A DNA stretch of 64,000 nucleotides from contig JAIXMO010000031.1 in NCBI GenBank assembly GCA_025677825.1, positions 300,341-364,340 on the forward strand. The letters are read 5' to 3'. The stretch is from Helicostylum pulchrum (Eukaryota > Mucoromycota > Mucoromycetes > Mucorales > Mucoraceae). A model generated the notes under the pieces. It had not been told where the DNA came from. It saw nothing but the letters and a program-made list of their open reading frames with translations, and made no database searches. Made by a program: the position numbers and the translations under genes. This document shows, in pieces, positions 1 to 64,000 of this stretch (within the stretch, counting starts at the first letter, position 1; every line of letters starts with the position of its first letter).

Positions 1-928
1 ATCGTACCTTATCCAAAGGAAGGAAGTACACAAGAGTCAATTTACAAAACCATTATGAAGAGATTAAATGGATTGGAAGGAAACATGACACTTTCACTAA
101 GATATCTAGATGATCAAAATAAAAATCTAAATGATGTATTAAAGGATATGGAAAGAAACCATCAAGCTCAATTAATTCAATTAATTGGACATTTAAACGA
201 TACTGCAAGTCAAAGAATTGATAATATGGTAAAAAAATAATAATTATACATGTATATATGCGTATATGGGGAGTCATTGATTAATATACTCTTGTAGAAA
301 CGTAGGTATGAACAATGGTACGAGGATTTAAAGGATCAAACAGATAGTGATATGAGAGAAATGACTGCAAAAATCAATATCTTGGCCGATCAGGTAAAGT
401 ATATATGCAAAAAAATATTTACACGTGTAATATTTATCTATTTTTCAGTTATCATTCGAAAGACGAGTTTCTGTATCTCAATTAGTCATTATGATCACAC
501 TATTTGTATTTATGGCACTATCGCGCGGAACATTCAGTACACTTTCACCTGTGATGGCGGCACAACAAGAAGAAAGAAAACGTCGAGAATCTATCGACCA
601 TTCATTATTGTCAAAAGAAACGGTTGATTTACTACTGGAGATACCTAAAAAACTAGAGATACCTAAAAAACCTAATAATCCTAGACGCCACAGTGATTAT
701 CCATACCATATTATGGGCGAAGGAGAAATTCATAAAAACGATACCCCAATGGATAATTTACTTGGTATAGAATTACAAAACGACAATATAGTATTAGAAC
801 AAAAGGTACCATTGTTAAACAAATTCAGTCGTAAAACCAGTTTAGAAAACTTGAGAACAAAAGATGAGTCAAGTAGTATAAAGAATCGTAAAAGGTCTTG
901 TACGAGTCCATCTGTCATAGAATTGTAA
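1..928 (+). CDS. SUN-like protein (Slp1/SUCO family), C-terminal part
   Basis: The gene enters from the left edge, so its N-terminus and SUN domain lie outside. Exons 1-228, 298-393 and 449-928 join in frame (267 residues visible). The first exon begins with a proline-containing stretch and the motif EGSTQESIYKTIMKRLNGLE, followed by LRYLDDQNKNL, which is the conserved segment just after the SUN domain in Slp1/SUCO/Opt proteins. A coiled-coil region and one hydrophobic segment (around ITLFVFMALSRG) follow, then a polar tail rich in Lys, Arg and Ser. Family members are ER/nuclear-envelope membrane proteins; in yeast Slp1 works with Emp65 in protecting soluble ER proteins. The assignment rests on motif recognition, and the missing SUN domain cannot be checked here. 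Confidence 0.75.
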
Positions 929-1014
929 TAAAATTTTATGTATTTAAAACTCCCAGCCGTCAAAATAAAATAAAAATATTCTCTTTCACTTTTGTAATTT
1001 AAAGTATATATATA

Positions 1015-2006
1015 ATGAGTAGTCTTGTTAATTATTCTGACGATGATTCTTCTTCATCCGGCGATGAACAGCCTGAAGGTACTTACACCAACGCCCCCTC
1101 CCCCCCCCCCCCCTTTTTTTTTAAAAAAAAATACGATATTAATCTTTATTTAAAATAGTTTACGAAATTGTAAGAAAAAAAAAACTATATTAAACACGAT
1201 TAAAAAAAAACTAACCTTTATATTAGCTCAAGAAAAACGTGGAAAAGAAATTAGTACCCAAACCAACGAAAAAAGACTCAAAAACAACAACAAAAGACAT
1301 AAAACCAACAACACCACTTAATGCAGCAATAGCAGCCGTTATTCCCAACATTATAAAACAACCGGTATCTGGAGAAATAAACGAGCACCATAAAAGATTG
1401 ATGGCTGCATTAGTACCTAAACCCATCGAAGGAGGTATCAATTGGGGTATACCTGACGAACCAACCACACCTTGCGATCCCGAAAGAGCAGTAAGTTAAA
1501 CCTCTAAATAAAAAACATACACAAAATAATAATTTTTTTTTTTCTCTTTTTTTTTCGCATTGTAGGAAAGAATAGCTCATTTCCTTTCACTAAGAGCGTC
1601 AGGCCACCGACTCAATGATCACCTTCAACACAACAAAGCATTTCGTAACCCACGTATCTATGCACGTCTAGTTGAATTTGCCGATGTAGAAGAACTTGGT
1701 AGTAATTTCGATAAACAAGATTTCGACCCAACGGGGTTCCCACCCGAATTATACATAGACGGTATCCTAGAGACACAAAAGAAATTAGCAGAAGAAAAAG
1801 TAGCATTACAGCAAAATAGAACTTCAGTTCAATTCGTACCTACACAGCAACAACAACCGGAATTATCTCAACAGCAGAATTCTGCTATGGCACAGGCAAT
1901 GGCTACCGCTGCAAAAGTAGCTAGTAGAATTGCTAAACCACCAATACAAGAAGAAAAGAGAAAGAATCAGTGGGAGGATGGTGGAAGAGAAAGTAAAAGA
2001 CGATAG
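1015..2006 (+). CDS. HCNGP/SAP30-binding-protein-like protein
   Basis: Four exons are supported: 1015-1078, an 11-nt microexon 1159-1169, 1227-1490 and 1566-2006, giving 259 residues. Without the microexon the first exon cannot join the main frame; with it the phases fit (1+11=12). The protein starts with an acidic Ser/Asp tract (MSSLVNYSDDDSSSSGDE), then a Lys-rich linker. From about residue 115 comes the family core, with FRNPRIYARLVEFADVEELG, GSNF and DPTGFPPELY, which matches the HCNGP domain of human SAP30BP and its fungal homologues. A Gln-rich and Lys/Arg-rich tail follows. SAP30BP is a nuclear protein linked to transcription repression and to splicing of short introns. The start ATG lies close behind an A/T-rich leader. 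The family call is solid; the role in this organism is inferred. Confidence 0.8.
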
Positions 2007-2130
2007 TTCGGAGATCTTATTAACCATTTTGACATATTGAGTCATAAACCATTTTACTGGTTGAAATAAAATATATATCTTGGGTTTTTTACATGTAATT
2101 TTTTATATCTATCCTTTTTTTTTCTTCGTA

Positions 2131-3766
2131 ATGCGTTTCTTATTACCGTTAACTCATCGCTTAACATTAACTCATGGTTTATCATTAACCAACAAAGTAC
2201 TTTGTTTAAGCAGGTTTTATAACACTGGTCTTTTAAGAAAGACAACTACCTTACCTGACAAAGTAGGACTTCAACTTTCCAAAGATCGTAATGGTATGAA
2301 TCAACTTTTTTACTAGAAACTTAAATACTTATCTATTTTTAATTGTTAGACGCGAATAATAACGATACAGATTTAATTAAATCAAAAAGATCCAGTGATA
2401 TTTTACAGGTACCAGGAAGTACATATGGGTAAGGATTTTATACTTTTTTTTTTTTAAAAAAAAAACCCCCATCATGTCTTTAACGTGTTATTTTTAGTGG
2501 CATGTATGATTTAAAATGGATCAAGAAACCAAAAAACGTCTTGATTGTCAAAAAACCCGACGATATCAAAACCGAGAAAGCATTAATTGAAGTTGCAAAG
2601 TAAACACTAAAAAAAAATAATAATATGTTGTCACTTATAAAAAACATTTATAAAATATAGTTGGTTACACAGTTCTCAACCTGATATAAATATTATTGTT
2701 GAACCAGAAGTAGCTGAGCAATTTCAAAAAGAACTTCCATTTGTCCATGTTATTGAAAAAAGTAAGTGTATATGTATGTATATATTCAAGAAAAGTGTAT
2801 TCGAGATGATTAATCCAATCATTTAGGTCAGCAGGATGATTATACACGTACGGTAGATTTCGCAATTACATTAGGAGGAGATGGTACAATGCTTCATCTA
2901 TCATCATTATTTCCAAAAGCGTCACCACCAGTGATTAGTTTTTCATTAGGCACACTGTGTTTTTTAATGTCCTACAGTAAAGTATATTTTAACAACCAAA
3001 GAAAAAAAAATCATGCATTAACTTTTATGTAGAATTTGAAAAATTTCAACATGTATTAAATGATATGATTGCAGGTAAAATTGGCTTAATGATGCGAATG
3101 AGATTATTCTGTTCATTACATCAATCAAACGGAAAGAGAATAGAACTAGATGGTAAAGAAGTAGATGATCGACAAGTAATGAACGAAGTAACTTTGCATC
3201 GTGGTAGATACCCTCACCTGACCACCATCGATTGCTTTGTAGATGATCAGTATCTAACAGAATGTGTTGCAGATGGTTTGATTGTATCTACACCCACTGG
3301 ATCTACTGCTTATTCATTATCTGCCGGTGGTCCTATTGTGCATCCTAGTGTACAGAGCATGGTACTAACTCCTATTTGCCCTAGATCTTTATCTTTTAGA
3401 ACTGTGTTATTGCCACCTAGTTCAAATATTGAGTTAAAGGTAATAGGAAAACCCTTATAGTGAAGATGGTTTTTTAAGCAATATATTATTTTATAGATTG
3501 GTGATAAGAGTCGAAGTCAAATCGAAGTTTCAATTGATGGTCAAGAAATATTTATGCTGCATAAAGGAGAATACGTAAAAGTAAGAACCCCTCCCCAAAA
3601 ACTAACTCATTAGTCAAATAAGACATTTAATATCAGACTCATTTAGGTCCGTATGTCAAAATACCCGATTCCATGCGTAACACATATTAGTGATGGATCA
3701 GGATGGGAAAAAGATATCAACGAATTACTGAAATGGAATCAAACCTTTGGTAGTAATATTCAATAA
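2131..3766 (+). CDS. POS5: NAD(H) kinase, mitochondrial Pos5-like
   Basis: Eight exons (2131-2293, 2350-2428, 2498-2599, 2661-2761, 2827-2976, 3033-3439, 3497-3580, 3647-3766) give 401 residues. The enzyme phosphorylates NAD or NADH with ATP to make NADP(H). Visible motifs are GGDGTMLH (ATP/NAD kinase signature), NEVTLHRG and [22 protein letters not shown], all in the usual order. The N-terminus ([16 protein letters not shown]...) is rich in Arg, Ser, Thr and Leu, lacks acidic residues and looks like a mitochondrial presequence, which together with the short length favours the Pos5-type enzyme over the cytosolic Utr1 type. The usual GxLGFL segment reads GTLCFLMSY, with Cys replacing Gly. The last exon ends in FGSNIQ. 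Confidence 0.88.
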
Positions 3767-4198
3767 GATCTACATGTATTAATAATGTAAATAAACAAAT
3801 AAGCATGTCTTTATCTTTCTAACCAAAAATAACATTAACACAAAGAGTTGCCATACTCTGTTTACAAAATCAGATTACAGGAATAACCATATTATCTTTT
3901 TTATATACATATGTACTGTTAGAGAAAAGCGTCACACTAATATTTAGCGTATCGTTACTGTTCTAGGTACGCAATTTCAATAGAATGAATTGTAATTCAC
4001 GCCACATAAAAAAAAAAAGAAGGCATAAAAAAAAAAGATCATCTCTTTGGAGATGAAGTATTCGGCATATTCTGATCAAATTAGGAACAATACGTCCTAA
4101 ACCTGTTTATAAGCAAGAATACATCTATTGGATAACCACACACATTAAAATCCCGTCACCAACAAACAAATTTTTTTCTAATTTAAAAATAAAAAATA
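3767..4198. other. Intergenic spacer, no gene seen
   Basis: This is the 432-bp gap between two + strand genes. It is AT-rich with short A runs. No open frame with coding character, tRNA or repeat was recognised; it presumably holds the 3' end of the kinase gene and the promoter of the esterase gene. Confidence 0.6.
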
Positions 4199-5674
4199 AT
4201 GGGTTTTCAACGTTCTTTACTTTCTAAAATAATGTCTCAAGTTAAACTTTTCCACAATAGTGACCCTGTTAAAATTCAGTTAAGGAACGAAGGTAACCGC
4301 TCAGTTTCTTTAACTGACTACGTTGCCGAGAAGTGTCCTTCACTTGTTGGCCCTAAAGCTGTCTATCACCCAACCAGTTACTTGTTCAATGGTCATTTGC
4401 AAACTGGTTATGCTGCTTATCATAACTATAGTCCTACAGTCCATGAAGTTATTTATGAGAGGTACACATAAAGAAAATACACGCAAAAAAAAAATAAAAA
4501 AAAAAAAATAAATAAATAAAAATAAATAACGAAAATAAATAGAGAACTTGTAGATACACCAGACGGTGGTATTTTTTCTTTAGACTGGACACCCACCAAA
4601 GAAGGTTTAGAGAACGATCAAACACCTACACTCGTTGTATTACATGGTCTTACAGGCGGAAGTGACGAATCTTATATCCGTTGTATTTTGGAAATTGTAA
4701 CATACCCACCCTTCAATTACCGTGCTGTTGTAATGAACAGTCGTGGATGTGCCAATACCGATATCTTGACTCCTCATATCTACAGTGGCGGGTATACCAA
4801 TGATCTTCGTACTGCTCTTAAACATATTCAAAATAGACTTGCACCTGGTACGCCATTAGTTGGTATTGGATTTTCATTAGGTTCTAATGTTTTGGTCAAG
4901 GTACATTTTTTTTGTTGTTGAAAGAATGGATTTTTTTTTGTGTGTATTAAATTTTTTTTTAAAAAAAATAGTATCTCGGCGAGGAAGGAGATAAAACACC
5001 TTTTAAAGCAGCTATTTCAGTTGCAAACCCATTTGATTTTAGAAGTTCTATGGATCGTTTAGATGAATCATTTATTGGTAAAAATGTATACTCTGTAGCC
5101 ATGGCCAACAATTTAAAAAAAGCATTTGGAAAGTAAAGTATTCACGTATATATATAAAAAAAAGCATAGAATTAAAAATACTCAAACATTTTATATTAGA
5201 CATTTAGATACTTTAGCAAAGGGCGGTAAGATCAATCCAGACGAAATCATGTCATCTAAAACAATGCGTCAATTCGATGACGCCTGTACTCGAAAGATGT
5301 TTGATTTTACAACAGTGAATAATTATTATCGCGACGCTAGCTCCTGTAGATTTATCGAGCATGTCAAGGTTCCATTATTATGTTTAAACGCTCTTGATGA
5401 TCCAATTGCACACGGTATTTGTATACCATACGACGAAATCAAGACAAACCGTAACATTGTTCTTGCCACCACAAAATATGGTGGACATATCGGCTGGTTT
5501 GAACATAACGCTTATCCTACTAGATGGATGGCTAAACCTCTTACCGAATTTATAGTTGCCATGTTTCAAGCCTTTGACGTAAGAGAAAACCAAGGTGATA
5601 AATTAGAACCCGCTACCATCGATGATACAATTGATCAAATTCAAAATCACTTATCTCATGGCAAAACTGCATAA
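4199..5674 (+). CDS. Alpha/beta-hydrolase, EMB8/YheT (ABHD1/3, Eht1/Eeb1) family
   Basis: Four exons (4199-4461, 4543-4900, 4972-5132, 5200-5674) give 418 residues. The protein has the AB-hydrolase pattern of the family that includes yeast ethyl-ester synthases Eht1/Eeb1, YMR210w and animal ABHD1/ABHD3. Motifs seen are the strand YLFNGHLQT, the oxyanion region LVVLHGLTGGSDESYIR, the nucleophile elbow GIGFSLGSNV (Ser in GFSLG), the acid residue in NALDDPIAH and the catalytic His in GGHIGW. The order and spacing are normal and all three catalytic residues are present, so the enzyme is probably active as a lipid esterase or acyltransferase. The exact substrate cannot be read from sequence. Confidence 0.82.
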
Positions 5675-6899
5675 ATTTTATATATACCTCGAAAACATTT
5701 TAAAAAAAAAAGGATGAAGGAGATTTTCCCATTTTTTTTTTTGTTATAATAATAAATACGCATTGTCTCTAAGTAGTTTATTCCTTTTGAATTTGACATT
5801 TTGACGTCAAAGTCAGACCACAAAAAAAAAGTGGATTGTACTGCATAATTTAACGTTACAAATTTTTGCTCTAACCCTATTATCCTTTAGTGGGATCGCT
5901 AGCTCATGTTGTTTGTCTTTTTTTGTAACTAATATATTTTTAGCGACCGAGTTTTTTCATTATAAAACGTTTACAAGCTGTATATGTGTTCTGTAATACA
6001 CACACACTTTGGGAGTACAAAAGGAGATAACAATACAGTTGCCTCGGATTTGTGAAACAATATAAAAAGGACTCTTGAAAAAGAGAGTCTTTTTTTATAT
6101 ATATACAGCTATTACATAAACAAAGGATATGACATTTGTTTGGATTGGTAAACTATTTGACTTCAAAAAAGTAGTTTATCAAGTGTATAGTAATATCTTG
6201 GTTTTTTACGTAATATTCGATCAATCGTTTTGAAAATAGTAATATTAATAAAAGGGAGGTTACTAGTAGTGTTTATATTATACTTAGGAGTGAAAACCTG
6301 ACAGGCTTGCGATTGTTTATTTGGTGTAACAGATTAGAAAACGATTAAAATATTGATGGGCATCATCTTATGGTACGAGGCAAAGCTCCAAACCCCCCCC
6401 CCCCAAGTTTATAGGCAGATCAACGTATAATATATGTACTCCTCGTACCTTTCATAATCAATTTCTTGAAAGCAGTAATTTTATAGTGTAACAGTTTTTA
6501 TTAAACTTCACATGTATATGAAGTATCAAAAAAGTCTTCAAAGTAGATAACAAGTTACTCTTATCCTCTTCTTTTTAAAATAACACGGAGACAAAACCTT
6601 AACCCCTCCTTTGATACCTTTTTAGATGAGGAGGGGAATACCTTTCTCTTTGTTTACGGACTGCTTTTAAAAAGAGCAAAAAAAAAAAAGTACGCCCGCT
6701 TTTTTGGATAAAAATAGGTGGAACCACCATCTAAAGTATTATATAAATAAATTATATTACCTGTTTTTTTTTTCTCTTTCTTGTTATTTTTCTATCAACT
6801 TTTTTTTTTCTGTTTTTTCGTTTTTCTACATATAATAATTTAAATAAATACGCGTATTTAAAAAAAAATAAAAAATTGAATGTATTATTTAAATACGAT
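5675..6899. other. Intergenic region upstream of the RasGEF gene
   Basis: This 1.2-kb spacer has no convincing ORF. It contains a palindromic TGACGTCA at 5802-5809 (a CRE/ATF-like site, possibly by chance), a C12-like run near 6391, a short hairpin followed by T residues at about 6068-6097 (GGACTCTTG...AGAGTCTTTTTTT), and CT/T-rich tracts at 6765-6830 just ahead of the RasGEF start, which resemble a fungal promoter/leader. No tRNA was found. Confidence 0.5.
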
Positions 6900-8689
6900 A
6901 TGTCAATACCTATTATGAATCAATCGACTATATCCATGTCACCACCTACTTCACCTTTAACACCAATAGCACCTTCAACGTTAACTTCACATTTTGTACA
7001 AGCACTTCACGATTATTTACCTTCCTCATCTTCAACTGATGACTCTGTTACATGCTTATTTTTTAAAAAAGGTTCTATTATTGAAGTATTTAACAGAGAT
7101 GACTCTGGTTGGTGGGATGGTCAAAGTGGTGAAGTCCGAGGTTGGTTTCCCAGTAACTATGTAGGTAGAATAGGTGAATTGAAACGACAAAGTGCCGACT
7201 TTGAAGACGACTGTTCTTCTTCTACTGAAGAATTAGAGTTATGGCATCAGAAAATGAACCATGTCAATTCGTCTGTGTCACTTGATATAGATAACACAAA
7301 GGTACCAAAAAGAAAAAAGCAATCTAATTAATTTAAATTAATTTTTTATATCTGCTAGATTTCTTCCATTCAAAATCGAGTAGAAATGGCTAGAGCTTTA
7401 TTAAGGGAAGATAGAAGAAAATCAGGAAATAGTATCATATTAGAAGAAGACGAATCATTATCCTTAATAGATCAAGTAACAGAAAGAGTCCATGACTTGG
7501 TTGAAGCATGTAACCAACAGCAATCGAATATTCAGCTAATTGTCTTTCAAGTGGTTTCATCCATTCGATCTGTCTTAACCGAAGCTAATATAGTAAATAA
7601 AGAAAGTCAAATATTAAGAAACTATCCCGACCTAGCAAAGCAACGTAAACTAGTTCTTAGTGCCTTAAGTAGACTTGTCCTGAAAGGAAAAGAATTACAA
7701 CAACAACAAGAGATACAAACACAAGATATTGATCAACTATCTGATTTCGCCAATCAATTATTACATGAGATGGAATTATTTGAAAGGTTATTGGTATCTA
7801 TACCTAGACACTCATTTTATTCTTCCACAGATAGCGATTATACTACTCGACCTTCTTCCATGTTTCATGATACTCCTAGATCTTCCATTTCGTCCCTTGG
7901 TCACTCTTCTGTAATCTCTACTAATTCAATTTCTCTGCGTCAAATTATTTCGGAAGCACGCCACAGCAGCAATACTAACCCCTTAATCAAGCCTGTACCT
8001 ACAGATATAGAACACATCTTGCAGAACATTAGCGATCATCAACTTAGTATTGACGACCTAATGAAGATATTAATTATCACCTTGGAAAAATACTTGATCA
8101 ATCGAATTCGTGCCACTGATATGTTAGAAATTACTAGAAAGGCTGTGGAATCCGTCAGAACTTTTCTAGCTATTGTAGAACATGTTTGTTCTAATTTAGG
8201 AGATCTGGATTATAATAGAAGATTATCGATGATTCCGGAAGACCCTCGATTAGTTTCGTTGGTACTTACCAAGGAGTCAGTCTATAGTGCCATAACTAAT
8301 TTAGTTACTGCCGTAAGAGCCTTGACCGGACCACAACTTGAAGACGACGAAGAAGAACATCATCATCTTCCTGTATGTTGCCGAATCGTCATCGAAACAA
8401 CAAACGAATGCGCAGACTGTGTACGAGCTTGTCTTGAAGAAGAAGAAGAAGAAAGCAAGAATATGCGTCACCCTATGCATCAACAGTTGGAACAACAACA
8501 GCATGAAAACAGTCGATCACAACATACGCTAAGTATTTTAGGACGTAAAGTAACTAGTTTACAAGCTCTTCAACAATACGAATTAGATCAAGTAACGGAT
8601 ACCGAAAAAGAAATAGAAGCACTTGCGATAGAACCATCATCAGTCACAAGTACTGAAAATGCATTACCACCACCATCACCACCACCACC

Positions 8690-8721
<32 letters not shown>

Positions 8722-10841
8722 CAACCATTGAAAAATGCGACTATAAAAAAACCAGAGCATCTCTTCAAATCAACACCACCGTAGAGGCATTACCTCAACG
8801 CACTAAATTAAGAGCAAGAGCTGCCTCTGTAAATAATATTCAAAATTTAATGTCTAGCAATTTACCCTTGCCACCGTTACCACTAATGAAACCGTCAGTT
8901 TCTGCAACCCCTATCGGTTCCGAAGCTGCTACTACAACAGATGTACGACTAAAGCTACGACGTTCTCGCGGTCGTAGTGTCTCCTCACTTCGACCTTCTA
9001 TTAATAAATCAAAGTCAGAACGTATGCTTACCTCTACTTCCACTGACAGTCTCCCTGAACCCTTACAACCCAAGAAGCTATCTTCTTGGAGATCGGCACA
9101 TAGTTCACAAGAACAATTGAAATCCGAACCAATGATTAATTCCGTTTTAAAGGTAAATATAGACATGTAAACTATAACAGAAAAAAAAGAGAGATATTTA
9201 TATTAAACATAGAAGGAGCCGGAATATGACTTTTTAAAACAATACGTATTTAATGATCAAGAAATGATTTTTAATGCAGAAGGTGAAGTTACAGGTGCCA
9301 CAGTTGAAGCACTTGTTCGAAAATTGACACTTCATGAAAAATCGCCAGGTAAAAAAAAAAAAAGTTGGTTTAAACTGAATGTTATTTTTAACTTTTTTTT
9401 TTTATAAAGATCTTATTTTTACACGTGCATTCTTCTATAACTTTCGGCTTTTTACTAATCCTACTGATTTCGTTCAATTATTGATTACTCGATTTTGTCT
9501 TTTACCACCTGCAGATATCCAACAAGAAGAAATCGTAATTTGGTCAAACCGTGTACTGATACCTATTCGTCTTCGAGTCTATAACGTTATCAAGACATGG
9601 TTAGAGACTTATTTTAGTTACGCACAAGATGCAATTGTCGAAAAAACATTAATGGATTTTGCTAATACCGAAATGACTAAAGCTATGCCTGGACCTGCGA
9701 AACGAATGATTGTTTTAATCACAAGAACCGTAAGTTTATAATTATTTTTCTAGAACAAAAAAAAAAACTAACCCTTTTTTTTAAAAGTTTTCTTCTAAAG
9801 GATCAACTAGTGCTAGTCGTAAACATTCTTATAACGAAACTCGTATGACAATGCAAAAATTAAATTCTTCCAATTTACAATTATCAGCATCAATATCTAC
9901 CAGTAACACTAATATATTTTCCAATTTGTCGCTATCCAACGATCACCACGGTGATGACAAGTATCCTCCATCTATTCTGAGTAAATCACTACGAAATACC
10001 TTAAGAAAAGCAGTAAGCCACACGAGTCTTGCATGTATCCATGTCAACGATATCGATCCTATTGAACTTGCTCGGCAAATTACATTAATGGAAAACAGTT
10101 TATTCTGTCAAATCCGACCTAATGAAATGATCGGTCAGGAATTTAAAAAGAAGGTTGGTATCAGTCAAGCAATTCATGTCAAGGCTATGATCCAAACCAG
10201 TACACAAATTACTAGTCTAGTAGCCGATACTATTCTTAATGAACCTGATCCAAAGAAAAGAGCTCATGTGCTAAAGTATTGGATTAAAGTTGGCGATGTA
10301 AAGTATACAACACATTTTTTTTTAAAAAGATACTGTGTACTCATATATATTATACTAGGCCTGTCTTCAGTTAAACAATTACAATACATTAATGGCCATT
10401 CGATCTGCTCTCGATTCTACAAGTATTGCTCGCTTAAAAAAGACATGGGAATACGTATCAGGAAAATACAAGACGATGTGGGAACCCATCTATCGAGCAA
10501 CAGATTCACAACGTAATTTTGCAGAATATCGACAACGTTTAAAGATGACAGTAGCTCCCTGTTTACCATTTTTAGGTGTTTATTTAACTGATATGACTTT
10601 TATCGATGATGGCAATGCGGATCGACGTAATTCACCTAGCGGTCACGAACTAATCAATTTTGATAAATATGTCAAAATAACTCGTATCTTGAACGAAATT
10701 GATCAATTCCAAATGTCTTATAAATTATTGGAAGTAGAAGAAATTCAAGTCTTTTTAAAGAGAACCCTTGAATCTGTAGAACAAGATGATCAAGTGTTTT
10801 ATGCTAGAAGTTTAAAACGAGAACCAAAAGAAGAAGAGTAA
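6900..10841 (+). CDS. SH3-domain Ras guanine-nucleotide exchange factor (Cdc25/Sos type)
   Basis: Six exons (6900-7301, 7359-9152, 9213-9348, 9410-9729, 9788-10297, 10359-10841) give 1214 residues. The first ATG in frame is 6900. Domains in order are an N-terminal SH3 domain (about residues 35-95; ALHDYLP, GWWDGQSGEVRGWFPSNYVG), a long linker with helical parts, poly-Pro followed by Thr around 8668-8725 and a Ser/Arg-rich stretch, a RasGEF-N domain beginning near EGEVTGATVEALVRKLT, and a C-terminal catalytic RasGEF (Cdc25) domain from DIDPIELARQITLME through PCLPFLGVYLTDMTFIDDGN to the end. The SH3-GEFN-GEF order is that of fungal Cdc25/Bud5/Ste6-like exchange factors that load Ras with GTP at the membrane. 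The tail (KREPKEEE) is charged. Confidence 0.9.
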
Positions 10842-11554
10842 AAAAAACGCCCCCACCTAATATACACATTACTACTACTACTTTTATATCCCCCCCCCCC
10901 CCCCCCTTATTTTTATTGTACAGTCTCTCTCTCTTTCTCTCTCTTTTATAATACTTAGTTGAAAAATGGATAAACCATTTTTGTAATAAATTAATAACCT
11001 ACACTATTACAGATATTTTTTTTTAAAAAAAGAATTTTCTCTTTGTTGCATTGATTTTTGTGCCGCGTTCTAACGTGGAACCACCTGGTTCAACAAACGG
11101 AAGGTTTTAAGTATCCACTTCTTGACGGTAGGACTAAAAATTTGTTCAAAATATCGTTTTTTTAAATAAAACCCATTTATCTTGATCTATCCTATTTTTT
11201 TTTTCAAGAATAAACGTTTATATAATAGCATTTAATACCACTTTTTGACCCATATATTAATTTTTTTTTAAAAAAATATATAGAAAATCCAAGCCACTAT
11301 TAGCTTGGTTTTGCAGCTTTCCATGTACGATGTATACCCAATCATCAATACTTGTAGTGACTAGTTTTAAGGTGGCTTTGGCGCTGCGCAACAAAAAAAA
11401 ATTTTCTTCTTTATTTAAAAAGAAAGATTTTTTGCAAAAAACTTGTTTTTTTCTTTTTTTTTTTTATCAATATTCTAGTTTATAAGTGCGTATATATAGT
11501 TTTTGTATGTTGAAATTCTTTTTGTACTGACTTTTTTTTCCTTCTTTTATAGCA
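10842..11554 (+). promoter_or_regulatory. TEF1 promoter and probable 5'UTR intron
   Basis: This is the spacer between the RasGEF and TEF1 genes. It has a C17-like run near 10891-10906, a CT-rich tract at 10922-10945 and many T tracts. Directly before the TEF1 start is GTACTGAC (about 11524-11531), a pyrimidine tract and TTATAG at 11547-11552, two bases before the ATG. That is a textbook branch point, tract and acceptor, so the leader is probably interrupted by an intron ending at 11552; donors GTATGT (about 11506) or GTGCGT (about 11487) are candidates. Leader introns are common in highly expressed fungal translation genes. Confidence 0.55.
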
Positions 11555-13213
11555 ATGGGTAAAGAGAAGACTCACGTAAACGTCGTCGTTATTGGCCACG
11601 TCGATTCCGTAAGTAATTTTATTGATAAAATTTTTCTCAAAAAAAAAAAGGAAAGGAAAGGAATATTAAAACTAACATCTTTTTTTTCTCTCAGGGTAAA
11701 TCTACTACTACTGGTCACTTGATTTACAAGTGTGGTGGTATTGATAAGCGTACTATCGAAAAGTTCGAGAAGGAAGCTGCTGAACTCGGTAAGGGTTCTT
11801 TCAAGTACGCCTGGGTTCTTGATAAGCTTAAGGCTGAACGTGAGCGTGGTATCACCATTGATATTGCTCTCTGGAAGTTCGAGACCCCCAAGTATATGGT
11901 TACTGTTATTGATGCTCCCGGCCATCGTGATTTCATCAAGAACATGATTACTGGTACTTCTCAAGCTGATTGTGCTATTCTTATTATTGCCGGTGGTACT
12001 GGTGAGTTCGAAGCTGGTATTTCCAAGGATGGTCAAACCCGTGAGCACGCTCTTCTTGCTTTCACCTTGGGTGTCCGTCAATTGATTGTCGCTATTAACA
12101 AGATGGATACCACCAAGTGGTCCGAAGCTCGTTATACCGAAATTGTCAAGGAAGTTTCTTCTTTCATCAAGAAGATTGGTTTCAACCCCAAGTCTGTTCC
12201 TTTCGTTCCCATCTCCGGATGGCACGGTGATAACATGTTGGAAGAATCCAAGAACATGGGTTGGTTCAAGGGATGGACCAAGGAGACCAAGGCCGGTTCC
12301 AAGACTGGTAAGACTCTTCTTGAGGCCATTGATGCCATTGAGCCCCCTGTCCGTCCTTCCGACAAGCCTCTCCGTCTTCCCCTCCAAGATGTTTACAAGA
12401 TTGGTGGTATCGGTACAGTTCCCGTCGGTCGTGTCGAGACCGGTATTATCAAGGCTGGTATGGTTGTTAACTTTGCCCCCGCTGCTGTCACCACTGAAGT
12501 TAAGTCCGTTGAAATGCATCACGAAACTTTAACTGAAGGTCTTCCCGGAGATAACGTTGGTTTCAACGTCAAGAACGTTTCCGTCAAGGATATCCGTCGT
12601 GGTAACGTCTGTTCCGATTCCAAGAACGATCCCGCCAAGGAAGCCGGTTCTTTCACTGCTCAAGTTATTATCTTGAACCATCCCGGTCAAATCTCCAACG
12701 GTTACTCTCCCGTCCTCGATTGTCACACCGCTCATATTGCCTGTAAGTTCGCTGAACTTATCGAAAAGATTGATCGTCGTTCCGGTAAGAAGGTAAAGTA
12801 TCACTAAATTTTTTATTTCGTCGGAATTTTAAAAGAAATTTCAAGCCTGTAAATTTTTTCGTCGGAACTTTAAAAAAATTTAAGCTTGAGATTTTCTTCT
12901 TTCTTCACTTCTTTAACGTACATCTTTGATGTACTTCTTCCAAAACGTTGTAATACCTCTTCTAACTCTTTTTTTTGCATCGATTTAGATGGAAGATGCC
13001 CCTAAGTTTGTCAAGTCTGGTGATTCCGCTATCGTTAAGATGATTCCTTCCAAGCCTATGTGTGTCGAAGCTTATACCGATTATCCTCCTCTTGGTCGTT
13101 TCGCTGTCCGTGATATGCGTCAAACTGTCGCTGTCGGTGTCATCAAGGCCGTTGAGAAGGTCGATAAGGCCGGTAAGGTTACCAAGGCTGCTGTCAAGGC
13201 TGCCAAGAAGTAA
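11555..13213 (+). CDS. TEF1: Translation elongation factor 1-alpha
   Basis: Exons 11555-11608, 11695-12792 and 12989-13213 give 458 residues, exactly the usual length. EF-1A carries aminoacyl-tRNA to the ribosomal A site as a GTPase in the cytoplasm. Seen are the P-loop GHVDSGKST (the first intron falls between S and G), DAPGHRDF (G3), NKMDTT (G4), [19 protein letters not shown], and the C-terminal domains ending KAAVKAAKK. Codon use is strongly biased (GGT, GTC, AAG, TTC, CGT, GCC), very different from the AT-rich neighbours, as expected for very high expression. A 316-codon antisense frame lies on the minus strand (11572-12522); it is a by-product of this codon bias. The second intron carries a tandem repeat, annotated separately. 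Confidence 0.98.
12806..12890 (+). repeat. Imperfect tandem duplication in TEF1 intron 2
   Basis: Two adjacent units of about 45 and 40 bp share AAATTTTTT, CGTCGGAA, TTTAAAA and AATTT-AAGC in the same order. They fill the first part of the last TEF1 intron, well away from the splice sites. No function is evident. Confidence 0.7.
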
Positions 13214-13332
13214 ATTGCTTTAACCAGTAGCTTATCATGAAGAAGTAAAGAAATTTTTTTTCTTTACTTTTTGTACTATTAAATAAAGATATTAGTGATT
13301 TTTATATACTGTATTTTTTTGTTTTTGTTTTT
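13214..13332 (+). promoter_or_regulatory. TEF1 3' untranslated region
   Basis: Downstream of the stop there is an A-rich stretch with an AAGTAAAGAAA/TTTCTTTACTT inverted repeat (about 13244-13271) and AATAAA-like TTAAATAAAG near 13280, which would serve as the poly(A) signal region of TEF1. Confidence 0.4.
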
Positions 13333-13640
13333 CTAAAAGTGCAAGTGTTGCAGAACATGTCCAATTTTTTATTTTTTGTATTAAATGTATTTTTTCAAAG
13401 GTTAGTCTTTGTGCAAGTTTTGGCGGTACATTTTTTTTTTTTTTTTATTTTTTTTTTTGTGAAATTGAATAAAAATAAAAGTGATTCTAATTTTTTTTTT
13501 CGGCTTTTACAAGAGTGTACATGTTGTAGTACATCCCCAACTTTTTATTTTTTGTACCTGTCACTGGTTTTCAAAAGTTTAGCTTTGCACAATTTTTTGC
13601 AGTACGAATATTTTTGTGTTTTTTTTATTCGAAAAAGTTG
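13333..13640. repeat. Diverged ~175-bp direct duplication downstream of TEF1
   Basis: The stretch 13333-13480 is repeated at about 13508-13640. Shared blocks include AAGTGCAAGTGTTGCAGAACATG versus GAGTGTACATGTTGTAGTACAT, then a common TTTTTATTTTTTGTA, a TTTTCAAA-GTTAG block, GCAA-TTTT-GC-GTAC and long T runs. A 106-codon open frame crosses both copies, but it is only low-complexity Phe/Leu and is not a gene. Confidence 0.65.
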
Positions 13641-13815
13641 TGAAAAAGATGCGAAGTGACTAATTTTTCATAATATTCTCGCATACGAAAACTTTAATAA
13701 AGTTGCAGTGTTCTTTGAAAGGAATACAAACTACCACGAACTAATATATAAGTTTGGTTAATCAGAGTACTTCAAGACAATAATGTAGCCAAAACTTACC
13801 TTTTAATCCAGCGCT

Positions 13816-15038
13816 TTAGAGTGTTCTCACCGCCATGTCTGCTGCTAACGCAACAGTCCCCTCTTCCCTCTCATCGCTATATAAAGTATCGGTATAATAA
13901 TAATAACAATAATAGTTATAATAAATACATACAAACTTGAATTCACGAACAAAGGTAAACTTAGAGATTCCTCTCTTAGTCTTAACACTACGTGTTTACT
14001 TCCGTTATACCACGCATTGAAGTTATCGTATTCAGTAACGCCGCGTCTAAACGTGAGAGCGATAACATATAGAGCCACGTCGATTTCGCTATCGTACGCA
14101 TAGGACGGTTTGACGAATGAAACCGTAGTTCTTTCGAAGGCTCGTTCGGCTTCGATCATGAATTTGCCTTTACCTTTAAAGTATGGAATTTTGGTCACAA
14201 CGCTTATCTTGTAATCCCTCTCATCTCTTCCCGATCGAAAAATTGTTACATGCTAGAAAAAAAAAACAAAATTATTTAACTCGAAATTTTTTAAGGGCAA
14301 AGGTATAATTATCTAGGTAGGGTGAATTTCTATCTTCTACACTTCTTCTACAGAGACTGGAGACTCGGACCCCTGTACACAAAACAGTCGAAAATAAAAT
14401 GGCTATCTGTATGTCATAATTTATATTTCCAGAGGTGTCCATCTCAGAAACAAAATTTTGTACTATGGTTTTGGCTTCTGGGATTCCAAAAATAGGCTTA
14501 TCTTTGCCCTTTCTTCCCAGATAACCGACTGTTAACAGTTGATAAAGATAGTTTTTTAACATAGTACTATCCTCTTTAGAGAGATTGATTTTATCACCTT
14601 CATTTTTGGCCTATATAAAAATAAAAGACGTTATTAATACTGCAAATGTGCAACAATAAGTTTATATTACTAACGATATTTTTTAACATTCCTATTTCGG
14701 TCGTAGGGTACTAAGCTGAAGTATAGCCTCAACGTTGTCGATACCGTTATAGATACCTTCAGTTACATATTTCTTTATAATATCTAGTCATATTGATTAG
14801 TTTGGAGATGATTATAATATATGATTCGTTTGATTTCACCTACCTGTACTAAACGAATATTTCGTGAAAGGTCGAAGAGGAGGCTCGTTATTCTCCTTTC
14901 TTCCCGTACTGAATGAGTCATATTTAAGTTTTCAAACCGGCCCGCACATGCTTTTTTCAAAGCGAATGAGTTCGGTGTCTGCCCCATTAATGTCGAAGCA
15001 GTGGTTTTTGATAAATTATTGTTGATAATTTGTGCCAA
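13816..15038 (-). pseudogene. Decayed tyrosine-recombinase-like (Crypton-type) gene
   Basis: Reading the minus strand from 15038, several pieces join by plausible splice sites. A first piece contains GQTPNSFALKKACAGRF and MTHSVREERRITSLL. A second lies around 14790-14710 (GIYNGIDNVEAILQLSTLRPK, then a stop). A third ends 14562-14272 with IAILFSTVLCTGVRVSSLC. A further exon follows (TIFRSGRDERDYKISVVTKI ... DNFNAWYNGSKHVVLR, SLPLFVNSS), and a final 13-intron-spliced tail ends ...GTVALAADMAVRTL at 13816. The TGVR block resembles box I of tyrosine recombinases (the first catalytic Arg), and the overall style matches Crypton/Ndc10-like proteins of Mucorales. No ATG start is found (a TGA precedes 15038) and one in-frame stop blocks the second piece, so it is treated as a relic. 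The family call is moderate. Confidence 0.45.
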
Positions 15039-15309
15039 ATTTCAACGGAAAGAATATAAAGCGCCATGTACAAGTAATGAAAAAGGTAAATCAAGGTCTT
15101 CTTCGTATGTTATATGAATCGTCATGGATAAACACAACAACGCCTTCATCTTCATCCGACTATAGACCTCTACTTTTGATCCGTATTTTTTTTTTTTTCA
15201 ATATCTGCAATGAATACTTTTCTTTCTTAAAAAAGCGTATAAGAATTTTTCATTGTTACTAATATCATACCTTATTTCTTCCTCCGTAAGACCATGTATA
15301 TTAATATAT

Positions 15310-15535
15310 TTAAAACAGGATATACTAGGATAAAACAAGGATCAAAAGTTTCGCCGTTAAACGCTTCACCAGTATGGACTAAATGGGTCATATCGAGTCT
15401 TGGGAACTGGCCGATATAAGTCTTCTGATTACAGTGCGGTCCATTAAAGCAGCTGCAGTAAAGATGTTGATAAATTGCCGTTTATGGTATGCACAAAGTT
15501 TCTTCGGAAAAAATAGTTACAAACCGCTATGGACT
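15310..15535 (-). repeat. Second, more decayed copy of the recombinase-like sequence
   Basis: This stretch aligns with 14860-15070: ACTAAATGGGTCATAT versus ACTGAATGAGTCATAT, GGCCGATA/GGCC, CCATTAA..AGCAG, and GCACAAAGTTTCTTCGGAAA versus GTGCCAAATTTCAACGGAAA, ending CGCTATGGAC versus CGCCATGTAC. It has the same orientation, about 470 bp apart. No open frame survives. Confidence 0.55.
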
Positions 15536-16028
15536 AAAAAAAAAGAATGTAGGATATTTGCGTATATTTTATATGGAAAAAAAACAAAGCAGAAGATTAT
15601 CAGGCTTAAAAGGGGACGTATTTATATTCTCTTGAAAATAATTGAGGAGACGATAAATGACGCGATTACGTTACTTTAATTGATAAAAAAGGGTTACTTA
15701 ATCATAATCCCCCTATATATACTGTATTAGCGTTTTTTTTTTTCGTACATTGAGAGTCCTGTATTTTTTTAGAAGAGCTTTACTATTCAACTGATCACCG
15801 AGGTTGACTGTTCTATCCTCTCGAAGAGGGGATCATATAAAAAATCCCGCAGGGCGACGCTGCTTCGTAAGCGCAGCTAGTGATATTATACTACAGTTTG
15901 TTTTGTACATTTTTTTTTAAAAAAAAAATATTGCAAATGCCGTAGTAAAAAGACAACTGGGGAAATATAATATAATATAAAAAAAAAAACTGACAGCCTT
16001 TATTAACTACAGTTAACAAAACCAAATG
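15536..16028. other. Spacer between recombinase relic and F-box gene
   Basis: AT-rich sequence without a gene. It has a T8A9 junction near 15909-15928 and a short GC-rich island near 15845-15885 (CCCGCAGGGCGACGCTGC...GTAAGCGCAGC) that could form a small hairpin but does not fit a tRNA. Confidence 0.4.
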
Positions 16029-17801
16029 TTAAAAATTCCACCTGTGTGTATCACTTGTAGATCTATTTATAAATACAACCCTAAATTCGTCCAGTTTCCG
16101 GCAGGTTATATCAAAGCAGAGCATTTCCGGCAGTCGCTTGTAAAGTTGTTTGTCTATATGAGACATACCATCTCTTCTGCAAACAAAAAACCTCTCTTCC
16201 AATATAGTATTCAATTTAACAGTGTACCTTAAATCGCTTTCCAAATCCAAACAATTCCAAGTGACAAGATTAAAGCTTGTAAAGGGCATGTTAATTCGTA
16301 CAACTTGATGATATGTTATTTCTGAATCCTCTAGATAGGTCAAGTGTAGTTTCCTGAGGTTCGGTGCATTAGAAGATAATCTTTCAAGAAATTCAAGAGA
16401 TGAATCTATTTCAACTTCACTGACAGAAAATGACTTGAGTTCAACATGCTGAAAGGTGATATCAGTTTGATCCGCCAATTCTACAGGACCTCTCAATGTA
16501 AATTCTTGTAATTGAGGGCATAATTGAAGAGCTTGGTAGATCCAGCTGTCACCTAAAATATTGTTGTAGGTCGAAAATTCAGGTAGTAGATCCCATCTAT
16601 CGTATCTATAATCTATTGTCAAAGATCGAATTCTATTTCCCACCTTCGACAAAAACAACACATGCGGTAACTCAGTAATATTTTCATTTAATACAAATTC
16701 CACTTCAAATGATTTATCTAAAAGATGACAAGTCTGTGTATCTTGATTTTGGTCGTTATCTGAATATTCAATTAATACAGTTTCAAAACTAGTCGCAAGT
16801 TTCTTTGGCCTGGTAAAAATATCAATTAAATATTCTTTGTCAATATCGAATCCAATGTTAATTTTTGGTATTGTTGACGCATATTGTAAGAAATCAACCA
16901 TTACGCTGGAGGATAAATAATTCAAAATCCTTTTTTGGCCATTCTCTAAATGCGGATCAAATATCACTTTCAAATCTTGAAGTTTAGGAAACTTGTGTAT
17001 GATATACTTTAGCTGTTCATCACATTTTATTATTTCCCAATGACAATTGAGTATTTGAATATCACTACGTTGCAGGATCGATCTATTAAGTTCTCTATCT
17101 AGTTTTATAGGTTCCCGCTGAGTTGTATAAAATAAATTAACTGTCAATGATTTTAAGTAATGACAGTTATCAATCCGTGTGTCCCAGTAACTTAATAATT
17201 GATCGGTGAAGTGGCCAACTACGAGGTTTTGCAAGTTTGAGAATTCCTTAATACTATCGAATATTATTTGATATGATGTTGAATAATTAATCTTTCTCAG
17301 CGAAAAATAACCTTGCCGTCCACATAATACCAAACTGTTTAAAGTCTTCTTAAAAGAAAGGGCAGTATAAATATAAGACTCAATGCAATTATCCGTAGGT
17401 TTTGGTAAACACTGCAACCGTAACAATTGGCCTTGATTAGCTGCGTATATCAGTCGAGCCCAGAACGAATAATTCGGTTCAATACCTTGCAACTCTAATA
17501 AATTGGGACAGTTTTCTACTACGGTACTTAATAAATCATTTAAATCATACGTCTCTCCAAATTGATTAGCAAGCGTATATCCAATATCAATGTACTTGAG
17601 GTGTCTTGCAAGTCGTGGTGAGTTTTTTATTGTACATGTATATTCATAATATTTATGTATATTTTTCATTTTAATATTAGAATACAGTAACTCTGACGAA
17701 ACTTGATTCCATCGCTTACATGTAATCTGACATTGCAGTAAATCTTGGATGGTTAATTGTACAAAAATAAGCTGCAAGAGTTCGAAAGGTAATTGAATCA
17801 T
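16029..17801 (-). CDS. F-box protein with LRR-like C-terminal region
   Basis: This is a single-exon gene of 590 residues from ATG 17801; an upstream in-frame ATG at 17846 would add 15 residues, but the paralogues begin at the equivalent MIQLP. The F-box is at the very N-terminus (LPFELLQLIFVQLTIQDLLQCQITCKRWNQV), followed by repeated leucine-rich blocks such as LLELQGI, LVVGHFTDQLL, LKSLTVNL and LRKLHLTYLED typical of degenerate LRRs. F-box proteins recruit substrates to SCF ubiquitin ligases through Skp1. It is divergent from, and inverted relative to, the next F-box gene, with which it shares IYTALSFKKTL and similar blocks. Target unknown. Confidence 0.85.
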   Translation of the reverse strand: MIQLPFELLQLIFVQLTIQDLLQCQITCKRWNQVSSELLYSNIKMKNIHKYYEYTCTIKNSPRLARHLKYIDIGYTLANQFGETYDLNDLLSTVVENCPNLLELQGIEPNYSFWARLIYAANQGQLLRLQCLPKPTDNCIESYIYTALSFKKTLNSLVLCGRQGYFSLRKINYSTSYQIIFDSIKEFSNLQNLVVGHFTDQLLSYWDTRIDNCHYLKSLTVNLFYTTQREPIKLDRELNRSILQRSDIQILNCHWEIIKCDEQLKYIIHKFPKLQDLKVIFDPHLENGQKRILNYLSSSVMVDFLQYASTIPKINIGFDIDKEYLIDIFTRPKKLATSFETVLIEYSDNDQNQDTQTCHLLDKSFEVEFVLNENITELPHVLFLSKVGNRIRSLTIDYRYDRWDLLPEFSTYNNILGDSWIYQALQLCPQLQEFTLRGPVELADQTDITFQHVELKSFSVSEVEIDSSLEFLERLSSNAPNLRKLHLTYLEDSEITYHQVVRINMPFTSFNLVTWNCLDLESDLRYTVKLNTILEERFFVCRRDGMSHIDKQLYKRLPEMLCFDITCRKLDEFRVVFINRSTSDTHRWNF

Positions 17802-18531
17802 TGTTGAGATGAAGAACAAACTCTCCCCGTTTTTTTTTCTTCTCATTTATTTATCTATTATATAAGGTTTTTGTTTATTATCCGGGTTAAAGTCACCTTC
17901 TTTTTTCACAAGAATATACCAGTTATTGAAAGGTATATACTTTTATTTTTCTATGTTACTTTTTTAGAGACAAGAAATGGCTGTTTATACTAAGGAACAA
18001 AAAAATTGAGGTGCCACTTCTAATTAACTACGCCAAGTCTGGATAAACCGGCGCTTTCGACGAACTCATGTAACTCCTCAAGACATGATGATAATGCATC
18101 CACTTCTTAACGAGAAAAATATACTAATTAAATTTACAGGGACAATTTGAACAAGATGACTGGAGACAAGATTTTACAAGCTAACAAACCTTTTGTTGCG
18201 ACTGATAATGGATTAGTATTACACGAATTCGCCCGAAGGGGTTGAGTATCAATGCAATTTTCCAATGCTTCTCGGAATTACTAGTTTTAATGGAAGGTGC
18301 CACATCTAATAAGATATCAAATTTGAGTTTTACCAGTTTTCTTTTTTTTTTTTAAAAAAAAAAAACCCTCCCACTTCACTTCAAAGACGTTAATAATCTG
18401 TCAGTAAAAAAAAAAATACATACTTTCAGCGGTTTACAAAAAAAAAAGAAGGAAAGACGTGGCTTCGCAACAAACAGACAATACTTAATAATACTACCAA
18501 AAAATAGCAGAAAAAAGTTTCCATCTCTACA
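17802..18531. promoter_or_regulatory. Divergent promoter region between two F-box genes
   Basis: The 730-bp head-to-head spacer has A and T runs and a T11A13 junction at about 18342-18364. No gene was recognised; a more mixed-composition stretch (18130-18290) has no long frame. Confidence 0.4.
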
Positions 18532-20325
18532 ATGGTTCAATTGCCTTCGGAAATCTTGAAGTTTACTTTCGCTCATTTAGAAATAAAAGATCTACTGCAA
18601 TGTCAATGCACCTGTAAGCAATGGTATGAAGCTTCAGTAAATTTAGTATACCTTAAAGTTAAAATAGACAGTACGCAAAAGTCAATTCTCTATACCCGTA
18701 CAATAACAAACTCTCCACGACTAGCAAATTACCTTCAAATTATTAATGTTGGACGTCTACTAACTAAAAAAGAAAACAACGAAGCAACTGATTTAGATAA
18801 TTTGTTAAATGTGATAATACAACACTGCCCCGGTCTATTAGAGTTTCATGCAGACGAGATAGATTTTACGGTTTGGACTCGACTTACATACGCAGGCAGT
18901 CAAGGCCAACTACCATGTCTACAGCGTATACCACCACCAACATTTATAAGTATTGATAATTATATTTACACTGCTCTATCATTTAAAAAGACCCTGACTT
19001 CTGTAACATTATACCGTGAACCTGAAATGTTTACACGTGGCAGTTTCTCTTATTCTTCGTCTCTTCAAACACTATTTGACAACATTAAAAGCTTCTCAAA
19101 TTTACAGCATCTGAAAGTTGGGCATTATAATATTAAATTCTTTAGTTATTGGGATACATTAATTCAAGATTGCCCCAATCTAAAATCCTTAACTGTACGT
19201 TTATATCCTGAAAGTCAATATGAACCAGTAAAAGAACCCAGTGGGTCTATTCAACAACGTTATGATATTGAAAAACTGGAGTGTGATTGGGAATTAATTA
19301 AAAGTGATAATCAGCTAATGTATATAATGTACAAGTTTCCTAAACTACACTCCCTAAAAGTTACCTATGACCGGAATTCACCTCATTCATACCTTAGAAC
19401 AACAAATGGTCTTTCTTTTAGAGTTATATCTCAATTCTTGCAGTACGTGTCAACCATACCATCAATCAATATAAATTTTAGCTTATGCACAGAACAATTG
19501 GCCTACATTTGGGCCAATTTCATGAGAATGGAAAATAAATACAAAGCTGTGAATATAGAGTATAAGCATCAATCACTCAATTCAAAAATATCGACTCTGC
19601 GCCTTGAAAAGAGTTTATCAATACTAGAATTTGAAGTAAACGCATATGATCAACATCTACCCCATCTAACATTTCTGCAAAGAGCGGGTAGTGTAATTCG
19701 ATCACTATCGATAGGAAAATTATGCTATATATTGGGTAAATTATCAAGGAGGTCTAAAATTTATAATATTATTAGGGGCGACAGTTGGATTTATCAAAGT
19801 CTTCAATTATGCCCTCAGTTACAAGAATTAACGTTAGATAGACCAGTAAATTTGGAAAAAACAACAGATGTTACATTTCAGCATACTGAATTGAAATCAT
19901 TTGCTATTACGAAAATTACATATAATACACTACTTGATTTTCTGTCAAGATTATCTTCGAATGCGCCAAATCTCCAGGAGCTACATTTAAGATATGTAGA
20001 AGGATCCAATATATTAGACTTTCAAGTCGTAAATATTAACATGCCATTTACAAGATTTCGTCTATTAACTTGGACCAGCTTAGCAAATCCCAATTTTGTT
20101 GTAGAAACCTTGGAATATTATATCAAACTAAATACAATGATGTACACACGATATTTTTTCTGCAGCAAAGAAAAATTATACCCAATTAGTCAACTACAAT
20201 TCGAAATGTCACCCATACCGTTACGTTTCGATATAACCTGTCAAGCATTGATCGAATTTAGAGTGATGCTAGAAGATTGTTTTAAGGACCACATACTTAG
20301 TACACATAACTGGAACCTTTTTTAG
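18532..20325 (+). CDS. F-box protein with LRR-like C-terminal region
   Basis: Single-exon, 597 residues. It starts with the F-box (MVQLPSEILKFTFAHLEIKD ... LLQCQCTCKQWYEA) and continues with leucine-rich blocks (LQHLKVGHYN, LKSLTVRLYPE, LQELTLDRP, LQELHLRYVE). It ends in a conserved tail (FDITCQALIEFRVM ... HNWNLF) that parallels FDITCRKLDEFRVV ... HRWNF in the gene at 16029-17801, so the two are paralogues. It probably acts as an SCF substrate adaptor. A poly-A/T leader lies just upstream. Substrate unknown. Confidence 0.85.
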   Translation: MVQLPSEILKFTFAHLEIKDLLQCQCTCKQWYEASVNLVYLKVKIDSTQKSILYTRTITNSPRLANYLQIINVGRLLTKKENNEATDLDNLLNVIIQHCPGLLEFHADEIDFTVWTRLTYAGSQGQLPCLQRIPPPTFISIDNYIYTALSFKKTLTSVTLYREPEMFTRGSFSYSSSLQTLFDNIKSFSNLQHLKVGHYNIKFFSYWDTLIQDCPNLKSLTVRLYPESQYEPVKEPSGSIQQRYDIEKLECDWELIKSDNQLMYIMYKFPKLHSLKVTYDRNSPHSYLRTTNGLSFRVISQFLQYVSTIPSININFSLCTEQLAYIWANFMRMENKYKAVNIEYKHQSLNSKISTLRLEKSLSILEFEVNAYDQHLPHLTFLQRAGSVIRSLSIGKLCYILGKLSRRSKIYNIIRGDSWIYQSLQLCPQLQELTLDRPVNLEKTTDVTFQHTELKSFAITKITYNTLLDFLSRLSSNAPNLQELHLRYVEGSNILDFQVVNINMPFTRFRLLTWTSLANPNFVVETLEYYIKLNTMMYTRYFFCSKEKLYPISQLQFEMSPIPLRFDITCQALIEFRVMLEDCFKDHILSTHNWNLF

Positions 20326-20448
20326 TAATTAAATTTCATTTAAATAAATTGTCGAGAGAAGAGGTATCTTTTTAACCGATCATTTACGAGCTAGGTCGTT
20401 AATTTTTTTTTTTTTCGTGCCAAGATTCAGTTAATCTTTTTTTTTTTA

Positions 20449-20576
20449 CTACAACACGAAGTCTCGGCACTTTCATTTAGTCGTTTATCAATTGTAATGT
20501 TAGCTCACTAGCAAACAGTGGTAAAAGCCTCAATAAGGTACTTTATTCTGACCTATTTATACTTTTAGATGAACTG
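20449..20576 (+). pseudogene. Fragment of an F-box N-terminus
   Basis: The bases here align with the start of the F-box gene at 22534: CGAAGTCTCGGCACTTTCAT versus CGAAATCTTGACACTCATAT, then TAATGTTAGCTCACTAGCAA versus CAATGTCAACTCACCTGCAA, AAGCCTCA and TACTTTTAGATGA. Only about 125 bp are recognisable. It is a dead remnant of a further family member. Confidence 0.6.
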
Positions 20577-20689
20577 TCGGCGCTCAATATCAATTAGGTA
20601 AGTACGCTTATTTGATATAGAAGACGAATACACTGACACAATAATGTAGATAGATTAAAAACTGCCAAGTCTCCTTTCAAAGAACGTTT

Positions 20690-22370
20690 TTAAAAAAAAA
20701 CTCATTAGCCACGAAGTCCTGACACTTGCATCTCACCATTTAGAAACAAAAGAACTACTATAGTGTCAACTCACCAGCAAGAAATGGTGTGAAGCCTCAT
20801 TAATGCTACTATATTCTAATTTAAATGTATTGATTCAAGTAAAAAATCACCCGCTTATATTCACACCATATCAAATTCGCCACCATTAGGTAAATGCCTC
20901 ACTGTCACTAGTATCAATTTTGAAGAGTTATTTAAAAGGGAAGATGAAGAAGTCTTATTTGACAAGCACGGTTTATTAAGTACGGTTATACGGTACTATC
21001 CTAATATCATCAAAACAGAAAGTTATGATCAAGACTTGTCATTCTGGACTCGAATTATGTATGCAGCTACGGAAGGTCAACTATCTCACTTAAAAAACTT
21101 TCCAGAACCTGATATTAAAAGTTTGGAATCATACATCTATACTACATTATTGTTTAAAAATTCTTTAAGCACTTTATGGTTAAACGACGATAGTCTATCT
21201 TTTGGCCCCCAATTAGCTAGTTTAGACGCATATTGAACATTATCAAATTCACCAATTTTAAAACCTGTAACATCTTCATTTTACCTATAAATGTGATAAA
21301 TACTTGAGTCCTTTCGAAGGATTGATTGACAGGTGTCGCAACTTGAAGACACTTGTATTTGATATGAGTACCAGTAAAAAACTATGATTAACTGAACTAG
21401 AACCAACAATCCGTTCATGCCCTGATATGCGTACGTTTAATTGTGATTGGAAGTTAATAAATACAGAAAGACAACTAACATATGTCATGCACAAATTTCC
21501 CAGCCTTCAAAGTTTGATAATTGATTTTAAAGAAGATAGATCAGATTGTTCTAATCAGCTTTATACGATATGTTACACGCATACCAGATTTCGAAGACAT
21601 ATCAAATATTTGGACTGAATTTATAAACGCAAAGACAGAATGTAAAAAAGTAACTATATCTTATTGTCACCACTCAAGTGCTTCATAAAATTTAATGCTA
21701 TGTACCAATGGTGGATTGGAACTGAAATTCCCGTTAGATATGGATGATGATGACGTACCACGTATCAGGTTATTCTCCATGGCCGGTAGAGCAGTTCGAT
21801 CACTTAAAGTGAATGCGTTTGTTAATATTCCCGATATAAATGGCGAAGTTAGTACTACGGTAGATTCAGTTATGCCCTTTAATGGAAGGAATCACTGTCT
21901 GCAGCCCACCATATTTACCATCTGCCCATCACACATTACGTTATCTTTCTGTAAAGAAACTGACTATTGACGGAGGAGATTGTCCCGAATCCACTAATTT
22001 TCTCAATTGTCTATCTTTAAGCCTCCCAAATCTCCATCAACTTTCTTTGGGCTTTTTTTTTATATTTATAACGGTAAAATTAACCCTAGTATCGTTAATA
22101 TGCCTCATACATCTCCTGATTTGTTAACATAGAACAAAGAATATATATGTTATACTGTACATGCAGAAGTTTATATCGAAATAAATACGGATAAAGGCTT
22201 ACAATTTTACACAGGAAAAAAAAAACATGTTAACTCGAGTAGACCCAAGTCTGCACTTATCTTCAAAATTCATTCGATTTGACATCAATTGTAAACACCA
22301 GAAGGAACTTAGAATAATAAGAGACCTCTTTAATAAATTTAATTTTAATTTCGTTTTTTGGCTATAAGTA
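20690..22370 (+). pseudogene. F-box/LRR-like pseudogene
   Basis: Along its whole length this is collinear with the intact gene at 22534-24297. Recognisable pieces include the F-box (CTAGAAACAAAAGAACTACTA then an in-frame TAG where the intact gene has CAA), FWTRIMYAATEGQLSHLKNF at 21036, SLSTLWLNDDSLSFGPQLA, TFNCDWKLINTERQLTYVMHKFP at 21430, and MAGRAVRSLKVN near 21780. Several stop codons and frame shifts separate the blocks. The 3' end corresponds to FDINCKHQKELRI near 22275-22320. Confidence 0.85.
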
Positions 22371-22533
22371 ACTTTCTAAAAAACTTAAGGATTACATCTT
22401 TCTGGTCAAACACTGTTATGTTTTGAGATCATCGGTTGAACATTTCAAAGAGCGTACTTTTTTTTTTAAAAAAAAAGTACAAGCCATACATTGTTATTCA
22501 TTTACTAAAAAAAAAGGAATTTTCTTTTCAATA

Positions 22534-24297
22534 ATGTCATCATTACCGTACGAAATCTTGACACTCATATTTCACGATTTAGAAAAAAAAGATCTAGTGC
22601 AATGTCAACTCACCTGCAAACAATGGCATAAAGCCTCATTAATGCAGTTATATTCGGATCTATGTATAGATTCAAATGAAAAATCACTTGCTTATGTCCG
22701 CACTATATCAAATTTGCCAATATTAGGTAAATACCTCAACAGCATCGATTTTGGAAAGTCATTCGAGAGAGACGAAGAACTCGTATTTGACAGGCATAGT
22801 TTATTAAGTACAGTCATACAGTATTGTCCTAATGTCGCCAAAATAGAAAGTTACAAGTATGATATTCTAATTTGGACTCGAATTATGTATGCAGCAACGC
22901 AGGGCCAATTATCTCATTTAAACACCTTACCAAAACCTGATACTTTTCATTTGGAACCCTACATCTACACTGCATTACTGTTTAAAAAAACTTTAACCAG
23001 TTTATGGTTAAATGACGATGTTATTTGTTTCGGTCCCCAGTTAGCTAATTTAATGGCATACCAAATCTTATGTGATCAAATTGACCAATTTAAAAACTTA
23101 GAGCATCTCCGTTTTTCTTATCTTTCTGATAGACACTTGAGTTATTTCGATGGATTGATCGACAAGTGTCCCCATTTAAAGACACTTTCTTTTGATTTAA
23201 CAGTGGAGACAATAATACAGCCTAATAACAAACCCGAACTAGCAATCCATTCACGTCCAGATATACATACTCTTAGTTGTGATTGGAGAATAATTAACGC
23301 TGAAAGTCAGCTCGAATATGTTATGCGCAAATTTCCCAACCTTCGAAGTTTGGACATTGAGGATGAACAAGTGCCAATGACAAACGTAGATTTTACACCA
23401 AAATTTTCCCGCCAAACCGTAATCAAATTTGTACGGTATGCTTTGTCTATACCAGATTTTAAAATACATATAGATGTAAGCGAAGAAGACCTATTCAATA
23501 TTTCGAACGAATTTATAAACGCAAAAAATGGATGTAAAGATGTAAATATAGATTATTGTGATCGTGAACATCCTCCACATAATTGGTATAATTTAATGCT
23601 ATGGAGAATAGGAGGGTTGAAAATCGACTTCCCATTCGATACAGAGGGTGATGAACCGCCGCATATCAGGCTCTTCTCTAAGATCGGCGGATCTATCCGA
23701 TTACTTAAAGTATTCAACCCTGATAGGATTCCGGGTATAAATGGAAAAATCAGCACGACTATAGATTGGCTATTCGATATCCTTCATTTATGTCCTTTAA
23801 TGGAAGACATCACACTATATGGCCCAAAATCTTTTTCGCCAAGCTGTCACATATTGAAGTACCCTTCTGTAAAAAGACTGATTCTTAAATTCCTCCAATT
23901 TTCTAAATCGATCAGTTTTCTCAACCATCTATCTTTAAACCTTCCCGAGCTTCAACAGCTTGATTTGTCCTTTTGCACTTCTCTTGACGATGATATGGAT
24001 CCTATAATCATTAGTATGCCTCATACATCTATTGATTTGTTAATATGGAACGAAGAGGGATTCGGTATTATGCGTTCTAACGTTACAGGACTTTACGTCA
24101 AATTGAATACAGACACAGGTTTAAGTTATTACGAAGGTAACGGAAACATGTTAGCTCTAGTAGATCCAAGTCGTTATCTTTTATCTCCCAGGCATATTCG
24201 CCTTGAAATCAATTGTAAACACTTGAAGGCACTTAGAATAAGAAAAATAATCTCTCCCCAATCTGAATTTAACTTCGATTTTAGCAACTTTTTTTAA
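22534..24297 (+). CDS. F-box protein with LRR-like C-terminal region
   Basis: Single exon, 587 residues from the ATG at 22534, which matches the F-box start of its paralogues; an open upstream extension to 22423 runs through an A/T-rich leader and is unlikely to be translated. The F-box reads LPYEILTLIFHDLEKKDLVQ CQLTCKQWHKA in two blocks. Leucine-rich blocks follow (LEHLRFSYLSDRHL, LKTLSFDL, LRSLDIEDE, LQQLDLSFC), ending LEINCKHLKALRIRK. It is the only intact member of a subfamily whose two other local copies, before and after it, are dead. It is presumed to be an SCF adaptor. Confidence 0.85.
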   Translation: MSSLPYEILTLIFHDLEKKDLVQCQLTCKQWHKASLMQLYSDLCIDSNEKSLAYVRTISNLPILGKYLNSIDFGKSFERDEELVFDRHSLLSTVIQYCPNVAKIESYKYDILIWTRIMYAATQGQLSHLNTLPKPDTFHLEPYIYTALLFKKTLTSLWLNDDVICFGPQLANLMAYQILCDQIDQFKNLEHLRFSYLSDRHLSYFDGLIDKCPHLKTLSFDLTVETIIQPNNKPELAIHSRPDIHTLSCDWRIINAESQLEYVMRKFPNLRSLDIEDEQVPMTNVDFTPKFSRQTVIKFVRYALSIPDFKIHIDVSEEDLFNISNEFINAKNGCKDVNIDYCDREHPPHNWYNLMLWRIGGLKIDFPFDTEGDEPPHIRLFSKIGGSIRLLKVFNPDRIPGINGKISTTIDWLFDILHLCPLMEDITLYGPKSFSPSCHILKYPSVKRLILKFLQFSKSISFLNHLSLNLPELQQLDLSFCTSLDDDMDPIIISMPHTSIDLLIWNEEGFGIMRSNVTGLYVKLNTDTGLSYYEGNGNMLALVDPSRYLLSPRHIRLEINCKHLKALRIRKIISPQSEFNFDFSNFF

Positions 24298-24389
24298 ATA
24301 AAAAAATCCAATTAATTATCATCAGCAAAGCCATTTATCTGTTTCAAATTAGAAAGAAGGAGAGTATAGTTCTTTCTTTTTTTTTAGTT

Positions 24390-26015
24390 TTCCTTTTACC
24401 TTACGAAATCTTGACGCTTGAATTTAGTCATCTAGAAAAAGATACTCTACAATGTCAACTCACCAGCAAGTAATGGCATAAAGCCTCATTACCGCTCTTA
24501 TATTCGAACGTATACTTAGATTCAAATAAAATAGCATATGATTATGCTCGTACCATATCAAATTCGCCAGTATTAGGTAAATACCTCGACAGTATTTATT
24601 TTGGCGATGAGTACAGTTCACTGGATGAAATAATACAATATCACCAAAATAGAAAGTTGCGACCCAGATTTTCTATTCTAGATTCGAATCATGCCTGTAG
24701 CAGCGCAAGGTCAATTATCACGTTTAGAGACCCTACCAGAACCTGATAGTACAAGTTTAGAACCTTACACATGTAAAGCATTAATGTTTAAAAATTCTTT
24801 AACCAGTTTAAATTTATGCTGTGATTGTGATAGTGATTCTTTCCAACCTCAGTTAGCATTTAGGACATTATGTCACCAAATTGACCAATTTAAAAACCTA
24901 CAACATCTTGACGTTTCTTATCTTCCTGATAAATACTTCAGTTATTTCGATGGATTGATTAACAAGTGTCTCCACGTAAAGAGTCTTTATTTCGATTTAA
25001 CTATAGATGAAATACGTCAACCAGTGGAACTCAACCCATCAACCCGCTCTAGTTCAGATATTCAAACGCTTGAATGTAATTCGAGATTGATAAATACTGA
25101 AAGCCAGCTAGAATGTTTGATGCGAAAATTTCCCAACCTTGAAAGCTTTATAGTTAAGTATGGACCAAGGATACATGGAGACACTACACCAATTTTTTCC
25201 GGCCTCACTCTAATTAAATTTATATTCTATAATATGTCTATACCTAATTCCGAAATAAATATAGACGCGAAGGTGAAAGATTTAGGATATAATCTATGAA
25301 GGCAAGAAATGGATGTAAAAATGTAAGCATAGATTATCGTCATCAAGATGGACCTTCAGATATTTTGTGCAATTTATCGCTGGGTGTCTAAATATGGTTG
25401 CGTCTGCTATTCCCAATATATACACATGACGATGAACAACCACACACCGAGTTCTTCTCTGCGGCATGCCGATCACTTCGTTCTCTTATAGTGTTAGGCG
25501 ATACTATGATTCCACGTGTAAGTATTATTATAGACTGGTTGTTTGATATTCTTCGGCTATGCCTATTAATGGAAGAAATCAGAATATACTACGCACCATC
25601 TTTCTCGCCAAGTCACCATACCTTGATATACTCTTCTGTAAAGAAGCTAACGATTCGACTATCCTAAATTCATTAATATCCTCAATCATGTACCTTTAAT
25701 CTTCCGAATCTCCAGCAACGTTCTTTCACATTTTATTATAATAGTGACAATGATATATACTCTATAACTACTGATATGCCTCATACATCTCTCCATTTAC
25801 TAACATGGAAAGAGATAGCATATGAAAGTAGATTTTCTTAAAGGCGCAGAGCTGTATATTAAATTAAAAACAAACAGAGGGTCGGGTTTTTCCTGGGTAA
25901 CTATTAGACATATATATGTTGTTTCCAATAGATTCTAATTGCTACCTCTAATCTTCAAAACATGTTCGACCTGATATAAAATGTAAACACCTAAAGGAAT
26001 TTAGAATGAGAACTT
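24390..26015 (+). pseudogene. F-box/LRR-like pseudogene
   Basis: It is collinear with the gene at 22534-24297. The start reads ...TTACGAAATCTTGACGCTTGAATTT, with the F-box lacking an ATG and carrying a stop at AAGTAATGG (K-stop-W). A central open stretch of 202 codons (24691-25299) keeps AAQGQLSRLETLPEPDSTSL, LQHLDVSYLPDKYFSYFDGL and FPNLESFIV. A second stretch lies at 25398-25667, and the C-terminal TGTAAACACCTAAAGGAA block is near 25983. Several stops and frame shifts make it non-functional. Confidence 0.85.
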
Positions 26016-26108
26016 AATTTTCCAGAATATAATTTGGTTTTTTAACTATTTCTTTAAAGTAATAGAAAAAAAAAATAGTTTATTATTAAAGCATGGGAAA
26101 TGATCTAT

Positions 26109-27676
26109 CTAAGAACCAACAGCACCCTTTTCTCTAAGAGAGCCAACTTTCTCATCTGAATACCCCAACACATTTTTCAAGACTTCATCTGTATGAGCTC
26201 CCAAAAGAGGGGGTGCCAACCGAATACTTGTATGTGCCTCACTAAACTTAACGGGAGGACCCACCATTTTAATGATTCCAGCACGTTCATGTTCAACTTC
26301 GTGTACCAACCCTCTAGCAACCAACTGAGGATGTTGAAAGGTTTGTTCAATATTATTAATAGGAGCAAACGGGAACCCAGCTCCAGTTAGTTTCTCTAAC
26401 CAGTACTCAGAATCTTCTTGCTCCAATCTATCTTCTAATAAACGAATCAACTCTTTACGATTTTTGACACGATCCGAGTTCTTTTTATATTTGGCGTCTT
26501 GCAATAAATGGTCAAGACCCATACGAACACATAGTTTAGCAAATTGGCCATCGTTGCCGGCTCCAATCATAACAAAGGAATCCTTGGTGGGTAAGACTTG
26601 ATAAGGAACAATAGACGGGTGAGAGGTACCCATACGTTTCGCTTCTTGACCACCGATCAAGTAATTAGACGCAATATTGGCCAATGAAGCTACTTGAGAT
26701 TCAAGTAAAGAACAGTCAATATGTTGACCTTTACCTGTAGCTCCTCGTTGAATTAAAGCAGCCAAGATAGAGCTATGAGCATAGAGGCCCGTAGTAAGAT
26801 CTATTTTTTTTTTTGCGTATTTTAGACCACGTATTTATTTGATTTGATTTTTATATTACCTGTAATAGCAACGCCTACTTTAACAGGAGTACCCTCAGGT
26901 TCACCAGTAATATGCATTAACCCGGCTTCAGCCTAAAAAAAAAAAACTCAACACTCCTCTTCTCTTAATAAACAATTTTTTTCGTACTCACCTCAATAAT
27001 AACATCATATCCAGGTCTGTTCGAATAAGGTCCCGTCTGTCCATACCCCGTAATCGAGGCATAGATCAATTTAGGATTAATATTTTCCAATTGCTGAAAC
27101 CCTAAGCCCAACGCTTCCAATTTACCTGGTAAATAATTCTCCACCAAGACATCACATTCTTTTACCAAATCCATAATCAATTGTTTACCTCCTTCTGATT
27201 TCATATTAACCGTAACCGATTTCTTGTTACGATTGACACATAAAAAGTAAGCGGATTCACCAGGAGAAGTATCAGTAGCGTCTTTGTTGGAGGCAAAAGG
27301 TGGGCCCCAAGCTCGAGTATCGTCACCGCCAATAGGGTTTTCAATCTTGATGACTTCGGCTCTAATTGTTTTATGAGTTTTTTTTGTTGTTGTTGGAAAA
27401 ATTGGATATATCTTACCCCATATCACCGAGCATCATAGTACAATAAGGCCCGGCTATACTTCTTTTATATTAGTTTTATTTGTTTTCTTAGAAAAAATAG
27501 CGGGAGTATTGCTTACCGAGAACTCTTGTCAAATCTAAAACACGAATACCTTCTAAAGGAGCACGAGACACGACCGGTTCAACATAATCTCGAAGTTGAG
27601 TTCGACATGATTGAAATGAACGAACAAGGACCGGTCTATTGACAAAGAACCTACGACTAGATAAAATAAATGACAT
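26109..27676 (-). CDS. Class III CoA-transferase (CaiB/BaiF; SUGCT-like), mitochondrial
   Basis: Five exons on the minus strand (27676-27517, 27453-27417, 27361-26992, 26932-26860, 26800-26109) give 443 residues. Start MSFILSSRRFFVNRPVLVRS is a good mitochondrial presequence. The core begins PLEGIRVLDLTRVLAGPYC, continues GAEVIKIENPIGGDDTRAWG, with ENYLPGKLEALGLG and YASITGYGQTGPYSNRPGYD. The catalytic Asp of family III transferases is in AITDLTTGLYAHSSILAAL. The C-terminus has GAGFPFAPINNIEQ and PPLLGAHTDEVL. The closest known type is succinate-hydroxymethylglutarate CoA-transferase (C7orf10/SUGCT), which handles dicarboxylyl-CoA esters such as glutaryl-CoA. The acyl substrate here is inferred. 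A poly-A/T leader lies before the start. Confidence 0.88.
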
Positions 27677-27843
27677 TTTTTTATAATACAAAAAAAAAAG
27701 AAAGAAAAAAAAAAAAGAAAGGACACAAATAAAAAAGACGTATTTGTATACTTTTTCCCAAAGACGCATGAAACTTTTCCCGCTTAAAAATAACAGTGTA
27801 ACAATCTCAGGCCATCAATTTAGGAAATAGTCCTGAGAACATT

Positions 27844-29716
27844 TTAGTTTATTTCTGTCAATTCAATAATTACGATTTGTGATTCAGTAAGAATCATTAG
27901 CACGTTAGGTAACACTAACTGGGCTCCAATGACATCTACATTATGTCCCTGAGTCAAATCAATTAACGTTTGAGTTTCTAGTATACGTTTATCGTTATGG
28001 TGTAAATAAATATAAGCATTACGACTACTTTCAATAATCGACGTAAAACAAAAGTTGGGATCATGATGTACAAACCGAGCATCTCTTTTCGAAGCTTGCA
28101 CAAACGCAAACGCATCTAATGAAATTTGATGTTCTACTTTAATTGAAAGATCTTGTAATTCTGTAAAAGAAAATACAAGACCATCTACATCCATTTGCAG
28201 ACAAACTGAAGGTAAATGAGGCGAGTCGGTAAACGATTGACAAATCCAGCTAAAAGTACCTGACGAAAACTCGTCTACAACCGTACCATCTGTATCGTAC
28301 ACAGTAAATATAACTGGTTGACCAGCCTGATCAATTTCTTCATCCATATCCGTAGCAGCAGGGTGCTGTGCAGGCTTTGAAAACTCTGAACTTAGCGCCA
28401 TGGTGCCGTCTTTTGGTTTATTATTATTATCATCATCATTAGCAGTTAACTTTTCCAATTTATTCTTGATTTCCATTAAACTATCCTGCGATAGATTTTC
28501 CAAGACACCATCGTCATTATCAAACAATTGAGGCCAACGTGTATGTTGATCTACTTTAGTTAAAAACAACGTCAATAACCCACTTTCAAAAGTCCAAATA
28601 CATTCATCAGGGCGTACGGTACTCCATAATTTACGATACGGGTACGATACAATTGTTTCGTTTCCAACTTGAACAAGTAAACTAAGATGATCCGTAACAA
28701 ATTTACAATTGATTGCTGATTTATTTACAGTATCTGGTAATTGAAAAACGATAGTAATATCAGCACTATCCTGAGTCCACTTATAAGGATCCACAACTTC
28801 CATAGGAGTCTTTACCTCTGCTTGTTCTTGATCCTCCGAAAAAGTTTCCTTCACATACCTAGACTCACTTCCAAAAATACATCGGTTACCAGAAGGAGTA
28901 ATAGAGCAATACACCGGTACTTCATCGCCCTTTTTAATATGCAAAGTATGCAGCATTAGAAAAAACGATCCATCTTCCAACCGTTCAGTTTCAGTTGTCG
29001 GAACATTCATTTGTAACGTAGCGACATTAAACTCAGTTTTTTTCGACGCCGTGCGACTGCAAACAACCAACACGATTTTTTCCTTGATTTTACGAGCAGT
29101 CAATAACATACAAGGTACAGGTGAAATACCTTCAGTACCTATTCCTAAGTAACAAACAGAACCTAATGAAGTACCCAACATGATTCCATCTTTTTCTTCA
29201 ATACCGATTAATTCAATATCTCCTACACCGTTGGAAACAACTAAAAGTTCGGGACTGATTGCAATTGCCGTAGGGATTTGAGGTTCAATAGGAACTGTAT
29301 CTGCGGGCTCCGTGAATGAGGGTATGGGTAATGGTTGGATTAATTGGGTGATAAAGAAGAAGTTTGTTTGTTTTGTACTCTACATATACATATATAAATG
29401 AGTATTATGCAAAAAAAAAAAGGTATTTTCTCCCTCTTACCTTGTTGAAAACAATCATATGCAAGTTATACTGTTTATCAATACAAAAACAAGTACCTCT
29501 ATTATCATCAAGGGGAAACCCATAAATTAAATGAGAGTGACGAATACGAGCTTGAAGATCGCGAAACCCTAATCTATGATCGGTGGTTTTATCCTGCACA
29601 AAAATATTTCCTTCTGATAAACTTGTACGGTAGACGCTATCACCAAACGGTGATAACTTGTACCCTTCAAACTTCGCATTGATCTTTGTTAAATCTGGAA
29701 TTAAACGAGTGTTCAT
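27844..29716 (-). CDS. NudC-domain protein 1 (NUDCD1/CML66)-like
   Basis: Two exons (29716-29441, 29379-27844) give 603 residues, close to the family length (about 583 in animals). A beta-propeller-like N-terminal part is followed by a CS/p23 domain (about residues 295-385) with YKWTQDSADITIVFQLPD, LSLLVQVGNETI and the tail CIWTFESGLLTLFLTKVDQH TRWPQLF seen in NudC/NUDCD proteins, and then a C-terminal half with repeats of propeller-like strands. Family members act as Hsp90 co-chaperone-type factors. It is head to head with the RINT1-like gene, with about 100 bp between the two ATGs. Confidence 0.82.
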
Positions 29717-29817
29717 TTTACATGTATACTTCAAAAAAGAAAAAAAAGAAAAAAGAAATAAAAAACTTTATTCCGCTGGTTAAAGCAACGCGCCTTTTTA
29801 TTCTTTTTCCTCCAAGG

Positions 29818-31857
29818 ATGGCTAGTTTACAACAAGAATTAAGCATATTTTTAACCACAAATATCGCAACCGATCAAGACTTGAATTTAGACCAAGTCAA
29901 GAGTTTATTAGACTTACGAAAACAAGAGCAAGTTAAACTAGATGACAAAGTAAAATAATATACCCACTTTATCTATTTAAAACATATTTACTCATCTTGT
30001 AATTTTTAGCTTGATACTTTAACAACAGATACTCGGTCAATATTAAAGACATCGCTTGATCGAACCAGAACTCATCAAGACACTTTACAAACTCTAGAAA
30101 GCTCTTTAACCAGGACCACAAATGAAATGGACACATTTATTTCTGATTCCCAAGCTCCATTACTTGACAACTTAACAACACTGGAACAAAACTTGAGAAC
30201 TGTTGAAACTGCAAAAGGATATATCAAGGCACTTTTAGTTGCTTCTGAACTTGCGTAAGTAAATATATTCAGCTGATATATATATATATATATATATATA
30301 TTCTAACTTATATGGCAGGTCACAAGCTTTACAACTGGTACAAACTAAACCTGATCGAGCCATAATACCTTACATCCAGCTTATCAAACTTGAAAGATAT
30401 ATTGAACAACAAGGTCAATATCAAGAATTATCCGCTCATTTAAAAAACTGTCAAATGAGATTAAAACAAGAACTAAATGAAGTTTTAATAAAGAACTTTA
30501 AAGATAGTTTGGATGCATTGGCTTGGCCAACACCTGTGAAACCACCTTATGGACCTCAATTGAAGGCAAAACTGAAAGTATTCGAAAAAGCCTTCTGCAA
30601 TTTATTAATTTTACAACAATCGTAAGTGTATATTTATAATAAAAAACGATATTATGCAATATAATTTATAAATGAATACAGATCAGAATCAGATCCTTCC
30701 GAAGCCCCTGAAGACGCCATTCTTAGTCCTATCTCAATCATGCTGGAACCACTTTCCTTACGTTTCCGATTCCACTTCGAGACCTCAAAGCCCACCAACC
30801 GTGTTGATAAACCCGAATGGTACTTGACGCATGTTAAAAACACTATTACAACACATACGCCATTCCTTATGACCACCATACAACCCATCTTGGAAACTGT
30901 CAAACAATACTTGCCTCAAAAGACGTTTGTCAAAGATCAATTTATTCGGGGATTAGTACAAGACGTCTCACGTAAATTGCAAAAAACCATGCCTCAGTTG
31001 TTAAATCATCCTAGTTGGTTAAGTCATACTATTCATCAAGTATTAGAGTTCGACCAAAGTTTACAGGATGAGTTTGCGTATGATGGGTATATGGAGTTAT
31101 CCCAAAGTGTGTTGGGTAATTACAGTTGGTTTAATGCTTGGTTTAACGCCGAAAAATCATGTAAGTTTTTAGTTGTGTAAATTAAAATTATGTATAATTG
31201 ACGAGACATTTAAAAAACAATAGTTTCTCAATCGAGATACGATGAAATTATGTTGGACGGGCAAGCATTTGATATCTACGCAGAAGACGACATGGAAAAA
31301 TCCACACTTGAAACTCACCCAATCAAACGTACAAAATCTGCAGTTCGACTTATCAACCTATTAGAAAACATAACCAATGCGTACAAGCTAGTTCCCAACA
31401 TCAATCAACGTACTCAATTCTTAACCCAAATTCAATTAAATTTATTAAACCAGTACCAAAAGCGTTTAACAACTGCCATTGATTCATTTGAAGCACTTTG
31501 TCTTATTCGATCTGTACCAGTCCCAGGTGCACTTCCTGATTCCGTAACAGGTGTTATGACGGCAACTGAATCCGGAAACACCGTAGCTTCGTTGAACAGA
31601 CTATATAGATGGTGGACCAGTGCCCGATGTATGACGGATATATTGAAGGACTGGAATGAAGATGAGTTCTTTATTAATATGCAGTTTGAATTAAACGCAT
31701 CTGAAAAGGATGTTTCAAGCAATGGATTGTTTGCAAATGCTTGTCAATCTTTTGAACAATTAATTAAACGTATTGAAAAGATTATGGTTAAAGTGGCTAC
31801 GAAAGAATGGATTTCGGATACAAGAAAATATGCTAAAAAGTAAGATATATAAGATAT

Positions 31858-31930
<73 letters not shown>

Positions 31931-32532
31931 AAATATTATTATTATTTTAAAAATAGGGATACTTGGTGGCAAACATCTACTGAAGCATCTACAGAGATAT
32001 CGGACGAATTATACGAACCATTACAAGACTTAAGAGTGACATGGAATTACTTGCATAGTATACTACCTCAAGTAGACTTTTTAATCATTTACAGACAAAC
32101 CCTAAAAGAGATTGAAGATTGGTATTGGAAACATGTTCTCACTCAAAGTCAATTCTCTAGTTCAGGTGCACTACAATTAGAAACAGATGTTAAATTGGGA
32201 TTATGGAAAGTAGGACAACAATGGGTATTAAAACCTGAGAATTTAACCAAACAGTAAGTTGTGTGTAACTTTCTCTTTTTTACAAATATTAAGTAAATAT
32301 TTCTTTTAGATTAAAAGAAGCTATTCAACTATTGACATTACCATTTTCTTCTGAAGCACAAAAGGATACAGATATACCATCTTGTGATGTATTAATGAAA
32401 GCCTTGGCAGACCCAAAGCAATCCGAGTTTGTACAAAAGACATTGGATAAGTTAGGAATCGATGTATTAAACAATACTCAAATTCGAAACGTCTTAAGAA
32501 GAAGAAACGATATGTTGTATAGCTGGAATTAG
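29818..32532 (+). CDS. RINT1/Tip20-family vesicle tethering protein
   Basis: Seven exons (29818-29949, 30010-30254, 30319-30621, 30682-31160, 31224-31839, 31957-32253, 32310-32532) give 764 residues, matching the RINT-1/TIP-1 family (about 700-800). The N-terminus is coiled coil (LTTDTRSILKTSLDRTRTHQ, then helices). Mid-protein shows RFRFHFETSKPTNRVDKPEW and WYLTHVKNTI, and the C-terminal region has ILKDWNEDEFFINMQFEL and LRRRNDMLYSWN. In yeast Tip20 forms the Dsl1 tether with Dsl1 and Sec39 for Golgi-to-ER transport. The fifth intron holds a long GA microsatellite. The start ATG is preceded by an A/T-rich leader. Confidence 0.85.
31861..31928. repeat. (GA)34 microsatellite in a RINT1-like intron
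   Basis: A perfect 68-base run of GA lies in the intron between exons 5 and 6, from just after the donor to about 28 bases before the acceptor. Its length should be highly variable between strains. Confidence 0.95.
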
Positions 32533-32635
32533 CAAGGTTTTTTTCACGCTTCTTTTTCAATAAAACTAGTTTTTTTTCTCATTAACATCGTAATTCTGTA
32601 ACGAATACCCTTAACTGATATAACAAACGAAGCCT

Positions 32636-33580
32636 GTGGACCAAATATTCCACCCAAAGAGGACAAACTTTGGGGGTGTTTTCTACCTCGATAAACACGG
32701 CATTTATCAGAGTGCCATTGCAAAGACTGTCGAGTTAGGAAAGTCTACAGTACAAAGTATTGTTAGTAGGATAAATAGAACAGGAAGCCTATTACATAGA
32801 AAATCTGCAGGAGCCCCCAAAAAAGTTGACGAAAGAGTCAAAAGACAAATGGAACGTACTGTTAAGAAGGATCCATTTGCTACATACGATGATCTGAGAT
32901 TATATTTGAAAGAGGCAGGTATAATTGCCTGTAGAGCAACAGTTATTTCGACTTTGAAATAAATAGGATTCGGGTCTTATTTTGCAGCTCATAAGCCTCG
33001 TTTAACCGAAAGACAAAAGATACAAAGACTTCGTTGGGTTTTGTCACATGTAAACTGGACCAAAGATCAGTAGAAAATTGTTGTTTGGTCGGACGAGTCG
33101 CGTTTCTCTGTAACAGGTGCCGATGGAGGAGTCATAGTGATCAGGAAGATTGGCGAAAGGTAACAAGAGAATCATATTGTACCAATATTTAAGTGGGGCG
33201 GTGGGGTTATGATTTGGGGCGGAGGGTTTGGGCCTTTGACAGCTATTGACTGTACTGCGAATCAGGATGAAAATATCATCTTTGGTTCCGGAGATTAACG
33301 GAGGACGAAGACAGATGCTTTATCTTACAAGAAGACGGGGCTTCGTGCCATACTGGTGCGTATGCCGGATGGTGGAAGGAGACTCATCCAATCAGGGGAT
33401 TTGAACACTGGCCTGCCCAATCCCCTGATTTGAACCCGATTGGGCGTCTCTAGTGGGCTCTTGAACGTGTAATTCGTAGCGTGAACACGCCACCAAAAAA
33501 TATAAAGGCTATAATATAATATCAGTGAAAGAAAATGAGTTTTGAGCTGGTCTCAAGTAGCTGGAATTAAATAAAAGCCT
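32636..33580 (+). pseudogene. Broken Tc1/mariner transposase
   Basis: The N-terminal frame (32636-32962) has a helix-turn-helix region (KTVELGKSTVQSIVSRINRT G and PKKVDERVKRQM). It stops where the intact protein would continue; the same frame family resumes with KPRLTERQKIQRLRWVLSHV, an in-frame stop, then VVWSDESRFSV (first catalytic Asp), and later LQEDGASCHTGAYAGWWKE (second Asp) and WPAQSPDLNPIGRL. The third catalytic acidic residue, normally in NPIE, is Gly, and a stop follows it. Several more stops are present. It is an old insertion between two housekeeping genes. Terminal inverted repeats could not be defined. Confidence 0.85.
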
Positions 33581-33695
33581 TTTTAAACTTGTCATTTGCA
33601 TCATCCGCTTTTTTTTAAAAAAATAAAGCCGTGAGTTCAATTGTTCCTCTATTCTTCTCTTTATCCTTTTTTATAATTGAAAAAAAAATATACAC

Positions 33696-34560
33696 ATGGA
33701 AGAAGCATCGATCGCTCCTACGTTAAACAAGGAATACTTTAACAATGCCTACTGTGGTATGGATGACTGGGTTTATGAAATGAGAAGAGAAATTCAAGAA
33801 ATCGTTGTAAGTGCTTTTTTTTAAAAAAACATCTCATTTTCTAACAACAAAAGACACACAGCCTGGTGTATATTTAGGTCCCTTTTCTGCTTGTCGTCAA
33901 GTCAAATACTTGAAAGAAAAAGGGATTACACATATAACATGTTTTGTCGATCTAGATGAAGCTAAATTATTTCGTACCGAAACCATGGCCACCTATTTCA
34001 ACTATCAACAACTTATCGTCAGTGATTCCAATCTACAAAACTTAATTCAGTATTTTCCTAGTACTTCAGAATATATTCGTAATGTCTTAGCGAATAACGG
34101 AAAAGTAGTTGTTTGCTGTAACGGTGGTATGTCCAGAAGCCCTACGTTTGTTATTGCCTATGTCATGGAAACGTTTAATATTGATGCATCACAAGCTTAT
34201 CATTTCGTACAGTCTAAAAGACTTTGTATTAATCCTAACGATGGGTTTAAGAGTCAACTCAAGGTAAATATATATACATATATTTATCTTTACATATAAA
34301 GAGAAAATTAAAAAAAAAAAAGGTACTGATTGTAGTTGTAGGAATATGAACCGATATATAAAGCACGCCAAAGTAACACAGCCGCTGGCATGAACGAAGG
34401 TCACAGTGGACAACAAATAAACCGCAGACGACGTAGATCTGTACCCGATGACGATACTAACTCGAGCTCTCAATCTCAAGACTCTAAAAGACTATCCAGA
34501 CTTGAAGATCAAAACCCTCAACAAAACGTCAATGCAGGTTACATATCCATGTTGCTGTAA
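33696..34560 (+). CDS. STYX-like dual-specificity phosphatase with a cysteine in the active loop
   Basis: Three exons (33696-33806, 33862-34263, 34342-34560) give 243 residues. The fold is recognised by MRREIQEIVPGVYLGPFSAC, KEKGITHITCFVDL, the loop VVVCCNGGMSRSPTFVIAYV and RLCINPNDGFKSQLKEYEPI, all close to animal STYX. Animal STYX is a pseudophosphatase with HGNAGISRS in the loop; here the loop is CCNGGMSRS, so the C(x5)R catalytic motif is intact while the preceding His is replaced by Cys. The tail (SSSQSQDSKRLSRLEDQN) is low in conserved features. STYX family members bind phosphoproteins and F-box proteins. The enzyme may be active, but this is inference. Confidence 0.82.
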
Positions 34561-34639
34561 AAAGAAAAGAAAAAAACGAAAAAATAGCTTGTATTATTAG
34601 ATTATATCCCTCCCAAAAAATGAAATAAAAAATGTTAGT

Positions 34640-37346
34640 TTTGAAATTAAAATATTTCTATTTTACTCGAAATATTCGAACCGCATAGTATTTTTTAGAT
34701 TTCTTGATAGATTCGTCTCTTCTTTTAATTTCATTCTTAAAAAGGCTCCTTCGATTATTTCTTGACTTATGTGTCAAACTGATATTCTTTTTGGTATACT
34801 TGGATAATCAGACATAGTTAAATATTTGTTTCACTTTAACTTGTAATTTCTTTTTTTCCACGGAATCTTTCACAAATAGGAGCCAAGTGAATTTTCAAGA
34901 GTACACGTAACAGGCAATTTAATAAATTATTAAGTAGCTTAGGACTGTCCCAGAAGTTGATGAAATTTACAGTGTGTTTGACCAATGCTCGTTTCATTAT
35001 ATAGACATCTAGAGATCCCCGTTGATCATTTTGGGAGAAATATGGTTATGTAGTGGTGATTTTTATAAAGTGGACTCCGTAGGTCCTCAAGGTCCAAAAT
35101 ACGTAGATTGAATTAATTAAAAATGATTGAAACTATCTGAATTCATAAAATCTCTATTGGGAGCAGGAAGTAAAAAATGATCAGGTTGATCTATTTTAAA
35201 ATCATTCGGAAGATACTCTTTAAGCTTTGGGCCTTAACTATTAGAAAGAACTACACTATGTGCTTCATTCAATTCAAAACGCGTGTCTTTAAATTGAATT
35301 AACATCTTGTATAGCTGCACTCCGTAGGTTGTGATATAATCAGTTGATTCTACTAATGCCTTTGAAATGATTGATAAAAAGTGATGGAAAATGTCTTGAG
35401 GAAGATATTTTCTCAATTTTTTTAAAATCGATCAACTTCGTCTGTAATATGTTCAGGCAATGAAGCATCTAATACTTTATTCAAAGGGATGGTATTATCA
35501 GAAACGATTTCTTTTTCTTTTTCTTTCCCCTTCCTTTTTTCATTTCATTCAAAGTGGATTGAGTCGAAGTTTTGACCTACAAACTCCAATCAGTATTCAA
35601 CATTTCCTTTTTTTTTGTCTTTTTTTTTAAAAAAAAATCTATTGTAGTAGCTGGAATATTGGCTTTTTGTTCGGCTGTAGTGAACATGCCTCTTTCCAGT
35701 CTGATAGCATTTAAATACTGCGTTTCTAACGTACCTATATCATTGTTATTATCGAAACACGCTCTTATTTTATTTGTTAATCTAGTTCTTATTTCATTAG
35801 ATAAGGCTTCAATATAGAAATTGTAGTCTTTTTCATTTTTAATTCTTTTTGTTGATGAGCTTGATGATTCTTCCTCGTTCTCCTTCCGTGCTATTTTAAC
35901 ACCTGGAATACGGCAGCTTGGTATTCAATTGATACTAACTTTGAACCTGACCCTTTGTTTCCTTTTACTAATGCATAATACTATTGAGTAGCTGTAAAAA
36001 AAGAAAAAGAAAAGGAATAATAGTAAAAAAAATTAATCCTAATGTAATTTTAATGCGCGAAATAAAATTATTCATTAAATCATCTTAGTTAATGTAGGCT
36101 TAGATTCATATAATAAGTGATTTATTGAAGCTGTTAATTGATATAACAAGTGATTACGATTTGGAAGCTCATCGTCTTCATTATATTGTTTGCTGCAGTT
36201 TTTTTTGGAGGAGTAGCTGCAGATCTCCCCAATAAATAACTCCCTTGGCGAACTGTGAATCCAGCAAGAACCTTGATTGCTTCAACAGGAAGACCAGCCA
36301 CATAACATCCTACCATTTTACATGTTCCCCATCTTCATATAATACGCTGCTAATCCCCTGGAACATCCTCTTGTGCCATCATGTTCGAAGCACTTTTTCT
36401 GTTTGCGTGAGTTGCTTTAGAGGTATGTGGTAAATGGGGTGTAGAATAAAGATATATATAATAAAAAATGGAGGATCAAGTATAAATACTGTGAGACTGG
36501 ATTAAAGTGTTTTATTATATAAAAAGAGATCTAAGGATTATAAGAATCCTGTTCTAAGATTGTATTTATACCATTTACCAAAGAGACACTAAGTATTTTT
36601 TAGTAAGCTATATTCATTAGTGTCTTTACATTATATCCTTTTATGATGTAATTTATACGATAGACTTTTGGTTTATATTACTTAGCTTCATTTAATATAC
36701 TAGTCTTTGACTTATGATGTAAGTGTGTTTAGTTACTTTTTTAATAATTATATCCCAGATTACGACAAGGTATGTATGTCTATTTTTTTTTTTTGAAAGA
36801 TTCCGCATATGTTGCGTACTGTGATTTATATTTGATTGCCAACTTCGGGAGAAAGTAAATTTGCAGACCGCATCCTTAAAGCATTTTGACTGCGGCAAAG
36901 CATAGCATGACTAAGAAGAAAACAGCCTATCGCTTGAACTACGACAATCATTTTTTTCAGTCATGAAATATCCATTTATTTCTTGAAGTTCTTTTCTTGT
37001 ATAAATAACATTTAGATCGTTTTTACCACGATCAGCGAAGTAATCCGCCTGGTTTTTTTTTTCTTCCTTTTTTCTTGTCGAGAGTATCCAAAAAAGTTAC
37101 TACTAAAGGTCCTCTAGCTACGCCATTAGGATTCCAACCTAGAGGTTTTTGTGTCTTAAACAGATCCGATACAGCTTTAACATAAGCGTTATAAGATTTT
37201 ATTCCAAGTTGTATAGGATTTCCATCAGGCAATTTTCGGCATTTACGTCCACGCTTAGACACGTATTCCATCAGAAAGTAACTTAATTTTGAAACCGATA
37301 TTGTTTGATCTTTACACCAAGCCTTTAATTTATATGCTAATATCAT
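34640..37346 (-). pseudogene. Long decayed gene, probably Crypton/Ndc10-like recombinase
   Basis: Reading the minus strand from 37346, a 104-codon open stretch (37346-37032) contains SVSKLSYFLMEYVSKRGRKC, SYNAYVKAVSDLF, KTQKPLGWNPNGVARGPLVV and a basic tail. The pattern AYV.A..DL...QK.LG.N.NG.ARGPLV matches a segment seen in Ndc10-domain/Crypton-like proteins of Mucorales. Further down (36316-36134) is GLPVEAIKVLAGFTVRQGSY LLGR, resembling the end of the recombinase domain. Other short coding-like pieces are at about 35817-35640 (EIRTRLTNKIRACFDNNND, RLERGMFTTAEQKANIPAT) and 35416-35170. Stops and shifts separate them. The family call is moderate to weak, but the coding-like texture is clear. 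Confidence 0.4.
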
Positions 37347-37718
37347 AATTAATTCAAAGATAGCTTGTTAACTACTCAAAAAGAAAAAGGAAAGGAAAAA
37401 TAAAGAGAGCTTGCCTTTCATTCTTCTTGTTTAGTGGTGTATGCCTTGATCGTGTTTATAGGACGATGTGACATACTTCGCGCAATAACCATCTGGTTAC
37501 TATTATGCATAGCAGAGCTAGTATCAACCATACGTTGAATTGGCATCTACAGGTATACTTTTTTAAATATTGTTCATTTATAGATACTTTGTACTTAAGT
37601 ATACAAATCAAGTTAATAACCATATTTAAAGACATCTAGTTTACGAGTTTGAATTTTAAAATAAAATAATATTTAATATACTTCAGTCAGAGACCGGTCT
37701 GAGCAACTTAAAAAAAAA

Positions 37719-39759
37719 TTATATTGACGAAGCAGAAGTAGTTTTATGATGTACTTTAAGAGTTTCATCCTCATCCTCATCATCCGAATCTTGTAATAGC
37801 GGTACATGACCTTCATTAGACACGACTGTATCCATTTTTTGCATATAAGCGATCAATAACATGGACCCAATAAACAAAACAATCAAAACTGCACCTGTTG
37901 TAAACCCCTTATCTATTTTTTTTTAAAAAAATGATATGTCAATGCATCATTTTGAAAAATGCATATAAAAATACTTACGGTAATAAGGAGCGTCTGTCAC
38001 AGGCCATAATACAAGCGGAACCCATACCCACATCAATGACGAAAAAGTATTCATAATAGCAATAGCCATAGCTCTTATTTCGCCATTGGTTGAAATAACT
38101 TCACTAGCCCAAGTCATAACAATCTAAAAGCATTCTAAAATAAGTACGACAGTCTTGTTTTAAAAATTATTTATATACATACCGAAGTAAGAGAACCGAG
38201 ACCAGCATGCGTTAATAAGAAACCAATGTATAGAATTGGAAACGGTTGTACAAAAGCAGATAAAAGACTGGCTGAAATTTTAGTCTCTGTTTAATGCATG
38301 AAAAAGTATTATTATTTTTTACCTCATTCCTACCAGTCCAATCAAGGCAGGAATTACAGTACACCTATTGTATAAGGTTTAATTTAAGGTTGGCATAGAT
38401 TTAAAAAAAAAAAAGACAACTTACCACACCCGAGTACGGTATTTATCACTAAGGAACCCATTACATAGTCCAAATATCATTGTAATAATTGTGTCTGGCT
38501 ACAATAATAATAGAATTAATTTATACTTGTAAAAAATAAAATAAAATAGATATAATATTTTACTGTAGTTAATAGATTCGCTGTGACAGCATCAAAATCT
38601 AACTTCTTTGCTACAATTCCCAGCACATGGGCTGCACCTAACGATATATGAATTGAAGCCCAACCAAATATAAAAGGATACAGGTACTTATTGCTCGCTA
38701 AACTTTTAATTTTATTCCATCGATTACTACTTGAAACCCGTTTGCCTTCTACCGAATGATCAATATTTAATCTGTCAATTGCAATCGCTTTTTCGGATTT
38801 ATCTAACCAAGTAGTATTATGTGGATAATCAGGTAAAAAATGGTATCCGAGTACTGCTAAAATGATTGTTATACATGCATCAAACATAAACATCCAGCGC
38901 CACCTATTTGTTCTTTTTTTTTAATAGCGAAAAAAAAAGAGGGAACAAAAAAAAACTTACCCACTAATACCAAATATACCATCCATCATTTTTAACATGA
39001 CGGCTTGTATTACGCCACTTAACCCGCTTCCAAAGGATCCACAAATAGTTATTAAAGCGAGTCGTTTACCTAATTCTCTCTTTGTGTACCAAGTACCTGC
39101 CAAGAATATAATCTTAAATATGTATAAGTGATTTTAAATAAAAAAAAATGAAATAAAAAAATGATCCTTACACCAGGATAAAAGCCAGCTTCAGCCAATC
39201 CAAGTAAAAATCTTATCACATACACACCTTGTACAGATTGAACACACGCCATAGATACTGTCAATATACACCAAATGATTTCCAAAGCAGGTAAGTATAG
39301 AGACGGGCGCATATTAGATAATAATATATTGGAAGGTATCTGCATACTTATAATAATAAAAAAGTCAATACTCCCCCTTTTTTCTTTATATATTACGTGT
39401 ATTTCTTTTATTTTACGTTAAATATCCAATTGTAAATAATACACCCATCCAATTATATTGTAACCCAGTTATATTTAATTCTTCTTCCATACCACTAATA
39501 AAAGCACTTCCTAATATAAACTCTTTTTAAGAAAAAAGAAAAAAAAAGAATGTTTGAAAAAGGGTTTACCTAGGTTGGCGTTATCTAAAGACTTTACCAA
39601 ATTGCCAAACATGGCGAATACAAGTAACCGTTTATCTAAACGGTGTACGAGTTCAATTTCTTCTATTCGGTTTCGCTGTTTTGGTTCGTTTGTGTCCGAC
39701 GTCAATGACTGTAACTCGATTGTTTGATGTAAGCCATCTTGTTCCAAAACTGTATTCAT
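37719..39759 (-). CDS. MFS anion:cation-symporter-type permease (allantoate/pantothenate-like)
   Basis: Ten exons (39759-39570, 39510-39417, 39346-39172, 39112-38961, 38903-38564, 38498-38425, 38364-38334, 38284-38183, 38123-37979, 37912-37719) sum to 498 residues in frame; the junction at 38334/38284 is the least certain. About 12 membrane segments are expected. Family marks are LDNANLGSAFISGMEEEL after the first helix, MQIPSNILL, RFLLGLAEAGFYPG and WYTKRELGKRLAL, the usual ACS-family (Dal5/Fen2/Tna1-like) signatures, and FLPDYPHNTTWLDKSEKAI after helix 6. The N-terminus is cytosolic and polar, and the C-terminal tail is acidic (QDSDDEDEDETLKV). Such permeases take up carboxylates, vitamins or ureides; the substrate cannot be read. 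Confidence 0.85.
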
Positions 39760-40758
39760 TTTTTTTACTAATAAAAAACAAGAGAAAAGAGAGGAAATGA
39801 TAAAAAGCGTATTATAAAGAAAGGGGTGGAGAGTGAATAAGAGGGAGAGAGGGGCTACAATTATACATATAAAAAAAGCCCTAGAATAGAAGGAAGAGTG
39901 GGATGTAAGCCACGTTTGATTCCAATATTGGATTTGGGAACGTTTACCGTATTTTTCAGGGGCTCAGTTTTGAAACCCTTCTTTTAAGACTTTATTAAAA
40001 GGTAAAGAGTTTTTTTTCATGCATGAAAGTAAAACAGTATCCAGGTTTGGATTAGACTCCTTTTTTTTTTCAGGGATTAAAGGTACACGCTATACACTTT
40101 TACAAAAAAAAAAAAAAAAATAGGCAGTCCAGTGTAATGATCTTCGAGCCTCAAAAGAAACAACCGTATCCGTTACGGCGATCTAAAAAATAATTCCGTG
40201 AGTAGTCTTAATGGCAGATTAAACCCAAAGCATACAGACTAATGGAAGAAAGCTATTAGGAGAGGATTCACCCTCTAGCAACTAATAATCTTTTAGGAAC
40301 TTTTCCGCGACCGAACAAAGCATAGTAATAAAAAAATACTCCCAGAGTGATTAATAAACTCTGTATCGAATTACAAAATGCTTTATACGTAGTAAAATAT
40401 TAAAGAGCTCTTTTTCCAACGTAATCTGTTTTATGACTAACAACAACAAAAAAAAAAAAAGCCCATGTTGTTATAAGAAAGAAATGCTTCAAAAAGTACA
40501 TATACGGTGCAACCTTTTTAAGATTAAATATGGTTGCTCCGAATGAAACCAAATAAAAATTAAAGATTCAGGTTTTTCCATGAAATAAACAAATACAGAT
40601 GAGATTATCGTTTTTTGTTGACATTTAAATCACCCCGCATTTTTTTTTGACATAAACAAATCAAGCAAACAACGATATAAGTTGCTTTTTCTTTCTTTCC
40701 TTCCTTCTTCTTCTTTAAGATACTTTCTTTAAAATAATAATAATAATAGTAATAAAAC
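39760..40758. promoter_or_regulatory. Divergent promoter region (MFS permease / zinc-knuckle gene)
   Basis: One kilobase without any coding frame. It has poly-A runs (A17 near 40103-40120) and a CT-rich leader tract (CTTTTTCTTTCTTTCCTTCC, about 40685-40720) directly before the zinc-knuckle ATG, a common feature of fungal promoters. No specific operator is recognised. Confidence 0.45.
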
Positions 40759-41006
40759 ATGCCTTCAATGGTTAAACCAGTTAATTTAACAGGAGGTCAA
40801 TGGTACGAAATGTTTTATTAATAACAACAAAAAAAGCTTATTTTTAACTAAAGGGACCTTTTTTATTTTCTTTGTTATAGCGATCACTGTGGACAGGTAC
40901 GTAAAATGGTATAATTTATTTTATGAATAAAACAAGTATACTAACTTTTATACTTTAATAGTATGGGCATGACCGAAAAACATGTAGTCTTTTAAAATCA
41001 AAATGA
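40759..41006 (+). CDS. 34-residue CCHC zinc-knuckle protein (three tiny exons)
   Basis: Three exons, 40759-40802 (44 nt), 40881-40896 (16 nt) and 40962-41006 (45 nt), are bounded by canonical GT...AG introns of 78 and 64-65 nt and sum to 105 nt. The product starts MPSMVKPVNLTGGQ and continues CDHCGQYGHDRKTCSLLKSK. The motif C-x2-C-x4-H-x4-C is a perfect CCHC zinc knuckle. Unspliced reading gives only short frames, so the gene is easily missed. A CT-rich leader and an A-rich start context support transcription. The zinc-knuckle fold usually binds single-stranded nucleic acid or mediates protein contacts. The whole protein is little more than the knuckle, so it may act as a small RNA-binding or adaptor peptide. 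The splice model fits exactly, but there is no expression evidence. Confidence 0.7.
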
Positions 41007-41140
41007 TGTACAACTTACCACAAAAACTATCTCTCTAGTTAGTTAGTCATATATATATATACCCTGCCTCTTAAAGAAAATAAAAATCCCTTTTTTAAAT
41101 GTAAAAAGTCCCTTTTATTTAATTTTTGTGGGGTTCTTTA

Positions 41141-42840
41141 TTAAACTAGCTCCATATAACGTTTCAGTTCATAATCGGTTACAGCATTTTGCCATAAGAT
41201 CCATTCATGTCTTCTAGTACTGACATAATGATCAATAAACTCATTACCTAATACTTTACGAGCAACAGAATCTTTAGCGTCCATAACATTGGTAGCTTCT
41301 TGTAACGTACGAGACAACCTTTCATTATTTGTTACATCAACAGCAGAGTTACTAGGTCCCGAAGGAAGAGTTTGTTTTGTTTGGATCCCCCAGTATCCAC
41401 ATTTAAGTACAGCTGCCAAAGCTAAATGAGGATTAATATCCGCTCCCGATACTCTCTATATATACGTATATATAAAAAACAAACTGTCATTAGCTTCTAG
41501 CATCAGTGCACAACCCAATAATAAAAATCACACGCTTTGTTTTCATTCCTTCACAAAATAAAAATAAAAACAAACATACCATTTCCAATCGCGTTGCACT
41601 AGCAGAGGTAGAAGGAGGTGCAATCACACGTACTGCGCTGTGACGCGAATCAATACCCCATGAAACACTTACAGGAGCCCAGTAATTTTCCACTAGTCTT
41701 TTGTAGCTGCATTTACAAATAAATTAAAAAAAAGGGTAAATAAACAACAACAATTTACCTGTTAATAGTCGGAGCTAAAATAGCCAAAATACTAGGTAAA
41801 CCACGCAACACACCAGCTAAAAAACATTGCATATTTTTAGTCATATTAGGTACATCACTTGGTTCACCCACCGCAAATAAATTATCCCCGTTTGAATCCT
41901 TTAAACTGAAATGCATATGACCAGAACAACCTGGTTGATCACCATAAGGCTTTGCCATAAAAGATGGCATCACATTATGCTTTAAACCAATTTGTTTCAT
42001 GGATGTTTTAAATAACGTAGCACGATCACCTATTTCTTTAGCTTCTTGATACAGCAATGCTGCTTCAAATACACCAGGTCCAGTTTCCGTATGCCAACTT
42101 TCAATATCTACCTTGAATTCTTTTAACCAGTCAAACGCATTATAATAAAAGTCTTGATTTTGTAACGGACGTAATACAGAGTAACCGCACATACCCAACG
42201 TGAGTGGTTGTAATTGGCTATGTCCCTTTTCCGCAAGACTTTCGGTCGTTTCTACAAGTAAAGAAATAAGAAAAAGATCAGTTGATTTTATACAAAAAAC
42301 GCGTGCAGATCTTACCTTTAAAACAAAAAAATTCAAATTCCATCCCACAATATGCAGTGATTCCTAACTCTGCAAACTCATCTACAGCACTTTGCAATAC
42401 ATTTCTAGGGCAACAATAAAGTGGTTTACCTGTTGTTGGATGAAACAAGCTTACAAAAAAGAATGGAATATTATCTTCCCACGGGATACGACGATAAGAA
42501 GATAAATCGATTTTGGCTACTAGGTCAAAGTATTGACAATCTTTACCAGCGAATTCCATTGGCGTTATATAATTCTTATCTTGAATATCCCAGCCAAATA
42601 TAACAGAGCAAAAACCTGGGGAATAAGTAGTGTTTAGTAAAACAAAATAAAATAAAATAAAAAAGCGCGTGTAAATATATTATTACCAAAACCACTTTTT
42701 GCTACTTGCAGGAATTTCTCCTTGTGGATAATTTTGCCCCGTAATAGACCGTCGATGTCTACTGCCGCTACTTTAATACGACTATCATTAGCTAACAAAT
42801 CCGCCAAGTTATCAAGTGTAAGTATAGTTTCTTGTGTCAT
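41141..42840 (-). CDS. Glutamine-synthetase-family enzyme (GSI-like, FluG/gamma-glutamyl ligase type)
   Basis: Five exons (42840-42687, 42615-42316, 42251-41759, 41706-41580, 41455-41141) give 462 residues. Motifs include VAAVDIDGLLRGKII at the N-terminus, the metal-binding strand GMEFEFFCF, a TGPGVFEAAL element, the ATP/Glu-site element HNVMPSFMAKPYGDQPGCSG HMHFSL, and SSWGIDSRHSAVRVIAPP with the substrate Arg. The layout is that of type I glutamine synthetase-like enzymes, as in the C-terminal half of fungal FluG and in bacterial gamma-glutamylpolyamine synthetases, rather than the eukaryotic type II enzyme that makes bulk glutamine. It is probably a cytosolic ligase joining glutamate to an amine. 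The amine partner is unknown. Confidence 0.8.
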
Positions 42841-43135
42841 TTAAATTTTTTTTTTAAAAAAAAAGAATTGAGAAAAAAGAAAAAAAAAGGGGGGAAATAA
42901 AACTTTACTTTATATGTATGTGTGAACTAAACAAAGCGTTTGTTAGTCATTTGGTAATGCCAATTCTAAATACGGACAATGGTTCGGACCGGAAATTGTT
43001 AGCGTTGTTTTATGCGATTTAGTGGTAAATCTCCTTGGATCGATACATTTATGCACTAAAAAAAAAACTCTTTGTACTTGAGAAAGTAATATGATTCACA
43101 CGTAGTTTTTATTCTAATTTTTCCTTTTTTTTTTT

Positions 43136-44690
43136 TTACATGTTCAACTTCAATTTTACTAAACTATCTTTATGTGATCGATCAATAGACACAAGGTTAG
43201 CAGCCGCTAATTTATAAATGGTAGTATTAGGTACAGTTTTTGACAAACCATGTTTTTTTACTAAGCTTTCAATATAGGCAGTTAAATCAGGTAAGGGGAT
43301 ATCACCTTCATTGTGTAACTTTAAAAGGATACAAGTTAATTCAAGAGCGCTCTTTATAAACGGTAACTGAGGTACGGTTGTATTGCTGTTATGAGGGAAA
43401 AGTTCATTAAACTTTTCAAAGTCTACGTTATTTTCGTGAACTTGGTCTGGATACATTACTCGATCATTTACAAAAGATAATATTTGATAATAAACATCTC
43501 TGATAAAAAAAAGGGCATTAATAAAAAAGTGAATACTGATATGTTTATACTTACTTTGCTCTCTCGGTTTTTTCTTCATTCTCTTTTACAGCTTCAATCT
43601 TTTTAAGGATTCCTTTCAATTCAGTTTCAATTGCTTTAAAATTGGCTATCGAACTATTTGAATTCGAATTTTGATCATTATTAGAATCATTTAATAAAGA
43701 ATCAGCATGAGAACAAAGACCGATAAGCAATTCATTTGTAGTAAAAGTCGTATCGTCATGATGAGCTATATCCTGTTGAAATAATTCCAAATCAGCGTTA
43801 TAATCAGAAATACGTTGTTTTACTAAATCTGTTTGACTTTTTAATTCTTCTATATCCTTCATTATCTTTTCGTTTTCTTTTGAAAATTGTAAATTAGATG
43901 ATTGTTTGTGAGCCATTTCTCTAATATCTTCTCCAATACGAATATTATCTAATCTACGTTTAGAAAGCACTTTATTTTCTTGTCTCTTTTGTTGTAACTC
44001 TGCTTCTAATCGTTCAATCTCTAATTCTTCTTCTCGTAAATCATCATCGTATTCAACCAAGTTATTCGTGTTTCGTTCTGTGTTTCTGACTGTCAACATA
44101 TCAATCTCTATTTCATTCTATTGCTTGCTTGCTTAATAATAATAATAATAATAATAATAAAAGTATTTATGTTTTTCTTACTTTAGCTTGAGCTTCTTTA
44201 AGATAACTAATATTTAAAAGTTTATCATCATGAACAGCCAACAAGTTTTGAATATCGGATTCAATTGCTTCACTTTGACTATAAAAAAGGAAAAGAGAAG
44301 ATTAGTAAAAACAAACAACTGTACCAAAAAAAGGTATTACCATATCTCGTTAATTTCAGAAGCAGAACGTAAAAGAGGTACAATATCTTGTACATTTAAT
44401 ATTTTTGAATCAGGTACAATATTCATAACACTACACCAAAAAAGTTAGTTGCTGTTGTTGAGGGTATTTTTATTCCTTTATTACTTTGATAAAGGCTCGC
44501 CCATGCAAAGTGAAGCAATTTTGTTTTCATTCTCATCAGCATCTCGAACATAACTTTTTTGTTGTGACAATAAACTATCTATTAACGCTGTTGAACCTTG
44601 TTTAAATTCAATGTTTGATATATTACTTGTTGTCTTTTCAAGTTCCTTTAACACTTGTTCTAATGAAGATGTTACTTTTTGAATTGACAT
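43136..44690 (-). CDS. Coiled-coil protein, candidate CENP-K/Sim4-like kinetochore subunit
   Basis: Five exons (44690-44485, 44430-44341, 44278-44182, 44105-43555, 43499-43136) give 435 residues. Residues about 1-230 are helical and coiled coil (LEQVLKELEKTTSNISN, then LEIERLEAELQQKRQENKVL and similar). The C-terminal part has AKDVYYQILSFVNDRVMYPD and later KLAAANLVSIDRSHKDSLVK LKL, which recall the C-terminus of CENP-K (a short acidic-hydrophobic segment before a PD, then a hydrophobic GI-x-H-P-x-D-x-x-x-I-R-L ending). CENP-K/Sim4/Mcm22 belongs to the CCAN inner kinetochore. The call is tentative because the family is highly diverged, but a Nuf2 gene lies about 1 kb away. Other coiled-coil proteins remain possible. 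Confidence 0.4.
44133..44160. repeat. AAT/ATA trinucleotide microsatellite in intron
   Basis: About nine units of AAT/ATA (AATAATAATAATAATAATAA) lie in the third intron of the coiled-coil gene above. Confidence 0.8.
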
Positions 44691-44855
44691 TTTTATTTTA
44701 TTAAAAAGTAAAACACCAAAACACACAAAAAAAAAAAATATGTAAGAAAAAAAAAGTGACTGTCCAGTCTGCCCTGAATTTGATCAACATGATGAAAGTT
44801 TATTAACTTGCGAAAAAAAAAAAAAAAAAAAAAAATGTATTAGAGAAGAAACAAA

Positions 44856-45101
44856 CTAGTAATAACTATTTTCACTAATAACAGCATTAACTCTTGCTTC
44901 AGTCTCTGCTATGATATCTTCAATATCAGCTTCAGATACGTTTTTAGAAGTGGGTGATTCAGCAGGAGATTCAGCAGCTGGAGGCATTGGTTCAAAGACT
45001 TCATTCTTTTCACTGAGTGTACTTCGTTTATAGCTTACAGGTTTAGCATTTACCATTATTATACAAGCAACAAGTAACGATAAAACACATTTAGTTTGCA
45101 T
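44856..45101 (-). CDS. Small secreted protein (81 aa)
   Basis: Single exon. A clear signal peptide (MQTKCVLSLLVACIIMVNAK, cleavage expected after the Ala) is followed by a short mature part: KPVSYKR with a dibasic Lys-Arg, then a Ser/Pro/Glu-rich acidic stretch (EPMPPAAESPAESPTSKNVS) and an acidic helix (EADIEDIIAETEARVNAVIS). There are no cysteines in the mature part. Dibasic processing by a Kex2-like protease is conceivable. Small secreted acidic peptides of this kind in fungi may be cell-surface, signalling or effector proteins, but no known family is recognised. Its own poly-T/A leader (T16-like run at 45102-45117) precedes the ATG. Confidence 0.65.
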   Translation of the reverse strand: MQTKCVLSLLVACIIMVNAKPVSYKRSTLSEKNEVFEPMPPAAESPAESPTSKNVSEADIEDIIAETEARVNAVISENSYY

Positions 45102-45636
45102 TTTTTTTTTTTTGAGAGTATTTTAAAAAAGAGAAAGGATAAGAAGACAATATAAAAAAAAGGGAGTAAAGGTTAAATAAGAATAATAATTATGCACCGA
45201 CACACATGATGGCATTTTTTTTATACTGAATAAAAGACATCATCTTTCTTTGATATAGAAGAAATGCAGGAGACCTGTATATGATATTGATAAAATAATG
45301 GAATTAGAAGAACCTTTGAAAATACACATGTTATGCGACTAAAAATCTATTTTAGGCCATATATTTCTATATTGTGTGTATTTTCTTCAATGCTCATTGT
45401 CGATCAAATAAAAATACACTGTTACGTTATATATATATATGTGGATTTTTTTTTTTTTTTTTTGGTTAATCAATACAGATCGAGTTTAATACACCAAAGC
45501 TTATTGTTTCCCCTTTTTTAATACAAGTGGTATTTTGACCTGTCTACAAAGTGACTGATTTTTTTATTTTATTTTTTAATTATGAGGTCTTTTTAATAAA
45601 AAAAAATTGTTGTCCTTTCATATATAAAAATACAAA
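45102..45636. promoter_or_regulatory. Divergent promoter region (secreted protein / Nuf2)
   Basis: Short spacer with T and A tracts, TATATATATA near 45429-45439, and no coding frame. Confidence 0.4.
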
Positions 45637-47391
45637 ATGGAAGACTATAAACTTAGACTAAAACCAGTCAAAGAATTAGTTTCCAGTTTACAAGAGATGA
45701 CTTTAAGTGTCACTGAAGCAGATCTTTATCGACCTAGTTCTCATCGTACTACCATTATATTTCGAACTCTCATTGGAATATTTTGTCCAGCGAATTATCG
45801 TCGAATAGAAGAAGCACGCGCAGAAGCTACAAAACGTGTTATTGCATTAACTGGTTCATCACCTGTAAATATATATATATATATATATATACGTACATAG
45901 CAACAACCAATAAAACTAATATATATGTAGGATACATGTAGTCATGAAACACTTGTTATTTTTCTTGTCTTTCGTTCATTTCTTAAAACTATTCGATTCT
46001 CAGACATTGCATTAACCGACTTAACTCATCCAACTTCACGCCGTATTATTCCGATTTATAATGCTGTTGTTAACTATGCATTATATTGTCAACCTCGCTG
46101 GGACGAGTATATAGCGTGGGCAGAGAAAATTGTAAGTTTTTTTTTTGTGTATTCTAATTTTTGGGTTGCTTACGTAAGGATCGATTTTTTCTTTTGGTGT
46201 AGGAAGAAAAATCAGTTTTAATCGACAAAGCATATACTATCGAAGAAGATAGAAGGAGAGAATTTGATTATGAAAGGTACCAAGCTCTTTTTATATGTGT
46301 GGGTGTTTTTGTTGTTAATTTTTTTTTTTTTTTTACGTGTAGAAATCAAAAATTAAAAGATGAAGAAGAGCGACGGGAGATAGAATCAATTAACGAAGAA
46401 CTTATGATTGAACTAAGCAAACTTAAAAAAGAAGCGGATAAAATGTCGGGTACTTTAGATGATCATAAAAAAGAAAGGCATAAATTAAAAGATACACTGG
46501 TAAAAAAAAAAAGAGAGAGAGATTGCTTTTTATACACGTATAAAATACTAAAATATGTAATTATGTAGCAAGGGTCTCAATATTATTACCTTGAAACAGA
46601 GGACGATTTCGACGACCATAAACAACATAGAGACATTGATTTAGAGAACGATTTACGAGAATGTGATACTTTAAGATACCGAATTGAAGAAATAACTAAA
46701 AAACTAACTCAGCTTCAAAACCTTGTTCATAATTTCACGACTGAATGTATTTTAAAAAAAACTATACTAGAAGTAAATATATACATGTATATTTATATTA
46801 CCTGTGTGTGCGTATGTGTGTGCGTGTACGAGCGCTAAGTTATTTTTATTTATTTTTAGGATATTAAAAAGTGTACTAGATCACTCCTCAATATCAAAAG
46901 TAAAACAGCTGAAATAAATAGACAAGTAAAAAGTACGGAAGCTGTTCAACAACAGCTTGAAAACTCTATTGAAGAGGAGTTAGAAAAATCAAAAATACTG
47001 TCTGTAAGTCGCGAGTTTAATACATATACACATATAAAAGGAAACTGAAAATTGACACATGTATATATGAATATATGTATGTATATAGCAAATCAAAATG
47101 GAAATAACCGACTGTCAAGTGGAAATGGAGCTGATAGGCGAACAAGCTGCAAAATCAGCCGAGACAAGGGAATTGTTTTACAAATACACAGAAGAAAAGA
47201 ATTACGACTTGGAAAAATTTATAGAAGAAAACCTCGTTAAAGAATCAATATGTAAAGAGGAGATGAAAGGGTATGAAAAGGAGCATAAGGAAATAATTTA
47301 CCTTTATAATTATCAAATGCATCAAATCGCAAATAAACTTGGTTCAATTCAGTCTCATATCGAACGCTTATATCAACATTCACAAAATTAA
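45637..47391 (+). CDS. NUF2: Kinetochore protein Nuf2
   Basis: Seven exons (45637-45864, 45931-46131, 46203-46276, 46343-46499, 46569-46772, 46860-47003, 47089-47391) give 436 residues, in the normal range for Nuf2 (about 430-460). The N-terminus is the calponin-homology-like domain: MEDYKLRLKPVKELVSSLQE, TLSVTEADL, then LVIFLVFRSFLKTIRFSDIA LTDLTHPTSRRI, corresponding to the Nuf2 hallmark (SL.DL..P...R). From about residue 150 the protein is almost entirely coiled coil. Nuf2 pairs with Ndc80 and, with Spc24/Spc25, forms the microtubule-binding Ndc80 complex. The coiled-coil Mis12/CCAN-type gene at 43136-44690 is close by, on the opposite strand. Confidence 0.88.
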
Positions 47392-47670
47392 AATAGACCC
47401 TGTAACACCCTATTATCAAATAAACAAAAAAACTACATTTGATCGTGTACATAATAACTACTTCTGCAATTGTACCACAATAGAAAAAACAAACGTGCGC
47501 AATAATAGTGCGCCTAGCATTCCCCTTGATTCGCGGCTACTTATTTGTTCTTGGTAGTTATAATAAGTAAAAGCGTTTAAAAAAACATAGAACCTGATTG
47601 GAATGTTTTTATAAACGAATGATCCAGCCTTGCAAATAATCAAGACATATTTTACAAGACTATTAATTAG

Positions 47671-48090
47671 TTAGTCTTCAAAAACCTAAAATCAAATAGC
47701 AATATCTCTCAAAAGTCTGTTATCTCTAACATAGATGTTGTAACTACTGTAAAAAAAGATACAAACCATAAAAATAGACCGCCGGTTCACATAAATGATG
47801 CCGTTCCTCTCCAACTTATTTCAAGATTTGCAACTCTACCAAATGCAATCAATAATCCCTTACCTATTAACAGTAGTATCACCACTACCATAAACAGCAA
47901 CAATCCTTCGTTCTACATCTTTGTCGATTATTAGACATAGCTCAAATATGGCGATATAGTATGAAACTAACAAGTAATAATTACACTATTATTGCGCCTC
48001 TGCGAAAAAGAAGTTCGGCTGGCGTGTCAACTATTTCCGAGGAACGGTGTACAAGTGTTCTTAAAAAAGAAAAAAAGAAAAAAAGAACCC
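47671..48090 (+). pseudogene. Coding-like relic, possible Crypton-type recombinase fragment
   Basis: Two stretches of codon-like sequence in different frames lie between Nuf2 and the next gene. The first (47671-47934) has LISRFATLPNAINNPLPINS S and a stop. The second (about 47893-48075) reads CRLLDIAQIWRYSMKLTSNN YTIIAPLRKRSSAGVSTISE E, close to the RPSDIARI...FTIIAPKEKRSGRR pattern of Crypton/Ndc10-like recombinases. There is no start codon and there is a frame shift, so it is a fragment. Confidence 0.35.
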
Positions 48091-48135
48091 AACCTAAAAA
48101 AAAGGGGGTTTCCTTCTCTTTTATCCCTTTCTCAT

Positions 48136-49642
48136 ATGTTTCGTCGTTTCGCAACGACTGCTTTATTTACTACGCTTATAATGACCAAACCCGTTCATGC
48201 TCAAGGAATCACTAAAGATCATCATGATGGTACTCGGTTCAAAAACCCATGGCCTTCATTTGTTTCTTATGGCTTCTTTGACACCTTTAAAATGCTGACT
48301 GGTTCCGATATAAGTGTCTTGTCTGCTGCTAAACCAACTGATATGCCTGAAAAAGTAGATATAAATTGGGATTTATTGAAGCAAAAAGATGATAGTAAAT
48401 TACATGCAACTTGGCTTGGACAGTAAGTAAGAAAAAAAATTGTAATTGTCAGATTTACTTTTGTATTAAATAAAAAAAAGCGCATGCATATTTTTGCAAA
48501 TGAAAGGGTTTAATGTATTGTTGGACCCTGTGTTTTCCGACAGGTAAGAAAAAAAAATACATTTGAAGGGTTTATACTAATGAAAAAAAAAAAAGATGCT
48601 CGCCTGTTCAATTCGCCGGCCCTAAACGGTACACTGACCCTCCTTGCAAACTGGAAGAAATACCAAAGATTGATGCTGTCATTATATCTCATAACCAGTA
48701 AATTTACACCTTTAAAAAAAAAAAAAAAAAAAAAAGCTTAATTTTTTTTTTTTATGTATATTCTAGTTATGATCATTTGGATGTAGACACAATCAAGAAA
48801 TTATCCACGGCTCACCCAGACTGCAAATTCTATGTTCCACTCGGTAACAAGACATGGTTTAACCTGTCTCAACCATTAGACAGTGAAGGAAACGATCGAG
48901 TGATTGAACTTGATTGGTGGGAGAGCGCTAATATCAAGAACGATACCAGAGAATTGAAATTTACCTGTACACCTTGTCAACATTTCTCGGGTAGAGGATT
49001 AATGGATAGAAACAAGACGCTTTGGGCATCTTGGTGTATTGAAAGCGTAACAGACGTTACAAAAGTATTTTTTGGAGGGTAAAAAAATATATATATTATT
49101 GTAACATATAAAAAAACTAACATATTATATTCGTAGTGACACTGGATATCGTACTGTACCAATTAAAACTAAGCCAGAATTACAATATGACGTTGATTAT
49201 TTGGATACTTTACCTCATTGTCCTGCTTTTAAAGGTAATATAACCAGTAAATGATTATTATATTTTTATTGATGTTATAAAAATAAATAGAAATTGGTGA
49301 AAAAATTGGTCCTTTTGATTTAGCGTTGATTCCTATCGGAGCCTATTCTCCACGTTGGTTTATGTCACCTATCCATTGTTCACCGGAGGATGCAGTTGAA
49401 CTTCATCGCGATATTAAAAGCAAACACTCGGTAAGTTATTGTTTACCAAGTCTTTTAGCATACTAATAATATTTATTTATTTTAAAAAAAAGATTGGTAT
49501 TCATTGGGGTACGTTTGTTTTGACGGATGAACCCGTATTTGAACCACCCAAAAGATTAAAGGCTGCAATGGAAAGACGTGGTTTGGACGTGGAAGATTTT
49601 AACGTACTCCCATTGGGTGGAACATTCAGTATAATATCCTGA
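48136..49642 (+). CDS. NAPE-PLD-type metallo-beta-lactamase-fold phospholipase
   Basis: Seven exons (48136-48422, 48481-48543, 48596-48697, 48767-49078, 49137-49234, 49291-49430, 49493-49642) give 383 residues. The start ATG at 48136 is followed by a hydrophobic segment ([20 protein letters not shown]), which may be a signal peptide or anchor. Motifs match N-acylphosphatidylethanolamine phospholipase D: LHATWLGHA at the start of the fold, [23 protein letters not shown], the zinc motif [14 protein letters not shown] (HxHxDH), [37 protein letters not shown] and [12 protein letters not shown]. The enzyme is a two-zinc hydrolase that releases N-acylethanolamine or a related lipid head group. The fourth exon splits inside the metal motif (SHN|HYDHL). 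Confidence 0.92.
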
Positions 49643-49867
49643 GATCTCATTTAATCACATCAAATCTCCATTTTTTCCACTTTACAAAAAAGTGTAGTTC
49701 GTATTTTGATTTGTTAAGTCTCTAAAAAATGAGATCTAATATTTTTAAGCCATACTACTTAATTAATAATAAAAAAAACATTTGACAACTCTTCTTTTTC
49801 TTTTTGTCATACACTATTATCAAGGATGAGACACAAAAAAGAACATAAAGGCACGTACACGCACTGA
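49643..49867. other. Intergenic spacer, no gene seen
   Basis: The short spacer has ACTTTACAAAAAAGTGTAGTT-like inverted sequence near 49680-49700 and no coding frame. Confidence 0.4.
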
Positions 49868-51315
49868 TTGACGATAATTAACCTTCCTCCTTTCAATAAA
49901 CCAAACCAAAATACTAGAAGCAAGACACAAACAGTCGATGATAAAGCGCGATATATGGAAGCCTTGATTGATCAATTTAAAATAAGACTTTCAAGCCAAA
50001 TAAAAGAATGTGGTAAAAATAAACAAGATTTAAATGAACTTAAACATAAGCTACTGCAAGGTGCTCGGCTTCTAAGAGGTGTTGTTGACGCTGCTGAAAA
50101 AAAAACTCAAAGCTCCGAAAGACTTTGTTAAAGATAATTTTGAAGAATTAAAAAAATCTCTTTTAGTTGAAGATGAGAGCAAAGACCAGGTTAGTGAAGA
50201 TAGCGATGATGATAGTGATGAAGATAGAAACGAAGTCGAAGATTACAATGAAGAGAAAACACGTACGTTTTCTACCTCCCTGAATTCAGTTATTAGAGCT
50301 GATTTAACTCCTCAAGTTAAGCAAGTTTTTATGGATACAGTAAATACTCACTTGGAGCAAATATCAAACTATATTCGCAGATAAAAGCTTTGCATCAACT
50401 GGCGATCAATTTGAAATCGTGCCGCAACCGCGGAAATCTATTACGCAAATACTACCACACGGTTATCTACGAGAAGACATTGCCGTTACCCATCCACCCG
50501 ATGCTCAACTTTTGAAAAGCGAAGTATTTATGTCAAATTATAACCAGCTGTTTCCGGATCCTCATTTGGAGTTGATACATTCAACTTACTACGGAGCTAA
50601 AGGCACTGAAACATTGTCTCTCGCTAAGTTTCCCTTGCATAAGGCTATAACTGACGTAATACCTCCTAGTGCTGTAAATCCTTATCGAGACTTACCTTCC
50701 CATTCTATGAAAATGGCTAGGCAGTCATATCCGGTTAATTTTCGCCAAATGTGGTCAGATAAGGCCATTGTCAACAAGGCATTGTATAGGCTCTTAAGAT
50801 CACTTTTGATTATTCATTTATCTCCTAAACGTGACAGGATATTTAAAGAGAAGAAATCAAACCGTCGAAACAAGCGTGAAGGAAAACAAGTTCGTACAGT
50901 TACAAATTGTAATATCTATGAGGCATTTATATCAATGAAAAATAAGACAAGAAATGAAATTAGAAGATTGTTAAATACAGAAGAAAAGAGAAAACTCAAG
51001 TTCCAGGCAAAAGGAAGGATAGAAAAAGCAGGAGGATGTCAATTGAGAATAGACACTTACAGAAACGTTCTTAGAAGAGAGGTAAAGACGCCTGTATTTT
51101 CAACGCAAATAATAAATAGTAAATAATAATTTGTACTTTTCGTATAGACCGAAGAAAGAGAAGCAGTTAAGGCCCAACAACAACAACAACAACAAAAACA
51201 ACAGCAGAAGGCTGATGATTTGACTGGAAATTTCGTTAGAGAAGAGGTTAACGATGAGGTCATAGGAGATACTATCTTAAGACGAATAATACGCTCGTTA
51301 CAAATCGCTAAATAA
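49868..51315 (+). pseudogene. N-terminal ORF series of a decayed element
   Basis: Overlapping frames (49868-50131, 50079-50384, 50419-51081 and, after a GTAAAG...TATAG intron, 51148-51315) carry a coiled-coil start (ARYMEALIDQFKIRLSSQIK E), an acidic tract (SEDSDDDSDEDRNEVEDYNE E), HGYLREDIAVTHPPDAQLL, and a Lys/Arg-rich stretch (IFKEKKSNRRNKREGK) and end in LRRIIRSLQIAK followed by a stop. The switch between the first two frames needs a one-base shift. The sequence precedes a TnpB/Fanzor-like part in the same orientation and may be its N-terminus, but that link is inferred. Confidence 0.45.
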
Positions 51316-51339
51316 GCACTTTTTAGTGATCAGGTACTT

Positions 51340-52530
51340 GCAGAAGCTCGACTCAGGGAAATGGATTCAGATTTTACGCAAAGAGAAGTAGACGTGTTGA
51401 TGAAGATCCTCAATTTCGTACAGCCCTATATACCATCTAAAGCAAACTACTCCTCATCTCAGTATCAATTATCCTTTGTTCTAATGGCTAATAAAGTACT
51501 GAAAGTAATCGGCTATGAAGGACAGGTTGCCAAACTTGTGCCCATTATAAAACCTAGCGCTTTGCATGCCTTCCTGATTGACACGACAACACTTTACGCA
51601 CTTTTTTTTCTCTAAAAAAGCTCAAGACAGAATGTATCTCCAAGATTTTCAAGGCAATACTATCAAATCAATTACAGCCCTCGCCAACAAGGACGCTGTT
51701 TTCAGTAGCTTCTTTAACATCCACCTATTAAAAAAAAAAGGCAGCTGATTATGGATTAGTATCCTCCAACCGAATTCACATTTTACCAGGGTTGGAGACA
51801 GTACGTGTATATGGCACATACGAAGACTTAACTCGAACGCAGGCAGACAAAGCGCCGGAGAAACCTATATATCAGGAGGGTGATTCTATGTTAAAAGATA
51901 CGAATAATCAAAAGTCTGCTCTTCAAAACAGATTGAACAATCAAGTCAAACAATTGGATACATTTCTTCTTGAAAATGATAGCGTTCGTGCTCTCAAGAG
52001 AAAATGGAGAGATAATGTTGACGGTGAGAGACAGAGATGGTATCAGAAAGTCGAAGCAACCAAGATGGAGAAAAGACAATTGATGATTGCTATTCGGGAC
52101 ACAAAGCAAGATATTCAATCAATTAAAGACAAATTTATGATCATCGTCATCCCCCAGCCCCCACGTCGTCTACTTCGACATCCCCTGATCCATATATTCT
52201 TGAAAGTAAACCATGTCTAAGAAAAGTAGAGGGATGTAGACTAAGTGATGATGTCGTTTTAACAGAAGCCGTATTCACTGGTACCGATGATGGTATAATC
52301 AAAACAACAGAAACGGCTTACTTCAATATTGATCGCTTCACCTTTCATCTTAAATTATATAATCGATATAAGATTCTAGGTAAGTTGATACACACCAAAG
52401 TTATAATTTCCTTACTAGCTTTCATATATATATATACCAAGTTTAGAAGACGCTATGGATGTAGATGATGTCGATAATACGGTGTATTTTGAATTACCAC
52501 TCCCAAATCTATCAATCAAGGAACGGTTTT
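51340..52530 (+). pseudogene. Fanzor/TnpB-like pseudogene, middle part with RuvC-I-like motif
   Basis: Fragments in several frames run from EARLREMDSDFTQREVDVLM (51361) through SVRALKRKWRDNVDGERQRW (51990), interrupted by frame shifts and stops near 51616, 51747 and 52137. The conserved patch is VFTGTDDGIIKTTETAYFNI at about 52270-52330, resembling the GTDxG...T segment that carries the first catalytic Asp in the Mucorales RuvC-type family. After an intron-like GTAAGT...TTTAG junction the frame ends in LPLPNLSIKERF. It is a broken gene. Confidence 0.5.
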
Positions 52531-52539
52531 AAAAAGTTA

Positions 52540-53066
52540 TACAGTGCAGCTGGTAAATATTGTCCATTTTAAGAAAATGAATGGCGCTGGCTAGAAAATG
52601 ATTTGCAGTTTGTTGGCAAATGATTTTCGTTTTCAAAAATTTAGTTTGTCTGTTTGGGATAGGCCAAATTGGGTTATTGAGTGAAGGCTTTAATTCTTTC
52701 TTTTCGCTTTTAAAACTAAGTGTGCAAAAAACTAACCTTTTTGAAGTCTGATAATTTCTTGTTACTGATGTATCCATGTATTAAATATTTCAGAAATATT
52801 AATTTATACGATATTCCTGCCAAGGATCTTTTAAATATAGCTTTTGCGTTTGGTTTGTTATTAGTTAATTGATTACGTTATTTGAGCTTTAAGGTGAAAC
52901 TGTTTATGTGCGCTTTAAGGCGAAAGACAATTGTGGTTTATTTTAATACTTAACTCTTTTTTTATCGCCTTTTTCATTCTTTTTTTTTTACTGACCACTG
53001 TCTTTATTTTTCTTTTTCCTTTTTACGGATAGTCGTCCTTCTTCTTTGAAACTATAAATCAAGCGT
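52540..53066. other. Spacer inside the broken RuvC-type locus
   Basis: No coding frame. It is T-rich and separates the middle and C-terminal parts; the missing middle segment of the nuclease would be expected here but is not found. Confidence 0.4.
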
Positions 53067-53389
53067 ATGAAGGAAAAAAGAAAACGTGTTGAAAGGAATG
53101 AAAACGGAAAAGGTGTTGAACGGAAACAGACCGAAGGTACATAAAATTAAAAGTTATTTATACTAAGTTGCCTAATGATACTGACAACAAAAGTCTTTAT
53201 AGACATTCGCAAATCAGTAAAAGATAACTCCAGTGATGATGACTTTCAGCCTGTTTCGTTACCTGCACTAAAAAAGAGAATAAGTATGTTTTATCGTTGA
53301 CAATAAACTATTCTAGAAAATTTTAAACGCCCGTCCGTTTTTGACAGAAACTAGTCCGCCAGAGTTATCGCTCTGGCCAATTAATGCAG
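53067..53389 (+). CDS. Candidate small gene of three phase-1 exons, unknown
   Basis: From ATG 53067 a Lys/Arg/Glu-rich exon (53067-53136, starting MKEKRKRVERNENGKGVERK), then exons 53213-53283 and 53348-53389, join with GT-AG introns all in phase 1 to give a peptide containing SVKDNSSDDDFQPVSLPALK and TSPPELSLWPINA. A fourth exon could begin at 53547 but runs in a different frame from the RuvC-like C-terminus and ends at about 53664. It has the look of a short basic nuclear protein start. It could be a real gene, or an N-terminal part of the nuclease pseudogene; no homology is recognised. Confidence 0.3.
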
Positions 53390-53556
53390 GTAATGTACTA
53401 AAATATCCTATTTTATAAACCCAAAACGACAATAGTTGTTGAACTAACCGATATTTTGATTTCAAGTTAGACATTTATTTTTTGCGAGACGATATTTATT
53501 TTTTTACTAACGACATTTGATTTTTCAAAACGGACAAAATTTACAGGTCACACTGT

Positions 53557-54246
53557 ACCAAGTCTCTTATTCGTAAGAAGAAAAACATCCTACTTGGACA
53601 TCAGGTGTTGTATACGGAAGAAGAGCTTTCACGTCATAGCTTATTTCATTGTGACACACCAGAAGAGCTAGAAGAGTCATATACATACCATGCTAACGCT
53701 CGCGATACGCAACATGAATTTTATTACAGCAGATCCAATTGCAACCGTAAAAGAATACTAGAATTGACTAAGAGACGGTGCTGCGACAAGACTGCCACTA
53801 TCGAGCGTAGATTCTCTGGGGTAAAGAAGCCGATCATGTTTATCGGTGACCGTGGTCATGGGATTGTGTCAAGTATAAAGGGTCATCAAAGGTTTGGTGG
53901 ATTCCAGAAACAGAACAAACACGGTCAGAATACACTTACGCTTGTTACAAATGAGTATAATAGTTCACAGACCTGCTTGTTCTGCTTTGATAAGCTTTTT
54001 CATCCTGTCTCTGCCACTGCTGATAAGATTACCATTGCAAAAGGAACTTTTATCTGTTTGAGTAGTAATTGCCCGAAGGCATTTAAACTAATGTGTAGAG
54101 ATAAGGTCTCCGCACTAGCAATTGGTCTCACCGGTCTCGCTTATTTACTTTTTGGTTCGATCTTCCCTTGTTTCGATGAAACCTCTACTCGTACTTCCAA
54201 CGCACAATTCTTTGATTCAGCCCTCGATTTTCTGCAAAAGAAATAA
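53557..54246 (+). pseudogene. Fanzor/TnpB-like RuvC nuclease, C-terminal part
   Basis: The open frame reaches 54246 with KKPIMFIGDRGHGIVSSIKG H, the block LTLVTNEYNSSQTCLFCFDK (the RuvC-II Glu with a C-x2-C), GTFICLSSNC (second Cys pair) and CRDKVSALAIGLTGL (RuvC-III Asp). This is the arrangement of OrfB/TnpB zinc-ribbon proteins and of eukaryotic Fanzor relatives: x-E-Y-x-S-x-x-C-x2-C ... C-x4-C ... R-D-x-x-A-x-x-I. The zinc-ribbon and both acidic residues seem intact, but the upstream half is broken and no start codon lies in a suitable place, so the locus is a relic. Related proteins in eukaryotes are RNA-guided nucleases. Confidence 0.6.
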
Positions 54247-54522
54247 CGAATGGGCTCGCCTACCGATGGTGGTAATACTTTTTGAGGTATGCAGTTATAC
54301 TATACATATAAAAAAGTCATTGAATTAATTTAAAATATCCCCCGTTTCTTTCGCCTTCTAAATCAAATTCTCTTCTATTTCGGTAAGTGTATATTTAAAA
54401 TATTTTGCCAGTCAATTTACTAATTTTTTTGAGACCCATAGTGCATTTACCCTCACAGTATAATTATTTGATAAAATAAAAGCGTATTTAACTCTTTTTT
54501 ACTCTTTCTTTCTTTCTTTCTC

Positions 54523-54553
<31 letters not shown>

Positions 54554-54590
54554 CTTTCTCTCTCTTTCTCTTGGTAAAGATAGTAATATA
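54247..54590. promoter_or_regulatory. Upstream region of the HutD-aspartoacylase gene with CT microsatellite
   Basis: No coding frame. From 54502 to 54571 is a CTTT/CTCT microsatellite (about 70 bases) ending 20 bases before the ATG at 54591, which probably forms the CT-rich leader/core promoter. Confidence 0.5.
54502..54571. repeat. CTTT/CT microsatellite
   Basis: Blocks of CTTT and CTCTCT alternate, including four CTCTCTTT-type units. The tract is directly upstream of the fusion gene and likely in its leader. Confidence 0.9.
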
Positions 54591-57367
54591 ATGAGTGATC
54601 CAGTGAAGAGACAAAGAGAGTCTTCTATACTTCAATCATCGTCACCCGATCCGGGTATCATACAAGTTAAACTTTTAATAGAGTAACAACAACAGTCAAA
54701 ACAAAAAAACAAAAAAAATCTCCTAAAAAAATATGCATACTTTCTGTTATATAGAAAAGATTATGTATTACAAACGTGGAAAAATGGTTTAGGAAAGACG
54801 GAAGAAATAGCTATTTATCCACCAGAAAAGGACTTTGTGAAAGACGAATTCTTTTGGAGATTAAGTAGTACTTGGATGCAAGGTGATTGTAATTTCTCTG
54901 TATTTCCCGGATATGATTGGTAAACTTCTTTTTTTTTTAAAAAAAAAAGACTAATTTTTTTTTTGCATAATAATAGTACTACCGTAGTTTTACCAAGCGA
55001 AACAAATTCTTCGTTTGCTTTATCTCATCGAGGATGCGAATCTTCTACTAAAGTACAACCTTTATTTCCATATTCATGGCAAGGTGAATGGTAAAAACAG
55101 AAAAGAAAAAACTTATTCTCTTAAATTTTAGGAGAATTAAAAATATATTTGTATAGGACAACAACTTGTAAAGTAGTAAACGCGCCAGTAAAAAGTCTTC
55201 AATTTATACTGAAAAGAAAATCTGGAAATTCTCAAATACGCGTTGAAAAGATCGGGGCCTTTGAAACAGATCTTCAAGGTGACGTGGATTCTGGAAAGAA
55301 CATGTTGTTTGGTGCGTTTGCTCTTGTGTATGTAGTAGAGGGATATATCAGCGTATTACTGGACGAAAATCATGCGCATGAACAAAAACATGTTTTGAAG
55401 ACCGGTGAGACTTTGTTTGTTGAACGAGATGAAGATGCAAGTCCCACAAGTATCTTGATGAAGGCAACTACAAACCGAGGTTTAGCTCCATTTAACGGCA
55501 TTGGTACAAATAAAAAGAGAAAACAGTAATAAAAAACAAATACTAATTATATATATGTGTATAGAGGCTACGGTTATTGTTATCCAAATAGAGGAAGGAA
55601 AAACATACGGTGGTATACTTCAAAAGCCAGTTTCAGATGTTAACGGTTCACCTTCTCCCTCCGTCAACCACGGTATCGTTCCTAGTCAAAGACGTGAATC
55701 CAACCGCCGTCCTAGTTTAATTGTTTCATTAGAAGAAGATATTGAAAAACTTAACCAATTACATATTAGCAACAACGACGACGACAATAAAGAACCAACT
55801 GTGATTGAAAACGAAAGACGCGATAGTTTAACAGGAATTGATCCTAATGGAATTTATGAGCCGCCTGCTTTTGCATTAATGCATAAAGACACAGATATGC
55901 CACCACCGGTCATTCGCGATAGATTAGAAGTCGATGAGTTTCCTTTAAACGCAATTAGTACAGCATGGATAAAGATTATGACGCAAGGGTTAAGCGAATG
56001 GATCAAACTTCCAATCATTGTGTGTCGTGGTACAGAAGATGGGTAAGATATTTCTACGAAACGACAATAAAGCTAATTCCTTATCAGTCCAGTTGTAGGT
56101 ATTACAGCAGCAGTGCATGGAAATGAGTTAAACGGAGTTCCTTGTATTCACAGGTAAATAAATAACAACAACAAAATATGTAAACATTTCTCATATATAT
56201 ATATGTATATATATTAGAGTTGTTTCTCAGATTGATATCAACAAATTAAAAGGAACTGTTGTTGCTGTACCTTGTGTTAACGTATGGGGTTTTCTCAAGT
56301 TTCAAAGAGAATTTGCTGATGGACGCGATTTGAACCGGCAATTCCCGGGTAAAGAAGATGGTTACGCATCTCAAGTTTATTGTTATCATTTGATGAGTAA
56401 AATAATATCTCAGTTTAATTATATGATTGATTTACATACTGCAAGTTTTGGTCGTGCTAATTCATATTATGTTCGCGCTGACCTGGTATATACATATAAA
56501 GTGACTAGAAAAAAAAAGTAACGCTTCTAATTATTATTATTACTTTAAAAAGAATGATCCAATTGGTGCTATTATGGCAAAACTTCAACAGCCCCAAATA
56601 TTGTTACATAACTCTGGACAAGATGGTAAAAATGATACGGTAATAATTAAAAATATCTAATATAAGAAAATAGGCACGTTACGATCAGCTGCAGCAGCAC
56701 GCGGAATTAAAGCAATTACAGTGGAAATAGGAAACCCGCAAACGTTCCAAGATCACTATGTGCAGGTACGAATATAAAATTAAAAATAATACTATTATGA
56801 TGACGCTAAACTTTGTATGAATATAGTGGTCATTTATGGGTGTGATGCGTATCTTGGATCATTTTGGCATGTATCCTATATCAAGTGTTAATGCAAATGA
56901 AATTAGTGGACATAATGCGATAGAAAATCCTTCGGGACCACTTAATACGGTATTATGTTCTAGAGGGTTTTGGGTAAGGTGTTATTTATCATGATGAAAC
57001 ATAAAAAAAAAATGGTTAATTTTATATATATATATATTGTTTGACAGCTGTATACAAAGACGGGTGGATTGTTAGAGGTGTATCCTGACGTAAATAAGCT
57101 TGTTAGAAAAGGAGAAATTATTGCACGTATAAAAAATATGTTTGGAAATGTTGTTGAAGAATATTTCTCACCTTGTACTGGAGTTGTAAGTTTACATACA
57201 TACATACATACACAAACAAAAAGAAAAAACTAGGGCTTAACGTTTGTAATTAGATTATTGGACGTAGTTCTAATCCAGTTGCAATGTCTGGTGATCGTAT
57301 TGTTCATATGGGAGTAATAAAGAAGACAGGAGAAGTATTAGCTAAGGCAGCAAAAGAAAATTATTAA
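54591..57367 (+). CDS. HutD-domain / aspartoacylase-AstE fusion protein
   Basis: Twelve exons (54591-54682, 54755-54919, 54977-55090, 55157-55503, 55565-56042, 56088-56153, 56218-56485, 56553-56625, 56674-56765, 56827-56973, 57048-57185, 57254-57367) sum to 697 residues. Residues about 1-245 are a HutD/Ves cupin ([62 protein letters not shown]). Residues about 300-697 are a zinc carboxypeptidase-like deacylase of the AstE/AspA family ([43 protein letters not shown]). A stop at 55527-55529 would end the first domain, but splicing 55504-55564 (61 nt, GTACAA...TATAG) bypasses it and keeps frame, giving [17 protein letters not shown], the expected last strand of the cupin. Alternatively two genes with a 25-bp gap exist (second start ATG 55555). 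Confidence 0.75.
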
Positions 57368-57482
57368 AAAATAAATTTATTGTGTAATACAAAAATACAA
57401 AAGAGGAAAATAAAGTATATGCTTGGGGTATAAAAATAGCATTAAATTTGTTTGGTATATTTACAGGGTAAAATCTCTTAAT

Positions 57483-58067
57483 CTAGTGTAATCTACTTGG
57501 ACGAGGAATAAAATTATGCTTTTCACTATAGTGGTAAGCGCTATCACCATGCGTATGACTATTACTATGATGATGACTATGATTATGACTATGTTGATGT
57601 TGATGTTGAATACCCATATAGTGAGGGGATCTAATATCTGCCAAGTGATGTTCGTGATGTATAGAACTAGAACTAGAAGATAATCCAGATCTAGATGAAT
57701 ACTCCAAAGAGGGTATACGAGATAGATCAACATGTTTTTGTCGTACTACTTTCTTGTTATCACGCTGATTTAATAATATTTTTGCTTCTGCTTCATAATC
57801 CCTGTTAGGGTCAATTGGTTCTGGTTCTTCTGTAAAATATCCCAACTCTTCAAAGAATATTTGAAATGAAGTAATTATACAGTGATTATCTTTATCAATA
57901 ATAGTTTCTTCTGGTGTTAATGATAGAATATGAAATAAATTCTCTTGACATTCTGAATCATCAATCCAATTTGTTGCACTTTCTTCATAGTCTTGAGGTG
58001 ATTGAGGGTATGAATCATTATCTTCCTCTGGTGTTAAAGAAAAGAATATAAGTGGAGGTAAAGACAT
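57483..58067 (-). CDS. His-rich protein of unknown function
   Basis: Single exon, 194 residues. The N-terminus has an unusual repeated element, FFSLTPEEDND and HILSLTPEETI, then acidic stretches (EELGYFTEEPEPIDPNRDYE). The C-terminal third is Ser-rich (SRSGLSSSSSSIHH) and then strongly His-rich (QHQHQHSHNHSHHHSNSHTH, about 18 His within 40 residues), which may bind metal ions or be low-complexity. No family is recognised and no membrane segment is seen. It converges with the fusion gene (116 bp between stop codons) and diverges from the GST gene. Confidence 0.6.
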   Translation of the reverse strand: MSLPPLIFFSLTPEEDNDSYPQSPQDYEESATNWIDDSECQENLFHILSLTPEETIIDKDNHCIITSFQIFFEELGYFTEEPEPIDPNRDYEAEAKILLNQRDNKKVVRQKHVDLSRIPSLEYSSRSGLSSSSSSIHHEHHLADIRSPHYMGIQHQHQHSHNHSHHHSNSHTHGDSAYHYSEKHNFIPRPSRLH

Positions 58068-58326
58068 TTTATTTTATTTTTGTAGCAAGTAAAGAAGTAA
58101 GTAGAAATAAAAAGAAAAAATAAATCTAGCCTATTTATATTCAACTAATCAACGGAAATTCAAGGAACCAAAAATGCAAAGAGAAGCCAATTAGTTACTA
58201 GGTGACCAATTGTTACTTGTCCAATCAAGTGAAAGGACGGAATCTTATCAGTAGTCCCCCTATGATGAGTATAAAAAAATACCCCCTCAGCCATCTGACT
58301 TTTTACTCCTTTATTTATTTTTTCCC

Positions 58327-59297
58327 ATGGCTCAAATCAGATTTTACGACCAACCTGGCCTTATCTGGTCTCCTAATACCTGTAAAACTCGTTTTGCATT
58401 AAACGTAAAAGTATGTACATATGTATACAGTAGTACTATATACAGTAGCAGTAGTAAGTAGTAAATTATTATTATATAATTTAGAATATTCCTTATGAAA
58501 CAAAATGGGTGAATTTTGGAAATTTACATACCATCATTCCTTCTATCACGTAAAATAATTAAAATGTTGCTTTATTGTGTATTATTATTATTAATGCGCC
58601 ACCATAAACAAATATTAAATCTGGTAAAAGGCCTACTGTACCAATTATTGAAGACTTGACTCATGATAATAAACCAGTACAAGGTTCTTGGGACATTGCT
58701 GTTTACCTTGAAGAAGCTTACCCGATACACCAAGCTTATTTCATGGTAACATTGGTTTACATAAATTCTTTTACGACTATGCTAATTCGAAGATTATTCC
58801 TTTCCTTTTCAAATTGGTCGTGGTTCGTATTGCTGATAAATGTGGTCGTCCTCAAACTGCTAAATGGTTTAGAGTAAATAGAGAAAAGGGTTTTGGTCAA
58901 ACTTTAGAAAGTTTTTCTGGACAATTAAGTGATAATACTACTGCTTTAAAGGACGCTTTAACTCCTGTTTATAAGGTTCTTAAGCAATATTCATTTATAA
59001 CTGGTGACAAAGGTAACAAAAAGCGCACACGCACACACATCTCATACAACAACTAATGTAAATTATTCCATAGTTGGCTTCGCTGATGTTACACTCGCTT
59101 CTTACTTTGTTATGGTTCATGCAATTGAGCCAGAAAAATTCGAGTTGATTTTGAATATTTTCAATGATGACATTTTCCGTAATTGGTGGAATCGTACGGA
59201 ACAGTATCGTGCTGAAAACAATGATGCTCGTTTTACTTTTAATAATCTAATAATAAAAAATTGGATTTATACAAAAAAAAATGATGCTCGTCTTTAA
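58327..59297 (+). pseudogene. Glutathione S-transferase-like gene with a one-base frameshift
   Basis: Exons 58327-58410, 58485-58549, 58631-59012 and 59074-59297 carry MAQIRFYDQPGLIWSPNTCK TRFALNVK, NIPYETKWVNFGNLHTIIPS I, TVPIIEDLTHDNKPVQGSWD IAVYLEEAYP and, in another frame, LFHGNIGLHKFFYDYANSKI I, then VGFADVTLASYFVMV. The order is that of GST N- and C-terminal domains (Ure2/GstA-like). The reading frame breaks at about 58721-58724: TACCCGATACACC should be a codon longer by one base to give YP-DTPS. Exon lengths sum to 755, one short of a multiple of three. It is either a recent pseudogene or a sequencing error in the C run. If intact it would be a cytosolic GST of about 251 residues. Confidence 0.7.
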
Positions 59298-61324
59298 CGG
59301 CAAAATTACTTAATAAAGCAATTTTCTTTTTCTCCGATTATTTTACACATTTTGCTTTCTTTTTTCCCACAAACATATTGTACTTTATTAATAGGTATAT
59401 CCTTTAACCTATTAAGTACTTGATATCTCACTAAAGAGTTACACATCAATTGACTCATCTAACGGAGTCCAATGTACTTTTGTGGGGTCATACGTTTACG
59501 TACATTGAGAGGGGATCCCCCCAGGATTCTGTGTCATATACAAAAAGTGTCTCGCTTTTCTTTATTGATCAGATGAATCTGACATCACCAGATCAAACTA
59601 ATAATTTGAGAAGAAGAATCTCTATTTTGAAAGCCGCTTTTCCTCGTTTATTTTAGTCGAGATTATAATTTATAAGCTTTAAGAGTTAGCAGATATGACG
59701 AGTAAAAAGGCTCTCTCAAATAGGATACAAAAAGTCATTTAATAATGATCTCCTAATTTAAGATACCTTGATGATCTCTCTCCACCCCTTCAACATGACA
59801 GCTTCCTTTTTTCTTTTTTGGCAGCAAAAGTTTAGCTTTTTGGAAGCAAAAACGTGACTCTAGCGAAACAGCTCCCCCTTCAAGTATCGTGATCAAACTA
59901 TTTTCGGATCACTCACACGCAAGAAGCAGACTTTACCTGATTACACAGTGTCACTAAGTCTCTTCCTAATAAGGTTAAATAGCTTGGATACCAGAAGATA
60001 GAATGACAGGGAAACATCTTCAAATCACGATAATCATCTCTACAAGTGCATATAAAATCCAGCAGTCTTTTTCATTTTACACGTCGCAATCATATGTTTG
60101 GTTAATGGTTCATGGGGGGGGGGGTTTTGAAAACTTTACGCAGGTGTACTTTTTTTTAAAAATGAATCCTAACATATGTTCTATTACGTCTTATGACCAT
60201 AACATTCTGCTTTAAATATACAAAATATTGATATTTACCTATTCCAAATTGAAGAAATATATCGGACCGAATCTATGTTTATACCCGCTTATCGTGTTTA
60301 TTGTTTTATAAAATCTTATCAAAGCAGTACCCGTTAATATTTTTAATTTAAATATCGCGGTTTGGCTTAAGTCAGCGTATTATAAATGAACGAATCGGAA
60401 TCAATAATCTGATTGGGTCATCTTTTCCTATATGGCTCATTCAGATTTGTCGCTTCCCGCCTTTATAGCTTATAAGTCTCGATTTTTTAATATAAGGGAA
60501 GCTTTTATTAAAATCGAATTACGTTTCAAATGTGCTTCCAATACTCTAAACAGATGAAAACTCGACCAACCAAAGGTAATGTATACATACATATATATTT
60601 ATATATAATGGTAATCTGGTATCAAAACCAACGTTTGGGTGTTGCGCTTTTTGTAAAAGCATGCCTACATATCATCTTATTTGGTAAGCCATTTTTTTTT
60701 TTTTTGATCCTGTGAGTCTTCCTTTTAGTTACTAAGATACACTTGCAGCCCTTTTGAGCTCGTGAAGTATTAAAACAAAAAAGTGATTGCGACATTTTTT
60801 TTTGTAAGCAAACGATAAGAAAAGAGAAAAAAAACTATGATTAAGAACATGAGGCTACAGATGTCTAGGCTATATATAATGTTTTACATGTCACGTTTAA
60901 ATCATCTACCCCCAAAGAGTCTCAGAAAATACAACGCCGTAGTTATAAGAGGAAAATAAAATTCGCCAAGTAGTAAACCATGCGTTTTCATCATTTATCA
61001 AAGCAGAAAAAAAAATGATCATAGCACCATTACTTATAATTTGCTAATATATATGACAAATTCTATTACGTTTAATTAATACGCAATATATCGTGCTAAC
61101 TACAGCCTGAAGTGATTAAATATATTCTTCCAGCGCAATAAATCAAAATAAACTTCTTTCGATCCATTCTGGAAGCAGGTACAACAAGTACATTTAACCA
61201 CACCAGTTTCTATTTAGAGATGTGGCGTATATGTATTTATCATATACGTGACACGTGGCTTTTGAGCGAAAGTCCAAGTAGAAAATTTTTCAGGTACCTT
61301 ATCTCGACTGAAAAGCATATACTT
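59298..61324. other. Gene-poor region, no gene seen
   Basis: Two kilobases of AT-rich sequence with scattered frames of fewer than 75 codons and no coding texture. Notable are a G11 run at about 60115-60124, a T8A7 junction near 60148, and many A/T runs. No transposase or tRNA was recognised. Confidence 0.5.
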
Positions 61325-61508
61325 TGTTACGCCCAGAATTTAAGGTAACACAAACCTTAGATTTTCCTATAAATACCCCTTTCTTTTTTAAATCGAAACG
61401 AGAACGAAAGTTCTTGTTAATAAATAAGTTTCCCAAATATCCTACCTGGTTTTTCTAAGTTATCCCTTTATAATTCCTCTCTGACCAACTCCCATTTGTT
61501 TTGTAACA
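61325..61508 (+). mobile_element. Possible solo LTR (Ty3-like)
   Basis: A 184-bp unit begins TGTTACGCCC and ends TTTTGTAACA, so its ends are inverted (TGTTAC/GTAACA) as in LTRs. Inside are TATAAATACC (about 61371-61380) and A/T-rich sequence that could serve as promoter and poly(A) region. No coding sequence or second copy was found nearby, and no target-site duplication was recognised. This is a pattern-based call. Confidence 0.4.
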
Positions 61509-63042
61509 TTTTTTGGAGAACAACAGACCTAGGATTAACTGTCGATACTTCATTACCTTTAGCATATTAAACTCTTTTATTTTATTCTTTGTGAATCTAT
61601 TTCAGCCCTCAACCCAAGCTTGGATCGAGTTGAGGAAAAAATAAATCACCAAACTCACTGGGAGAACCCAAGTTACTATTCTAGTACTTGCGTTTTTAGA
61701 ATAAAATACAGCAGTTTCATTAGAAAAAAAAGTTTTAACGAAGACAAATGAGAATTTTTTTTTTTTTTACCTGCAGTTATTTAAATTGCCTGAGGTGGTT
61801 TGCTTCCCTGGGACTGATGCTATAGTACAAACACGTGTTTAAAGTAGTTATCCAAGTCGTTCAGAAATAATATATCAATGAATACATATGATTACTTATC
61901 TTTATAATATACGTATAAGAGCAGATGGTATTTTTGGGCAGGTAAACCATTTGTGTTTACATATACTAAACGCTGGCATCAGTAAAACCCCCTCTCCATT
62001 CTTTTTTTTTTAAAAAAAATTCCCTATTCTAGAGGAGAAGAACGAAAAAGATAACCAAGCAGTAAAGTATCAGCTTAAAAATACCGTAACGCCAATCACA
62101 TAACAAAGACATTTACCAACAGGAGAGAACGTTACCAAACAAATGACGACATTTACCAAACAAGCGAAATCACCACTAAACAAAAAAATACATTTGCTAA
62201 ACAAGAAAATATAGTTAATACTTACCAAACAAGAACGAAATTTACCAGTGACAAAGCATCCATTAGAGTTCAAGTAAACAAAGCATAATAGGGTCCAAGT
62301 ATAGTAAGAGCTTCTTTGGCAATAATAGAAAGGTAAATAACAAGAATTCGTCGTAGCAAAAATATTTCGCAGCGCTTACCAAGGAGTAGCCCTTTTCTCA
62401 AGTATACCATCACCCAACTTTGGCAGCAGAAGCATAACAGTAAAAAAAAATTAATCGGTATAAGAAGCCGATCGGCAGAAGAAAGTAAATCAGCAAAAAG
62501 TAGACATTAAATACGGAAGGGCCACGAAGAAACTGTTCATAAGAATAGATAGCATCAGTATAAGAAGAAAAGCCATACAATCTATTATTTATATACGTAC
62601 AAAATATAAAAGACCAGCAGCGAAAGTATGTGTATCATTTACCGTGTATAGTTATAAGAGAAATGTTTAGAGAAAGAAAAAAGAGAAAAAAAAGGGACAG
62701 CATCTTAGTTTATTTATATTTAATTGTGATTTATTATTGTGGTCAGTTACGTATTGTATAAAAAAAAAAAGTCTTAATTTTTTTTTTCAAAAATAACCAT
62801 TTTCGAAGGCAAAACAATATTTTAAACAATATTTTGGATATGATTTGCAGGAATAGTATGTAAGTATTTTATGTTCGAATGTTTCGGTAGAGCTTGTAGT
62901 TGTCATTATTAAAGCTGGAGTAACTTTACGCCGTATGTTACTAATTTCATACTTACCCATTTTTATAGTAGATTTTTTTTTTTTTTGTATTAAGTGTAAA
63001 CTTTATTGATTCATTAAATGAGGGGAAACTTAAATAAAAAGA
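61509..63042. other. Gene-poor region with inverted repeat and minisatellite
   Basis: Contains CCTCAAC...GTTGAGG (61607-61613 and 61629-61635) flanking the palindrome CCAAGCTTGG (61614-61623), a T9A7 junction near 62007-62022, a degenerate short tandem repeat (annotated separately) and no coding frame. Confidence 0.5.
62100..62258. repeat. Degenerate minisatellite of about 17-25 bp units
   Basis: About seven imperfect copies of a unit with the core TTACCAAACAAG (variants TTTACCAACAGG, GTTACCAAACAAATG, TTTACCAAACAAGCG, CACTAAACAAAA, TTGCTAAACAAG, CTTACCAAACAAG, TTTACCAGTGAC). The units vary in length, so it is not a codon repeat. Confidence 0.6.
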
Positions 63043-63405
63043 CTAGTTGGGCAAGAAAAGTTGGATAATTGAGCTCCATTTTTCGGTAGTGGTATGATTT
63101 GACTTAAAATTATTAATGGCATTATTATGATCGTGTTGGAACATTTGATAAGCGGCTATACTAGACCAGGATTTCTCCTGTATGACGCAAAACCAGTGGT
63201 GTTTCCAGAGGGTAGAGAAAGCAGTTCCGACTATGACTAGTATATCATTTGGTAACGGTTTCATCTTATGAGATAATACAGCCGGAAATTGTCTTTGGAT
63301 ATCAGGTCCTAATTGCTTGATAACCTTCTCTTCGGTACCCCGGAAAGTTTCTTGCCTGTCGGTTTGGGTATTATATTTTTTGCATTTATATCGAATTGTC
63401 ATCAA
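63043..63405 (-). CDS. Transposon-related ORF fragment (DUF6729-like)
   Basis: A 120-codon open frame reads MMTIRYKCKKYNTQTDRQET FRGTEEKVIKQLGPDIQRQF PAVLSHKMKPL and continues GTAFSTLWKHHWFCVIQEKS WSSIAAYQMFQHDHNNAINN. The segment YKC...C(K/Y)...F......LPP.VQRQFPA.LSHK resembles the DUF6729 domain found next to transposase domains in fungi; the Cys of the second pair is Tyr here, so the zinc site is incomplete. No neighbouring transposase is visible, and the frame ends early. It is probably a decayed element, with low certainty of family. Confidence 0.4.
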   Translation of the reverse strand: MMTIRYKCKKYNTQTDRQETFRGTEEKVIKQLGPDIQRQFPAVLSHKMKPLPNDILVIVGTAFSTLWKHHWFCVIQEKSWSSIAAYQMFQHDHNNAINNFKSNHTTTEKWSSIIQLFLPN

Positions 63406-64000
63406 GTCGAAGCCCCTACAAAAAAAAAATTCGGATAATTTTCTTTTGGAAATCTAATGTTTGTCCCACAATCGCGAACAAATGTCTAACTTTGCATAAT
63501 TCCGCCCCTTGTTTTTGTCCCTTGAAGCTTACGTAAATTACTTTGCGGAAAACAAAAACAAAAAAGTAGCCCCTAAGCCAGTCTTGTTTTTAAAAAACAA
63601 GGTCTCTTATTGCCGAGAAAACTAGCTACCCGTTTTAGTAGATCTCAACTTTCGGGTTATACAATAGAAAAGATCTGATACCTAAGAGATAAGGCAGCAG
63701 GTTCAATTGGCTAGCTAGAAATATTAGTTTTAATTTACTTGTAGATCTAAAAAGTGGTCTTCATCCATTGCAAATATCTAAATATACGATAGTTTGATTT
63801 TTTAACAACGAGGGAAAAAAATATTGAAACTCTGCAGAGCTAAATTTTCTGGCACGTTTATAATGGCTACTTCTTTACATAGCGCATAAACTAATAAAAA
63901 AAAAGTTAACCAAAGCTAATTTTACCGAGTTTTTTTTTTGAAATCGATCTTACTGTAAGTAATATAGCTTTGTTATTAGTTGCACAATTTGTTCAAAAAA
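63406..64000. other. Right-edge spacer, no gene seen
   Basis: No coding frame. There is a perfect palindrome CTTGTTTTTAAAAAACAAG (63583-63601) and a GGTTCAATTGGC-like stretch near 63700 that resembles a tRNA B box but lacks the matching A box and acceptor stem. Confidence 0.45.

Follow-up and report, generated by a model that had tools for sequence, protein, structure and literature searches.

A predicted 34-residue single zinc-knuckle protein of Helicostylum pulchrum and its relatives in the Mucorales and Umbelopsis

CCHC domains of the kinds collected in Pfam usually sit in larger or multi-knuckle proteins, and the knuckles of retroviral nucleocapsids are a part of Gag, often occurring in twos. 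CNBP/Gis2, Air1/2, Slu7 and Lin28, several of which act on single-stranded nucleic acid through their CCHC knuckles, are likewise larger proteins with several knuckles or other domains. Our study describes a predicted Helicostylum pulchrum gene, located in a 64 kb window (the whole stretch of DNA that was analysed), whose 34-residue product carries a CCHC knuckle like those of the latter proteins. It shares with PF00098 (zf-CCHC), PF14392 (zf-CCHC_4) and PF16588 (zf-C2H2_10) the spacing C-x2-C-x4-H-x4-C and the Gly residues that follow the second Cys and precede the His, but here a single knuckle makes up nearly the entire protein. Retroviral nucleocapsid knuckles (such as HIV-1 NCp7 and MMTV NC finger 1) have the same ligand spacing, a similar size of folded unit and a similar predicted fold, although the scores are weak and there is little likeness outside the knuckle.

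Proteins of comparable design have been described in archaea. These include the stand-alone one-domain zinc-finger micro-proteins of Haloferax volcanii, of <70 aa (PMC6562870), and Brz of Halobacterium, a small protein built on a zinc-finger motif (PMC2253796). To the knowledge of the authors of the former paper, earlier work in any species had covered only a single putative gene for a zinc-finger micro-protein (PMC6562870). As far as the available descriptions go, these archaeal proteins differ from the H. pulchrum peptide in having either a pair of C(P)XCG motifs or a C3H motif in place of CCHC.

Structure of the gene and its H. pulchrum paralogues

The three predicted exons, of 44, 16 and 45 nt (window positions 40759 to 41006), are joined at GT-AG sites and translate into the 34-residue peptide MPSMVKPVNLTGGQCDHCGQYGHDRKTCSLLKSK. 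Re-reading and translation bore out the exon coordinates, sizes, splice borders and peptide given in an earlier note on this DNA. The features are as follows.

40684..40730, + strand, pyrimidine-rich stretch 5' of the start codon, read directly; a promoter or 5' leader role is possible
40759..40802, + strand, exon 1, 44 nt; ATG at 40759; encodes MPSMVKPVNLTGGQ and carries bases 1 and 2 of the first Cys codon
40801..40985, + strand, coding span of the CCHC zinc knuckle CDHCGQYGHDRKTC; both introns fall inside it
40803..40880, + strand, intron 1, 78 nt, GT-AG, phase 2; falls within the codon of the first zinc ligand (TG|C)
40881..40896, + strand, exon 2, a 16-nt micro-exon; the remainder of C, then DHCGQ
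40897..40961, + strand, intron 2, 65 nt, GT-AG, phase 0
40939-40945, + strand, branch-like TACTAAC in intron 2; its A sits 17 nt from the 3' splice site
40962..41006, + strand, exon 3, 45 nt; encodes YGHDRKTCSLLKSK, then the stop TGA
41079..41084, + strand, AATAAA, a possible polyadenylation signal

In the peptide, a short conserved arm (VKPxNLxGGQ) leads into a single CCHC knuckle, which is followed by a short leucine/lysine tail (SLLKSK). Of the ten in-frame codons preceding the ATG of the window copy, seven are stops. These, together with the stop after SLLKSK, led us to reject the locus as a fragment of a larger gene, and the genome, in which no match beyond six loci was scored, also speaks against it. 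To the left, on the opposite strand, lie MFS-transporter-like exons (38516-38920; MFS_1 at 28.4 bits, below the cut-off of 33.4). To the right, a glutamine-synthetase-like gene on the minus strand (approximately 41141-42840, in several open pieces, three matching Gln-synt_C) faces the tail of the miniature zinc-knuckle gene.

An exon-by-exon search of the H. pulchrum genome (32.2 Mb, 168 contigs) revealed at least five paralogues of the window gene, the six genes lying on six contigs and encoding 32-61 residues: C129 (32 aa), C105 (53 aa, or 31 from an inner Met), C100 (60 aa), C84 (61 aa) and C163 (52 aa). The start codons of the paralogues were our choice, and additional upstream exons are possible for all five. 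Further genome queries returned no seventh member, the counts being lower bounds. All six genes have a phase-2 intron within the first Cys codon (TG|C or TG|T). The five paralogues lack intron 2, their second exon being 55 nt including the stop; the window copy has one extra intron and two extra residues.

Relatives in other fungi and the HCGQ class

Two protein profiles together recovered 54 species-named family proteins in 27 genera of the Mucorales and Umbelopsis, including two H. pulchrum paralogues (P0002 and P0003) that were themselves rows of the A2 query. Profile A2 found 53 proteins at E ≤1 (49 species-named, 4 not), and profile A3 found 103 at E ≤10, of which 53 species-named proteins scored 1.3e-10 or better; the remainder comprised P0050 (E 1.6e-9), metagenomic and weak matches, P0062 (0.027) and a Trifolium protein (2.7). 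Lineage was checked for six species (five Mucorales from four families and one member of the Umbelopsidales), and the other family-bearing species were presumed to belong to these orders. P0022 shares its database label with another protein, which may also be a member.

The core alignment comprised 57 sequences, namely 53 species-named proteins and four H. pulchrum sequences, with P0062, P0050 and P0052-P0054 left out. The ligands C-x2-C-x4-H-x4-C are conserved in all 57 cores, in which Q, C, C, G, Y, G, H, C and L are invariant. Conservation reaches past the knuckle, to the arm KP.NL.GGQ and a C-terminal LL. The residue before the second Cys is Trp in 53 cores and His in four. The window peptide fits the family core, [IVPL]x3[ND][LTMV]x[GHYQ][GD]QCx[WH]CGxYGHx4Cx[LYF]L, near its C-terminus.

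Those relatives that are annotated belong to the same family as the window peptide and carry database labels only, including 'transcription factor', a label for which no underlying test was found. The earlier note had called the gene hidden from annotation. This holds for the window copy, which was returned by none of three protein searches, but many relatives are annotated. The protein searches returned two of the six H. pulchrum copies (P0002, which is C84, and P0003, which is C100), both marked partial, and other copies may be masked, as the protein set was clustered at 90 %.

The window peptide carries QCxHCGQ, the signature of an HCGQ class. Four HCGQ relatives were found, each in a different genus other than Helicostylum and together representing three other families. 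These are P0039 of Rhizomucor pusillus (34 aa; MAPPVKPLNLSGGQCDHCGQYGHTRKSCSLLRSK), P0056 of Phascolomyces articulosus (50 aa), P0057 of Halteromyces radiatus (49 aa, with a longer tail) and P0062 of Syncephalastrum racemosum (120 aa), the last found by profile A3 only. A search with the HCGQ profile A4 returned five proteins, three of them its own rows. Four HCGQ rows cluster together with a local support of 0.989, based upon 28 columns. Against a profile of the 53 non-HCGQ rows the window peptide scored 53.5 bits, compared to 11.7 or less for 500 shuffles. Judged by sequence, the predicted gene is a member of a Mucorales/Umbelopsis family of stand-alone single-knuckle miniature proteins, in a distinct HCGQ class.

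Intron positions outside H. pulchrum were read solely from read-through protein models. P0062 tracks the family through CNHCGQ and then continues VVHSC..., departing exactly at the position of intron 2 in the window gene; as this departure begins with V (GTN), its gene model, judged by the protein, probably missed an intron that opens with GT. The window gene has a second intron after CGQ, and P0062 implies one. P0052 and P0054 show ...GQW where intron 1 would lie, as would be expected of unspliced copies. The lack of conservation that, by the earlier note, would refute the gene was not seen: the peptide is kept in related fungi including the 34-aa Rhizomucor relative, intron 1 is shared by 6/6 H. 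pulchrum genes, and intron 2 is implied by the Syncephalastrum protein. Separately, the read-through protein P0050, which is close to Umbelopsis vinacea P0017, has an apparent intron in the second Cys codon and not the first; this pattern suggests an intron shift or an independent gain within the same knuckle.

Chance, selection and database comparisons

A control for chance covered both strands of the 64 kb window, allowing products of ≤60 aa and one or two introns of 45-110 nt. The only C-x2-C-x4-H-x4-C core it contained was the window knuckle, in two products that start at ATG 1 and ATG 4 of the peptide. First-order Markov copies of the window held at least one such core in 8/707 samples with consensus-like donors, a pattern picked after the sequence had been seen, and in 9/175 samples with any GT donor; a pilot on 22 kb gave 0/12. 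The form C..CG..GH....C was absent among all cores from the Markov copies of the window. By itself the spliced knuckle motif has a chance rate of approximately 1-5 % per window and is a modest finding; it is the relatives of the peptide that take it far beyond chance. A chance splice was rejected upon these rates and the existence of the relatives.

The core shows fewer replacement than synonymous changes per site. Across 27 core codons, the window copy compared to its five paralogues gave pS values of 0.54-0.83 and pN values of 0.26-0.36, with pS exceeding pN in all five comparisons, which are distant and have synonymous sites near saturation. C129 and C105 have identical core proteins, and the counted changes between them were 13 synonymous and 1 replacement (by path averaging). 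A decaying copy was rejected upon the excess of pS over pN, the intact frame and the 34-aa Rhizomucor relative.

In Pfam the window peptide fell under every curated cut-off (zf-CCHC_4, 12.6 bits versus 27), and PF00098 gave no match to it at E ≤10 and 16.7 bits versus a cut-off of 20.8 for P0039. Searched across the whole H. pulchrum genome, PF00098 produced 48 matches, among which C84 (16.9 bits) was the sole family copy and the window copy was absent. Precomputed Pfam domains were found on none of the species-named relatives, and, for 24 members, NCBIfam yielded nothing beyond weak, scattered matches. Profile and fold searches of the PDB yielded no significant match. The AlphaFold2 model of P0039 has a mean pLDDT of 83.8, and Foldseek returned 27 matches to it, mostly CCHC knuckles judging by their titles, including Slu7 and Lin28 entries.

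Among prokaryote genomes, 23 pattern matches included no family relative. Viral contigs gave 71 pattern matches and two relatives, both the same phage-like 300-aa protein with two knuckles in a different context. These lie on IMG/VR contigs of 147 and 175 kb (L012:2983-3891 and L013:2983-3882), with knuckles CQHCGQYGHNRRGC and CGFCG.HGHNARTC; the best PHROG match of this protein had an E value of 0.0032, and zf-CCHC_6 was slightly below its cut-off for the L012 protein.

Probable function and implications

We place a probability of roughly 0.6 upon the locus being an H. pulchrum coding gene for a 34-residue family peptide that most likely binds one zinc and then single-stranded RNA or DNA. Removal of the two small introns would give the 34-residue protein, which would fold round one zinc ion, as argued for by the four invariant ligands with the invariant Gly, Tyr and Gly-His around them. 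The zinc-bound peptide would then bind RNA or DNA in single-stranded form, either by itself or as the small subunit of a larger complex to which the conserved arm and tail are anchored. Other CCHC knuckles, by analogy, make nucleic-acid binding the most likely activity, and the stand-alone nucleic-acid-binding peptide suggested by the earlier note appears to be the best reading. The conserved arm and LL[KR] tail point to a further contact, whose partner may be a protein or the nucleic-acid backbone.

It is distinctly less probable that this conserved miniature protein acts mainly via protein contacts, its knuckle, arm and tail docking on a larger partner and modulating it; candidate partners would be complexes of splicing, RNA decay or transcription, or another protein with a zinc knuckle. 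The conservation of KP.NL.GGQ and LL beyond the knuckle is consistent with such a role, as are the CLIP-170 knuckle in complex with a CAP-Gly domain among the Foldseek matches and the description of microProteins as interference modules (PMC6003976). However, the genome gave no scored match beyond the six loci and the simplest models are all short (with further upstream exons possible in the paralogues), which leaves no obvious parent protein to mimic.

It is improbable that the peptide is a zinc buffer, or a domesticated Gag knuckle from a retroelement, that lacks a specific nucleic-acid target at present. Gag/nucleocapsid knuckles are the best PDB sequence matches, but their scores are weak (E 0.01 or worse) and the similarity centres on the knuckle; moreover, the genes lie on separate contigs with a common intron, the family spans Umbelopsis to Mucor, and the residues between the ligands (G, Y and GH) are invariant in 57/57 cores, a constancy that zinc storage alone would not require. 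That the locus is a chance splice-able motif or a dying, functionless copy is very unlikely: although free splicing yields a knuckle at the low rate given above, the window gene has five paralogues that share its first intron and four HCGQ relatives outside Helicostylum, its frame is intact and pS exceeds pN in 5/5 paralogue comparisons.

Turning to the favoured nucleic-acid-binding peptide, its knuckle cannot be encoded by unspliced RNA, because intron 1 splits the first ligand codon. Unspliced, the window copy would read GGQWYEMFY-stop, and donor read-through gives GGQW-stop in 4/6 H. pulchrum copies. It is conceivable, though doubtful, that the Mucorales possess a lineage-specific set of stand-alone single-knuckle proteins in which splicing switches a general RNA-binding peptide system on and off; regulation by splicing is speculation, as the donor consensus GTAA by itself yields TGG TAA.

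To our knowledge, the six H. pulchrum proteins, of 32-61 residues, are among the smallest complete zinc-knuckle proteins. The proposal that the window peptide is one of the smallest is fair but not unique to it, as the 32-aa paralogue and the 32-aa Mucor plumbeus P0013 are smaller. The family is conserved, and no earlier study of it, nor any paper on these miniature proteins, was found in the open-licence literature.

In summary, these would be conserved, complete proteins scarcely larger than one zinc knuckle, concealed from gene finders by their very small exons. For annotation of early-diverging fungi, useful cues may be a short first exon with GGQ and TG at its end, interruption of the first Cys codon by an intron, and a final exon that stops shortly past LL[KR]. 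The family may offer minimal natural models of how a single knuckle finds its target.
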